Virus record (IMG/VR): IMGVR_UViG_3300048591_000650
Location: 1-37,945 of that record
Reading direction: 5' to 3' (one strand)
Source of the DNA: a virus
DNA length: 37,945 nucleotides
In this document: in pieces, positions 1 to 37,945 of the stretch
Layout: each line of letters starts with the position of its first letter
Numbering within the stretch: position 1 is the stretch's first letter
The notes under the pieces: generated by a model
What the model was told of the DNA's origin: nothing
Databases searched by the model: none
The model's input: the letters and a program-made list of their open reading frames with translations, nothing else
Translations under genes and position numbers: made by a program

Positions 1-237
1 ATCCACGCGCTCGCAAGGTCGGCGCGGCGGCGATGGCCAGACGACGAGCGGAGTATCCGGACGCATATCGAGGACCTCGGGCCGCTCACCCAGCTGCGCA
101 AGGTGTCCGATGCCGCGATCGCGCTGTTCGATTCCATGAACCGGGTGTGGCTCGACGCCTACACCGACCTGCCGCCCTTCAAGCAGCGCGACGTGGACGC
201 GTCCCTCCTTACGGAGTGGAAGAGGTTGGCGGCTTGA
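1..237 (+). CDS. C-terminal part of an unidentified phage protein (5' end outside window)
   Basis: An open frame enters from the window edge and ends at the TGA at 235-237, giving 78 residues that finish WKRLAA. I do not recognise the family. The visible part is mixed helical and charged, with no metal or nucleotide motif. Its stop codon overlaps the TTG start of the RuvC-like gene (TTGA at 234-237). That is the same coupling style seen in the leftward operon at the other end of the window and suggests the two are cotranscribed replication or recombination genes. The product cannot be named without the missing upstream part. Confidence 0.6.
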   Translation: MHALARSARRRWPDDERSIRTHIEDLGPLTQLRKVSDAAIALFDSMNRVWLDAYTDLPPFKQRDVDASLLTEWKRLAA

Positions 238-689
238 AGTGTGTTATCGGCATTGACCCCGGGCAAACCGGGGGGATCGCCGCGATCATGGGAGACCAGG
301 TCGCAGTCTGGCCCATGCCGCTCGCGGGCAAGGACATCGACCTTGGCGAAGTCGCGCGCATCCTGCGTTCGTGCGTTCCCGATGTCGTCGTCATCGAGCG
401 CGTCCACGCGATGCCGAAGCAGGGCGTCTCTTCGACCTTCAAGTTCGGTGAGGGATTCGGCGGCATCAAGGGTGTCGCGGCGGCATTAGAACTCCGCGTC
501 GAACTCGTCACTCCCCAGGCATGGCAGAAGGTCATCCTCTCGGGCACCACAAGGGACAAGGACGCGGCCGTCGCTTACGTCCGCCGGGCGTATCCATCGG
601 TCGAGCTGGTCCGCAAGGGTTGCCGCATCCCGCATTCGGGTATTGCCGACGCGACATGCATCGCGGCCTACGGTTGGAGGTGCCTTTAG
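234..689 (+). CDS. RuvC-like Holliday junction resolvase
   Basis: A 151-residue RNase H-fold nuclease of the phage RuvC type, expected to cut branched DNA during replication, recombination or packaging. The first strand carries GIDPGQTGG with Asp8. Glu55 sits in VVVIERVHAMP, followed by the glycine-rich FKFGEGFGG segment typical of RuvC. The last acidic site is Asp139 in SGIADA. The length is close to usual for the family. An open frame continues upstream to 33, but nothing before LKCVIG resembles the family. I place the start at TTG 234, which overlaps the previous stop as TTGA. Neighbours are replication genes. Confidence 0.85.
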   Translation: MKCVIGIDPGQTGGIAAIMGDQVAVWPMPLAGKDIDLGEVARILRSCVPDVVVIERVHAMPKQGVSSTFKFGEGFGGIKGVAAALELRVELVTPQAWQKVILSGTTRDKDAAVAYVRRAYPSVELVRKGCRIPHSGIADATCIAAYGWRCL

Positions 690-911
690 GTGGCTACCCG
701 TAAAAAGCGCGGTGCGTTTGGAGCACCCGTGCCAAGCTCCACGATTTCGTTTGCCGATGTATCGAGGGCCAACTCACATGTCGCCCTCATGGAGGAACTT
801 CACGGAACAGATTCACCCCAGCACCGAGAGGCGCTAGCCGAGCGCCAAGCAACCATCGACCGATACCGACAACAAGCCAAGGATGGTGGTGATGGTGCAA
901 GCGCGGCCTGA
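690..911 (+). CDS. Small hypothetical protein between resolvase and helicase
   Basis: This 73-residue protein starts with GTG immediately after the RuvC-like stop (TAG at 687-689, GTG at 690), so it is probably translationally coupled. The N-terminus is basic (ATRKKRGAFG), the middle is serine-rich, and the C-terminal half is a predicted amphipathic helix rich in Glu, Arg and Gln. No family is recognised. The 3' end overlaps the helicase reading frame by about 20 bases. Its position suggests an accessory role in replication, but nothing in the sequence proves it. Confidence 0.6.
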   Translation: MATRKKRGAFGAPVPSSTISFADVSRANSHVALMEELHGTDSPQHREALAERQATIDRYRQQAKDGGDGASAA

Positions 912-2406
912 GGCTGACATCGTCAATCTTGAGGCCGAGATGGCCACTCTTGGCTCCGCCATCATCGGCAAGCCCGAGCACCTGGCATGGTTCTGCTCGA
1001 ACGTGCCCGCGAAGGCGTTCGGATTTCCGGCCCACGCCGAGATCGCGAAGGTGATCCATGGCCTTCAACACGACGGGACGGCGGTCGAGTTGCTGACGGT
1101 GAAGAACGCGCTGCTTCGGCAAGGCGGGCTTGCCCTGGTCGGCGGCGAAGACTATCTTATCCAAGTTGCCGAGTCGGTCCCGAGCGCGGCGAACGTCGAG
1201 CACTACGGCGCCATCGTGCTCGAGGACCATGGGAAGCGCGTTCTGCGCCGCCGACTGGTCAGGGCGCTACAAGAGCTGGACGTGAGTCCACTCTCGAAGA
1301 TGCTCGAGGTAACCCCGAGGCTCGCCCACGGCTTACGCAATCCGGCAAAGGTCGACGGGCCGGGCCTCTCCACGGTCGTCAGCTTCAACGGCGATTTTAA
1401 GCCGGTCGACGTGGATTACCTGATCGAGCCGTACTTCCCCAAAGGTAAGAGCGTCCTGGTCGACGCGGACGGTGGCACGGGCAAGACGTCTTGGCTGTTG
1501 TCGGTGGCCGCCGGCCTATCTCGGGGCAGCTCCGCCTTCGGTACGGTCCACGGTCCTCCTGTGCGCACTCTCCTGCTGTATCGCGACGCCGACCGTGCCG
1601 AGGAATACGAGACGATCTACCGCGCAAACGGCGGGGTGCCTGGCTGGATCTCATACAGCAACGACGGCCGCATCCTCACGGCAGAGTACGCGGAGGAGAT
1701 CATCCAGACGGTGCGTCGCGGAGGCTTCGGCTTCGTGATCTTCGACCCGTTCTTCTACTTTTTGCCCCCTACGACGAACACGAACGACGCGATCCAGGCG
1801 CTGCCGGTCTGCCAGCTGGTCAACCATATCGCCGCCGAGACGGGCGCGGTGTGCGCCGTCGTGCGCCACACGAGCAAGGGGAGCGTCGACAAACAGGCGT
1901 CCGACCTCGGAATGGGTTCAGTTCAGTTCCGCAACTCCTTCCGTGGCCAAATGGTCCTTCGGTGGCACCCGCAGAGCAAAGAGGATCCTCACTACCGGGG
2001 TGTGGTCGTCGCCACAGACGAGAAGGGTTCGATCCTCGTTCCACGTGGCGACACCTTCCAGTTCCGCCGTGTAGACAGAGAGGTCCAATACATCGAATCG
2101 GCCGGAGATAACCCGTTCCATAAGCGCCGGGAGCAGGGCGACGGAACCAGGGGCCCGACCGCCGATCGACGCCGTGAGTGCGAGTCATGGCTCAAGGCTC
2201 AGCTGGGCACGAATGCGCTGCTGGCAAGGGACATCATCCCGGCGGGTATCGACGCCGGTTTCAGCAGGAACACGATTTACCGCGCGAAGGACGCGCTGAA
2301 GCTTGTCGTCTCCACTCGGGGTTCGTACCAGACTTGGGCGCTCCCCGAATACGACCCATATGCCGACACAGACGGCCATGACCACGTGTACAGGGGGGGC
2401 GACTAG
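892..2406 (+). CDS. Replicative helicase / initiator: DnaB-type N domain plus RecA-like ATPase
   Basis: About 504 residues. The N-terminal ~110 residues match the helical DnaB N-domain pattern (EAEMATLGSAII near the start, then GGEDYLIQ and SVPSAANVEHY). A RecA/RepA-type ATPase core follows, with Walker A GGTGKTS at about 194-200, Walker B FVIFDPF near 284-290 and a sensor-like VVRHTSKG. The last ~90 residues look like a winged-helix or HTH segment (AGFSRNTIYRAKDAL), as in RepA/RepC-type initiators. Residues count from ATG 892. ATG 883 is in frame, but the AAGG at 879-882 abuts it and is better spaced for 892. The repeat array directly downstream makes an origin-binding or loading role likely (inference). 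Confidence 0.8.
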   Translation: MVQARPEADIVNLEAEMATLGSAIIGKPEHLAWFCSNVPAKAFGFPAHAEIAKVIHGLQHDGTAVELLTVKNALLRQGGLALVGGEDYLIQVAESVPSAANVEHYGAIVLEDHGKRVLRRRLVRALQELDVSPLSKMLEVTPRLAHGLRNPAKVDGPGLSTVVSFNGDFKPVDVDYLIEPYFPKGKSVLVDADGGTGKTSWLLSVAAGLSRGSSAFGTVHGPPVRTLLLYRDADRAEEYETIYRANGGVPGWISYSNDGRILTAEYAEEIIQTVRRGGFGFVIFDPFFYFLPPTTNTNDAIQALPVCQLVNHIAAETGAVCAVVRHTSKGSVDKQASDLGMGSVQFRNSFRGQMVLRWHPQSKEDPHYRGVVVATDEKGSILVPRGDTFQFRRVDREVQYIESAGDNPFHKRREQGDGTRGPTADRRRECESWLKAQLGTNALLARDIIPAGIDAGFSRNTIYRAKDALKLVVSTRGSYQTWALPEYDPYADTDGHDHVYRGGD

Positions 2407-2703
2407 AAACCTGGGACAAGAAAAACTTGGGACGAGGTTCAAATGAGTCTAGTCCCAAGTTTTTCGAAAACTTGGGAACTTGGGACGGAAACTTGGGACG
2501 AGGTTCAAAAATGCTCGTCCCAGGTTTCCCTGTCTCATAGAAACTTGGGAACTTGGGAAACTTGGGACGAGACTCAAATCCCGAGCCACAACTACATACA
2601 GAACCGCCTTCCTTCCTTCTTTAGGGAAGGGGGGGAAGGGGGGGATATTGTCCAGGGTCAGGCCTTAGGGGGGTTGTCCCAAGTTTCTCCGAAAACCTGG
2701 GAC
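2407..2703 (+). repeat. Iteron-like array, candidate replication origin
   Basis: An 11-mer AAACYTGGGAC is repeated in this non-coding block. Full forward copies lie at 2407-2417, 2423-2433, 2489-2499, 2558-2568 and 2693-2703. Variant forward copies lie at 2468-2478, 2476-2486, 2541-2551 and 2549-2559. Inverted copies lie at 2452-2462, 2517-2527 and 2676-2686. Forward and inverted copies form dyads: an 11-bp-arm hairpin with a 3-nt loop at 2454-2478, an imperfect dyad at 2492-2524, and another at 2676-2703. Three copies continue as CGAGRYTCAAA. The position just after the helicase-initiator gene fits an iteron origin. No gene is needed to explain the block. Confidence 0.75.
2624..2644 (+). other. 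G-tract (possible G-quadruplex) inside the origin-like block
   Basis: G3-AA-G7-AA-G7 on the + strand, preceded by a CCTTCCTTCCTTCTTT pyrimidine run, with another G6 at 2668-2673. The two G7 runs can supply the four G-triplets of an intramolecular quadruplex. The segment separates two clusters of the 11-mer repeat, so it may help open the duplex or block a polymerase (inference). Confidence 0.4.
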
Positions 2704-2722
2704 AGGCGCCAATGAAAAGAAG

Positions 2723-3409
2723 ATGATCGAGACGATGGAGACCGAGCAAGGAATGAGCGAGAACCAGAACCCCATGAACGAAACGATGCCTAAGAAGGGA
2801 GCGCCCACCGGGAACGCCAACGCCCGATTCTGGGGCCGGAAGGAAGTCGAGACCGCGCGGCTGCTGATCGACGTCTGGGCGACGCAGGTGTGGCACTCGA
2901 TGCGGATCCTCGTCCCGGTCCACGAGATCGCCGTGCGCCGGATCCCGGTCCTCGACGAGCGCAGTGGACGCCAAGTCGGTGAGCGCCTGGCGTTCGAGAC
3001 GGTGAGCGCGGATACGGGGAAGGCATACGGCCTCGGCGGCGATCATCGGCCGGTGGCGATCGACGAGCGCACGAGTGGCGACATCGTGATCGAGCACCGA
3101 AGCATCTCGCCGTTCAGGGACCGGGGCCTCGCCTCGCCGCTCGAGATCAAGTGCATGGTGGCGGAGCGCCTGACGCGATGCCACGCATGGACGCAGGCGC
3201 TGCTGCTCCACATCTACCCGCGATCGGGGCCGTATCACGATCCTGGGCGCACGATCCACGAGTTCCGGCCCGAGGAGCTGGTGCGAGAACTGCTGATCGG
3301 GTACGAGGGAGAGCGGCCTGGGCGGCACGTGCATATGGCCCTCGGACAAATGCACAGGGAGGCCGTTCGGCGGGTGATTCCGCTTGGTCGCGATGTGATT
3401 CGAGGGTGA
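2723..3409 (+). CDS. Hypothetical protein downstream of the putative origin
   Basis: 228 residues of unknown family. The N-terminus is acidic and Met-rich and leads to KKGAPTGNANARFWG, a Gly/Asn-rich basic linker of a kind common near the start of phage DNA-binding proteins such as terminase small subunits and HTH proteins. The remainder is mixed alpha/beta with many Arg and His. ATG 2723 follows a weak purine stretch (GAAAAGAAG); in-frame ATGs at 2732 and 2753 are alternatives. The gene follows the repeat array, so its expression could be tied to origin occupancy. No catalytic motif is visible. Confidence 0.65.
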   Translation: MIETMETEQGMSENQNPMNETMPKKGAPTGNANARFWGRKEVETARLLIDVWATQVWHSMRILVPVHEIAVRRIPVLDERSGRQVGERLAFETVSADTGKAYGLGGDHRPVAIDERTSGDIVIEHRSISPFRDRGLASPLEIKCMVAERLTRCHAWTQALLLHIYPRSGPYHDPGRTIHEFRPEELVRELLIGYEGERPGRHVHMALGQMHREAVRRVIPLGRDVIRG

Positions 3410-3714
3410 CTGCCATGCTACAAATCGATTTTTTGCGCGATTTTGTGGGACCGCAGGTTCATTTCTCGGAAAAGAATCGTATTGGTTAATGGGATGCCCG
3501 TGCCTGGATGGTGCGGGCATCGCTGTTTGCGGCCCTGCCGCGGCACCATCTCACACAACCGAGCCTTTAGGCGAGGATGGGCGGACGCCAACGGGCCGGT
3601 ATCTCTAACAGGTTTTGGCTCGCGCCTCACAACAGAGCCACCGGCGACTACGAGAGCCCGCGGTAGTCGCTTGAAGGCAGTGGCACACTCAGCCATGAGC
3701 GGGCATCTTCAACC
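3410..3714. other. 305-bp intergenic region with two inverted repeats
   Basis: I see no convincing gene here. It holds a hairpin at 3493-3521 (listed separately) and an 8-bp inverted repeat GCGACTAC/GTAGTCGC at 3644-3651 and 3663-3670 with an 11-nt spacer. A T6 run lies at 3429-3434 beside a weak dyad. A TTG-started frame (3443-3718) ends in an ATGA overlap with the next gene, but its Cys/Arg/Pro-rich product looks non-native. The region separates the replication block from the accessory and lysis block, so it may carry a terminator and a promoter that I cannot fix. Confidence 0.5.
3493..3521 (+). other. Strong RNA hairpin in the 3.4-3.7 kb gap
   Basis: GATGCCCGTGCC and GGTGCGGGCATC pair as a 12-bp RNA stem with two G-U pairs around the 5-nt loop TGGAT. 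No U-run follows, so it is not a classic intrinsic terminator. It could stabilise an mRNA end or be part of a small RNA. Confidence 0.45.
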
Positions 3715-3975
3715 ATGACGCAGTACGAGTATCTGAAACAGCGGGTGACCAACATCGTGCGGGTCATCGACGCGTTGCCCGACGAGGCTGATCCGGCATC
3801 TAACGCGATGCGCGAGATAATGCAGTTTGAGCTACAAGTCGGCAACGATCAACTGGCCGCGTTGCGCAAGCAAAGCGAGAGTGACATGTTGCAGATGCTG
3901 AACTCCCTGGTTGCAAACCCTGAGCTATTGACGCCAGAGCTAAGGGATTTCATGGCTGAAGTTCTCAACCGCTAA
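3715..3975 (+). CDS. Small helical hypothetical protein
   Basis: 86 residues, almost entirely predicted alpha-helix (EYLKQRVTNIVRVIDALP, then REIMQFELQVGNDQLAALRKQ), with no Cys and no membrane segment. It is the first gene after the structured intergenic region and lies 5 nt upstream of the GH16-like gene. No family is recognised. It might be a small chaperone or adaptor for the proteins that follow, but this is a guess from position only. Confidence 0.6.
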   Translation: MTQYEYLKQRVTNIVRVIDALPDEADPASNAMREIMQFELQVGNDQLAALRKQSESDMLQMLNSLVANPELLTPELRDFMAEVLNR

Positions 3976-3980
3976 CAACC

Positions 3981-4607
3981 ATGTTCACGACCCGCACGGG
4001 AATCACCGGTTATTGCACGCCATACGACGCGCAGGGCGTCAAGATGCTGTCGGGTGGGCGAATACGCCTGACGGCCACGAAAACGCGTTCAGCGGGGCTT
4101 ATGGGGCCACAAATCGACGTCCCGTGCCGCATCGAGTGCGAGGTGACGGGCAAACTCCACGCTTTGCACCCGCTCGCGGTGTTCAGCGTTTGGATCTACG
4201 ACGACGTTACGCGAAACGAACTCGACCTGGTTGAAACGGCCCGCTGGGGTGCGGCAATCGGCCCAGGCATCGGCGATCAGAACAACCCGAAGTTGTACAA
4301 GCTCACGTCGTGGCTCGGTCGGGGCGTGGGATCGGAAGAGACGCACGTCAACTGGTTCGATGCACGCGCCTACACCCGGCATAAGATCGTTGCCGAGCTA
4401 GGTGCTGACGGGTGGGCCACGGTGCGGGTCTACGGCTGGTGGCAAGGCGATCGGTGGAATGAGATCGCATGGCTCCACGCGCCGTGGTATCCCGGCCAGC
4501 TTCGGGTTGCGCTCTGGACGTTCCCCGGGATCGCGGATGCGCTGGGCGAGTGCACGGTCACGGTTGACCGGGTGACTGTAACAGCGGTGGCGGAGTCCGC
4601 GCCTTAA
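3981..4607 (+). CDS. Beta-jelly-roll protein with a GH16-type active-site motif
   Basis: 208 residues, rich in Trp and beta-strands. NELDLVETARWG contains ExDxxE (E-L-D-L-V-E), the catalytic signature of family GH16 beta-glucanases in its beta-bulge (laminarinase) form. Further along, an RHKIVAEL...WATVRVYGWWQG strand pair and LRVALWTFPG fit the Trp-rich concave sheet and final strands of that fold. There is no signal peptide. The gene sits among small beta-rich genes just before the lysis genes, so it may be a virion-borne or lysis-associated glycanase, or a catalytically dead lectin-like decoration. The motif is seen; the activity is inferred. Confidence 0.5.
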   Translation: MFTTRTGITGYCTPYDAQGVKMLSGGRIRLTATKTRSAGLMGPQIDVPCRIECEVTGKLHALHPLAVFSVWIYDDVTRNELDLVETARWGAAIGPGIGDQNNPKLYKLTSWLGRGVGSEETHVNWFDARAYTRHKIVAELGADGWATVRVYGWWQGDRWNEIAWLHAPWYPGQLRVALWTFPGIADALGECTVTVDRVTVTAVAESAP

Positions 4608-4612
4608 CTCGA

Positions 4613-5062
4613 ATGCGTTCATCTATCGCGGTCTACGATATTGCGGGTGCTGTGCCTGGTGCGACGGGGTTGGGTAGCGCGACGTTTGTGGCTGCCAACC
4701 GAGCGATTTTTCAGCCGTTTCGGGTGGCTGAGCCGTGCGTCATCAAGCAGTTGTACGTTCACAACGGTGCGACGGCAAGCGGCAACATCGACGTAGGCGT
4801 CTACTCGATGGATGGGACGCAACTTGTCTCTACCGGCTCGACCGCGCAGTCGGGGACGAGCAACCTGCAAGTATTCGATGTGACCGATACGCTCATCGGG
4901 CGCGGCGCGTATTACGTCGCGGTTGCGATGGACAACACGACGGGGCTGAACAACGGATACGGGACCTTCACCCTGAAGAAGCGCGACGGCGCTACCACGG
5001 CCATCACTGCCTCCATCGACCAACACGGCAACCGAACGATCACGATTGTGGACCTGTCATGA
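4613..5062 (+). CDS. Beta-rich protein, possible virion decoration or baseplate component
   Basis: 149 residues with many Gly, Ala, Thr and alternating beta-strands (FQPFRVAEPCVIKQLYVHNG, NIDVGVYSMDG, GAYYVAVAMDNTTG). This pattern resembles carbohydrate-binding or tail-tip jelly-roll domains. No signal peptide or catalytic motif is seen. The stop overlaps the next start as ATGA (5059-5062), so it is coupled to the 72-aa gene that follows. No family can be named. Confidence 0.6.
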   Translation: MRSSIAVYDIAGAVPGATGLGSATFVAANRAIFQPFRVAEPCVIKQLYVHNGATASGNIDVGVYSMDGTQLVSTGSTAQSGTSNLQVFDVTDTLIGRGAYYVAVAMDNTTGLNNGYGTFTLKKRDGATTAITASIDQHGNRTITIVDLS

Positions 5063-5277
5063 ACTCACTCGGCAGATTTTACGGGCGGGCACTCGGGCTC
5101 TTTCGAGGGCTCTGGAACTGGTGGGCTGAAGCACCTGCGCCAATCACGGGCTCGACGCACTGCATCCATGCATCGTTCCCGAGCAACAGCGTCAACGCAG
5201 CGTTTCCTGATCACACCGTGGCCGGGAGTGTCCCCGTGCTCACGATTTACGGCAAGGTCGGTGAGCCATGCGCCTGA
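5059..5277 (+). CDS. Small protein, N-terminal amphipathic Trp-rich helix
   Basis: 72 residues starting at ATG 5059, which overlaps the previous stop. The first ~25 residues (SLGRFYGRALGLFRGLWNWW) form an aromatic amphipathic segment that could contact a membrane or another protein. The rest is short and Ser/Thr/Pro-rich with three Cys. The stop overlaps the start of the next gene by 10 bases (5268-5277). I know no family for it. Confidence 0.5.
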   Translation: MNSLGRFYGRALGLFRGLWNWWAEAPAPITGSTHCIHASFPSNSVNAAFPDHTVAGSVPVLTIYGKVGEPCA

Positions 5278-5604
5278 CGAGACTCTCCGACGCGATTATC
5301 GCGGTGCCCGTCTCGAACGTGCCCGCTGGAGCCACGGCTGTCCGCGCGGATCTCGCCATCAAAGCGACCGACTCGACTCCCGATGCGGGGGGCGCTCATC
5401 GTTTCCGCTGTCCCGGCCGCAGGGGTAGCCACCTTCAACATCACGAACGCCCAGACCGGCGCGCTTGCGGTGGGCCAGTACAACCTCATTGTGAAGGTGA
5501 AGCTGAGCGATGACCGGATGTTTCGGCTTGAACTCACCGACGACGACGGCCGCGAAGTCAACACCATCGAAGTGCAGCCCGCTGGTATCGAAGCGGTTGT
5601 CTAA
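5268..5604 (+). CDS. Beta-sandwich-like protein interrupted by a frameshift at a G6 run
   Basis: Two frames make one protein. ATG 5268 reads MRLTRLSDAII to about residue 40 (DSTPDAG). The sequence then continues sensibly only in the frame of 5383-5604 (ALIVSAVPAAGVATFNIT...IEVQPAGIEAVV). Unshifted, the first frame runs on to 5513 as Arg/His-rich text unlike a protein. The junction is the G6 run at 5387-5392: skipping one G gives ...TPDAGALIVSAV, about 112 residues. This may be a +1 programmed shift, a real mutation or a homopolymer sequencing error. The restored product looks like a small Ig-like or BppU-like beta domain. Confidence 0.55.
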
Positions 5605-5698
5605 CCCCGGTTTCGGACCCTGACGCGGCCCCATCGTAACCAATCTCGGCATGATGCCACGGGTGGCTAGGACGCCAACGGGTCCGAAGGAATCGCTC

Positions 5699-6241
5699 AT
5701 GAAGATCATCAACTGGCTCCACCTGCGCTTCGGCAAGCGCACGAAGCCGCTCACCACGATCGTGCTTCACGGCACGGCGGGCAGTTCGGCGCGCAGCTCG
5801 GCCAGTTGGCTGAAGCGGCCCGATGTTGGCCTGTCGTACCACGCTATCTGCTCTGATCCCAACGACGTCGATGGCGACGGCACGATCCTCAAGTGCGTCC
5901 GCGATTCCCACGTTGCGTATCACGCCGGCAAGAGTGTCGGCCCGAATGGCCCCGGCGTCAACGCCTACAGTCTCGGCTTCGCCTTCAGCAACATCGAGGA
6001 TGGCAAGCAGCCCATCAGCATCAAGCAATGGGACGCTGGGATCGAGTGGTGCGCGGCTCAATGTCGGGCGTACCCGAGCATCACGTGGATCACGACGCAC
6101 GCGATCATCAGCCCCGGGCGCAAGTTCGACCCGCGCGGCCCCGTCGCTGGAATGAAGGCATCGAGGCCGTTCCCGCTAGAGAAGTTTTGCCTTGCCGTCA
6201 GTGCGGCGTGCGGGCATGAAATCAAACCCTGGAGAACCTAA
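5699..6241 (+). CDS. N-acetylmuramoyl-L-alanine amidase (endolysin)
   Basis: 180 residues of the amidase-2/T7-lysozyme fold, a zinc enzyme that cuts the bond between MurNAc and the peptide stem. Candidate zinc ligands are His24 in IVLHGTAGSS, His134 in ITTHAIISPGRKFDP and Asp144 in the same loop. LSYHAI and SHVAYHAGKS are further family segments. There is no signal peptide, so it needs the holin encoded just downstream. ATG 5699 is chosen because GAAGGA lies 7 nt upstream (5686-5691); an in-frame ATG at 5651 adds a non-conserved leader. The stop overlaps the next start (TAATG). Confidence 0.88.
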   Translation: MKIINWLHLRFGKRTKPLTTIVLHGTAGSSARSSASWLKRPDVGLSYHAICSDPNDVDGDGTILKCVRDSHVAYHAGKSVGPNGPGVNAYSLGFAFSNIEDGKQPISIKQWDAGIEWCAAQCRAYPSITWITTHAIISPGRKFDPRGPVAGMKASRPFPLEKFCLAVSAACGHEIKPWRT

Positions 6242-6543
6242 TGCCTTCAATCAAGCTACACGTGTACCGAACTGAGATGGGCGACAACGGCACCGAGTCC
6301 TGCGATTACCGCGGCTCCGGCGAGCATGGCGCCGGCGTGGACGATCAGCACCGCACGATCGGTGAGATCGACCCAGCCACCGACGATCAGATTCAAGACG
6401 CTCTCGAGGCCGGCCCTGCGATGAACAGGCAGTTCGCGCAGATGGTTCAGGCGCAACCATCATTCGCGGGTGCGATCGCGAGCGTTCTCGGGCTCGAGGG
6501 CGGCGGCCCGGTCGGGCTCCGTCTCGGTGTTTGGGATCAGTGA
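6241..6543 (+). CDS. Hypothetical protein in the lysis cassette
   Basis: 100 residues, acidic, with Gly- and Asp-rich loops (DNGTESCDYRGSGEHGAG) and a helical middle (DQIQDALEAGPAMNRQFAQM). It lies between the endolysin (1-nt overlap) and the holin (3-nt gap), so it belongs to the lysis operon. It lacks the N-terminal signal and membrane segment expected of a spanin or second holin. The function is unknown. Confidence 0.6.
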   Translation: MPSIKLHVYRTEMGDNGTESCDYRGSGEHGAGVDDQHRTIGEIDPATDDQIQDALEAGPAMNRQFAQMVQAQPSFAGAIASVLGLEGGGPVGLRLGVWDQ

Positions 6544-6546
6544 ACG

Positions 6547-7059
6547 ATGAGAGACCTTCACCTGATTCCCGCCTACATCGCCAAGGCGCTCACTGACTAC
6601 CCGGCATTCAAGTGGGGCGGCGTGATTCTGGCTGTTGCGAGCGAATATCTGTTCGGCACCGAAGTGGTGCGAAACATGGGCGTTGCCGCCTTCGGCCTGA
6701 TGTTCCTCGACACGATCACCGGGTTCGCGGCTGCATTCTCGACAGGTCAGCCGATCTCCAGCGGGAAGCTCTCGAGGATCCTGGTCAAGTTCATCGCCTA
6801 CGGCTCAGCGATCATCGTCGCCGCGGTGACGACAAGGCACCTGCCAGGGCTGAGCACCGCCCACGCCGCGGTTGTGACGGCCGTGCTCGCGATCGTCATC
6901 GCCACCGAGGCGCTGAGCATCCTCGAGAACATCGGCAAGATGGGGTTCAAGCGGCTCGAGTGGCTCACCAAGATGCTCGAGGGCAAGCTTAAGCAGCTCG
7001 AAGAAGATCCGCTGAAACCTAGGCCCGAGGAGGCCGAGGGTTACCGCCCGCTCGGATGA
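6547..7059 (+). CDS. Phage holin (holin family 4 / toxin-secretion type)
   Basis: 170 residues with several hydrophobic segments: about 24-37, 40-58 (VVRNMGVAAFGLMFLDTITG), 75-95 (LVKFIAYGSAIIVAAV) and 100-125. The pattern FLDTITGFAAA, GQPISSGKLSRILVK and TEALSILENIGKMGF is characteristic of the Phage_holin_4 family. It ends in a charged cytoplasmic tail (LKQLEEDPLKPRPEEAEG). The role is to permeabilise the inner membrane and release or activate the amidase at a set time. The stop overlaps the terminase small subunit start as ATGA (7056-7059), so lysis and packaging are cotranscribed. Confidence 0.85.
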   Translation: MRDLHLIPAYIAKALTDYPAFKWGGVILAVASEYLFGTEVVRNMGVAAFGLMFLDTITGFAAAFSTGQPISSGKLSRILVKFIAYGSAIIVAAVTTRHLPGLSTAHAAVVTAVLAIVIATEALSILENIGKMGFKRLEWLTKMLEGKLKQLEEDPLKPRPEEAEGYRPLG

Positions 7060-7637
7060 AGACATGCGGCGCCAAGACGAGATCTGGCCACCCGTGCAAG
7101 CGCGCGCAGATGGCCAATGGCCGGTGTCGCCTCCACGGCGGACTATCGACCGGGGCGCCGATTAAGCATGGCCGTCGATCGAAGTTCCTGCCCAAGGGGC
7201 TCAAGGAGCTCTATCTCGACCTCGAGAAGGACGCCGAACTCGCAACGCTTACCGAGGATATCCGCACGACGGAGGCGATGATTCTCGAGACCCTCGCCCA
7301 GATGCGAGACAAATCCGGGGCCAGTTGGGCCGAAGCGCGCAAGGCGTTCGAGGCAGGCGATGCGGCCGGGCTCCGATCGATCTTCGAGGCGGGACAAGGG
7401 CTAGAAGCGCTTGAAGCGAAGTTCGAGCGACTTACCGCGCAGAAGATGCGGCTCATCGCAGTCGACTCGCGCCGGCAAGCGATGAACGAGTCCAACCTGA
7501 ACGCGCGCCAGGCGAACGCCCTAGTCGCAACGCTCATCGCCGCCATCAACGACGAAGCCGAGGAGATCAGCCCCCATGTCCGCGCCCGTATCCGCGAGAA
7601 GCTTGTTCGACTCCTGTCTTCTGCGTCTGATCGATAG
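7056..7637 (+). CDS. Probable terminase small subunit
   Basis: 193 residues. The N-terminus holds the motif CGAKTRSGHPCKRAQ...GRCRLHGGLSTG, a Cys/His-containing signature found in many phage proteins encoded just before the large terminase. The rest is long helix (LKELYLDLEKDAELATLTED; AQKMRLIAVDSRRQAMN), consistent with the oligomerising part of a DNA-recognition subunit. The 3' end overlaps the large subunit by 62 nt. It is expected to bind the pac or cos site and guide the large subunit. The assignment rests on motif plus position. Confidence 0.7.
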   Translation: MKTCGAKTRSGHPCKRAQMANGRCRLHGGLSTGAPIKHGRRSKFLPKGLKELYLDLEKDAELATLTEDIRTTEAMILETLAQMRDKSGASWAEARKAFEAGDAAGLRSIFEAGQGLEALEAKFERLTAQKMRLIAVDSRRQAMNESNLNARQANALVATLIAAINDEAEEISPHVRARIREKLVRLLSSASDR

Positions 7638-9021
7638 CTTAGGTGCTGAGGAGGCATCGACGGGAGACGTCGCGAGCTTCGAGGCTGCTCCCGCTTGGTT
7701 CCACGATGGACAGCGTGAAGCATGGGCATGCGACGCAACCGACATTGTAGTCGTCGCTGGAACACAGGGCGGGAAGACTGCCATCCAAGCCCCTTGGCTA
7801 CTGAGAGAGATCGCGCGCTGCGCACCCGCGATCAGGCAGCTAGGGAACGGCAAGTTCATCTATGCGGGACCGACACTCACACTGCTTGAGCAGCAAGCGA
7901 TTCCGTCCTTCGTTGAGCTCTTCGAAGAGACCTACCGTCTCGGGAAGCTGATTCGCGGAAACAAGCCGAAGTTTGTCTTCAGCCGTGATGGCCTACAGCG
8001 AGTGCTCGGGTTCTCGCATTGCCCTGTTACCGTCAACTTCGCGTACACCAACGACTCGAGCAACCTGGAGTCAATGACAGCGCTGGCCGGCGTTTGGGAT
8101 GAGGCGGGCCAGAAGGAGAACAAGCTCGCATCCTTCAGGGCTTTCAATCGCCGGTTGAAGGTGGCCAGATCGATGGGCTATGGGCGCCGACTGTGGGGCA
8201 CCACGCCTTACGAGTGGGGATGGTTCAAGACCAACGTCGTCGACGTCGCCGAGCGCCGTGATGGCGGTTATCGGATGTTCAACTTCCCGAGTTGGATGAA
8301 CCCGATCGTCAGCGAAGAGGAGTGCCGAAAGGACCTCGATCAAGGGATGCCGCTCTGGGAGTGGCAGATGATGTATCTCGGGCTCTACACGAAGCCCGCC
8401 GGCATCATCTATGACAGCTTCGATTCGGACCGCATGCTGCTCACGCGGTTCCCGATCCCAGATCACTGGCCACGCTGGATCGGCCTCGACTTTGGCTTGC
8501 GGAACACGGCGGCTGTCTTCGTTGCTGAGGAGCTGAACGCGGAGGGCAAGCCGACTGGTCGATTGATTCGCTACCGGACTTACAAACCTGGACATAACCG
8601 GAGCGTGGAGGACCATGTTCGCGAGCTCTTACGGGATGAACCAAGGCTCCCGATAGCTGTTGGCGGATCGCACACAGAGAGTGATGTTCGTGCCGCATAT
8701 CGCCTCGCCGGCTTGCCGGTAGAGGAGCCGCCAGTTTCTGATGTGGAGGCCGGGATCCTGTGCGTCTATGGCGAGCATGCGCGCGGAGAGACTCTAGTCT
8801 TCAACGATCTCGCGGACTATCTCGACGAGAAACTCAGCTACAGCCGCGAGCTCGGCGATGATGGCAAGCCGACCGAGAAGATTCGCGACAAGGCGAGTTA
8901 CCACTTGATGGATGCAGAGCGCTACCTGATGTCGAAGCTGCGCCCGATTGACCCGAGTTGGGTCCACAACAAGACTGCGATGGACTTCTTGATGTCCCGA
9001 GTTCGACCGGAGAATTCATGA
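7576..9021 (+). CDS. Terminase large subunit (packaging ATPase-nuclease)
   Basis: 481 residues. The ATPase domain has Walker A GTQGGKT at 62-68 and Walker B GVWDEAG with Asp175-Glu176. WGTTPYEWGW is the coupling-motif region. The RNase H-like nuclease domain starts with WIGLDFGLRNTA (Asp305) and ends with a late acidic site in HLMDAERY (Asp446). It binds the portal and pumps and cuts DNA. Start ATG 7576 lies inside the small-subunit gene; the long overlap suggests translational coupling. The stop overlaps the portal start (ATGA, 9018-9021). Confidence 0.92.
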   Translation: MSAPVSARSLFDSCLLRLIDSLGAEEASTGDVASFEAAPAWFHDGQREAWACDATDIVVVAGTQGGKTAIQAPWLLREIARCAPAIRQLGNGKFIYAGPTLTLLEQQAIPSFVELFEETYRLGKLIRGNKPKFVFSRDGLQRVLGFSHCPVTVNFAYTNDSSNLESMTALAGVWDEAGQKENKLASFRAFNRRLKVARSMGYGRRLWGTTPYEWGWFKTNVVDVAERRDGGYRMFNFPSWMNPIVSEEECRKDLDQGMPLWEWQMMYLGLYTKPAGIIYDSFDSDRMLLTRFPIPDHWPRWIGLDFGLRNTAAVFVAEELNAEGKPTGRLIRYRTYKPGHNRSVEDHVRELLRDEPRLPIAVGGSHTESDVRAAYRLAGLPVEEPPVSDVEAGILCVYGEHARGETLVFNDLADYLDEKLSYSRELGDDGKPTEKIRDKASYHLMDAERYLMSKLRPIDPSWVHNKTAMDFLMSRVRPENS

Positions 9022-10655
9022 GAATCTGGCCCCTAACCCTCATCGAGCGTCAGATTGCCGCTCAGGTCGAGCAGCGCGTCGCGCAGCAGTCCGCTCAGAT
9101 GGAGCAACTCGCCACGCGCCGTGCCGCCGAAGCGCTCGCCACGGCGATCCAGGCGAACGCCATGCCGAACGGCCCTAAGCCCCAGGTGTACGCGTTCGAC
9201 AATCCGTTCATCTACAGCCAGCCGCACTCGCCTCGGATGCGGCCGCGGACAAAGATCGACCTCGAGACCCTGCGCCGCCTCGCGGACACCTACGACGTGA
9301 TGCGCTCGTGCATCAACCACCTCAAGACGGAAGTCCAAGCGGTACCGATCAAGCTGGTCGCCAAGGATGCCAAGGACGACTCGCCGAGCACCAAGCGCGC
9401 GATCGATGACGCCATGGCGTGGCTCGACACCCGGGCCGGCGGACTTGGTGGCTTCGGGCTCGTGCGCCGCCACTTTGAGGACCAGATCTTCGAGGATGCC
9501 CTCGTCATCGGCGCCTTTGCCGCGCACATTCAGACGACGCGGGCGGGGCGGCCCTACCAGGTGGTATCCGTGGATTCGGCCACAATCAAGCCGAAGGTCG
9601 ACCCGTTTGGGTGGCAGCACCCCGAAGACGCGTACGAGCAGTGGGTCCAGGGCGTCAACGTGCGCCCCTCCATCAGCATGGAGGAACTCATCTACGACGG
9701 CATGTACCCGGTGTCCTCGACGCCCTACTACCGCTCGCCGGTCGAGTGGCTTGCGGGGGTAACGATCTCGGCGCTCAAGGCGGACGAGTGGAACCGGACA
9801 TGGCTAACGGACGGCAACACGCCTGACCAGCTGATCGCGGTGCCCAAGGAGTGGACGCCGGGCCAGCTGCAGGAGTACGCGGCCTACTTCGATGCCATGC
9901 TGTCCGGCGAGATGGCCGACCGGCGGAAGGCGCGCCTCGTCCCGGATGGCACCAAGCCAGTCTGGATCCAGAGCCGCAAGGATGCGGATTTCCAGCAGTT
10001 CGAATTGTGGCTGATGCGCCGCACCTGCTCGATCTTCGGTGTTCAGCCGGCATCGATCGGCTACGCGGGCGAGCAGTACAAGGTCTCGCAAGAAGAGAGC
10101 CTGTCGGCGACGTCGCAGTTTGGCGTCGGGCGGCTGCTCGCGATGCGCGCGGATCTGTACAACGACCTACTTGAAAGACTTGGCTACTCGGGGCTCCAGC
10201 TGGTCAACGTGACCGAGGGCGAAGAAGAGCCGGGCGAGCGGACGGAGCGACTGGCCAAGGCGGTCGGCGGCCCATGGATGACCCCCAACGAAGCGCGGAA
10301 GGTCGACGGCCTGGAGCCGATCGACGGCGGCGACGAGCTGGTGGGCACAGCCAAAGAGGACGAGTTCGATGAGGGCGATGGCGGGATGCCTGACGACGAC
10401 GATCAGCGCGCGGCTGACCTTCGGCGGTGGGAGCGCAAGGCGCTTTCACGACTCCGTGAGCACAGCGCGCCGGGTTGCGACTTCGAGTCGGAGTGGATCG
10501 ACGAGTTCGAGCGAGCGGAGATCGCGGAGGCGCTGACGGGTTGCCAGTCTGCGGACGACGTGCGTGATGTGTTCCGCAAGTACGATCCATCGCGTTGCCG
10601 CGATGCGAAAAGTCCACGACGGGCGCAGGGTTCGCCTGTTGGTAACGATGTTTGA
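9018..10655 (+). CDS. Portal protein
   Basis: 545 residues from ATG 9018 (ATGA overlap with terminase). The N-terminal helix is Gln/Ala-rich (AAQVEQRVAQQSAQMEQLAT). The core has the portal pattern LRRLADTYDVMRSCINHLKTEV followed by conserved segments: WNRTWLTDGNTPDQLIAVP, MRRTCSIFGVQPASIGYAG, and the Leu-rich crown/stem stretch with PWMTPNEARKVDGLEPIDGG near the end. The C-terminal ~100 residues are acidic. It forms the dodecameric ring that docks terminase and connector proteins. Synteny terminase-portal-protease-capsid is typical of HK97-fold phages. A 130-nt gap follows, the first real gap in this operon since 5699. Confidence 0.9.
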   Translation: MRIWPLTLIERQIAAQVEQRVAQQSAQMEQLATRRAAEALATAIQANAMPNGPKPQVYAFDNPFIYSQPHSPRMRPRTKIDLETLRRLADTYDVMRSCINHLKTEVQAVPIKLVAKDAKDDSPSTKRAIDDAMAWLDTRAGGLGGFGLVRRHFEDQIFEDALVIGAFAAHIQTTRAGRPYQVVSVDSATIKPKVDPFGWQHPEDAYEQWVQGVNVRPSISMEELIYDGMYPVSSTPYYRSPVEWLAGVTISALKADEWNRTWLTDGNTPDQLIAVPKEWTPGQLQEYAAYFDAMLSGEMADRRKARLVPDGTKPVWIQSRKDADFQQFELWLMRRTCSIFGVQPASIGYAGEQYKVSQEESLSATSQFGVGRLLAMRADLYNDLLERLGYSGLQLVNVTEGEEEPGERTERLAKAVGGPWMTPNEARKVDGLEPIDGGDELVGTAKEDEFDEGDGGMPDDDDQRAADLRRWERKALSRLREHSAPGCDFESEWIDEFERAEIAEALTGCQSADDVRDVFRKYDPSRCRDAKSPRRAQGSPVGNDV

Positions 10656-10785
10656 AAAACGAAGCCCCTAGAGGCGCGGATTGGCTTGCCTTACCTCCGC
10701 TGGTTAATGAGCTACCTGAGACTCATCTCCTCCAAGGGCCACTTCTATTCTACGACATTTCCTCACGAAACACGAGGCCAAAACC

Positions 10786-11898
10786 ATGAAAACCATCACA
10801 ATGAAGCCCATCCAGGTCTTCGCCGCGATCAAGCGTGTCAACGACGATGATCGGACGGTCGAGGCCTACGCGTTTGTCAACGAAACCGTAGCCGGTGAAG
10901 GGGGCCTCCGCCTCAAGCGCTCGGCGATGGAGGATGCGACCCCCGATTATCTGCGTTGGGCTAATGTCCGGCGCATGCACCAAGCCGATGCCGTAGGTGT
11001 CGCCCGCTCGGTCGAGTGGGACGAGGCTGGCGCCAAGATGGTGCTCGAGGTCGTGGACGACGATGCTTGGAACAAGGTAAAGCGCGGCGTCTACAAGGGG
11101 CTCAGCGTCGGCGTCCAAGCGACGCTCATGCGCGGCAAGGACGTCGAGAAGTGCCGCTGGATCGAGACCAGCCTTGTCGACCGGCCCAAGGATCCCGATG
11201 CCATCATCACCGCAATTCGGGCGGATGATGCGGTGGCCGAGTACGAAGTCGACGTCGAGGAGATCGAGCGCGGCGTCTTCGCGACCACCGTCGCCCAGCG
11301 CGAGAAAGGAACCCTTCGCTACATGGCCCAGGAAGTCCTCGCCTCGATCCTCTGGGACATCCAGAACGGCACATCTGCTGACAAGGAAGCCGAAGCCCGC
11401 GAGGCATGCGCCGAGTTCGCTGACTACGTGGCACCAATCTGCGCCCGTGGCGAGCTTGACGACCCGTCACTCCTCAAGCGCATCGCCGAGGCTGATGACG
11501 ACCTGATCCAGCGACTCGACTCTGACGTGGTGAACCGCGCCGAGTTCGATGACCTGCAAACCCGATTTGAAGCGCTCAAGGCTGAGCGCGACAAAACCAC
11601 CCAAGACCTCTCGGAGGCGCTGACTCGTGTGGAGACAGCGGAGGCGAGAGTGAAGGAGCTGGAGAACACCCCGGCAAAGCCGCCCATCGTGCGCAACACG
11701 CACGGGGTGGACCGCGAGTTCCTTGCGAATCAGCGAGTCGCCGAAGAGGAGCAAGCCGACGCACTCACCGAAGAGTTCAAGCGGCTGATGCAGCTTCCTC
11801 AGAACGCCTCTCAAGAAGAGCGGGCACGAGCGGCCGTACGGCTGAGCCAGATCAAGGGCGAGTTCGCGCGCCTCGGCGTGGCGGAACCCGCTTTCTAA
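10786..11898 (+). CDS. Prohead protease fused to a scaffold-like C-terminal domain
   Basis: 370 residues. Residues ~1-150 look like the HK97-type (U35/XkdF-like) prohead protease: a strand-rich start (VEAYAFVNETVAGEG), a candidate catalytic His in RRMHQADAVGVA, a candidate Ser in YKGLSVGVQA and SLVDRPKDPDA. The C-terminal ~220 residues are acidic and helical, with a coiled coil (FDDLQTRFEALKAERDKTTQ; EARVKELEN) like a delta/scaffold domain. Protease and scaffold therefore appear fused, as in several siphophages. The 130 nt upstream hold a possible weak promoter (TTGGCT, 18 nt, TAATGA near 10690) that I would not insist on. Confidence 0.75.
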   Translation: MKTITMKPIQVFAAIKRVNDDDRTVEAYAFVNETVAGEGGLRLKRSAMEDATPDYLRWANVRRMHQADAVGVARSVEWDEAGAKMVLEVVDDDAWNKVKRGVYKGLSVGVQATLMRGKDVEKCRWIETSLVDRPKDPDAIITAIRADDAVAEYEVDVEEIERGVFATTVAQREKGTLRYMAQEVLASILWDIQNGTSADKEAEAREACAEFADYVAPICARGELDDPSLLKRIAEADDDLIQRLDSDVVNRAEFDDLQTRFEALKAERDKTTQDLSEALTRVETAEARVKELENTPAKPPIVRNTHGVDREFLANQRVAEEEQADALTEEFKRLMQLPQNASQEERARAAVRLSQIKGEFARLGVAEPAF

Positions 11899-11923
11899 AT
11901 CAAACCCTAAGGAGGGAAATCAA

Positions 11924-13192
11924 ATGCATGATCTGTTCATCGCTCCGCACTCCGGCTTCATGCGCGTGGATGGCGGAATCCCGGCGTTGCGTCCGGGCGA
12001 ACCCCTGCCAAAGAGCACTCCGCTCATGCAGCGGTTCGAGAACTTCGAACTTGACGGGAAGCTCAAGGACGATTTGGCGGCGCTCGAGCGCGGAGATTTC
12101 TCCGGCGATTCGGCGCAGCTGCTCGCCCAGCTGACCCTCACGCTCCAGAACTTCCAGCGTGGTATCACGTCGGGCATGACCGCCTTCCCGGTTCGCGAGA
12201 ACCTCGAGGCAGAGGCCAAGACGCTGGTGCCGGTCGAGACGCCGGTGCGCAACCGGTTGCCGCGTGTGCCGGGTTCCGGCAAGGCGGTGGCATGGAAGCA
12301 GCTGACGAGCCTTGGCGGCGGCTGGGGTTCCTCGTACGACCAGCCCGGCGGCGGTTCGGCAGCCCAGATCTTCTTTGCGGAAGCGGGCGCGCCGGCCGAG
12401 CTCACGAGCGTGTACGCCGACAAGTCGGCAACGTACAAGCTCATGGGCCAGCGGGGATCCGTGACCGGCTTCGCGATGGCGAGCGGCCGGAACTTCTTCG
12501 ATCAGTACGCCCAGGAGAAGATCAACGCTCTCCGGAACACGATGCTGAACGAGGAGTTCGCGCTCATCAACGGCGATGCGGCGGCGACGGCGGTGCCGTG
12601 GGGCGACGGCTCGACCGCGCTTTCGTATAACGGCCTGGTCAACCTCATCACGACGGCCAACGGTGTTCCCGCGGCGCAGGTGCAGACCACGGTCGGCGCC
12701 ATGACGTTTGCGCACATCGATGCCCAGCTGAACCGCCTGTGGAAGCAGGGGTCGCAGTCGCCGTGGATCCTGATGAACGCGCAGGAGATTCAGTCGCTGA
12801 AGAACCTCGCGGTCGCTTCGGGCTCCATTCGCCGGCTGATGATCACGGACCCCACCGGCTTCAACGAGGGCTTCTCGGTGACCGGCTACTTCCACCCCAT
12901 CACGGGCGAAGTGGTTCCGATCATCCCGAGCCGGTTCCTTGCGGCGGGAACGATCCTGTTCTGCAGCGATCGCCTTCCGGACGGCAAGCCTGCCCTCGAG
13001 GTGGACGTGCTTCCGCAGGTCGAGATCCCTGAACTCGCCCCGAACACCTCGTTCCAGGGCTACGTAGCCCAGGAGATTGCGCCCGCATGGGCGTCGCCTC
13101 AGGTCTACGGGTTCCTGGTCTCGATCTACTCGGTGCCCAAGCTGAAGGGCTCCACCGTGTTCGCCAAGAGCACGGGCGTCACCGCGGTCTAA
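11924..13192 (+). CDS. Major capsid protein (HK97 fold)
   Basis: 422 residues. A helical N-terminal ~100 residues (delta-like, probably cleaved) precede a core with the HK97 pattern: NRLPRVPGSGKAVAWKQLTS, a long spine-like helix region (NFFDQYAQEKINALRNTMLN, EEFALINGD), an A-domain with PWILMNAQEIQSLKNLA, and a final strand set ending in YGFLVSIYSVPK. The start is fixed by a strong Shine-Dalgarno (AAGGAGGG) about 7 nt before ATG 11924, which fits high expression. It follows the protease-scaffold and is followed by a hairpin (13203-13234). Confidence 0.85.
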   Translation: MHDLFIAPHSGFMRVDGGIPALRPGEPLPKSTPLMQRFENFELDGKLKDDLAALERGDFSGDSAQLLAQLTLTLQNFQRGITSGMTAFPVRENLEAEAKTLVPVETPVRNRLPRVPGSGKAVAWKQLTSLGGGWGSSYDQPGGGSAAQIFFAEAGAPAELTSVYADKSATYKLMGQRGSVTGFAMASGRNFFDQYAQEKINALRNTMLNEEFALINGDAAATAVPWGDGSTALSYNGLVNLITTANGVPAAQVQTTVGAMTFAHIDAQLNRLWKQGSQSPWILMNAQEIQSLKNLAVASGSIRRLMITDPTGFNEGFSVTGYFHPITGEVVPIIPSRFLAAGTILFCSDRLPDGKPALEVDVLPQVEIPELAPNTSFQGYVAQEIAPAWASPQVYGFLVSIYSVPKLKGSTVFAKSTGVTAV

Positions 13193-13202
13193 GGCCGCTA
13201 AG

Positions 13203-13234
13203 AGAGGGGTTCGCTTTGCCTCGGGCCCCTCTTT
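13203..13234 (+). terminator. Possible intrinsic terminator after the capsid gene
   Basis: AGAGGGG (13203-13209) pairs with CCCCTCT (13226-13232) across a 16-nt loop, with a short T-run at the end. The stem is short and the T-run weak, so it may attenuate rather than stop transcription. This would set capsid mRNA above downstream connector mRNA. A strong ribosome site (AAGGAGG) follows at 13242-13248. Confidence 0.45.
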
Positions 13235-13256
13235 CATCCCTAAGGAGGGAATCTCT

Positions 13257-13757
13257 ATGCTGATCACCACTCTAATCATCGCTGTGGCCATCGTCGCCAT
13301 GATGGGCGTCGTCGACCCCAGTGTGCTCTTCCCGCCGGTTGCGGACGCGCGCGGGCCGGGGGCAAAGGATCCGAACGCGCGCCAGTTTGTGGGTACGGGA
13401 GGCAGCCTGCTGATCGTTCCGGGCCTCAAGAAGGTCACGGGGGTGCGGGTCGGAGACATGGCTGTTCCCATGTCCATCACTGAAGAGTATCCGGAGTCCT
13501 TCGACTCGAACGGTGTTCCCAAGCTGAGCAGCCACGAGGTGGCGCTCTACCAGCTCATTCAGACGGCGCATGGCCCCGCGCTGCAGCGGTCGGTCAAGAG
13601 CAACGACGGCATTTGGCAGCCGGGCGTCCCGATCTGGGTCTCGGGCGAGTGGGAAACCGAAAAGGCGACCCCTCCCGCGCCGCCCAAGGACGACAAGCCC
13701 AAGGACGGCGGGAAGAATCCCGCGCCGCCCAAGGACGACAAGGAGGAGGGCAAGTAA
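13257..13757 (+). CDS. Hypothetical head-region protein with hydrophobic N-terminus and PPKDDK tail
   Basis: 166 residues. Residues 1-20 (LITTLIIAVAIVAMMGVV) are strongly hydrophobic, like a membrane segment or an uncleaved signal. The middle is beta-like (GSLLIVPGLKKVTGVRVG). The last ~35 residues hold two copies of APPKDDK in a Pro/Lys/Asp-rich disordered tail. ATG 13257 is preceded by AAGGAGG. It lies between the capsid and the head-tail adaptor, where decoration or head-fibre proteins occur, but the hydrophobic start is odd for a virion protein. Confidence 0.6.
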   Translation: MLITTLIIAVAIVAMMGVVDPSVLFPPVADARGPGAKDPNARQFVGTGGSLLIVPGLKKVTGVRVGDMAVPMSITEEYPESFDSNGVPKLSSHEVALYQLIQTAHGPALQRSVKSNDGIWQPGVPIWVSGEWETEKATPPAPPKDDKPKDGGKNPAPPKDDKEEGK

Positions 13758-14414
13758 ATGAGCTGGCCGACCAACACGGAGATCGTGGCGTTTCTGGCCG
13801 CCAACCAGATCGTCATGCCTGACGGGTCGGCCATCTCGGCCTCTCAGGTCACCGCGGTCCGCGTCCTGGCGGCGATCCGGCGGTTCGAAGAACTGACCGG
13901 CTGGGTTCCGTTCGAGGGGGTTGTACAGACCCGCACGTTTGACCCGCCCGGCCTAAGCGCCGGGTATCTGGCCACTCCCCGCGGTGGGTCCAGGAAACTT
14001 GATCTCGGTGCGGGGCTCATCAGCGTGACGAGCGTTCAGATCCAGAATGCCACGCTCACGCAAGGGACGCACTACTGGCTCAAGCGGTTCAGTGCCGACA
14101 CGTCGCGCCCGTATGAGTTCATCGAGTTCCTCATGCCCGTGGTGGGGCCGCCGCAGAGCATCACGATTGCCGGCACGTGGGGCCGGATGGCCACCGCGGA
14201 CGACCTCGCCAAGGAAGCCGTCACCAAACTGGCGGCGGGTATGGTGCTGAGCGGCGTCCGCGAGTCGTTCGCGCAAAGCGGCGACGTCGAGTGGAAAGAA
14301 GCCGATGTCAGCGAGCGCGGTTCGATCGAACTGTACAAGACGATCGGCAAGACCTTCGAGGATGAGGCCATTGCGATTGCAGGGCTCTACAAGCGCGCGA
14401 CGGTGGGGCTCTGA
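13758..14414 (+). CDS. Head-tail adaptor (gp6-like connector)
   Basis: 218 residues starting at the base after the previous stop. A helical start (TAVRVLAAIRRFEELTGWVP) is followed by a beta segment (TRTFDPPG...LDLGAGLISVTSVQI) and a C-terminal helix pair (DDLAKEAVTKLAAGMVLSG). This layout is common to connector/adaptor proteins that sit below the portal (HK97 gp6, SPP1 gp15). Position directly upstream of the stopper candidate supports this. The stop overlaps the next ATG by one base. Confidence 0.65.
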   Translation: MSWPTNTEIVAFLAANQIVMPDGSAISASQVTAVRVLAAIRRFEELTGWVPFEGVVQTRTFDPPGLSAGYLATPRGGSRKLDLGAGLISVTSVQIQNATLTQGTHYWLKRFSADTSRPYEFIEFLMPVVGPPQSITIAGTWGRMATADDLAKEAVTKLAAGMVLSGVRESFAQSGDVEWKEADVSERGSIELYKTIGKTFEDEAIAIAGLYKRATVGL

Positions 14415-14815
14415 TGGCGCTCTCCCGCCGGCAACGCCGGGCCTACACCGACACGGTTGACCTCTACCGCCCGAACCCGCCGTTTACGATCGGCGCGAAC
14501 AATGTCGCGGGCGATCCAACCCTGCCCGTGGAAGGGAGCCCAACCTATACGGGGGTGCTCTGCCATTGGGAGTCGAAGCCCGAGGTGGCCGAGCCGCGGG
14601 CACCGGGCCGGACGAACACCGACAACATGTTCACGATCGACGTGTTCCACTTTCCCATCTCTCAAGAGATCGGCGAGGGCTGGTTCATCAAGCTCACCAC
14701 GCCCTCGCACCCGGAGGCGGGCTCTTACTTCGTGTGCCAGGGCGACGCCCAGAACCACGCATGGCGCGCCGCCAAGAAGGCGATCCACGCCAAGAAGACG
14801 ATTTCACCCTTCTGA
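14414..14815 (+). CDS. Head-closure (stopper) protein candidate
   Basis: 133 residues with a basic N-terminus (ALSRRQRRAYTDTVDLYRP) and beta-strands (GVLCHWESKP, FTIDVFHFPI, GSYFVCQGDA). This matches the small beta-barrel head-completion proteins (SPP1 gp16-like), which often open with a region that says DTVDLYRP or similar. It overlaps both neighbours by one to three bases (TGATG type). The family call is by position and general pattern. Confidence 0.55.
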   Translation: MALSRRQRRAYTDTVDLYRPNPPFTIGANNVAGDPTLPVEGSPTYTGVLCHWESKPEVAEPRAPGRTNTDNMFTIDVFHFPISQEIGEGWFIKLTTPSHPEAGSYFVCQGDAQNHAWRAAKKAIHAKKTISPF

Positions 14816-15291
14816 TGAACATCATCCAGCCTGTTCTCGATGAACTGAACGCGATCATCGCCACGGCGCTTGCGCTGCCGGCTACCAGCCCCAATCTGCG
14901 CGAGGTGCGCGCCGCCCGGCTGAACTGGCGATCGCTCATCGAGGAGTATCAACAGAACGGATCCGGAGGCATCAACCCGCCGTACGCGGTGGTGCAGCTG
15001 GGGCCTCTCGTACCCGATGAGGATTACGCGCCGATGGAGGGCGAGTTCTACCGCCTTCCGGTGTCGGTGTACTACATCGACGGCCCGGCGATCCCCATCG
15101 AGACCATTGAGACCAAGCTCCAGGCGCTGTCCGCGGCGCTGAAGCCGGAGACCACCTACACGAACTTCATGCTCACGGACGAGGGGCTCATCGACTGTTC
15201 GGACGGCAATCCGGCGAACCAGGCATTCCTCGAGCAAAACGCCCGCTTGCTGGCCGGAATGTGGGCCGGAATGCTCCTGGTGAGCGAATGA
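14815..15291 (+). CDS. Tail-terminator-like / neck protein
   Basis: 158 residues from ATG 14815, which overlaps the previous stop; the frame is open further upstream but begins here by coupling. It has an N-terminal helix (IIQPVLDELNAIIATALALP) and then alpha/beta with YAVVQLGPL, YRLPVSVYYIDGP and IETKLQALSAAL. This resembles DUF3168-type tail terminators that cap the tail tube. The stop overlaps the next start (ATGA 15288-15291). Confidence 0.5.
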   Translation: MNIIQPVLDELNAIIATALALPATSPNLREVRAARLNWRSLIEEYQQNGSGGINPPYAVVQLGPLVPDEDYAPMEGEFYRLPVSVYYIDGPAIPIETIETKLQALSAALKPETTYTNFMLTDEGLIDCSDGNPANQAFLEQNARLLAGMWAGMLLVSE

Positions 15292-15689
15292 CCGCGCGTG
15301 AGCTGCATCGGCACCTGAAGGCAATGCGCCGACGGGTGGAGCGGAACCTTGATGTCGCGGTGTCGAGAACCGCCCATGCGGCGATGCGTCATGCGGTGAA
15401 ACTCTCTTCGGGCACGTTCGTGGCGCGGGGCGAGTATGCGAGACGAGATCCTCGTCCACCCCAGGACCCGGCGATCATCAACGTTCAGTCGGGCGTGTTC
15501 CGCTCGGCGTGGACGGTCAAGCAAGAGGGCGACAAGTGGGTGCTCGAGAACGACTCGCCGCATGCGGACTTCATGCGCGGGACGAAGTGGATGATCGAGC
15601 GGCCGATCCTTCAGCGAGTTGAGGCATGGGCGACGCCCGTGCTTGAACGCAATGTCACCGAGGCTCTTCGGAGGGCACTAGATAAATGA
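15288..15689 (+). CDS. HK97 gp10-like neck / minor tail protein
   Basis: 133 residues from ATG 15288. A basic helical start (RELHRHLKAMRRRVERNLD) is followed by VFRSAWTVKQEGDKWVLENDSPHADFMRGTKW, the typical gp10-family pattern: a strand pair, then an 'N-x-x-PHA-x-F-x-x-G-T' turn, then a Pro-rich end. It joins head and tail in related phages. Stop and next start overlap as ATGA (15686-15689). Confidence 0.65.
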   Translation: MTARELHRHLKAMRRRVERNLDVAVSRTAHAAMRHAVKLSSGTFVARGEYARRDPRPPQDPAIINVQSGVFRSAWTVKQEGDKWVLENDSPHADFMRGTKWMIERPILQRVEAWATPVLERNVTEALRRALDK

Positions 15690-15850
15690 AAGTAAGGGAA
15701 ACCAAGACAACCACCGCGGGCGGCCTAGGGCGCGAGCGGACTATCACCATCGTTCGGGTGCGTGAACTCACCGAAGGCGAGGAGATTCCTGCCGGCGCGG
15801 AGAAGGTGCCCGACAAGACCGACGTTCACGACTGGAAGGAGGCTGAGTAA
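15686..15850 (+). CDS. Small 54-aa protein between neck and tail tube genes
   Basis: An ATG at 15686 overlaps the previous stop (ATGA) and reads 54 residues to TAA 15848-15850. The product is charged and strand-prone (TITIVRVREL, then EGEEIPAGAEKVPDKTDVHDW). It has the same frame quality and overlap style as its neighbours, so I consider it real. The Shine-Dalgarno of the next gene (GGAAGGAGG) lies inside its 3' end. No family is recognised. Confidence 0.65.
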   Translation: MKVRETKTTTAGGLGRERTITIVRVRELTEGEEIPAGAEKVPDKTDVHDWKEAE

Positions 15851-15852
15851 CC

Positions 15853-16308
15853 ATGGCACTCAAGCAGCGCTGGCTCCTGGGAAGGGGCATCACCAACAAG
15901 AGCATCACCCCGCTCACGCTCAACTCGGACAACTCGTTCACGGCTGGGGTTACGGTCAGTCTGGAGGGGATCCTCGAAGACTACCGCTACACGATGGAGG
16001 GGTCGAACGAGAACATCTCGCCGATCGATTCCCAGAACATGAACGAGGTCATCATCGAAGATGGCGTCGGCATGGAGTTCCGGGAAATCGTCCGCTGGGG
16101 CGTTCCTCCGGTCTTCGAGACGGCCTTGCTCACCGCAGACTACTTCCGCGTCGCATGGCGACAGGGCGGATACGACTACGTGTTCGAGGGCGTTCGGCGC
16201 CCCGGTGGCGGCCCGGACTTCGCCAAGGGCAAGAACCTGTACCGCCTCGCGCTCGGCCCGATCGCTCGCGACACCGGCGGCAACCTGACCCGTACGGTGG
16301 TGCCGTAA
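15853..16308 (+). CDS. Major tail tube protein candidate
   Basis: 151 residues, mostly beta-strand with a long loop (RYTMEGSNENISPIDSQNMN) and strands FRVAWRQGGYDYVFEGVRR near the end, in keeping with the tube-protein fold. It has the best ribosome site in the tail block (AAGGAGG about 11 nt upstream of ATG 15853), as expected for an abundant protein. It lies just before the tail chaperones and tape measure, the usual slot. There is no direct motif proof. Confidence 0.6.
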   Translation: MALKQRWLLGRGITNKSITPLTLNSDNSFTAGVTVSLEGILEDYRYTMEGSNENISPIDSQNMNEVIIEDGVGMEFREIVRWGVPPVFETALLTADYFRVAWRQGGYDYVFEGVRRPGGGPDFAKGKNLYRLALGPIARDTGGNLTRTVVP

Positions 16309-16309
16309 G

Positions 16310-16822
16310 GTGCAGAACCCTAATCGACCCTCTCCGGCCATCCTCGCTCAGCGGAGGGTGGCCACCGTCCCCTTCGAGATCAAGAGCCCTCTCACGGTCC
16401 TGCGCGAACAAGCCGTTCGATGCCGTAAAGAGGGCTCGGACCCCACCGAGTATGAAGCGGCCGCCGCGCGGCTCGAAGAAGAGGGGGCCATCGGCTGGAG
16501 CGTTCGCGGTGAGCGCTTAGCCCGGCTCGGCGCGGTGGAAGGGCACCAGGTGGCGTCGCTGCAGGAGGACCTCGTCGCGCGATTCATTCTGGAGAAGGAG
16601 CCCTTGTTCGGCTTTGACGTCGAGCAAGTTTCCCGCAACCAGTGCCGGAGTGTGGCGATCGTGCATACGGCCATCGTCAAGATCGAAGGCGGCGACCTCT
16701 ACAACCCCGAGGAGCTGCTCAGCATGCCGTTCACCGCGCTGTCCGACCTGTGGCTGGCGCTGCTCGATGTGGGCATGGCGGCGATGCGGGGAAACGCGAC
16801 GACCGAGACGAATCCCGCTTAA
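16310..16822 (+). CDS. Tail assembly chaperone, unshifted product (G-like)
   Basis: 170 residues from GTG 16310, one base after the previous stop. It is helical and charged (PLTVLREQAVRCRKEGSDPTEYEAAAARL; FTALSDLWLALLDVGMAAM). Position between tail tube and tape measure identifies the lambda G / HK97 gp13 role: binding the tape measure during tail assembly. Near its end it carries the heptamer G_GGA_AAC in the correct phase (16789-16795), which allows a -1 shift into the frame that ends at 17079. Confidence 0.8.
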   Translation: MQNPNRPSPAILAQRRVATVPFEIKSPLTVLREQAVRCRKEGSDPTEYEAAAARLEEEGAIGWSVRGERLARLGAVEGHQVASLQEDLVARFILEKEPLFGFDVEQVSRNQCRSVAIVHTAIVKIEGGDLYNPEELLSMPFTALSDLWLALLDVGMAAMRGNATTETNPA

Positions 16823-17079
16823 CGCTGGTTCGCCTCGGGATCCACAAGAACCTTTCAGACCATCCGGCGATCGTCGAGCGGACGGACCGGTTGCTCTGCT
16901 CGATCTGCGATTCGTTGCGCGCTTTGGCGGTGCGGTTCGGTTTGGAGCCTGGGGCGGCGGTTGGGCCGCTCGACATGGCCCCGATCCTCGAAGACCTGTT
17001 CGACGCGAACACCATCGACAACGCCGAGGCGGAAGGGTCCGACGATCCTTACTCAGAACTCGGCGCATTGGACGGATAA
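16310..17079 (+). CDS. Tail assembly chaperone, -1 frameshifted fusion (GT-like)
   Basis: Shared N-terminus with the G-like protein up to 16795, then slippage back one base and continuation CGC GAC GAC ... to TGA/TAA at 17077-17079. This gives about 256 residues. The added ~94 residues (LVRLGIHKNLSDHPAIVERTD ... APILEDLFDANTIDNAEAEG) are ordinary protein sequence with no start codon of their own near the junction, which is what a T domain should look like. In lambda, G and GT are made in a fixed ratio and both are needed to assemble the tail; the same is inferred here. Confidence 0.75.
16789..16795 (+). promoter_or_regulatory. -1 programmed frameshift site GGGAAAC
   Basis: In the upstream frame the codons read CGG GGA AAC, so the heptamer is X_XXY_YYZ = G_GGA_AAC. 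Both tRNAs can re-pair one base back (GGG, AAA). Lambda uses GGGAAAG at the same place in its tail operon. The zero-frame stop lies about 25 nt downstream (16820-16822). Confidence 0.8.
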
Positions 17080-17082
17080 CTC

Positions 17083-18687
17083 ATGGCACTACGACTCGAG
17101 ATTGAAACCGGCGGGGCTGCGGTCCTCGATATCTTGGACCGGCTCACCAACTCGGTGGGCGATTTGGCCAAGAACCAGGACGCGCTCACGAAGAGCGTTT
17201 TGCAGCTGGTCAACGGCAGCGATGCGGTGACGCGGTCGGTGGATCGGCAGGCGCAGGCCGCATCGAAGGCGGTGAACCCATGGGAGCGACTGAAGAAGGC
17301 GCAAGAGGAGTACCAGGCGGCGGTCGCCAAGGGTGACGCAGACGCAGCGAAGATGGCCGAGTTGAAGCTCGCGCGAGCCGAGTCCACGGCCAGAAGGGCA
17401 GACAACGTGCTCAAGCGGCGCGAGAACCCTATGGCGTACGCGCTTCAGGACATGGTCATGACGTCGCGGTTCAAGATGGGGCCGCTGATGCCGCTCGTGG
17501 GGAAAGCTAAGGCGGCGGGGCTCCTGGGCGATGACTTCATGGCAGACCTCATCAGCAAGGTGACGAGCGCTGAATCGGGCTCAGTAGCGGCGTCGCCGAA
17601 ATCGGCAAGTTCGGCCGCATCTGCGACGCCAGGCTTCGACTTGAGCGGTCTGGGGAAAGGCAGCCCAGCGGCGGCGCGGGCCATTGCCGTTGCGGGCGGC
17701 GGTGGCGCAGGGGGCGCAGGCGGCGCGGCGGCTTCGGGTGCGATGCGCGTGCTCGGCCTCCTTGGCGTGGTGGGGGTGGCCTTAGGCGGCCTGGCGCTGG
17801 CGCTGAAGAAGTTTGTCGACGTGACGATGTTCGCGAAGGACGCGATCGGCGGTTACGGCTCGGCCCGGTTTGCGGCGGGCGGTGGCCCGAACTTTGGGCG
17901 ATTGGCGGGCCTTGGCGGCGCGCTGGGGTTGGGCCCGGGCCAGATGGCGGGCATGGCGCGGGGCTGGGCGGAAGGCGCGTGGGGCGACATCTTTGCCATG
18001 AGCGAGATGTCGGCGGCAGGGATCAGCCCGGTTCCCGCGAAGTACGGCGGAAGCACCGACTACAGCGGCAAGTTCTTGCAGATGCTGGAGCGACTGGTGA
18101 ACATGCCGGACGAAGCGTCGGCGTTCCGATCCGCGTCGCGGGCAGGGATGGACCTGGAGTTGCTGGGGCTGTTGCGGACAGCAGACAAGAACGTCGTTGA
18201 TACGGTCCTGAATGACTCCATGATGTTCGACCCATTGAAGCAACGAGAGGCGGCCAACGCGACCCTGATGTACAACAAGCTCCTGAGCGAGAGCAAAGTG
18301 CTCATTGCTAAGATCGGGCAAGAAGGGTTGCCACTGCTCAATGGCGGGCTCGCCGTCGCGCTCCAGATGATGAGGGCGACATCGTCAGCGATCGGAGTCT
18401 CGGACGACATCCTCTACGCGATCCACCCGTTGCTCGGGGACATGCTTCGGCGCTTGACGACGGGCATCGACCCCAGAACAGGCAGTGCGAACGGTAAATC
18501 CCCCCACATCGACTCTAACACTAGGGCGTTAAGGGATTTGACCGGCGCGGTGACCGACCTCACGGGGGCCATCGGCTGGGGCGCGGGCGCGGCGCGGGGT
18601 GCGCTACCGCAAGGGGCCACGCGGTTCGAGACCATCGAGTCGTACTACAAAGGCCAGTCGGTGGCGCTCGGTGCGATTGTGCTCTAG
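17083..18687 (+). CDS. Tape measure protein
   Basis: 534 residues. The first ~120 are charged helix (WERLKKAQEEYQAAVAKGD). A Ser/Ala/Gly-rich linker follows (~165-220), then a hydrophobic segment (MRVLGLLGVVGVALGGLALA, about 221-240) and further Gly/Ala/Met-rich regions. The C-terminus is helical. This is the composition of a tape measure, and the gene directly follows the chaperone pair. At roughly 1.5 angstrom per residue the tail would be about 80 nm (inference from the general rule). The stop lies one base from the convergent stop of the reverse gene at 18689. Confidence 0.8.
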   Translation: MALRLEIETGGAAVLDILDRLTNSVGDLAKNQDALTKSVLQLVNGSDAVTRSVDRQAQAASKAVNPWERLKKAQEEYQAAVAKGDADAAKMAELKLARAESTARRADNVLKRRENPMAYALQDMVMTSRFKMGPLMPLVGKAKAAGLLGDDFMADLISKVTSAESGSVAASPKSASSAASATPGFDLSGLGKGSPAAARAIAVAGGGGAGGAGGAAASGAMRVLGLLGVVGVALGGLALALKKFVDVTMFAKDAIGGYGSARFAAGGGPNFGRLAGLGGALGLGPGQMAGMARGWAEGAWGDIFAMSEMSAAGISPVPAKYGGSTDYSGKFLQMLERLVNMPDEASAFRSASRAGMDLELLGLLRTADKNVVDTVLNDSMMFDPLKQREAANATLMYNKLLSESKVLIAKIGQEGLPLLNGGLAVALQMMRATSSAIGVSDDILYAIHPLLGDMLRRLTTGIDPRTGSANGKSPHIDSNTRALRDLTGAVTDLTGAIGWGAGAARGALPQGATRFETIESYYKGQSVALGAIVL

Positions 18688-18688
18688 G

Positions 18689-19150
18689 CTACAACACCTG
18701 ATCGAGACCCTGCGTGACTTCGACCGGCGCCCCGTTGTTCGTAGCGGTCACTTGGACAGGGTAGGGCGCACCGCTTGACATTGCCTGGAACAGCTTGGTC
18801 TCGCCGACACTCAGCTTGGAGGCGTTGAACGAATGGCTTTGAACTCCCGATTCAGAAGTGCCCACAAAAGTGGTGCCGGCATCGAGCGCAACCAGTGGCA
18901 ACTTGCCCGCCATATCTTTGAAGTAGATCCGTAGGCTGTTAAGCGGAACATCACCTGTATTGGTGACCCTTGCGTAGAGGAACGGCTCTCCGCCCCTGCG
19001 AGGCTTCCACAGGATGTGTATTGAACCCCCGCGTACGTCTGGGCTAGTTGTTGCCGACATGCGATCAGCGATCAGCTTAACACCTGCCATCGTGGCGGCC
19101 AGCACGATCGTGGCGGCGATGGCTAGGCCAGCAACCGGAAGTTTCTTCAT
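18689..19150 (-). CDS. Reverse-strand moron: membrane-anchored Ig-like protein
   Basis: 153 residues on the strand opposite to the whole tail operon. Residues 1-30 form a Lys-led hydrophobic anchor (KKLPVAGLAIAATIVLAATM). The rest is a beta domain with FLYARVTNTGDVPLNSLRIYF, the pattern of FxLYD/CARDB-like Ig folds, so the protein should sit outside the inner membrane. It has its own -10-like TAGAAT exactly 6 nt before the ATG. An inserted gene with its own promoter inside a late operon fits a lysogenic-conversion or superinfection-exclusion factor, but the function is not known. Confidence 0.75.
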   Translation of the reverse strand: MKKLPVAGLAIAATIVLAATMAGVKLIADRMSATTSPDVRGGSIHILWKPRRGGEPFLYARVTNTGDVPLNSLRIYFKDMAGKLPLVALDAGTTFVGTSESGVQSHSFNASKLSVGETKLFQAMSSGAPYPVQVTATNNGAPVEVTQGLDQVL

Positions 19151-19156
19151 AAACAG

Positions 19157-19162
19157 ATTCTA
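19157..19162 (-). promoter_or_regulatory. -10-like hexamer TAGAAT, leaderless start of the 18689-19150 gene
   Basis: On the minus strand TAGAAT is followed by 6 nt (CTGTTT) and then the ATG, so transcription would begin at or next to the start codon. No good -35 is seen. The same spacing recurs at the two other reverse genes. Confidence 0.5.
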
Positions 19163-19185
19163 AACCATCTTTACGAAAAGACGAT

Positions 19186-21909
19186 ATGCCTGGACTAGGA
19201 AACGGCAACGATACTGAGATCACGCCCGGTCGAAAGACGCACATCGTGTACGACGTGGATGACCCCATCATCGTCGAGCACGGGTACGGCCTCATCAAGG
19301 GCGCGCGCGACATTGCCGCCTCCGGTGCGGCGCTCGAAGGTGCCGTCTACCATCCCGGTGCGGGCATTCAGCTTGCGGAGGACATGGCGGCGATCCGCAC
19401 GATGTTCTGGGGTGCGGGGAGCGACGAAGGTGTCCTAACTTCGACCGATGCGTTCATCCCACCCGGGTTCGAACAGCGCTACCTCAACCGCACCAAGCCC
19501 GAAGTCGATGGCGCGTTCACGGGGACACTCCTCCCGCCCGTTTCGGGCATCGCGTTCGTCAAGCGCAAGGCGGCATCGGGCTCGTACTCGGATGCGGCGA
19601 CGTTCCGCCTGGCCGCCGATCAAGCGGCGTTCCCCGGCCCCACCATCGAAGGGAATGACCTGGTCATGGACCGGGTGATGGCATCCAAGGCGGCGCACGT
19701 CCAAAACCAGCCGCTCGCGTTCCTCATCACGCTCTATGGCGACACCGGCCAGAAGGGCCTGCTCATCGGCACGTGTTACTTTAACGGTCCGGCGGGGCTC
19801 ACCAGGGACTTCGAGGGCGCGGGCCAATACGCGGCGGCGATCTTCGACAACGGCGAGATCCAGCTGTTCGAGCGCGGCAGGGTGCTCCCTATCACCGATC
19901 CGCCCCCCAGCCCGGCGTACACGTGGAAGCGGCGCTCGACCATGAAGTTCCCCAACCCCGACCGTGGGGTGAACATGAACTTCCTACTGTTGGTCCGCTC
20001 TGTCACTTTGCGACCAGGTGAGGCGGCGATCAGCAACCAGCACCCGCGCATCATCGAGTTCAAGCTGTCGGAGTGGGCAGTCGACGACATCAGCGGAACC
20101 GCGGCTCCTCAGATCGTCTTGCTGACCAACGCGGCCATGGCCATGGCGGGAGTGCGGACCGTCAACCAATACGAGGTGCCATCGGACACCAGCACGCCAC
20201 CCCCCACGACCCCAGCCTCAATTCGCCTCGATCTCCCTCGCCCGTTCAAATCGCTGTTCCGCGTGAAGCGGATGAAGCTCCGCACGTCGGCCTACGTGCG
20301 CAACGTGCCTTTCTCGCTGACTCAGGGCGGGTTTGCCTGGGGCGAGACCTTGCGCATCGAACACTACTTCGACCAGCCGCCGGGCACAACCGTGACGCTC
20401 CAACTCAAAGGCGCAGACGGGGTGAACATCACTCCCGACCGGACGGGCACCATCGCCACCACCGGGCAAGCGGGCATCTGGCACGAGTACGACTTTCCCA
20501 CGGACTATGCGGGCCGCACGTGGCTCGCCGACTTCCATCTGACCGGCGGCGGAACGGTGACTCCGACGCTCACCTCGATGCGCGTTACCAAGCGCCCGTC
20601 GTTCAGCACCTACGAAGGCAGCAACACCGAGGGCGGCATCATCAAGAAGGGTTCGCTCTCCATCATCGATGGTGGCAGCGACCCATCGCTGAGCAGTGCG
20701 GGCTGGCAGGTGTCCGACACCTGGGGTGAACTCGATCTGTTGGGGTGGTCCGCGTCCATTCCGGTGAAGATCGAGACGGAGTACGACCCGGACGACGACA
20801 CCAAGCGCGTGGTGCTCTTCCGAGGCTACATCGAGGACGCGGACGGGACGAGGCGGCGCAAGCGCGCGAATGCGGGCCTGGCGCGCACCGGGGCCGCCCA
20901 CCACACGCCGGTCGCTTATGACTACGAGATCAGCTCGATCGGTCGCTGGCTGCGGGTCCAAGAGGCGCGGGATACGACGATGTTCTCGTTCATGCAGGAC
21001 CCGAACGCGGGGCTCGACGTGCCGTACCGGGTGACGGAAGCGCTGCGCATCCTGCTCCGCCGGCGCGGGTTCGATTCGGACCGGGTGGATATTCCCGACC
21101 AAGACGTGCGGCTGTTCCCGGTGCGCGGGGCCAACGAAGATGTCTACGTCATCAAGGCGCTTTCGGACCTCTCGCAGGCCATCGAGTATCTGGCGCGGGA
21201 CTATCTCGGCGCGGCGCTCGTGGACGATGAGAACGCGGGCGATCACGGGAAATGGAAGCTCATCAACCCGCCTAAGGCCCCGTACACGAACGTGGCGTAC
21301 TTCACGACGGCCACACAGCCCTCGGGCCGGGTGTTCAAGCTCGATTCGTACGAGGCGACCGAGCTTGCGGCGGGCGACATCGGCGGCATCGCTCACGAGG
21401 AATCGACGGCGGTCACCATCCCGATCATCAGGCTCAAACGGGGCATGAAGCGGCCCATGGCGAACAAGCTCACCGTTTCGGGCGTGGGCTACATCGAGAG
21501 TACGCCGGTGCACCAGCTGGTGTGCACGATGGTCAACCCCGATAGCTACCGGCACCATCCAGACTCGGTGGCGGGACCAAGTGCGAGCAATCCCGACTGG
21601 TTGGGGCGAGAGGTGCCGCTGTGGTACGTGGATCCGATGCTCCAGACGTCGTCCGCGGTGGCGTTCGTGGCGTCGCGCCTCTATTCGATTCTCTGCCTCG
21701 GATACCGACTCTTCCGGGTCTACGCGCCGCTTGCGTTCGTGGACCACGAAGAGGGCGCGGGCAAGATGCGCAAGCTCCGATTCGGCGATCCGGTGGTGCT
21801 CTACGACGGCCAGCAAGAGTGGCAGTGCGTGGTACGCAGCTGTACCCCCGAGATTCACAGTGACGGACGGCAAATGGCGACCTACGAGATCCAGCAGGTG
21901 AGATTCTAA
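19186..21909 (+). CDS. Large tail-tip / baseplate protein
   Basis: 907 residues, beta-rich. It follows the tape measure (with the moron between), where the distal tail and tail-associated hub proteins lie. A Pro/Thr linker (SDTSTPPPTTPASIRLD) near 340 separates two halves. The C-terminal half (DYEISSIGRWLRVQEARDTT, then RVTEALRILLRRRGFDSDRV, LSDLSQAIEYLARDYLG, and an ending FGDPVVLYDGQQEWQCVVRS) resembles hub proteins related to gp27/gp44 that hold the fibre. There is no peptidase motif. The start region has only a weak AAAAGA upstream. Its TAA overlaps the next ATG. Confidence 0.6.
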   Translation: MPGLGNGNDTEITPGRKTHIVYDVDDPIIVEHGYGLIKGARDIAASGAALEGAVYHPGAGIQLAEDMAAIRTMFWGAGSDEGVLTSTDAFIPPGFEQRYLNRTKPEVDGAFTGTLLPPVSGIAFVKRKAASGSYSDAATFRLAADQAAFPGPTIEGNDLVMDRVMASKAAHVQNQPLAFLITLYGDTGQKGLLIGTCYFNGPAGLTRDFEGAGQYAAAIFDNGEIQLFERGRVLPITDPPPSPAYTWKRRSTMKFPNPDRGVNMNFLLLVRSVTLRPGEAAISNQHPRIIEFKLSEWAVDDISGTAAPQIVLLTNAAMAMAGVRTVNQYEVPSDTSTPPPTTPASIRLDLPRPFKSLFRVKRMKLRTSAYVRNVPFSLTQGGFAWGETLRIEHYFDQPPGTTVTLQLKGADGVNITPDRTGTIATTGQAGIWHEYDFPTDYAGRTWLADFHLTGGGTVTPTLTSMRVTKRPSFSTYEGSNTEGGIIKKGSLSIIDGGSDPSLSSAGWQVSDTWGELDLLGWSASIPVKIETEYDPDDDTKRVVLFRGYIEDADGTRRRKRANAGLARTGAAHHTPVAYDYEISSIGRWLRVQEARDTTMFSFMQDPNAGLDVPYRVTEALRILLRRRGFDSDRVDIPDQDVRLFPVRGANEDVYVIKALSDLSQAIEYLARDYLGAALVDDENAGDHGKWKLINPPKAPYTNVAYFTTATQPSGRVFKLDSYEATELAAGDIGGIAHEESTAVTIPIIRLKRGMKRPMANKLTVSGVGYIESTPVHQLVCTMVNPDSYRHHPDSVAGPSASNPDWLGREVPLWYVDPMLQTSSAVAFVASRLYSILCLGYRLFRVYAPLAFVDHEEGAGKMRKLRFGDPVVLYDGQQEWQCVVRSCTPEIHSDGRQMATYEIQQVRF

Positions 21910-22163
21910 TGGATGCCGCCTCCAAGTTCCGCAAGGCCGTCGACGATCGCGCCCAGCGCGCGCTGAATGTGCCCCTCGGCCAGCCCCGGGCGAGCCGGTT
22001 GCAGAGCCGGCTGAACGACGATGAGATCGAAGCGATCCTCAGGCTTCCGGTGCGGGTGGTCGAAGGGCTGCAGGACCTCGACCCGTCGTCGCCGACGTTC
22101 GGTAGCCGTGCGTTCGTGCTCGGCGTGAGCGACTGGGGCGACGATGTTCTCGGCGGGTTCTAA
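21909..22163 (+). CDS. Small hypothetical tail protein
   Basis: 84 residues starting within the previous stop (TAATG). It has a helical, basic first half (KFRKAVDDRAQRALN) and an aspartate-rich C-terminal part ending SDWGDDVLGGF. It lies between the hub and the 1177-aa fibre protein. No family is recognised; it could be a small linker or chaperone of the tail tip. Confidence 0.6.
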   Translation: MDAASKFRKAVDDRAQRALNVPLGQPRASRLQSRLNDDEIEAILRLPVRVVEGLQDLDPSSPTFGSRAFVLGVSDWGDDVLGGF

Positions 22164-22166
22164 GCT

Positions 22167-25100
22167 ATGCCCAACCTAGACCGAAAAGCCACGTTCGAGC
22201 GCATCGAGCTGTTCGGCACGATGACCCTGGAGAAGTCCGTCGCTTCGGGTCAGATCATCGCCGGGTGCTCGATGTACACCCAGTGGTGCATGGACGCGGT
22301 CTACGTGCTCACGGGCATCGGGATCGAGATCCAGGGGGTCGAGGGCAGCGGCCCCATGCCGGTCGGCACGTACGCCACGCTGCGGATCCCGCTCCTCGGA
22401 GTCAACCTCCCGATCACACTCCACGCCACGCTCATCCACACGGGCGCAGTGCCGTACAAGGTCGAAATCGACGACGGCGTTCTCTACTCGATGGCGGGCG
22501 GCGCGTGGCGGCTGAAGTTCAGCGCGCTGCGGGTCTACATCAACGGCTCGCTCGTCCACAGCGAGGGCGCGACGACGCTCGACAATTACTACTACTTCAC
22601 CCCCGCGGGCATTCCGCTTCTTGGCATCCCGCCCGCCTATGCGGCTTCGGCGGCGGTCAACCCGGCCCCGACCATCGGCGGGGTCGATCGAAGCACGACA
22701 ATCAGCTCCACGTCGTCCTATGGCAAGGCGCGAATCACGGACGCGGGTGTCCGGTTCAAGGAGCCCGGCTCGTCCGAATGGCAGGCGCTCCCCGTGCTGA
22801 TCGATCTGCTCGCCATTCCGAGTGTTGATTGCGATTGCGCAGCGCCCGACCCTGCTGACCTTGTTGCATCGAGCATGGCGGACGTCGCCGTGTCGGCAGA
22901 GCAGTACCTCGAGCGCGAGACGACGCTCCACCTGACCGGCCAACCGCTTTACTGTACGAACGGTCCGGCCACGAGCGGGAGCGTCGACATCTACAAGACC
23001 CGCCTCGAGTGGTGGGGCAACTCGTCGGCGGTGACGACGGTTCCCAACCTGCCAGCGTCGGTGAAGCGGATCAATCCCAGCGGCCACCGGGAAGTGGTCT
23101 ACCGCGGCGGGATGCCTCAGACGATCCGCTCAGCGACCAAGTCGTGTGGCGTCGACGGCATCGGCGAGGGGATCGAACTGGTCACCGTCCCGGACGAGGT
23201 CCACCCGCGCCAAACGGAGATTCTCTCGGTGGTCGGAGCCTCGCCTCACGCGATCGAGGACACGTTCGGTTACGCGGTTCCGTCGCCGGCCGCACGGAAC
23301 GAGTTTCGGTACAAGGCGATCGGCTACTCGGCGGTGATCACCGGTCCAGCGGCCTGTCCGGCGGTCCTCCCGGAGGAGCCCCCGGGAACGGTCATCCCGC
23401 CGACTGCTCCGGAAGACGAGGTCTGCTACATCACGCAGTCTTCGACCTTCGTGCCGATCGTCGATGACGAGTTCGACAACCCGGACATGCTGGGTTACTT
23501 GCACCACGCCGACGCCCTGGTCCGCTACATGAACTATTGGGGATCGCGCCACTGGTCGTTCTTCAACTGGTTCCCCGGAAACACGATCGACACCGATGAT
23601 GACGGGATCCCGGACGCTCAGGACGTATGGAAGGTCTTCGATGATCGAATCGACGTCGGCTACTGGCTCGCCAAGGGAGACCAGTACACCGAGCACCCCG
23701 CCTTGCCGCCCTCAGAGCGGTTGCGCACCCGGACGACTCTGTTCACGGCTCCGCTAACGTACGGGCAGCTGCGGGGCTTCGTCGGCGGCGCGATCGGCGT
23801 TCGCTCGAGCTGGTGGGGAGATGAAACGTTCCGGGTCGACGCGGCCGCGCCGCTCGTGAGCCTGGAGGTCGACGCCGACGCATCGGCGTCGTGGATCTTC
23901 GAAGACTGCTCGGCATCCTTCGGGGCGGGTGGAATCACGCTCACGCCCGATCCAGGAAAGACGACGATCACTGCGAAGCTCGCGCTCGGCTCATTCACCC
24001 AGTGGCCGTATCTGTACCCGCACCTGGCGAGCGAGATTGAGGTGGACTGGGAACCCGGCAACATCGACACGGTTGCGGTCGAGATGGTGGGGCACTCCGG
24101 ATCGACCGCGACGCTCACGGATACACCGGGCCGGTACCCGCGCCCGATGATGGGGGCCGACTCGATCTACTCGGGAAGCTACGCCCAGGATCTCGGGCAG
24201 TTCTTCTTCGAGGACAAGGGTGACGATCTCCTGCCCGAGGGTGACTCGGACGCGGCGATGGCGGATGCGGAGCGGACCCACGCGTTCGCGCTGCTCGCCG
24301 GTCGCACAGCGGCGGAACTGCGGTTCACGATCGACGTTCTGTCGGATGCCGCCACGTGTGAGATCAAGTACCCGGTGCTCTATGCGAGCATCGACAACGC
24401 GGGGCTCTTTCCGGAGAACCGGAGCAACCACGTGGTGGTCTGGCCAGACGGCCCAGGGATCCGTTTTGGGAACGTGGCTCACTACTACGACGGGATTGTG
24501 AACGCGACTCCGATCGCGGTGCCGCCGGGCGTTCCGCCTCTGCCGGGGCTCAAGCTCGCGTGGATGCCGAGTGCGATCGATTGGCTCTGCTTCAAGAATC
24601 TCGCCCTGAACGCGCTCCCCCACGATGACGACCTGGCGACGCATATCGCTGACCTGTTCGACTCTGAGGAGGCCAGCGACGCCGGGGAAGCGGATCACGC
24701 GGCGATTGCGATGCTCGTGCCCAGAGGGACGGTGTTTCCGGTGGCGGCAATCGTCAACGGATCCGGTTGCCCGCCGGTCTGCATGTGGCCGACGCGGATG
24801 CGGGATGTAGACACGCTCGCCAAGACGGGCGACTGGGGGCTCGAGACCTGGAGCTACGCCGAAGAGCGACGGTTCTACGTCGGCAACGAGGCGATGAGCT
24901 TGAATGGCCCGGATGTGTTCACGAGCCTCTACAGCCCCGCGATTTCGGGGTGGCCGGTCACCTTCCACCGATCGGCGGTGACGAACGAGGAGGATTACCA
25001 CCAGGTCCGGCACGGTGCGGCTGAAGTGGGGACCATCCGTCCGTGGCAAGGGTGCCTGATTGTGCGCCGCCCGGCATCTGGGGAGATCGGACGAGAACCC

Positions 25101-25700
25101 GACGTTCTCCACACCAGCGACGGCTTGCGGTGGGAGGCGCTGGTTATCTACGACGAAGGGTTGGCGCGAGATTCGCTCGTGGTGCGCCGATCGCACGGCA
25201 TGCCGGTCTACGGATTTGAAACACAGGTTGAGGTTGCCAATGGAGAAGAAGCATCATTCCCGTCTCTTGCCTTCCTGGCGTGGGGGCGGCTGGTCTGCGC
25301 GTACACCCGCGCGGGGGCTTTCCAGGCGCGCTACAGCGACGACGACGGCGAGACGTGGGAGGATGAAGTGGCACTGATCTCGCCGGCCGACGTTGCTGGG
25401 CGGATCCACTCGAACCCCGATGGAGAGACGCTTGCGATCGCGTTCCGCTACAACAGCGGCTCGTCGGGTCCCGGCAAGCTGTACTACCGGTTCCAGGGGC
25501 CGGGCGATACCGCCATGTCGGCCGCCGCGGCGATCGTCAGCAGCAGCGGTTCGGCGATCGATTTTGAGCCCGAGTCGTTCGGTCTCAGCTGGGACCCTTC
25601 ACTCGGGGCCTGGTCGCTGATGGCGAAGAAGTCCGGCGATCCCGGACCAACACGATTCTACAGCGCCGACGATGGCGCGTCTTGGACTGAGGTGAGCTAA
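22167..25700 (+). CDS. Giant tail fibre/spike with Asp-box repeats and a calcium-binding motif
   Basis: 1177 residues, beta-rich throughout. Two full Asp boxes (SxDxGxxW) are visible: SDDDGETW at 1057-1064 and SADDGASW at 1166-1173, with a partial one (TSDGLRW) near 984. These mark a BNR/sialidase-like beta-propeller in the C-terminal quarter. Residues 475-486 (DTDDDGIPDAQD) match the thrombospondin type-3 calcium-binding pattern. The protein probably binds or trims surface glycans. The classical sialidase Arg triad cannot be assigned by eye, so enzymatic activity is open. Confidence 0.65.
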   Translation: MPNLDRKATFERIELFGTMTLEKSVASGQIIAGCSMYTQWCMDAVYVLTGIGIEIQGVEGSGPMPVGTYATLRIPLLGVNLPITLHATLIHTGAVPYKVEIDDGVLYSMAGGAWRLKFSALRVYINGSLVHSEGATTLDNYYYFTPAGIPLLGIPPAYAASAAVNPAPTIGGVDRSTTISSTSSYGKARITDAGVRFKEPGSSEWQALPVLIDLLAIPSVDCDCAAPDPADLVASSMADVAVSAEQYLERETTLHLTGQPLYCTNGPATSGSVDIYKTRLEWWGNSSAVTTVPNLPASVKRINPSGHREVVYRGGMPQTIRSATKSCGVDGIGEGIELVTVPDEVHPRQTEILSVVGASPHAIEDTFGYAVPSPAARNEFRYKAIGYSAVITGPAACPAVLPEEPPGTVIPPTAPEDEVCYITQSSTFVPIVDDEFDNPDMLGYLHHADALVRYMNYWGSRHWSFFNWFPGNTIDTDDDGIPDAQDVWKVFDDRIDVGYWLAKGDQYTEHPALPPSERLRTRTTLFTAPLTYGQLRGFVGGAIGVRSSWWGDETFRVDAAAPLVSLEVDADASASWIFEDCSASFGAGGITLTPDPGKTTITAKLALGSFTQWPYLYPHLASEIEVDWEPGNIDTVAVEMVGHSGSTATLTDTPGRYPRPMMGADSIYSGSYAQDLGQFFFEDKGDDLLPEGDSDAAMADAERTHAFALLAGRTAAELRFTIDVLSDAATCEIKYPVLYASIDNAGLFPENRSNHVVVWPDGPGIRFGNVAHYYDGIVNATPIAVPPGVPPLPGLKLAWMPSAIDWLCFKNLALNALPHDDDLATHIADLFDSEEASDAGEADHAAIAMLVPRGTVFPVAAIVNGSGCPPVCMWPTRMRDVDTLAKTGDWGLETWSYAEERRFYVGNEAMSLNGPDVFTSLYSPAISGWPVTFHRSAVTNEEDYHQVRHGAAEVGTIRPWQGCLIVRRPASGEIGREPDVLHTSDGLRWEALVIYDEGLARDSLVVRRSHGMPVYGFETQVEVANGEEASFPSLAFLAWGRLVCAYTRAGAFQARYSDDDGETWEDEVALISPADVAGRIHSNPDGETLAIAFRYNSGSSGPGKLYYRFQGPGDTAMSAAAAIVSSSGSAIDFEPESFGLSWDPSLGAWSLMAKKSGDPGPTRFYSADDGASWTEVS

Positions 25701-26470
25701 TGCCCGTTACGCTTCTTGCATCCCAGGTGCCGGCGCCGCCGGTGCCATCGACCACCGTATGGATTGAAGACAACGCGGTCGCGACATCCCCACCGAACAT
25801 CCCGCAGGCCGCGGGATACGGGCAAGGGGAGTTTGCGAGTTCCGTGCCCGCCCGTCTGAATGAGAACGCCGTCCGGCAAGACCTCCAGGCACGGTATGGC
25901 GGTGGGGCGATGGGGGTTTGCTCGGGGTTGGTGCTCTCCGCGGGTACTGGACTCCAGGGCCTCGTCAGCGCTGGCCATGCCAACATTGACGGCCTGGTCG
26001 AGGTGCGCACCCAGGCGCAAGTCGTCCTGTCGGCCTCGAGCACCAACTGCGTATGGCTGCGATCGGACGGTGCGTTCGAAGTCCGGACCGATCTTGCCGC
26101 GCCCAGCCTGCCGGCGGTGCTGGTCGGGATCGCATTCACGGATGGCAGCGGCGTGACGGCGGTCGATGAGTCGGGCGTCGTGTACCTGCGCGCTGGTGTC
26201 CCTGAGCGCTCGACTGCCGACATCGGCAAGCCCTCGGCTACTGCTTCATCGGCGTGGCGCGGTTGGACGAAGACGCTCTCGGGTCGCTGGTGGTGGGATG
26301 GTAGCGCCTACCAGCGGGTTGGTGGCGACGTGCCCTTTCTCAAAGATGTTCTGGCGTCGGGCGAATCGGTCCGGGTGCCGGCGAACCATCAGGTTCAGTT
26401 CTTCGACTCGCTCACGGTCCAGGCCGGGGCCACGCTAACGATTGACGGAAAGGTAAGGGTGACTGAATAA
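25700..26470 (+). CDS. Tail fibre-associated protein
   Basis: 256 residues overlapping the previous stop (TAATG). Gly/Ala/Val-rich beta pattern (GAMGVCSGLVLSAGTGLQGLV; VSAGHANIDGLVEV) ending in a repetitive tail-like region (LTVQAGATLTIDGKVRVTE) similar to trimeric beta-helix ends. Probably a collar or fibre subunit attached to the 1177-aa protein. The next gene starts inside its stop (TAATG). Confidence 0.55.
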   Translation: MPVTLLASQVPAPPVPSTTVWIEDNAVATSPPNIPQAAGYGQGEFASSVPARLNENAVRQDLQARYGGGAMGVCSGLVLSAGTGLQGLVSAGHANIDGLVEVRTQAQVVLSASSTNCVWLRSDGAFEVRTDLAAPSLPAVLVGIAFTDGSGVTAVDESGVVYLRAGVPERSTADIGKPSATASSAWRGWTKTLSGRWWWDGSAYQRVGGDVPFLKDVLASGESVRVPANHQVQFFDSLTVQAGATLTIDGKVRVTE

Positions 26471-26826
26471 TGTCCAACACGCAGATTGACGGTGGGGCGG
26501 TCAAGGCCGCTACGGTTACGGGCAACGGAGTAGCGCTCGGGCTCGGACGGGCATCCGTCGCGATGTCCGACGCGAACTACACGGCGCTGGCGGCGCAGTT
26601 CCAGTGCCGACACATCGAGCTCACGGGAGCGCTGACCGCGGGGAGGAACTACGTGGTTCCGCTCACGGACGGCGCGGAGTGGGTGGTCTTCAACAACACG
26701 ACTGGGGGCTTCGCGGTGACGATCATCGGAGCTACCGGTTCCGGCATCGCGATCGCGGCCGGCAAGACGGCGATTGTCCGGTGCGACGGCACCAACGTCC
26801 TCCGCGTGACCGCGGATAACCCATAA
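26470..26826 (+). CDS. Small fibre-head protein sharing a domain with the SGNH fibre
   Basis: 118 residues. From about residue 45 it runs LTGALTAGRNYVVPLTDGAEW, VVFNNTTGGFAVTIIGATGS and IVRCDGTN. The C-terminus of the 598-aa SGNH protein has the parallel run LTGALTGNINVYLPL, FENATTGAFTVTLIGATGTG and YCDGTNWYQ. The domain is therefore present twice within 3 kb, here as a stand-alone gene. It resembles the small beta modules that cap phage fibres. Role (trimer cap or receptor contact) is inferred. Confidence 0.65.
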   Translation: MSNTQIDGGAVKAATVTGNGVALGLGRASVAMSDANYTALAAQFQCRHIELTGALTAGRNYVVPLTDGAEWVVFNNTTGGFAVTIIGATGSGIAIAAGKTAIVRCDGTNVLRVTADNP

Positions 26827-26836
26827 GGAGGGGATC

Positions 26837-27253
26837 ATGACAACGACCACAACGACGAACGGCGTGGTGAGCGCCACTGCGCTTCTCGATGGTGCGACGG
26901 GGGGTCCGATTTCATCGGCCAATCCGTTGCCGGTTACGCTGGAGGCAGGTGGCGGCGCATCAACTCCAGTCCACACCAACCCCAACGTAGCCAACGCCAC
27001 TAGCGTGACCCTGCTGGCGGCGAACGCAGACCGGCGTTATCTGCTTGTGCAGAACAACAGCGCCGCCAATATCGCGCTTTCGCTTGAGGGCGGCGTTCTG
27101 ACCGGGATTGTGCCGACTGTGACAAACGAGTGCATCGTGTTGGCCCCGGGCGCATCGTATGAGAGCCCGTCGCATTGTTGCCCTGTCGGAGCGATTACGT
27201 GCTACCAGACGAGCGGCGGCTCGATCAATACCATTTCCGTGGTGGAGGGTTAA
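26837..27253 (+). CDS. Small beta-rich fibre-region protein
   Basis: 138 residues with a Thr-rich start (TTTTTTNGVVSATALLDG) and strands VTLLAANADRRYLLVQNNS and NIALSLEGGVLTGIVP, typical of tail-tip jelly-roll domains. AAGGAGG lies about 5-10 nt before ATG 26837, giving a strong ribosome site unlike the coupled genes upstream, so it may be made in larger amounts. No family is named. Confidence 0.6.
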   Translation: MTTTTTTNGVVSATALLDGATGGPISSANPLPVTLEAGGGASTPVHTNPNVANATSVTLLAANADRRYLLVQNNSAANIALSLEGGVLTGIVPTVTNECIVLAPGASYESPSHCCPVGAITCYQTSGGSINTISVVEG

Positions 27254-27259
27254 AGAGAC

Positions 27260-29056
27260 ATGCCTATCAACAATCCAAGCTCGGGCGGCACCATCGCCAC
27301 CATCGCTGGACTAAGCGAAGCTCTCGGGCGGACGGGGAGGGGCGCGCCCGCCACTTTGGCCGACGTGTTGGCCATCCCCGATCTGAAGTGGTGCTTTACG
27401 CCTGATTCCGGGTTTTTCTCGGACACGGCTGGCACTACGGAGCAGACCACCGACGGTGGAACGGTTAAGTGCTGGAAAGACGCGAGCGCGAACGCTGACC
27501 ACGCTATCAACGCGACCGGGCTCCCTCTGACCATCGGTGCGGGTGGCGGGTGCCGCGCACTGTACGTCAACAGCACGGCTCAGAAGTTCATTACGACCGG
27601 CACGTTTGATGCGTCGTTTGACGCCGGATTCACCGCATTCGTGGTCGCGCACCACCCAACCCAATCGGCGAACAGGGTCATCTGTTCAAGCGCCGATGCA
27701 CGGTTCTACATGGCCCACAACGGGGCGGCGAACACGTTCGGCCCGGTCATGACAGCTGGATCGAATCTGAGTTTGCCGATTCCGTCGAACATCCCGACCA
27801 ACACCAATGGGGCCGGTATCAATCCGGGCGTGATGGTCGAGGCGTTTCGGTACAACGGCGTCAGCACGAAGGTAGACATGTTCTACAACGGGCTCTACTA
27901 CTTGAACACGAGTAACGCCAGCGCTTCAAACCCGGCTCTCACCGGGGCGCTCCATATCGGCGGCATCGGGACAGGAACGGGGTTCCAATGGGGCGGCCAT
28001 GTCATGGCGGTCGTTATCTTCAACCGTAAACTCACCGATGCCGAGATTCAGGTGGTCAACGATTACCTGTCCCATGTGTGCCGGGTGCAATGCACTCCTC
28101 ATATCCGGTGCATTGGTGATTCGATCACATCAGGCTCGGGTGCAACCCGTGTCACCGCTGGCGGCTACGGCACCGCGAAGCACGGAAATACGGATTGGCC
28201 GTCGCAGCTGCTCGACTTGCTGCCCTACGACAATGTATGGGTGCGGCAAGATGCTTACGCGGGTCGGTCGATGGCGCAGTTTGCGTCGGAAATGGCGTTC
28301 TCAACGCAGGCGCATTTTATCCCCGGCACGAACTCAAAGCAGATTGCGCTCATGTGCATCGGCACGAACACGTTGTCGGCGGGCATGGCCACGGAGTGGC
28401 CATTAGATACGCCGGTGTCCTACACGACCTACGCCGATCTCTGCCAGACCTTGCGAGATCAAGGGTGGCTCGTGGGTGCGTATACGCTGTTGCCGCGCGG
28501 CGACGTTGTGGCTAGTTCGCTCCAGAAGCACTACCGGATGTACGCTCAGTTCAACAAGTTGATCCGGCAGGGGTACCACCTGTTCGCCGACTTCTTGGTG
28601 GACATCGCAAGTGACCCGAGGATCGGTTTCCCTGGGTGCGAAAACGACACTACCTACTTCAACGCCGATAAGGTCCACCTGACCGATCAAGGATACGCGA
28701 TCATCGCGGGCTTGACGAAGAGCGCTCTTGAGCCCTACCTGCCCGCAGTTCCGCCGCGGCGCTACTTGTCCAAGTCGGTCGCTGGCTCGTCGAACGTGAC
28801 TCTGACTCCGGCTGAGTTTGCGACGGTGCTCGCAGGCGGGACGCTGAAGCTGACAGGTGCGCTAACCGGCAATATCAACGTGTACCTGCCACTGCCGGTG
28901 CTTGGGTGCTCGGCTAACTTCGAGAATGCGACGACGGGGGCGTTTACGGTGACCCTGATCGGAGCGACTGGCACAGGATACGTTATCACGCAAGCGAAGA
29001 AGGCCCGCGCATATTGCGATGGCACCAACTGGTATCAGGAAACGGCGGAGCTGTAA
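27260..29056 (+). CDS. Tail fibre with LamG-like and SGNH/GDSL hydrolase domains
   Basis: 598 residues. About 60-265 looks like a LamG/concanavalin domain (FYNGLYYL, LHIGGIG, VVIFNRKLTDAEIQVVNDYL). Then an SGNH hydrolase: block I CIGDSITSG with nucleophile Ser288, block III-like GTNT, and block V DKVHLTDQGY with Asp470 and His473. The last ~90 residues repeat the domain of the 26470-26826 protein. SGNH enzymes in phage fibres remove O-acetyl groups from host surface polysaccharide, so this is the best candidate receptor-modifying enzyme of the virion. The stop overlaps the next ATG. Confidence 0.8.
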   Translation: MPINNPSSGGTIATIAGLSEALGRTGRGAPATLADVLAIPDLKWCFTPDSGFFSDTAGTTEQTTDGGTVKCWKDASANADHAINATGLPLTIGAGGGCRALYVNSTAQKFITTGTFDASFDAGFTAFVVAHHPTQSANRVICSSADARFYMAHNGAANTFGPVMTAGSNLSLPIPSNIPTNTNGAGINPGVMVEAFRYNGVSTKVDMFYNGLYYLNTSNASASNPALTGALHIGGIGTGTGFQWGGHVMAVVIFNRKLTDAEIQVVNDYLSHVCRVQCTPHIRCIGDSITSGSGATRVTAGGYGTAKHGNTDWPSQLLDLLPYDNVWVRQDAYAGRSMAQFASEMAFSTQAHFIPGTNSKQIALMCIGTNTLSAGMATEWPLDTPVSYTTYADLCQTLRDQGWLVGAYTLLPRGDVVASSLQKHYRMYAQFNKLIRQGYHLFADFLVDIASDPRIGFPGCENDTTYFNADKVHLTDQGYAIIAGLTKSALEPYLPAVPPRRYLSKSVAGSSNVTLTPAEFATVLAGGTLKLTGALTGNINVYLPLPVLGCSANFENATTGAFTVTLIGATGTGYVITQAKKARAYCDGTNWYQETAEL

Positions 29057-29775
29057 TGGTCCCGTTCAAGGCTTTCGGATTCGACTGGATTGCCCGCTCG
29101 GACGTCCTGCCCGACGCGAACAACCGAGTCGAGAATGTCAAGGTGTACTACCAGGGGTCACCGCGGGCAAACGATGGCACGCCCATTTTCCCCACGACTC
29201 AGCGAGTCTCGCTGACGAGCCCAAACGGATCGGCGGCCATGATCTCGACCAAGCAACCTCTTGGCTGGGGCACATCGACGGTGTACATCATCGGCCGGCT
29301 GGACATGTACGACCCGAACGTCGTGGCGGCCCCGTTGTGGATCCACGCAGACACGCCAGCTACGCGGATCCCTGGCTACACCGAGCCCGACTCCGAGATC
29401 ATGGGCAAAGGTGACCCCAACCTGCGCGAGCGGTTGCAGCTGGGAGTGTTCGTCGACTCGCAGAAGCCCATGGTCCAACTCACCGATGGACGGTGGGTGC
29501 AGAAGTATCCCGATGCGAGGTTTGCGCTCGGCTCATTCCTCTATCATCGCATCTCGATCACGCAGACGCCGACCATGATGTCGGTGAGACACGAGGGATG
29601 GTGGCACCCGAATCAGGTTTGGAAGGAGTACGCGGCGGCGACGTGGAACTGCCCGAGCCCGGCCAACGGAGTCACCAAGGTTTCGATCTGGCGACTTGGC
29701 GACGACATGTACCCGGCCTCGGCATCAGGACCGCCGAAGCTCGTCGTCGCCGGGTTCAAGTTCACGCCGAGCTAG
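29056..29775 (+). CDS. C-terminal fibre gene, jelly-roll-like protein
   Basis: 239 residues from ATG 29056 within the previous stop. It is Trp/Tyr-rich and beta-stranded (STVYIIGRLDMYDP, FLYHRISITQTPTMMSVRHEG, VSIWRLGDDMYP). The general look recalls the GH16-like protein at 3981-4607, also Trp-rich and of similar size, but without the ExDxxE motif. Probably a lectin-like receptor contact. It is the last + strand gene of the tail block and its TAG overlaps the convergent TAG of the reverse gene (CTAG at 29772-29775). Confidence 0.55.
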   Translation: MVPFKAFGFDWIARSDVLPDANNRVENVKVYYQGSPRANDGTPIFPTTQRVSLTSPNGSAAMISTKQPLGWGTSTVYIIGRLDMYDPNVVAAPLWIHADTPATRIPGYTEPDSEIMGKGDPNLRERLQLGVFVDSQKPMVQLTDGRWVQKYPDARFALGSFLYHRISITQTPTMMSVRHEGWWHPNQVWKEYAAATWNCPSPANGVTKVSIWRLGDDMYPASASGPPKLVVAGFKFTPS

Positions 29776-30257
29776 CTGCGCGGGTATCGCTCCGCGTCGA
29801 GGTCTACTGCACGTCGAACGATGTTCTCTATCCGAGGCGCAACATCTCTGAGGTGCTCCGGAACGAAGACCTGACCGATCGTCACCCACGTGCCCTTCAC
29901 CTCCTCACGCATTTCAATGAGGTTGCCGACGCGAGTGACCTCGACGGGGTGTCGATCACCGGCGCTGCTCAGAAGCTCAAGCAAAGACAACACTGCATCG
30001 AGGGCCTCTCCCGATACCAAGTCCCAAGAGTCATCCGTCGAGTCGTAGAGCCCCGTCAGTCTGACTTCGGCATAGTGGTAGAAGTAGGTTTGAGTACCGC
30101 CCAACAGATCCAAGAATTGGCGCCCCTCGTCGAGGGCCATCGTGCCACGTTTGACAATCTCCTTCTCGTTGATCGTGTCGACGACAACGACTTGCATCGG
30201 GAGCCCGACTAGAAGGGCTGGAAGAAACTCACTTTGAATGTTTGAAAATATTTTCAC
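29772..30257 (-). CDS. Reverse-strand moron of unknown function
   Basis: 161 residues from GTG 30257, acidic, with no signal peptide (KIFSNIQSEFLPALLVGLP). A mixed alpha/beta pattern includes MQVVVVDTINEKEIVKRGTM, LDLLGGTQTYFYHYAEVRL and VTRVGNLIEMREEV. Not recognised. TATAAA lies exactly 6 nt before the GTG, so the mRNA is probably leaderless; an internal ATG (MQVVVV) is an alternative. Its first codons lie in a perfect 14-bp palindrome. It converges on the fibre operon with overlapping stops, like the other reverse gene at 18689. Confidence 0.7.
   Translation of the reverse strand: MKIFSNIQSEFLPALLVGLPMQVVVVDTINEKEIVKRGTMALDEGRQFLDLLGGTQTYFYHYAEVRLTGLYDSTDDSWDLVSGEALDAVLSLLELLSSAGDRHPVEVTRVGNLIEMREEVKGTWVTIGQVFVPEHLRDVAPRIENIVRRAVDLDAERYPRS
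30243..30256. other. 14-bp perfect palindrome over the start of the reverse gene
   Basis: TGAAAATATTTTCA reads the same on both strands and covers the first codons of the 29772-30257 gene, next to the -10-like TATAAA. In a GC-rich genome such an AT palindrome is notable; it could be an operator that shuts the gene off, or a chance result of the Lys-Ile-Phe codons. Confidence 0.4.
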
Positions 30258-30263
30258 AAACCA

Positions 30264-30269
30264 TTTATA
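30264..30269 (-). promoter_or_regulatory. -10-like hexamer TATAAA, leaderless start
   Basis: On the minus strand TATAAA is followed by 6 nt (TGGTTT) and the GTG start. No clear -35 hexamer 16-18 nt upstream. Spacing is identical to the promoters of the other two reverse genes. Confidence 0.55.
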
Positions 30270-30354
30270 CGCAGAACTGCACCCAGAAACCCGACCGATT
30301 TGGAAAAAAGCCTCACCGAGATGGCACGGTGAACTTCCCGACCGTCCTCGCCAG

Positions 30355-30588
30355 TCACGGCTTGCACACCTTGCAAGGCGTGTATCCCGCCTTCTTCGCA
30401 GCGTCGAGCTCGATGTCGAGCGCGCTCTTCTTCAGGTAGCGGCAACCGGCGCGGTGGTACTTCGTGCCGCTGTTCGTGATGTACACCTTGGCCGGCGCGA
30501 TGGCAGAGATCGGGGCAGGCTCGACATGGGTCGCGTACACCGCTCCGACCAGGAACCCAACCCAAAGGGAGGCCTGAACTGCTCTCAT
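30355..30588 (-). CDS. Small secreted Cys/His protein (Ada/ComEC-tail-like zinc knuckle)
   Basis: 77 residues. A signal peptide-like start (RAVQASLWVGFLVGAVYA) is followed by a compact domain: VYITNSGTKYHRAGCRYLKK, then AKKAGYTPCKVCKP. The H-x3-C...C-x2-C arrangement matches small extracellular modules found at the end of competence proteins and next to secreted nucleases, where they probably bind zinc and DNA (family knowledge; role inferred). ATG 30588 is set by its promoter (TTGACA-17-TATGCT, 6 nt to ATG). A secreted, lysogen-expressed product fits a moron. Confidence 0.75.
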   Translation of the reverse strand: MRAVQASLWVGFLVGAVYATHVEPAPISAIAPAKVYITNSGTKYHRAGCRYLKKSALDIELDAAKKAGYTPCKVCKP

Positions 30589-30594
30589 GGTCCC

Positions 30595-30623
30595 AGCATA
30601 TAGGATTCCGGACATTTTGTCAA
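30595..30623 (-). promoter_or_regulatory. Consensus-like promoter with leaderless start
   Basis: Minus strand: TTGACA (30618-30623), 17-nt spacer, TATGCT (30595-30600), then 6 nt (GGGACC) to the ATG at 30588. This is the best promoter in the window and fits housekeeping sigma-70-type recognition. The start site would fall on or beside the initiation codon. Confidence 0.7.
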
Positions 30624-30727
30624 GTCTCGGTTTACGAAACGCTCCCAACCGTCCGATACTAAGTGAGGGTGCGCTCAACTCCACTTGTCGGCCAGCGCGT
30701 CGCCTGAATCAGCGCGCCCTCTCTCTT

Positions 30728-30753
30728 GCCCTCGGCTTCGGCTGGGGGCTTTT
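30728..30753 (+). terminator. Intrinsic terminator with UUCG tetraloop
   Basis: GCCCTCGGC (30728-30736), TTCG loop (30737-30740), GCTGGGGGC (30741-30749), then TTTT and TTAGTTTT. The RNA stem is 9 bp with two G-U pairs. It would stop + strand transcription that runs past the fibre genes. Confidence 0.7.
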
Positions 30754-30890
30754 CTTAGTTTTGGCCGGGCTCGGTAAAGATTCCGGGGTTTTTGGGGTCG
30801 CTAGTTTCCCCCCGTCGAGCCTGCATTTATGCACACTTTCCGCCGCGCAACCTGAAGAACCGCTAGGCGCGTCCAATACGTAGGATAATG

Positions 30891-30982
30891 AACTTGCTGG
30901 CGCCCCCGGTGGGATTCGAACCCACACACCCTGAGTTACGAGGCCCGGGACCATTTCCAATGGCGGGGGCGTCCAGCAAGTT
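30891..30982. repeat. 18-bp inverted repeat enclosing a tRNA-like core
   Basis: AACTTGCTGG-CGCCCCCG (30891-30908) is the reverse complement of CGGGGGCG-T-CCAGCAAGTT (30964-30982), except for one bulged T at 30972. The spacer is 55 nt. The inner 7 bp are the acceptor stem of the tRNA-like element; the outer arm continues the pairing past the CCA end, which ordinary tRNA genes do not do. Confidence 0.8.
30898..30970 (-). tRNA. D-armless tRNA-Ser(GGA)-like element
   Basis: Minus strand, 73 nt: acceptor GCCCCCG/CGGGGGC (7 bp), discriminator G and encoded CCA; a perfect T arm GTGGG-TTCGAAT-CCCAC; and a short arm CCA-TTGGAAA-TGG whose loop has the anticodon-loop form with GGA (Ser) at 30956-30958. 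About 25 nt follow, like the long variable arm of class II tRNA-Ser. G73 and the long variable region are serine features. No D arm can be built. It may be a degenerate tRNA, a decoy, or an unusual but functional RNA. Confidence 0.45.
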
Positions 30983-31262
30983 TTAACTCGGGTTTGAGCC
31001 TTCGAGGAGAGTTCGCCCGTATCTAGAGATAGAGCTTTGCTCCTTGGGTCGCTGCCCAAGTTTCGAGGTTCCCCCGTTTGCCGCGGGGGGCCTCACACCA
31101 ATTGACGATGGGGCACCTCCGATCGCCGCAGGATGTAGAAATGCGGGATAAGTGGCGTTTGAGGTAATTTGCGCGCCCACTTCTTCACCCAGATCCCGTC
31201 TACTCTCTTGTAACATTGGTGATCTTCGCTCCGAAGGCTCCGGGTTGCATGTCTGTCTCACT

Positions 31263-31298
31263 GGGCGGGTTGTTGGTAGCGACCCGCCCCTCCTTTTT
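31263..31298 (+). terminator. Strong intrinsic terminator upstream of attP
   Basis: GGGCGGGT (31263-31270) pairs with ACCCGCCC (31282-31289) around an 11-nt loop, followed by CTCCTTTTT. It would isolate the att/int region from late + strand transcription. Confidence 0.65.
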
Positions 31299-31418
31299 GG
31301 TAGACACATGACGTACCCCTTCGTCGTGGGGTAGTTTCACCTATCGAACCTACCGATCAGGCTCGTTTGAGCGCGATGTCTACCTGAATCTCGGGCTCAT
31401 TGAACCTAAGACGATCAA

Positions 31419-31466
31419 TCTTTGGTAAAGAAGAGGTCACCGGTTCGATTCCGGTCGAGGGCTCCA
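31419..31466 (+). other. Phage attachment site: 3' half of a tRNA-Thr(GGT) gene (attP core)
   Basis: Canonical positions line up: anticodon loop TTGGTAA (31422-31428, anticodon GGT), 3' anticodon stem AGAAG, AGGTC, T arm ACCGG-TTCGATT-CCGGT (31439-31455), acceptor CGAGGGC, T73 and CCA (31464-31466). The 5' half is absent: upstream bases do not pair with AGAAG beyond 3 bp and no D arm or GCCCTCG acceptor strand is found. TCTTT-GGT-AAAGA around the anticodon loop gives the short inverted repeat typical of a tyrosine-integrase crossover. The integrase gene ends 32 nt away. Confidence 0.8.
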
Positions 31467-31497
31467 GGTTCAAAATCGCGGCTTTTTTGGGCTTTGC

Positions 31498-32628
31498 TCA
31501 CGCGATCTTTACCCCACTCTCTACCCCAGCCATGTGTAGCCGCACGTCTGCATAAACCGCCGTCAGCGCGGCCAGTTGCTGGGCTCTGAAGGACGTGTAA
31601 TCGGTGTAGTGCTCGCCCATCGTCTGCTTGGCGTGGCCGAGGATCGAGTCCTTCACAAACGGGTGGCACCCATGCGCCACGAGGAGCGTCGAGCACGAAT
31701 GCCGCAGGCTGTGGAAGGTCAAGCCGCCACGGATTCCGGCGACGTCGACCACCCTATGGAAGCCTCGCGCGCGGAGCTTCTTGGCAGGGTTGGCCGCGCA
31801 CCCCGTGATGTTGTGCAGGTCGCGCACCTTCGAGATGTAGCCTGAGCGCGGGCCGTCGAGCAGGTCGACCAACCCCTGTGGCAGCGGGATCGAGCGGTAG
31901 GACGAATGCGTCTTGAGCGCGCGCCCGTCGCCTTGGCTCTCGACGCTGAGCATCCCGTCCTTGATGTCGCTCCACTTGACGCCGATGCACTCTCCGCGCC
32001 TCAGGCCCAGCAGGGCGGCGAGGATGATCGCATTCCGGCAGCCGAACCCCTCGGATGCGAGGATGAGCCGCGCGAGTTCCTCAGCGTTGTACGGCTTGAT
32101 CGGTCGCTTCCGGCTCGGTGGCAGCGCGACGTACTTCGCGGCGTTGACCTGGATCAGCCCATCGGCGACGGCCAGTTCGAGAATGCCGTGGAGGATGCCC
32201 TTGAGGTCGAGCTTCGACTGTCTCGATAGCTTCAGGTTGTCGAACGTCTTTTGAAGCGTCGGCCGGGTGACTTCGGAGAGTCTCAGCTTGCCGAGGGTGG
32301 GCATGAGCCGGTCGAACGCCCACGCGAGCTTCGCTTGGTAGGCGGTCGAGTGACCCTTCTTGGTAGGGAGATACGAGCGGAGCCCGAACTCAGCTAGCGT
32401 CGGCTCCGCCGGGTACGACGGCGAGGCCTCCGCCCGTATCTGCGCCTTTTCCAACGCTTCCGCTTCTGAGCGCCCGTAGGTGCTCACGCGCTTGCCCTGG
32501 ATAGTAGTCCTGACCTCCCACTGGTTGAGGTCCGCTCGGAATCTTGCCTTCATCTCGCCTGATGCGGGATTGTAGCTCAAGCGTGACCTCTTCTTCGGTG
32601 GCGACGTAGTTTCTACCGATGCGGGCAC
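31498..32628 (-). CDS. Tyrosine recombinase (phage integrase)
   Basis: 376 residues from GTG 32628; ATG 32553 (MKARFR) is an alternative. The N-terminal arm-binding segment (QWEVRTTIQGKRVSTYGRSE) is followed by a core-binding helix bundle (AWAFDRLMPTLGKLRLSEVT). The catalytic domain has Arg in LLGLRRGECIGVKW, His-x-x-Arg in FHSLRHSC, His in ILGHAKQTM and the nucleophile Tyr in GEHYTDYTS. It integrates the genome at the tRNA-Thr site adjacent to its 3' end. It is the last gene of the leftward operon and overlaps the excisionase-like gene by a long stretch. Confidence 0.92.
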   Translation of the reverse strand: MPASVETTSPPKKRSRLSYNPASGEMKARFRADLNQWEVRTTIQGKRVSTYGRSEAEALEKAQIRAEASPSYPAEPTLAEFGLRSYLPTKKGHSTAYQAKLAWAFDRLMPTLGKLRLSEVTRPTLQKTFDNLKLSRQSKLDLKGILHGILELAVADGLIQVNAAKYVALPPSRKRPIKPYNAEELARLILASEGFGCRNAIILAALLGLRRGECIGVKWSDIKDGMLSVESQGDGRALKTHSSYRSIPLPQGLVDLLDGPRSGYISKVRDLHNITGCAANPAKKLRARGFHRVVDVAGIRGGLTFHSLRHSCSTLLVAHGCHPFVKDSILGHAKQTMGEHYTDYTSFRAQQLAALTAVYADVRLHMAGVESGVKIA

Positions 32629-32713
32629 CGTTCGACGCGGCGCGGATGATGTCGCGGCAGATCGGCAGTGGGAGACCGGTCTTATCCCGGAGCCAGTGGG
32701 CGGATACGATCAA
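32390..32713 (-). CDS. Excisionase-like small DNA-binding protein overlapping integrase
   Basis: From TTG 32713 (TTGA overlap with the zinc-ribbon stop; GGAGG 8 nt upstream) the frame gives 107 residues. The first ~50 (SAHWLRDKTGLPLPICRDII ... GRNYVATEEEV) look like a helix-turn-helix of the MerR/Xis type: helix, turn, helix, then a strand pair with the wing. The rest overlaps the integrase frame by 239 nt and looks less natural (Gly/Arg-rich), so the true product may be short or altered. Being directly upstream of int fits a directionality factor (inference). Confidence 0.5.
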   Translation of the reverse strand: MIVSAHWLRDKTGLPLPICRDIIRAASNGARIGRNYVATEEEVTLELQSRIRRDEGKIPSGPQPVGGQDYYPGQAREHLRALRSGSVGKGADTGGGLAVVPGGADAS

Positions 32714-32880
32714 CCTCGCATCCTCCACTCTAAGTCAGGGTCTATCTGGCAAGCGCAATCAAAGCAGATCACCAGGAACGTGTCGTTGTCGTAGAATGCG
32801 CCATTCAGATCGAACCCGTCGCCGCAGTTGGCGCAACTCATGTCGCCCTCTTCGAGTTGGTACGGGATGATTCTGTTCAC
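32710..32880 (-). CDS. 56-aa zinc-ribbon-like protein
   Basis: From GTG 32880 (GTGA overlap with the HTH gene stop) to TGA 32712-32710: 56 residues. Two Cys pairs, CANCG near residues 16-20 and CFDCAC near 39-44, flank a strand-like GFDLNGAFYDNDTFLVI, as in zinc ribbons or rubredoxin-like knuckles. Its stop overlaps the TTG of the excisionase-like gene. Small zinc-binding proteins beside Xis/HTH genes are often regulators, but I cannot name a family. Confidence 0.65.
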   Translation of the reverse strand: MNRIIPYQLEEGDMSCANCGDGFDLNGAFYDNDTFLVICFDCACQIDPDLEWRMRG

Positions 32881-33212
32881 TCATCACCCCTTGCCAAGAA
32901 CACTGTGACCTTCTCGAACCCAAGCTTGCGCCCAACGTAAAGTGAGATTTCCCGCCGTCCGTGAAGGATGTCGTTTACGTAGGCAGTAGACACCCCGAGC
33001 TGCTCTGCAACCGCCTTCTGTGATAGTTGGCCTGTTGCATATGCTCTGAACCGCTGGAGTAGCTCAAAGTGGCTTACGGGCTTCTCCCAGACCTGTGCGT
33101 CGTAGTCGTGGACAAGTTCCATCAACAACCCATTCCAATGCGCTGCCGTCTCGTTGCGCGGGCCTTGCCGAATCGCTTCCACGATCCGGTCGGCAATCTC
33201 TTGCTTGCTCAC
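32877..33212 (-). CDS. Cro/CI-family helix-turn-helix regulator
   Basis: 111 residues from GTG 33212 (overlap GTGA). The C-terminal half has the XRE-type HTH: ELLQRFRAYATGQLSQKAVA, then EQLGVSTAYVNDILHGRREI, which matches helices 2-3 with the 'Gx[ST]xxxVxxxLxG' pattern. The N-terminal ~50 residues are helical (QEIADRIVEAIRQGPRN). There is no protease-like C-terminal domain, so it resembles a Cro or a short repressor rather than lambda CI. It is the only clear candidate for a lysogeny regulator in the window, yet it lies inside the leftward operon instead of being divergently placed. Confidence 0.8.
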   Translation of the reverse strand: MSKQEIADRIVEAIRQGPRNETAAHWNGLLMELVHDYDAQVWEKPVSHFELLQRFRAYATGQLSQKAVAEQLGVSTAYVNDILHGRREISLYVGRKLGFEKVTVFLARGDE

Positions 33213-33403
33213 GCCTCACCTCTTCGCCCGCGCTCGATGATGGCCTTGAGTTGGCTGGAGATTCGATCATCCTCGCTGATGATAATCATCACCTCTTTCC
33301 CTTCATTGTCCACGCGCAGCACCGTAAACGCCTGGTAATCGGACCTAGCGCGAAGCTCCTTCATCAGGATGCCGATGGCCATTTCTGCGGACGTGAAGCT
33401 CAC
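33209..33403 (-). CDS. Small hypothetical protein
   Basis: 64 residues from GTG 33403, overlapping neighbours by GTGA on both sides. Helix (MAIGILMKELRARSDYQAFT), then VLRVDNEGKEVMIIISEDD and a basic C-terminus. One compact alpha/beta unit with no recognised family. Confidence 0.6.
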   Translation of the reverse strand: MSFTSAEMAIGILMKELRARSDYQAFTVLRVDNEGKEVMIIISEDDRISSQLKAIIERGRRGEA

Positions 33404-33582
33404 GCCTCACGCTCCTTGGTCGCCTTCTCGAACCGTTCGCGCCAATAGTCCGGGTCGATGCTCGGACGCTCCTTAAGGGTCGCCTCCATCAGCGCGCGCA
33501 CCTTCTCGGTGTCGCCCATGCCGTGAATCAGGCCGCACAGATAGCCGCGCTCGAATGCGGTTGCGTCCGGCTTGTTGCTCAT
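33400..33582 (-). CDS. Small hypothetical protein (TAFERGYLCGLIHGMGD)
   Basis: 60 residues from ATG 33582, which overlaps the upstream stop (ATGA). A longer frame exists upstream but its sequence is Arg-rich and unlike protein. Helical, with a conserved-looking ATAFERGYLCGLIHG and RFEKATKERE end. No family is recognised. Confidence 0.6.
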   Translation of the reverse strand: MSNKPDATAFERGYLCGLIHGMGDTEKVRALMEATLKERPSIDPDYWRERFEKATKEREA

Positions 33583-33860
33583 TCCGTCCGCCACCTCTCG
33601 GCAATCCACTTCATGGCCGCGCCAACCGTGCTGAACGCGTTCTCGGGAAGGTTGGCGTCTGGCTGCCACACCTGATACTCGGTCGTGCGGCCACGGTACA
33701 CGCGCCTGATCACGCGGAACGGCTCGCTACACGGAATGAAGTCCTCACCGATCATCGTCTCGCCATGAACGCGGCGATGATCGACACCCGGCGCTTTAGA
33801 GCACCACGGTCCGACGTAGAGTGTGACCGTGCCTACCTTCTCGGCTTTGAGGTTGCTCAC
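33579..33860 (-). CDS. Hypothetical protein with a beta-hairpin core
   Basis: 93 residues from GTG 33860 (GTGA overlap). Strands KVGTVTLYVGPWC, RVIRRVYRGRTTEYQVWQPD and a C-terminal helix (STVGAAMKWIAERW), which gives a small alpha/beta unit. The longer upstream frame is rejected as a start region. No motif is recognised. Confidence 0.6.
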   Translation of the reverse strand: MSNLKAEKVGTVTLYVGPWCSKAPGVDHRRVHGETMIGEDFIPCSEPFRVIRRVYRGRTTEYQVWQPDANLPENAFSTVGAAMKWIAERWRTE

Positions 33861-34120
33861 TTGCGCTGCCTCCGGGCCATTGCCGCTATCCGAATAGCCA
33901 TCGCAGCGACATGTGTGGCTTCGCGCTCGATCTTGCCCATGTCTGGCTCGCGGCGCTTGACCTCCACCCACAGTTCGTCGAACTCCTCACGAAGCACCGA
34001 GTGCGCCTCGTGAAACGAGTTGTGGGGGCCGTGGGCATTGTGCCCGCGCAAAGCTTCCAGCGCCGCTAGGTCGCCCATGAGCTTGTAGAAGTACTCGACT
34101 GCGTGGGTGCGCTCCTTCAC
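33857..34120 (-). CDS. MazG-like protein
   Basis: 87 residues from GTG 34120 (GTGA). The pattern SVLREEFDELWVEVKRREPD followed by KIEREATHVAAMAIRIAAMA resembles the short phage MazG-like family: an E-x2-E metal-binding helix (EEFDELW) and a second helix with Glu and Ala/Ile spacing. Such proteins are linked to NTP pyrophosphohydrolase folds that clean nucleotide pools or lower ppGpp. The second acidic pair is partly replaced (EREATH), so activity is uncertain. Confidence 0.55.
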   Translation of the reverse strand: MKERTHAVEYFYKLMGDLAALEALRGHNAHGPHNSFHEAHSVLREEFDELWVEVKRREPDMGKIEREATHVAAMAIRIAAMARRQRK

Positions 34121-34707
34121 TCTCTCTCCTCCGGCCTGATGTAGTCCAGCCCGATCTGCGCGAAGAACGCCTCCTCGTCGGGCGTCTCGAGCGGCTGCCC
34201 GCGGTCGATGATCTGGCCGTCCTGCACGCGCATCCCCATCGGTAGCAACCCGTAGGGCTTCGGCGTGACGAGTCGCTTGCTGAACTCAGCGGGCCCCGTG
34301 CGGATCATCTTCAGGACTCCCCACTGCGCCGGCGGCAGGCATACAAACAGATCGACGGGCACGCGCTCCTCGGGAAGTTCCGGGCTCTCCGGGATGACCC
34401 AGTTGATTCGCATGTACCGCTCGCCGAACGATCCGCGGCCATTCACGTCGTAGCGGTGCTCGACGACACCGGCGTCCAGAAGCCGATTCATTTCTCGGGC
34501 AAGAACACTCACTGGTTCCGACTCGCCGAACAACCCCGCAGGGACGCTCTCGAAGCAAGGTGCGACGAGCAGTTCGATGTCGTTCACATCGGGCTTGCCG
34601 CGGCGGAGCGAACCGAGAATCTCACCGCGATTGATCCAGGGCGCCAAGATGCTGAGCACGTAGTGCGCGCGGGCCAACATGTCGTCGTGACATCGAGCGA
34701 CCTTCAC
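34117..34707 (-). CDS. Pol beta/Pol X-type nucleotidyltransferase
   Basis: 196 residues from GTG 34707. GEILGSLRRGKPDVNDIELLV is the palm signature of family X polymerases: GSxRR at 32-36, then acidic Asp43 and Glu45 in place of the usual DxD. A third carboxylate, Asp119 in VPVDLFVCLP, matches the late catalytic Asp. WGVLKMIRTGPAEFSKRL matches the Pol X palm end. There are no N-terminal HhH domains, so it is a minimal enzyme like ASFV Pol X. Repair, end-filling or nucleotide addition are possible. Such an enzyme is unusual in a tailed phage early operon. Confidence 0.75.
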   Translation of the reverse strand: MKVARCHDDMLARAHYVLSILAPWINRGEILGSLRRGKPDVNDIELLVAPCFESVPAGLFGESEPVSVLAREMNRLLDAGVVEHRYDVNGRGSFGERYMRINWVIPESPELPEERVPVDLFVCLPPAQWGVLKMIRTGPAEFSKRLVTPKPYGLLPMGMRVQDGQIIDRGQPLETPDEEAFFAQIGLDYIRPEERE

Positions 34708-35003
34708 GATCCCACCTCGGCCTTCGCCTGGTCGTAGGTCGCAAGCACCTCTTCACGGTGAGCGAAGAACAGTAGCTCACTGTGCATCTTCGCTCCCTTT
34801 GGGAACACGACAATGCCGTGACCCATTGAGCGGCACGCATCGCCGCCGATCTCAACGCGGTCAGCTTTCATGATTGCTTCGACCACGGATGACAACTCCC
34901 AATCTGCACCAACAAGAGCGCCGCAGTCTGCAAAGCTGTGAACGTAGCCATCCTGGACATTGAGTGCGTCAATGGCTTCTTGGGAGTTAAGCGCAATCCT
35001 CAC
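34704..35003 (-). CDS. Hypothetical early protein
   Basis: 99 residues from GTG 35003, chosen because GGAGG lies about 8 nt upstream and it overlaps the upstream stop as GTGA; an ATG five codons earlier is less well placed. Segments QEAIDALNVQDGYVHSFADC and MGHGIVVFPKGAKMHSELLF suggest an alpha/beta fold. Not recognised. Confidence 0.6.
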   Translation of the reverse strand: MRIALNSQEAIDALNVQDGYVHSFADCGALVGADWELSSVVEAIMKADRVEIGGDACRSMGHGIVVFPKGAKMHSELLFFAHREEVLATYDQAKAEVGS

Positions 35004-35467
35004 GGCTTCACCCTCCATTCACCCCGCAGGAGCGTTCCTGTCCTGTCGGTCATGTCGTAGGCGGGGTTCAACACCTTAAACGCCGCCCCGCTCAGGTCGA
35101 TTCTCTTCACTCCTAGCCTCCTATCCATCCTGTCGGTTACCGTCACTGTGACGGTCATCCCCTTGTATCGCAGCTCGAGCCGTGTGCCGAACTTGTGGCT
35201 GTTGCTGGCACAGGTTAGTGCGCGGTGATCGTAACGCTTACCGTTGGCCGCCGTGCGTCCGTGGTAGCGCGTCGCGTAGACGCTGAACGTGACCGGGTGC
35301 CACGTCGCGGCCTTCTTCGACTCCTTGACCTGCGGATCGAACTCCAGCGGCTCACCGGAGAGCGCATCGGTCTCAGCGGCATGGGCCGCTGTGTAGACGC
35401 CAGTAGCGCCCCAAACGAGCATCCACGTGGCGGACGCTCCGAGCAGGATCGTGTATGCCTTGTTCAT
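35000..35467 (-). CDS. Secreted RlpA-like double-psi beta-barrel protein
   Basis: 155 residues. A signal peptide (KAYTILLGASATWMLVWG ... AAHAA, to about 31) precedes a DPBB domain at ~60-140: YATRYHGRTAANGKRYDHRA, ALTCASNSHKFGTRLEL, VTVTVTDRMDRRLGVKRIDL. This is the RlpA pattern (W/R-Y-HG...TA-x-G-x-x-[FY]...LTxAs...FGTxxxV...V-x-D-R...IDLS), known from septal lytic transglycosylases that act on denuded glycan. A secreted wall protein in an early/lysogenic operon, far from the lysis genes, is unexpected. The ATG overlaps the upstream stop. Confidence 0.8.
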   Translation of the reverse strand: MNKAYTILLGASATWMLVWGATGVYTAAHAAETDALSGEPLEFDPQVKESKKAATWHPVTFSVYATRYHGRTAANGKRYDHRALTCASNSHKFGTRLELRYKGMTVTVTVTDRMDRRLGVKRIDLSGAAFKVLNPAYDMTDRTGTLLRGEWRVKP

Positions 35468-36105
35468 GCCACCTCCTTGTTAGCATCCGCGATCATCGCC
35501 ATGAACGCTTCGTGCCACGCTTTTCTTGCTTGCTGCCGTGCAACTTCTTGCGCGTGTTGCCCACGGTGGTATTCGATGTCTTGGATGGCTTGAGTTATGC
35601 GCTCGTTGGCCCAAGCATTACACTCTAAGCTCTCGGCGTCAAGAAGCTCCTTCTCGGCGTACCTGAGTGTGTTGATGCACTCCCGGATTGTTTCGTCGAT
35701 CTGGTTACGCATCGCAGTTACCAGTTGCTCGTGATCTGGCGTAGCCGGGCGCATCCTGTTAGCGCATTCGCGCCACGACTCAGCCATTGCGATTTGCTCT
35801 TGAATCTCAGCGATGTCTTTGGATGCCTCTGCGAGTCGCTTTTGCTTTTCCGCTTCAAAGAGGGCCTGCATATCATCGTCTACACCTGACTCATGCGCCG
35901 ATAGGATAGCCTCCGCTTCTTGGATGGCCTTCATGTGGTAGTCGCATGGTTCCCAGAAAGCGTCGGTGATCTCAAAATCAGACGACTCGTCTCTGGCCAT
36001 GATGTACGCACCATACTGCTTGCCGTAGTTCTTTGCGAACTGTTCGAAGCTGTGACCATTGTCAAAGCTGGTGTGAAAAACTCCGGTGATGAATCCGTGT
36101 GCCAT
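35464..36105 (-). CDS. Long helical hypothetical protein
   Basis: 213 residues. A short alpha/beta start (MAHGFITGVFHTSFDNGHS) is followed by a long coiled-coil-like region (ALFEAEKQKRLAEASKDIAE; RYAEKELLDAESLECNAWAN) rich in Glu, Ala, Lys and Gln. Base composition seems less GC-rich than in adjacent genes, hinting at a separate origin. An AAGGAGGTGG ribosome site precedes ATG 36105 and lies within the end of the next gene upstream. Function unknown. Confidence 0.65.
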   Translation of the reverse strand: MAHGFITGVFHTSFDNGHSFEQFAKNYGKQYGAYIMARDESSDFEITDAFWEPCDYHMKAIQEAEAILSAHESGVDDDMQALFEAEKQKRLAEASKDIAEIQEQIAMAESWRECANRMRPATPDHEQLVTAMRNQIDETIRECINTLRYAEKELLDAESLECNAWANERITQAIQDIEYHRGQHAQEVARQQARKAWHEAFMAMIADANKEVA

Positions 36106-36284
36106 TAGGCCACCTCCTTGGTGGGTTGCGCCTCGATCCGGTCGAGGGCGCGGTTGAGCTGGGCGAGTTGGCTCTGAATGCGGCTCATCGCCTCATCGAC
36201 CTCGGGATAGTCCCGGTAGGGGTAATAGGCGCGGAGCTGATCCTTGAGCGCCTTGATCTGGGTGCGGATCTCCTGAGCGTCCAT
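36105..36284 (-). CDS. 59-aa coiled-coil protein
   Basis: From ATG 36284 to TAA 36107-36105: 59 residues, nearly all helix with heptad spacing (QEIRTQIKALKDQLRAYY; EAMSRIQSQLAQLNRALDRI). The frame is compact, with a 1-nt overlap on each side (TGATG upstream, TAATG downstream), so I treat it as a genuine small gene. Probably forms a dimer; function unknown. Confidence 0.65.
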   Translation of the reverse strand: MDAQEIRTQIKALKDQLRAYYPYRDYPEVDEAMSRIQSQLAQLNRALDRIEAQPTKEVA

Positions 36285-36514
36285 CAGCTGGCCACCTCCT
36301 TCGCGGCCTTCTCCGCCGCCATGCGCTCATCGGCCATCGCGCAAATCACTTCCCAGACCGGTTGCAGCTCCTTCTTGACGAGCTCGGCCATCACGCGGGC
36401 GTCGTGGCTCGCGTATCGGTCCATCTGAGCGCTGCGGCAGATAGCCGAGATTTCCTCGTAGGATTGCGCCAGTCGGTGCTCGTGGGGCATGCCCGCGTGA
36501 TTGAGGACGCTCAA
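36284..36514 (-). CDS. Small hypothetical protein, TTG start
   Basis: 76 residues from TTG 36514 (TTGA overlap with the KTSC gene stop). Helical, with LAQSYEEISAICRSAQMDRY and ELVKKELQPVWEVICAMADE. No recognised family. The TTG start is supported by the same overlap geometry seen across this operon. Confidence 0.6.
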   Translation of the reverse strand: MSVLNHAGMPHEHRLAQSYEEISAICRSAQMDRYASHDARVMAELVKKELQPVWEVICAMADERMAAEKAAKEVAS

Positions 36515-36990
36515 CTCGCCACCTCCAGGCGCGGATTGTCGTGGGTCTCGTGGATGATCCGAACCGGGTCACGCCGGTCGTATCGCGTGTACTCGTGTGC
36601 CTTCGCGATCACGCTGTTGACCAGGAGCACCTTCGACTCCGCGGCGCGCAGATCCTCGACCGTCTCCGGGGACACGTCGAAGTAGCGGTAGACCGCACCG
36701 ACGCCACCGCGTGCGCGGAACTTCACCTCGAGCGTTCGATCTGACTCGCGGTAGCCGTAGCTCTCTACGTGGCCGGAACCAGACACCGCGACGTGCTCGA
36801 TCTTGTCGGCTTCGTGGAGTTCGCGTGCGAGCGCCGCGGCAGGGCCGTACTGCTCGACGGTGAGGCTCACGGTCTGAGTGCCGCAAGGCTCCTCAAGCCA
36901 AGCGCGGACGATCTTGCCGGTTCGGCGCACGCCGACCACGGTGAACCGCTTGCGGACCAGGTCTGCGAGTTGGGGAGGGAGGGCGGTCAA
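36511..36990 (-). CDS. KTSC-domain protein
   Basis: 159 residues from TTG 36990 (TTGA overlap). The C-terminal half matches the KTSC domain: VESYGYRESDRTLEVKFRA, then YRYFDVSPETVEDLRAAES and LLVNSVIAKAHEYTRY. This small domain occurs in many phage and bacterial proteins, often with RNA-binding or unknown roles. The N-terminal half (RFTVVGVRRTGKIVRAWLEE; QTVSLTVEQYGPAAALAREL) is a separate alpha/beta segment. A host- or translation-related role is possible but unproved. Confidence 0.7.
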   Translation of the reverse strand: MTALPPQLADLVRKRFTVVGVRRTGKIVRAWLEEPCGTQTVSLTVEQYGPAAALARELHEADKIEHVAVSGSGHVESYGYRESDRTLEVKFRARGGVGAVYRYFDVSPETVEDLRAAESKVLLVNSVIAKAHEYTRYDRRDPVRIIHETHDNPRLEVAS

Positions 36991-37241
36991 GATTGCACCT
37001 CGCTAAAGACGACCTTCGCGAAATCTGCAAGACAAGCCTCAAGCGAGTCGAAAGGGCCTCCTCGCAGATCGTGGTGAGGGACGTACCCCATCCATTCAAA
37101 ACCAACTTCTGCGTTGTCTTCCTTGACCATGTCATTGTCAGCATTGCGCCAAGTGATCTGCCCTTCTTGGCGAACACCGAGCATGATTTCCCATCCCTTG
37201 TAGTCTTCAAAGTCCCAAGATTCTTTGAGGGTCAGTTTCAT
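36987..37241 (-). CDS. Small hypothetical protein
   Basis: 84 residues from ATG 37241 (ATGA overlap with the MBL gene). Aromatic-rich (ESWDFEDYKGWEIMLGVRQ; VGFEWMGYVPHHDLRGGPF), with an acidic middle and a helical end. A longer upstream frame is Arg-rich and is not used. Less GC-rich than average. Family unknown. Confidence 0.6.
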   Translation of the reverse strand: MKLTLKESWDFEDYKGWEIMLGVRQEGQITWRNADNDMVKEDNAEVGFEWMGYVPHHDLRGGPFDSLEACLADFAKVVFSEVQS

Positions 37242-37945
37242 GCTCGCACCGCCTTCTTCGCGGCCACGTACACCGGGCAACCGGTCGCCCGTCTGACCGC
37301 CGCCGCGAATGCCTCTTCGTCGCTGTTCGCGTCGCTCAGGTGGAGCAGGTGAATCTCCTGCACCGCGCTCAGGTCGTTGGCCGCGAGCATCTCCAGCAGC
37401 CGCTCTAGGCTCATGTGCGTCCGCGTCGTGCGCTTGAACCGGTCGGCGCTGATGTCGCCTCGCAGCGCGTTGTCGCGCATGATCTCCGCCGAGTAGTTGC
37501 ACTCGACCGCGATGTGCGTGAGCCCATCGAACCGATAGGGCGAGTACGCCGAGTCGGTCAGATAGAGGAACCGTTCGCGCTCACCTCGAGGCGCGATGTA
37601 GAAGCCGAGCGTGCCCGGCATGTCGTGGACCGCGGCGAATGCGCGAACCGACCACGGGCCGACCGTGTAGGCATGTTCGGCGCGCATCGGGTTGGCGAAG
37701 ACCGATACCAGCGTCGCGCACTGCGCTAATGTCTCTTGCGACCCGTACACCTCGACGCCGTTGCGCATCAGGTCATAGGCAGCCTTCGCGTGGTCGCCGT
37801 GCGCATGGCTGATCAGGCACCCGGCGAGCTTCGATAGTTGGAAGTTCAGCGCGCGCTGAATCTCCTTGAAGGGGAGTCCAGCGTCGATGAGGAGCGGGGC
37901 CAGGTCGCCCCTACGCAGAACGTAGGAGCAACCCGCCGAGCTCGA
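37238..37945 (-). CDS. MBL-fold metallo-hydrolase (5' end cut by window)
   Basis: 235 residues are visible on the minus strand, starting SSSAGCSYVLRRGDLAPLLI at the window edge; only a few residues are probably missing. LISHAHGDHAKAA is the HxHxDH metal motif, at about residues 47-52 of the visible part. FLYLTDSAYSPYRFDGLTHI supplies the bridging Asp, and HLLHLSDAN a late His. It resembles the YycJ/WalJ-type and RNase Z-like hydrolases. Phages often carry these next to recombination genes, where a DNA- or RNA-processing role is assumed. Its stop overlaps the next start as ATGA. Confidence 0.85.
   Translation of the reverse strand, partial: SSSAGCSYVLRRGDLAPLLIDAGLPFKEIQRALNFQLSKLAGCLISHAHGDHAKAAYDLMRNGVEVYGSQETLAQCATLVSVFANPMRAEHAYTVGPWSVRAFAAVHDMPGTLGFYIAPRGERERFLYLTDSAYSPYRFDGLTHIAVECNYSAEIMRDNALRGDISADRFKRTTRTHMSLERLLEMLAANDLSAVQEIHLLHLSDANSDEEAFAAAVRRATGCPVYVAAKKAVRA

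Follow-up and report, generated by a model that had tools for sequence, protein, structure and literature searches.

An iteron array directly behind a DnaB_N and AAA_25 helicase gene as a probable phage replication origin, with that helicase as its proposed initiator

Introduction

DnaB-type helicases normally require a separate initiator plus a loader before they can act at an origin. A block of short repeats in a viral genome raises the question of whether a helicase of DnaB-like build can do without both. The window, as we call the genome here, comprises the complete virus record (37,945 bases), and the block (2407-2703) lies immediately 3' of a helicase gene (883-2406). A preliminary description of the locus, made from the letters, had proposed a self-contained origin whose initiator is also the helicase. 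Having followed up that proposal, we consider it probable (about 0.68) that 2407-2703 is the replication origin of the phage and that the adjoining helicase is its initiator as well as the replicative helicase. If a helicase with DnaB_N and AAA_25 domains reads its own origin, three jobs would be joined in one protein, as in the Rep proteins of SaPIs, on a RecA-fold chassis. The AAA_25 family has been described as having no known function (PMC8965321).

The helicase gene and its neighbours

The genes and domains on which the argument depends are the following.

234-689, plus strand: gene for a RuvC-like Holliday junction resolvase (phrog_1770, E 1.1e-29), an early replication/recombination context
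883-2406, plus strand: gene for the proposed initiator-helicase, 507 aa, with DnaB_N and AAA_25; the protein is 83% identical to that of the relative L009
925-1224, plus strand: DnaB-type N-terminal domain, residues 15-114 (PF00772, E 4.9e-16)
1390-1884, plus strand: AAA_25 RecA-fold ATPase, residues 170-334 (PF13481, E 1.9e-15)
2158-2370, plus strand: predicted C-terminal winged helix, residues 426-496, the candidate iteron reader (AlphaFold2, HHHEE)
2723-3409, plus strand: next gene, 228 aa, without a Pfam, PHROGs or NCBIfam match

The protein had been described as a DnaB-N/RecA-type helicase, and matches to DnaB_N (residues 15-114) and AAA_25 (residues 170-334) bear this out. The AAA_25 match scores 57.4 bits against a gathering score of 27, and the Walker A motif of this ATPase, GGTGKT, lies at about 1471-1488. 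When the helicase was compared with solved DnaB chains by phmmer, only the N-terminal domain was matched (best E 1.5e-11). The DnaB equivalog TIGR00665 (NCBIfam) gave 43.9 bits where its cut-off is 385, with matches covering about residues 15-132. The helicase stands far under the DnaB equivalog cut-offs and is therefore not an ordinary DnaB. Pfam recognised DnaB_N and AAA_25 in it and no primase domain, and a PHROGs polymerase/primase family overlaps it in the ATPase part only. Of the window proteins that were scanned, none was recognised as a polymerase or a primase.

The C-terminal end had been read as a putative winged helix. AlphaFold2, run with a two-sequence alignment, modelled the whole helicase poorly outside residues 426-496, and these residues came out as helix-helix-helix-strand-strand with a block pLDDT of about 66-83. 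Their structural neighbours are nearly all winged-helix domains, the best being the winged helix of Pyrococcus Rpa2 (Z 8.9). Z values of 7-9 over 60-70 residues support a winged-helix fold for the predicted model, and not a function. Given just the C-terminus, AlphaFold2 returned three helices but not a clear wing, and Foldseek with the poor full-length model returned just weak matches to DnaB N-domains.

Copies and layout of the iteron array

The array is made up of copies of AAACYTGGGAC, laid out as follows.

2407-2568, both strands: iteron set 1, with 11-bp copies found by motif search at 2407 (+), 2423 (+), 2452 (-), 2468 (+), 2476 (+), 2489 (+), 2517 (-), 2541 (+) and 2558 (+), and a weak one read from the sequence at 2549 (+)
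2423-2443, plus strand: extended 21-bp copy AAACTTGGGACGAGGTTCAAA, repeated at 2489-2509, with a variant at 2558-2578 and an inverted copy at 2444-2462
2569-2675: spacer separating set 1 from set 2, of 56% G+C, containing G tracts and the block GGGGGGGATATTGTCCAGGG, which L009 also has
2676-2703, both strands: iteron set 2, an inverted pair at 2676-2686 (-) and 2693-2703 (+)

The helicase stop codon occupies 2404-2406 and the first copy begins at 2407, so that the array follows the gene immediately, as had been claimed. Searching both strands of the window for AAACYTGGGAC, we found 11 copies with at most one mismatch in 2407-2703, eight of them exact; eight lie on the plus strand and three on the minus strand. 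A twelfth, weaker copy with two mismatches (GAACTTGGGAA, 2549-2559) was read from the sequence. The preliminary description had given at least twelve copies in both orientations, which agrees with this count when the weak copy is included. Across the approximately 37 kb of genome outside the array there is a single near-match, at 37212-37222, with one mismatch. Hence the motif is not frequent in the genome. The same search of dinucleotide shuffles gave a mean of 0.69 and a largest value of 4, as against 12 places in the window. A second, distant contact near attP had also been suggested. We find no support for it: CCCAAGTTT at 31055 is a lone 9-mer at chance level, with no 11-mer within one mismatch.

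The finer features that had been pointed out are real. Overlapping copies step by 8-9 bp (starts 2468/2476 and 2541/2549/2558), and three plus-strand copies continue into a 21-bp extended form, CGAGGTTCAAA at 2423-2443 and 2489-2509 and CGAGACTCAAA at 2558-2578. The stretch 2444-2462 is an inverted copy that matches the extended copy 2558-2578 at 95%. Several pairs of copies had been said to make hairpins, and as single-stranded DNA the block folds far better than its shuffles (-64.1 vs -41.7 +/- 4.0 kcal/mol, z -5.6), because the array holds inverted copies. A 107-bp spacer divides the array into the sets 2407-2568 and 2676-2703, a feature that the preliminary description had not pointed out. 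The block has 50% G+C and the genome 63%; the lowest 60-bp stretch, at 40%, lies inside iteron set 1.

GC skew had been proposed as a check on where replication starts. The cumulative skew has its minimum near the window start, which fits an origin there, yet it also tracks a switch in gene direction at about 31 kb, and the check is to that extent confounded.

Conservation in a close relative

Among the viral contigs searched, a single close relative was found, L009, a record of 37,965 bases whose helicase is 83% identical. Loss of the motif from a relative with the same helicase would have spoken against the proposal; L009 carries nine iteron copies right behind the helicase gene, in the same place as in the window. 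Inside the copies 107 of 115 aligned bases are identical (93%), and outside them 122 of 171 (71%). Copies have also turned over, with two window copies absent from L009 and one L009 copy absent from the window. The two arrays differ by single-base and by 9-10-base insertions or deletions, and it is therefore unlikely that this stretch is coding. The conservation of the array rests on one comparison, because one close relative exists in the searched collection.

The C-terminal 93 residues of the helicase are 61% identical between the two phages, and the putative recognition stretch GIDAGFS[RK]NTIYRAK is retained in both. The counterpart of the 228-aa gene sits after the array in L009 too. Within the spacer, G tracts followed by GATATTGTCCAGGG are conserved (window about 2620-2660, L009 about 7736-7775).

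Arrays behind other helicase genes

A motif-first search with TTGGGA-type triplets gave more than 119 viral matches, many of them fixed host palindromes or coding repeats, the latter with periods divisible by three. Such matches mean that a motif-first search overstates the case, and hence we sampled protein-first. AAA_25 genes were taken from bacterial genomes and chosen blind to their flanks. A locus was scored as having an array if some 8-mer, both strands counted, reached four or more occurrences in the interval that opens 10 bp ahead of the stop codon and closes 340 bp past it, and an intragenic stretch of the same length served as control.

Among the first 54 usable AAA_25 loci, 18 have an array, each above all 100 shuffles; the intragenic control of this set gave 0 of 54. 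AAA_25 genes from two further phyla gave 6 of 17, one at p 0.02. Pooled, 24 of 71 AAA_25 loci stand against the 0 of 54 of the intragenic control (Fisher 2.3e-7). At seven more of the first 54 loci, which were not shuffled, the array spans the 3' end of the gene. Two thirds of the AAA_25 genes are without an array in the downstream test. RadA/DnaB-like paralogues, used as a further control, have an array in 1 of 17 cases, and the AAA_25 excess over these paralogues reaches only p 0.033. Their sole match, L275, looks like a short AAA_25 protein that ends in an HTH, and this control is therefore slightly contaminated. DUF927 genes, the family of SaPIbov1 Rep, were the positive yardstick and gave arrays in 9 of 14, with 0 of 14 in the control stretch. 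AAA_25 genes thus behave like DUF927, a family known for its use of adjoining iterons, at a lower rate. The DUF3987 sample from one phylum held two genes, neither reaching four copies, which is too few to judge.

The array words vary widely among AAA_25 elements, and a GGGAA/GGGAC core like that of the window is present in 6 of 18. Intergenic TTGGGA-type arrays were seen behind or at the end of genes for DUF927 + PriCT_2 (L010), Prim-Pol + DUF3987 (L083), RepB_primase + PriCT_1 (L109) and AAA_25 (L097). Homology matches in named phages included Wolbachia phage WO, with a TTGGCA-type array behind the helicase (L253), Rhizobium and Sinorhizobium phages with a TTTGGAATT array (L254, L255) and Moraxella phage Mcat10 with a CGCAGACA array (L256). 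Some relatives have no obvious array behind the helicase, among them Escherichia phage BUCT618, where the protein alignment covers residues 2-332.

Some loci deserve mention in their own right. Candidate iteron arrays lie within the 3' end of the AAA_25 gene, and hence are also coding, in L321, L327, L329, L273 and L287. At L390, twelve GGTGGACA copies are found about 66-295 bp past the stop of a DUF927 gene. These copies come as four triplets with a spacing of about 10 bp, and their orientation flips after the sixth copy, a striking symmetry for a candidate origin.

The core GTTCCCAAG...CTTGGGAAC marks host palindromes that are dispersed over L162 (5640-5930), L178 (5090-5200), L170 (3180-3260) and other genome contigs. 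Genomes of Desulfatirhabdium and Planctomycetota have many of these palindromes, which also occur in Methylobacter and Prevotella. Their appearance is that of REP-type elements, and the core is all that they share with the phage iterons.

Which part of the helicase would read the word

Across 12 homologues of one AAA_25 protein the word varies and the position of the array is fixed. Covariation between the motif and the winged helix in these 12 gave no signal (Spearman 0.18, p 0.13). The 15-residue stretch that correlates best in the 12 homologues (max-corrected p 0.035) falls after the ATPase and ahead of the winged helix, and the peak corresponds to residues 571-594 of L356, a short variable segment. 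The protein of L381 has an N-terminus 97% identical to that of L356, and its C-terminus and CCGGAAC word are closest to those of L358. This apparent natural swap is only suggestive, because neighbouring DNA would travel along with the gene.

One bacterial genome, G120, holds six copies of one AAA_25 element gene (L356, L372, L377, L379, L380 and L381), 79-100% identical and with an array at each. The most diverged copy has a different word.

Proposed mechanism and alternative explanations

The proposed origin would work in three steps. The C-terminal part of the helicase, most likely its winged helix, would recognise AAACYTGGGAC in both orientations. The two clusters of inverted and direct copies would then assemble two outward-facing helicase rings around the spacer (2569-2675), a step drawn from the layout of the copies and from the SaPI/PICI model. 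These rings would melt the duplex and move away from each other, with the polymerase and probably the primase coming from the host. An origin with a self-loading initiator-helicase would be the most economical account of the locus. The earlier proposal of a self-contained origin gains from the retention of the array in L009 and from the frequency of arrays behind AAA_25 and DUF927 genes; its assignment of the reader drew no support from the covariation analysis, which did not point to the winged helix. Counting against the origin reading are the spacer, which unlike that of PICI origins is not A+T-rich, and the AAA_25 genes and relatives that have no array.

The block might be an origin that is read by another phage protein, for example the 228-aa product (2723-3409), or by a host factor that recruits the helicase. 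The gene for that product lies directly 3' of the array here and in L009 and has no family match, and the covariation analysis did not trace specificity to the winged helix. Against this, the constant partner of the arrays in the surveyed AAA_25 and DUF927 loci is the 3' end of the helicase gene, and SaPI Rep and Cch2 themselves bind such repeats (PMC7581432); we regard another reader as unlikely. The array might instead be a group of operators by which the helicase or a regulator governs transcription of the genes that follow, but we consider this improbable. Its place between two co-directional genes would suit an operator, and winged helices are known mostly from repressors, but a scan of 2200-2900 for the sigma-70 consensus found no promoter-like site, about 12 copies, spread in two sets across 300 bp, exceed typical operators, and arrays recur behind helicase genes of several families.

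Short-repeat arrays mark centromeres too, and a large terminase gene lies about 5 kb downstream, so a partition (centromere-like) or packaging (pac) site must be weighed as well. The phage has an integrase and would thus not need plasmid-like partition, none of the scanned proteins was recognised as a partition protein, and pac sites usually go with the small subunit of the terminase rather than with a helicase. Such a role is quite improbable. There is also a very small chance that REP-like palindromes of host type entered the phage genome and are what we see as the copies. Several bacterial genomes do have dispersed palindromes of the same core, such as GTTCCCAAGCnCCnGCTTGGGAACG, but these host elements have a different fixed unit, and the copies in the window are not regular palindromes, occur in one place only and keep a conserved position.

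Significance

The initiator-helicase reading may extend well beyond this phage. The chances seem about even that AAA_25 RecA-fold helicases, the present one with its DnaB-type N-terminal domain among them, are a large, largely unrecognised class of self-loading initiators in phages and mobile elements, each reading a private word that is repeated in both orientations where its own gene ends or shortly after. A DnaB-like helicase would in that case start replication without a separate initiator or loader, and origins would become orthogonal to one another through a joint change of word and reader. The layout of PICI origins has been described as present in no other known replicon (PMC6092414); our survey suggests that a similar layout is common. 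This would offer a simple route to predicting origins in uncultured phages and integrated elements, and it provides many candidate orthogonal helicase-origin pairs.

Comparison with known systems

The closest likeness is to the origins of SaPIs and PICIs. SaPI Rep helicases recognise, through their C-terminal domain, iterons directly downstream of their own gene, and in the SaPI model two Rep hexamers apparently sit on these iterons (PMC7581432). Plasmids can be replicated by PICI pri-rep-ori segments, and PICI origins have two iteron sets that flank an A+T-rich stretch (PMC6092414). Shared with these systems (SaPIbov1 Rep, DUF927; SaPI5 Rep, Primase_Cterm) are the position of the proposed origin, right behind the 3' end of the helicase gene, the use of short repeats and their arrangement in two iteron sets. 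The C-terminal DNA-recognition domain of those helicases would have its counterpart here in the predicted winged helix. The motor differs, being a RecA-fold AAA_25 domain with a DnaB-type N-terminus in place of DUF927 or Primase_Cterm (D5). There is no fused primase, and the genome is that of a tailed phage with head, portal and terminase genes. The spacer, at 56% G+C, is not A+T-rich as in PICIs, and we therefore do not file the locus as a PICI-type origin, only as one that would work like one.

Cch2 of SCCmec also binds short repeats directly downstream of its gene (PMC7581432), as is proposed here. It is a D5-type helicase with three 5-nt direct repeats, whereas the window has about a dozen 11-mers in both orientations. 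Kazlauskas and colleagues predicted that the C-terminal winged helices of mobile-element primase-helicases recognise origins, and the motors of those proteins include RepA- and DnaB-type domains (PMC5862659). The PrimQH/PolpTN2-like primases among them resemble our protein in this predicted winged helix, and their helicase module is interchangeable (RepA, DnaB, MCM, DUF927, DUF3987) (PMC5862659). Unlike them, the window protein has no recognised (archaeo-eukaryotic) primase domain, and here candidate DNA sites are identified.

Iteron plasmids of the RepA/Pi/TrfA type share the initiator-binding repeats, but their initiator is a non-helicase that recruits host DnaB (PMC4980987), while the initiator proposed here is the helicase. 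The ORF904 system of pRN1 has its origin just 3' of a replication gene with a winged-helix end; unlike the window, it uses one 100-nt stem-loop without iterons and a prim-pol with an SF3 helicase (PMC4234260). The origin layout was thus known before from small phage-satellite islands and is met here with a different helicase. Set against the open-access literature, the additions are the occurrence in this setting of a helicase that has a DnaB-type N-terminus but lacks a recognised primase, and candidate DNA sites for many AAA_25 elements.
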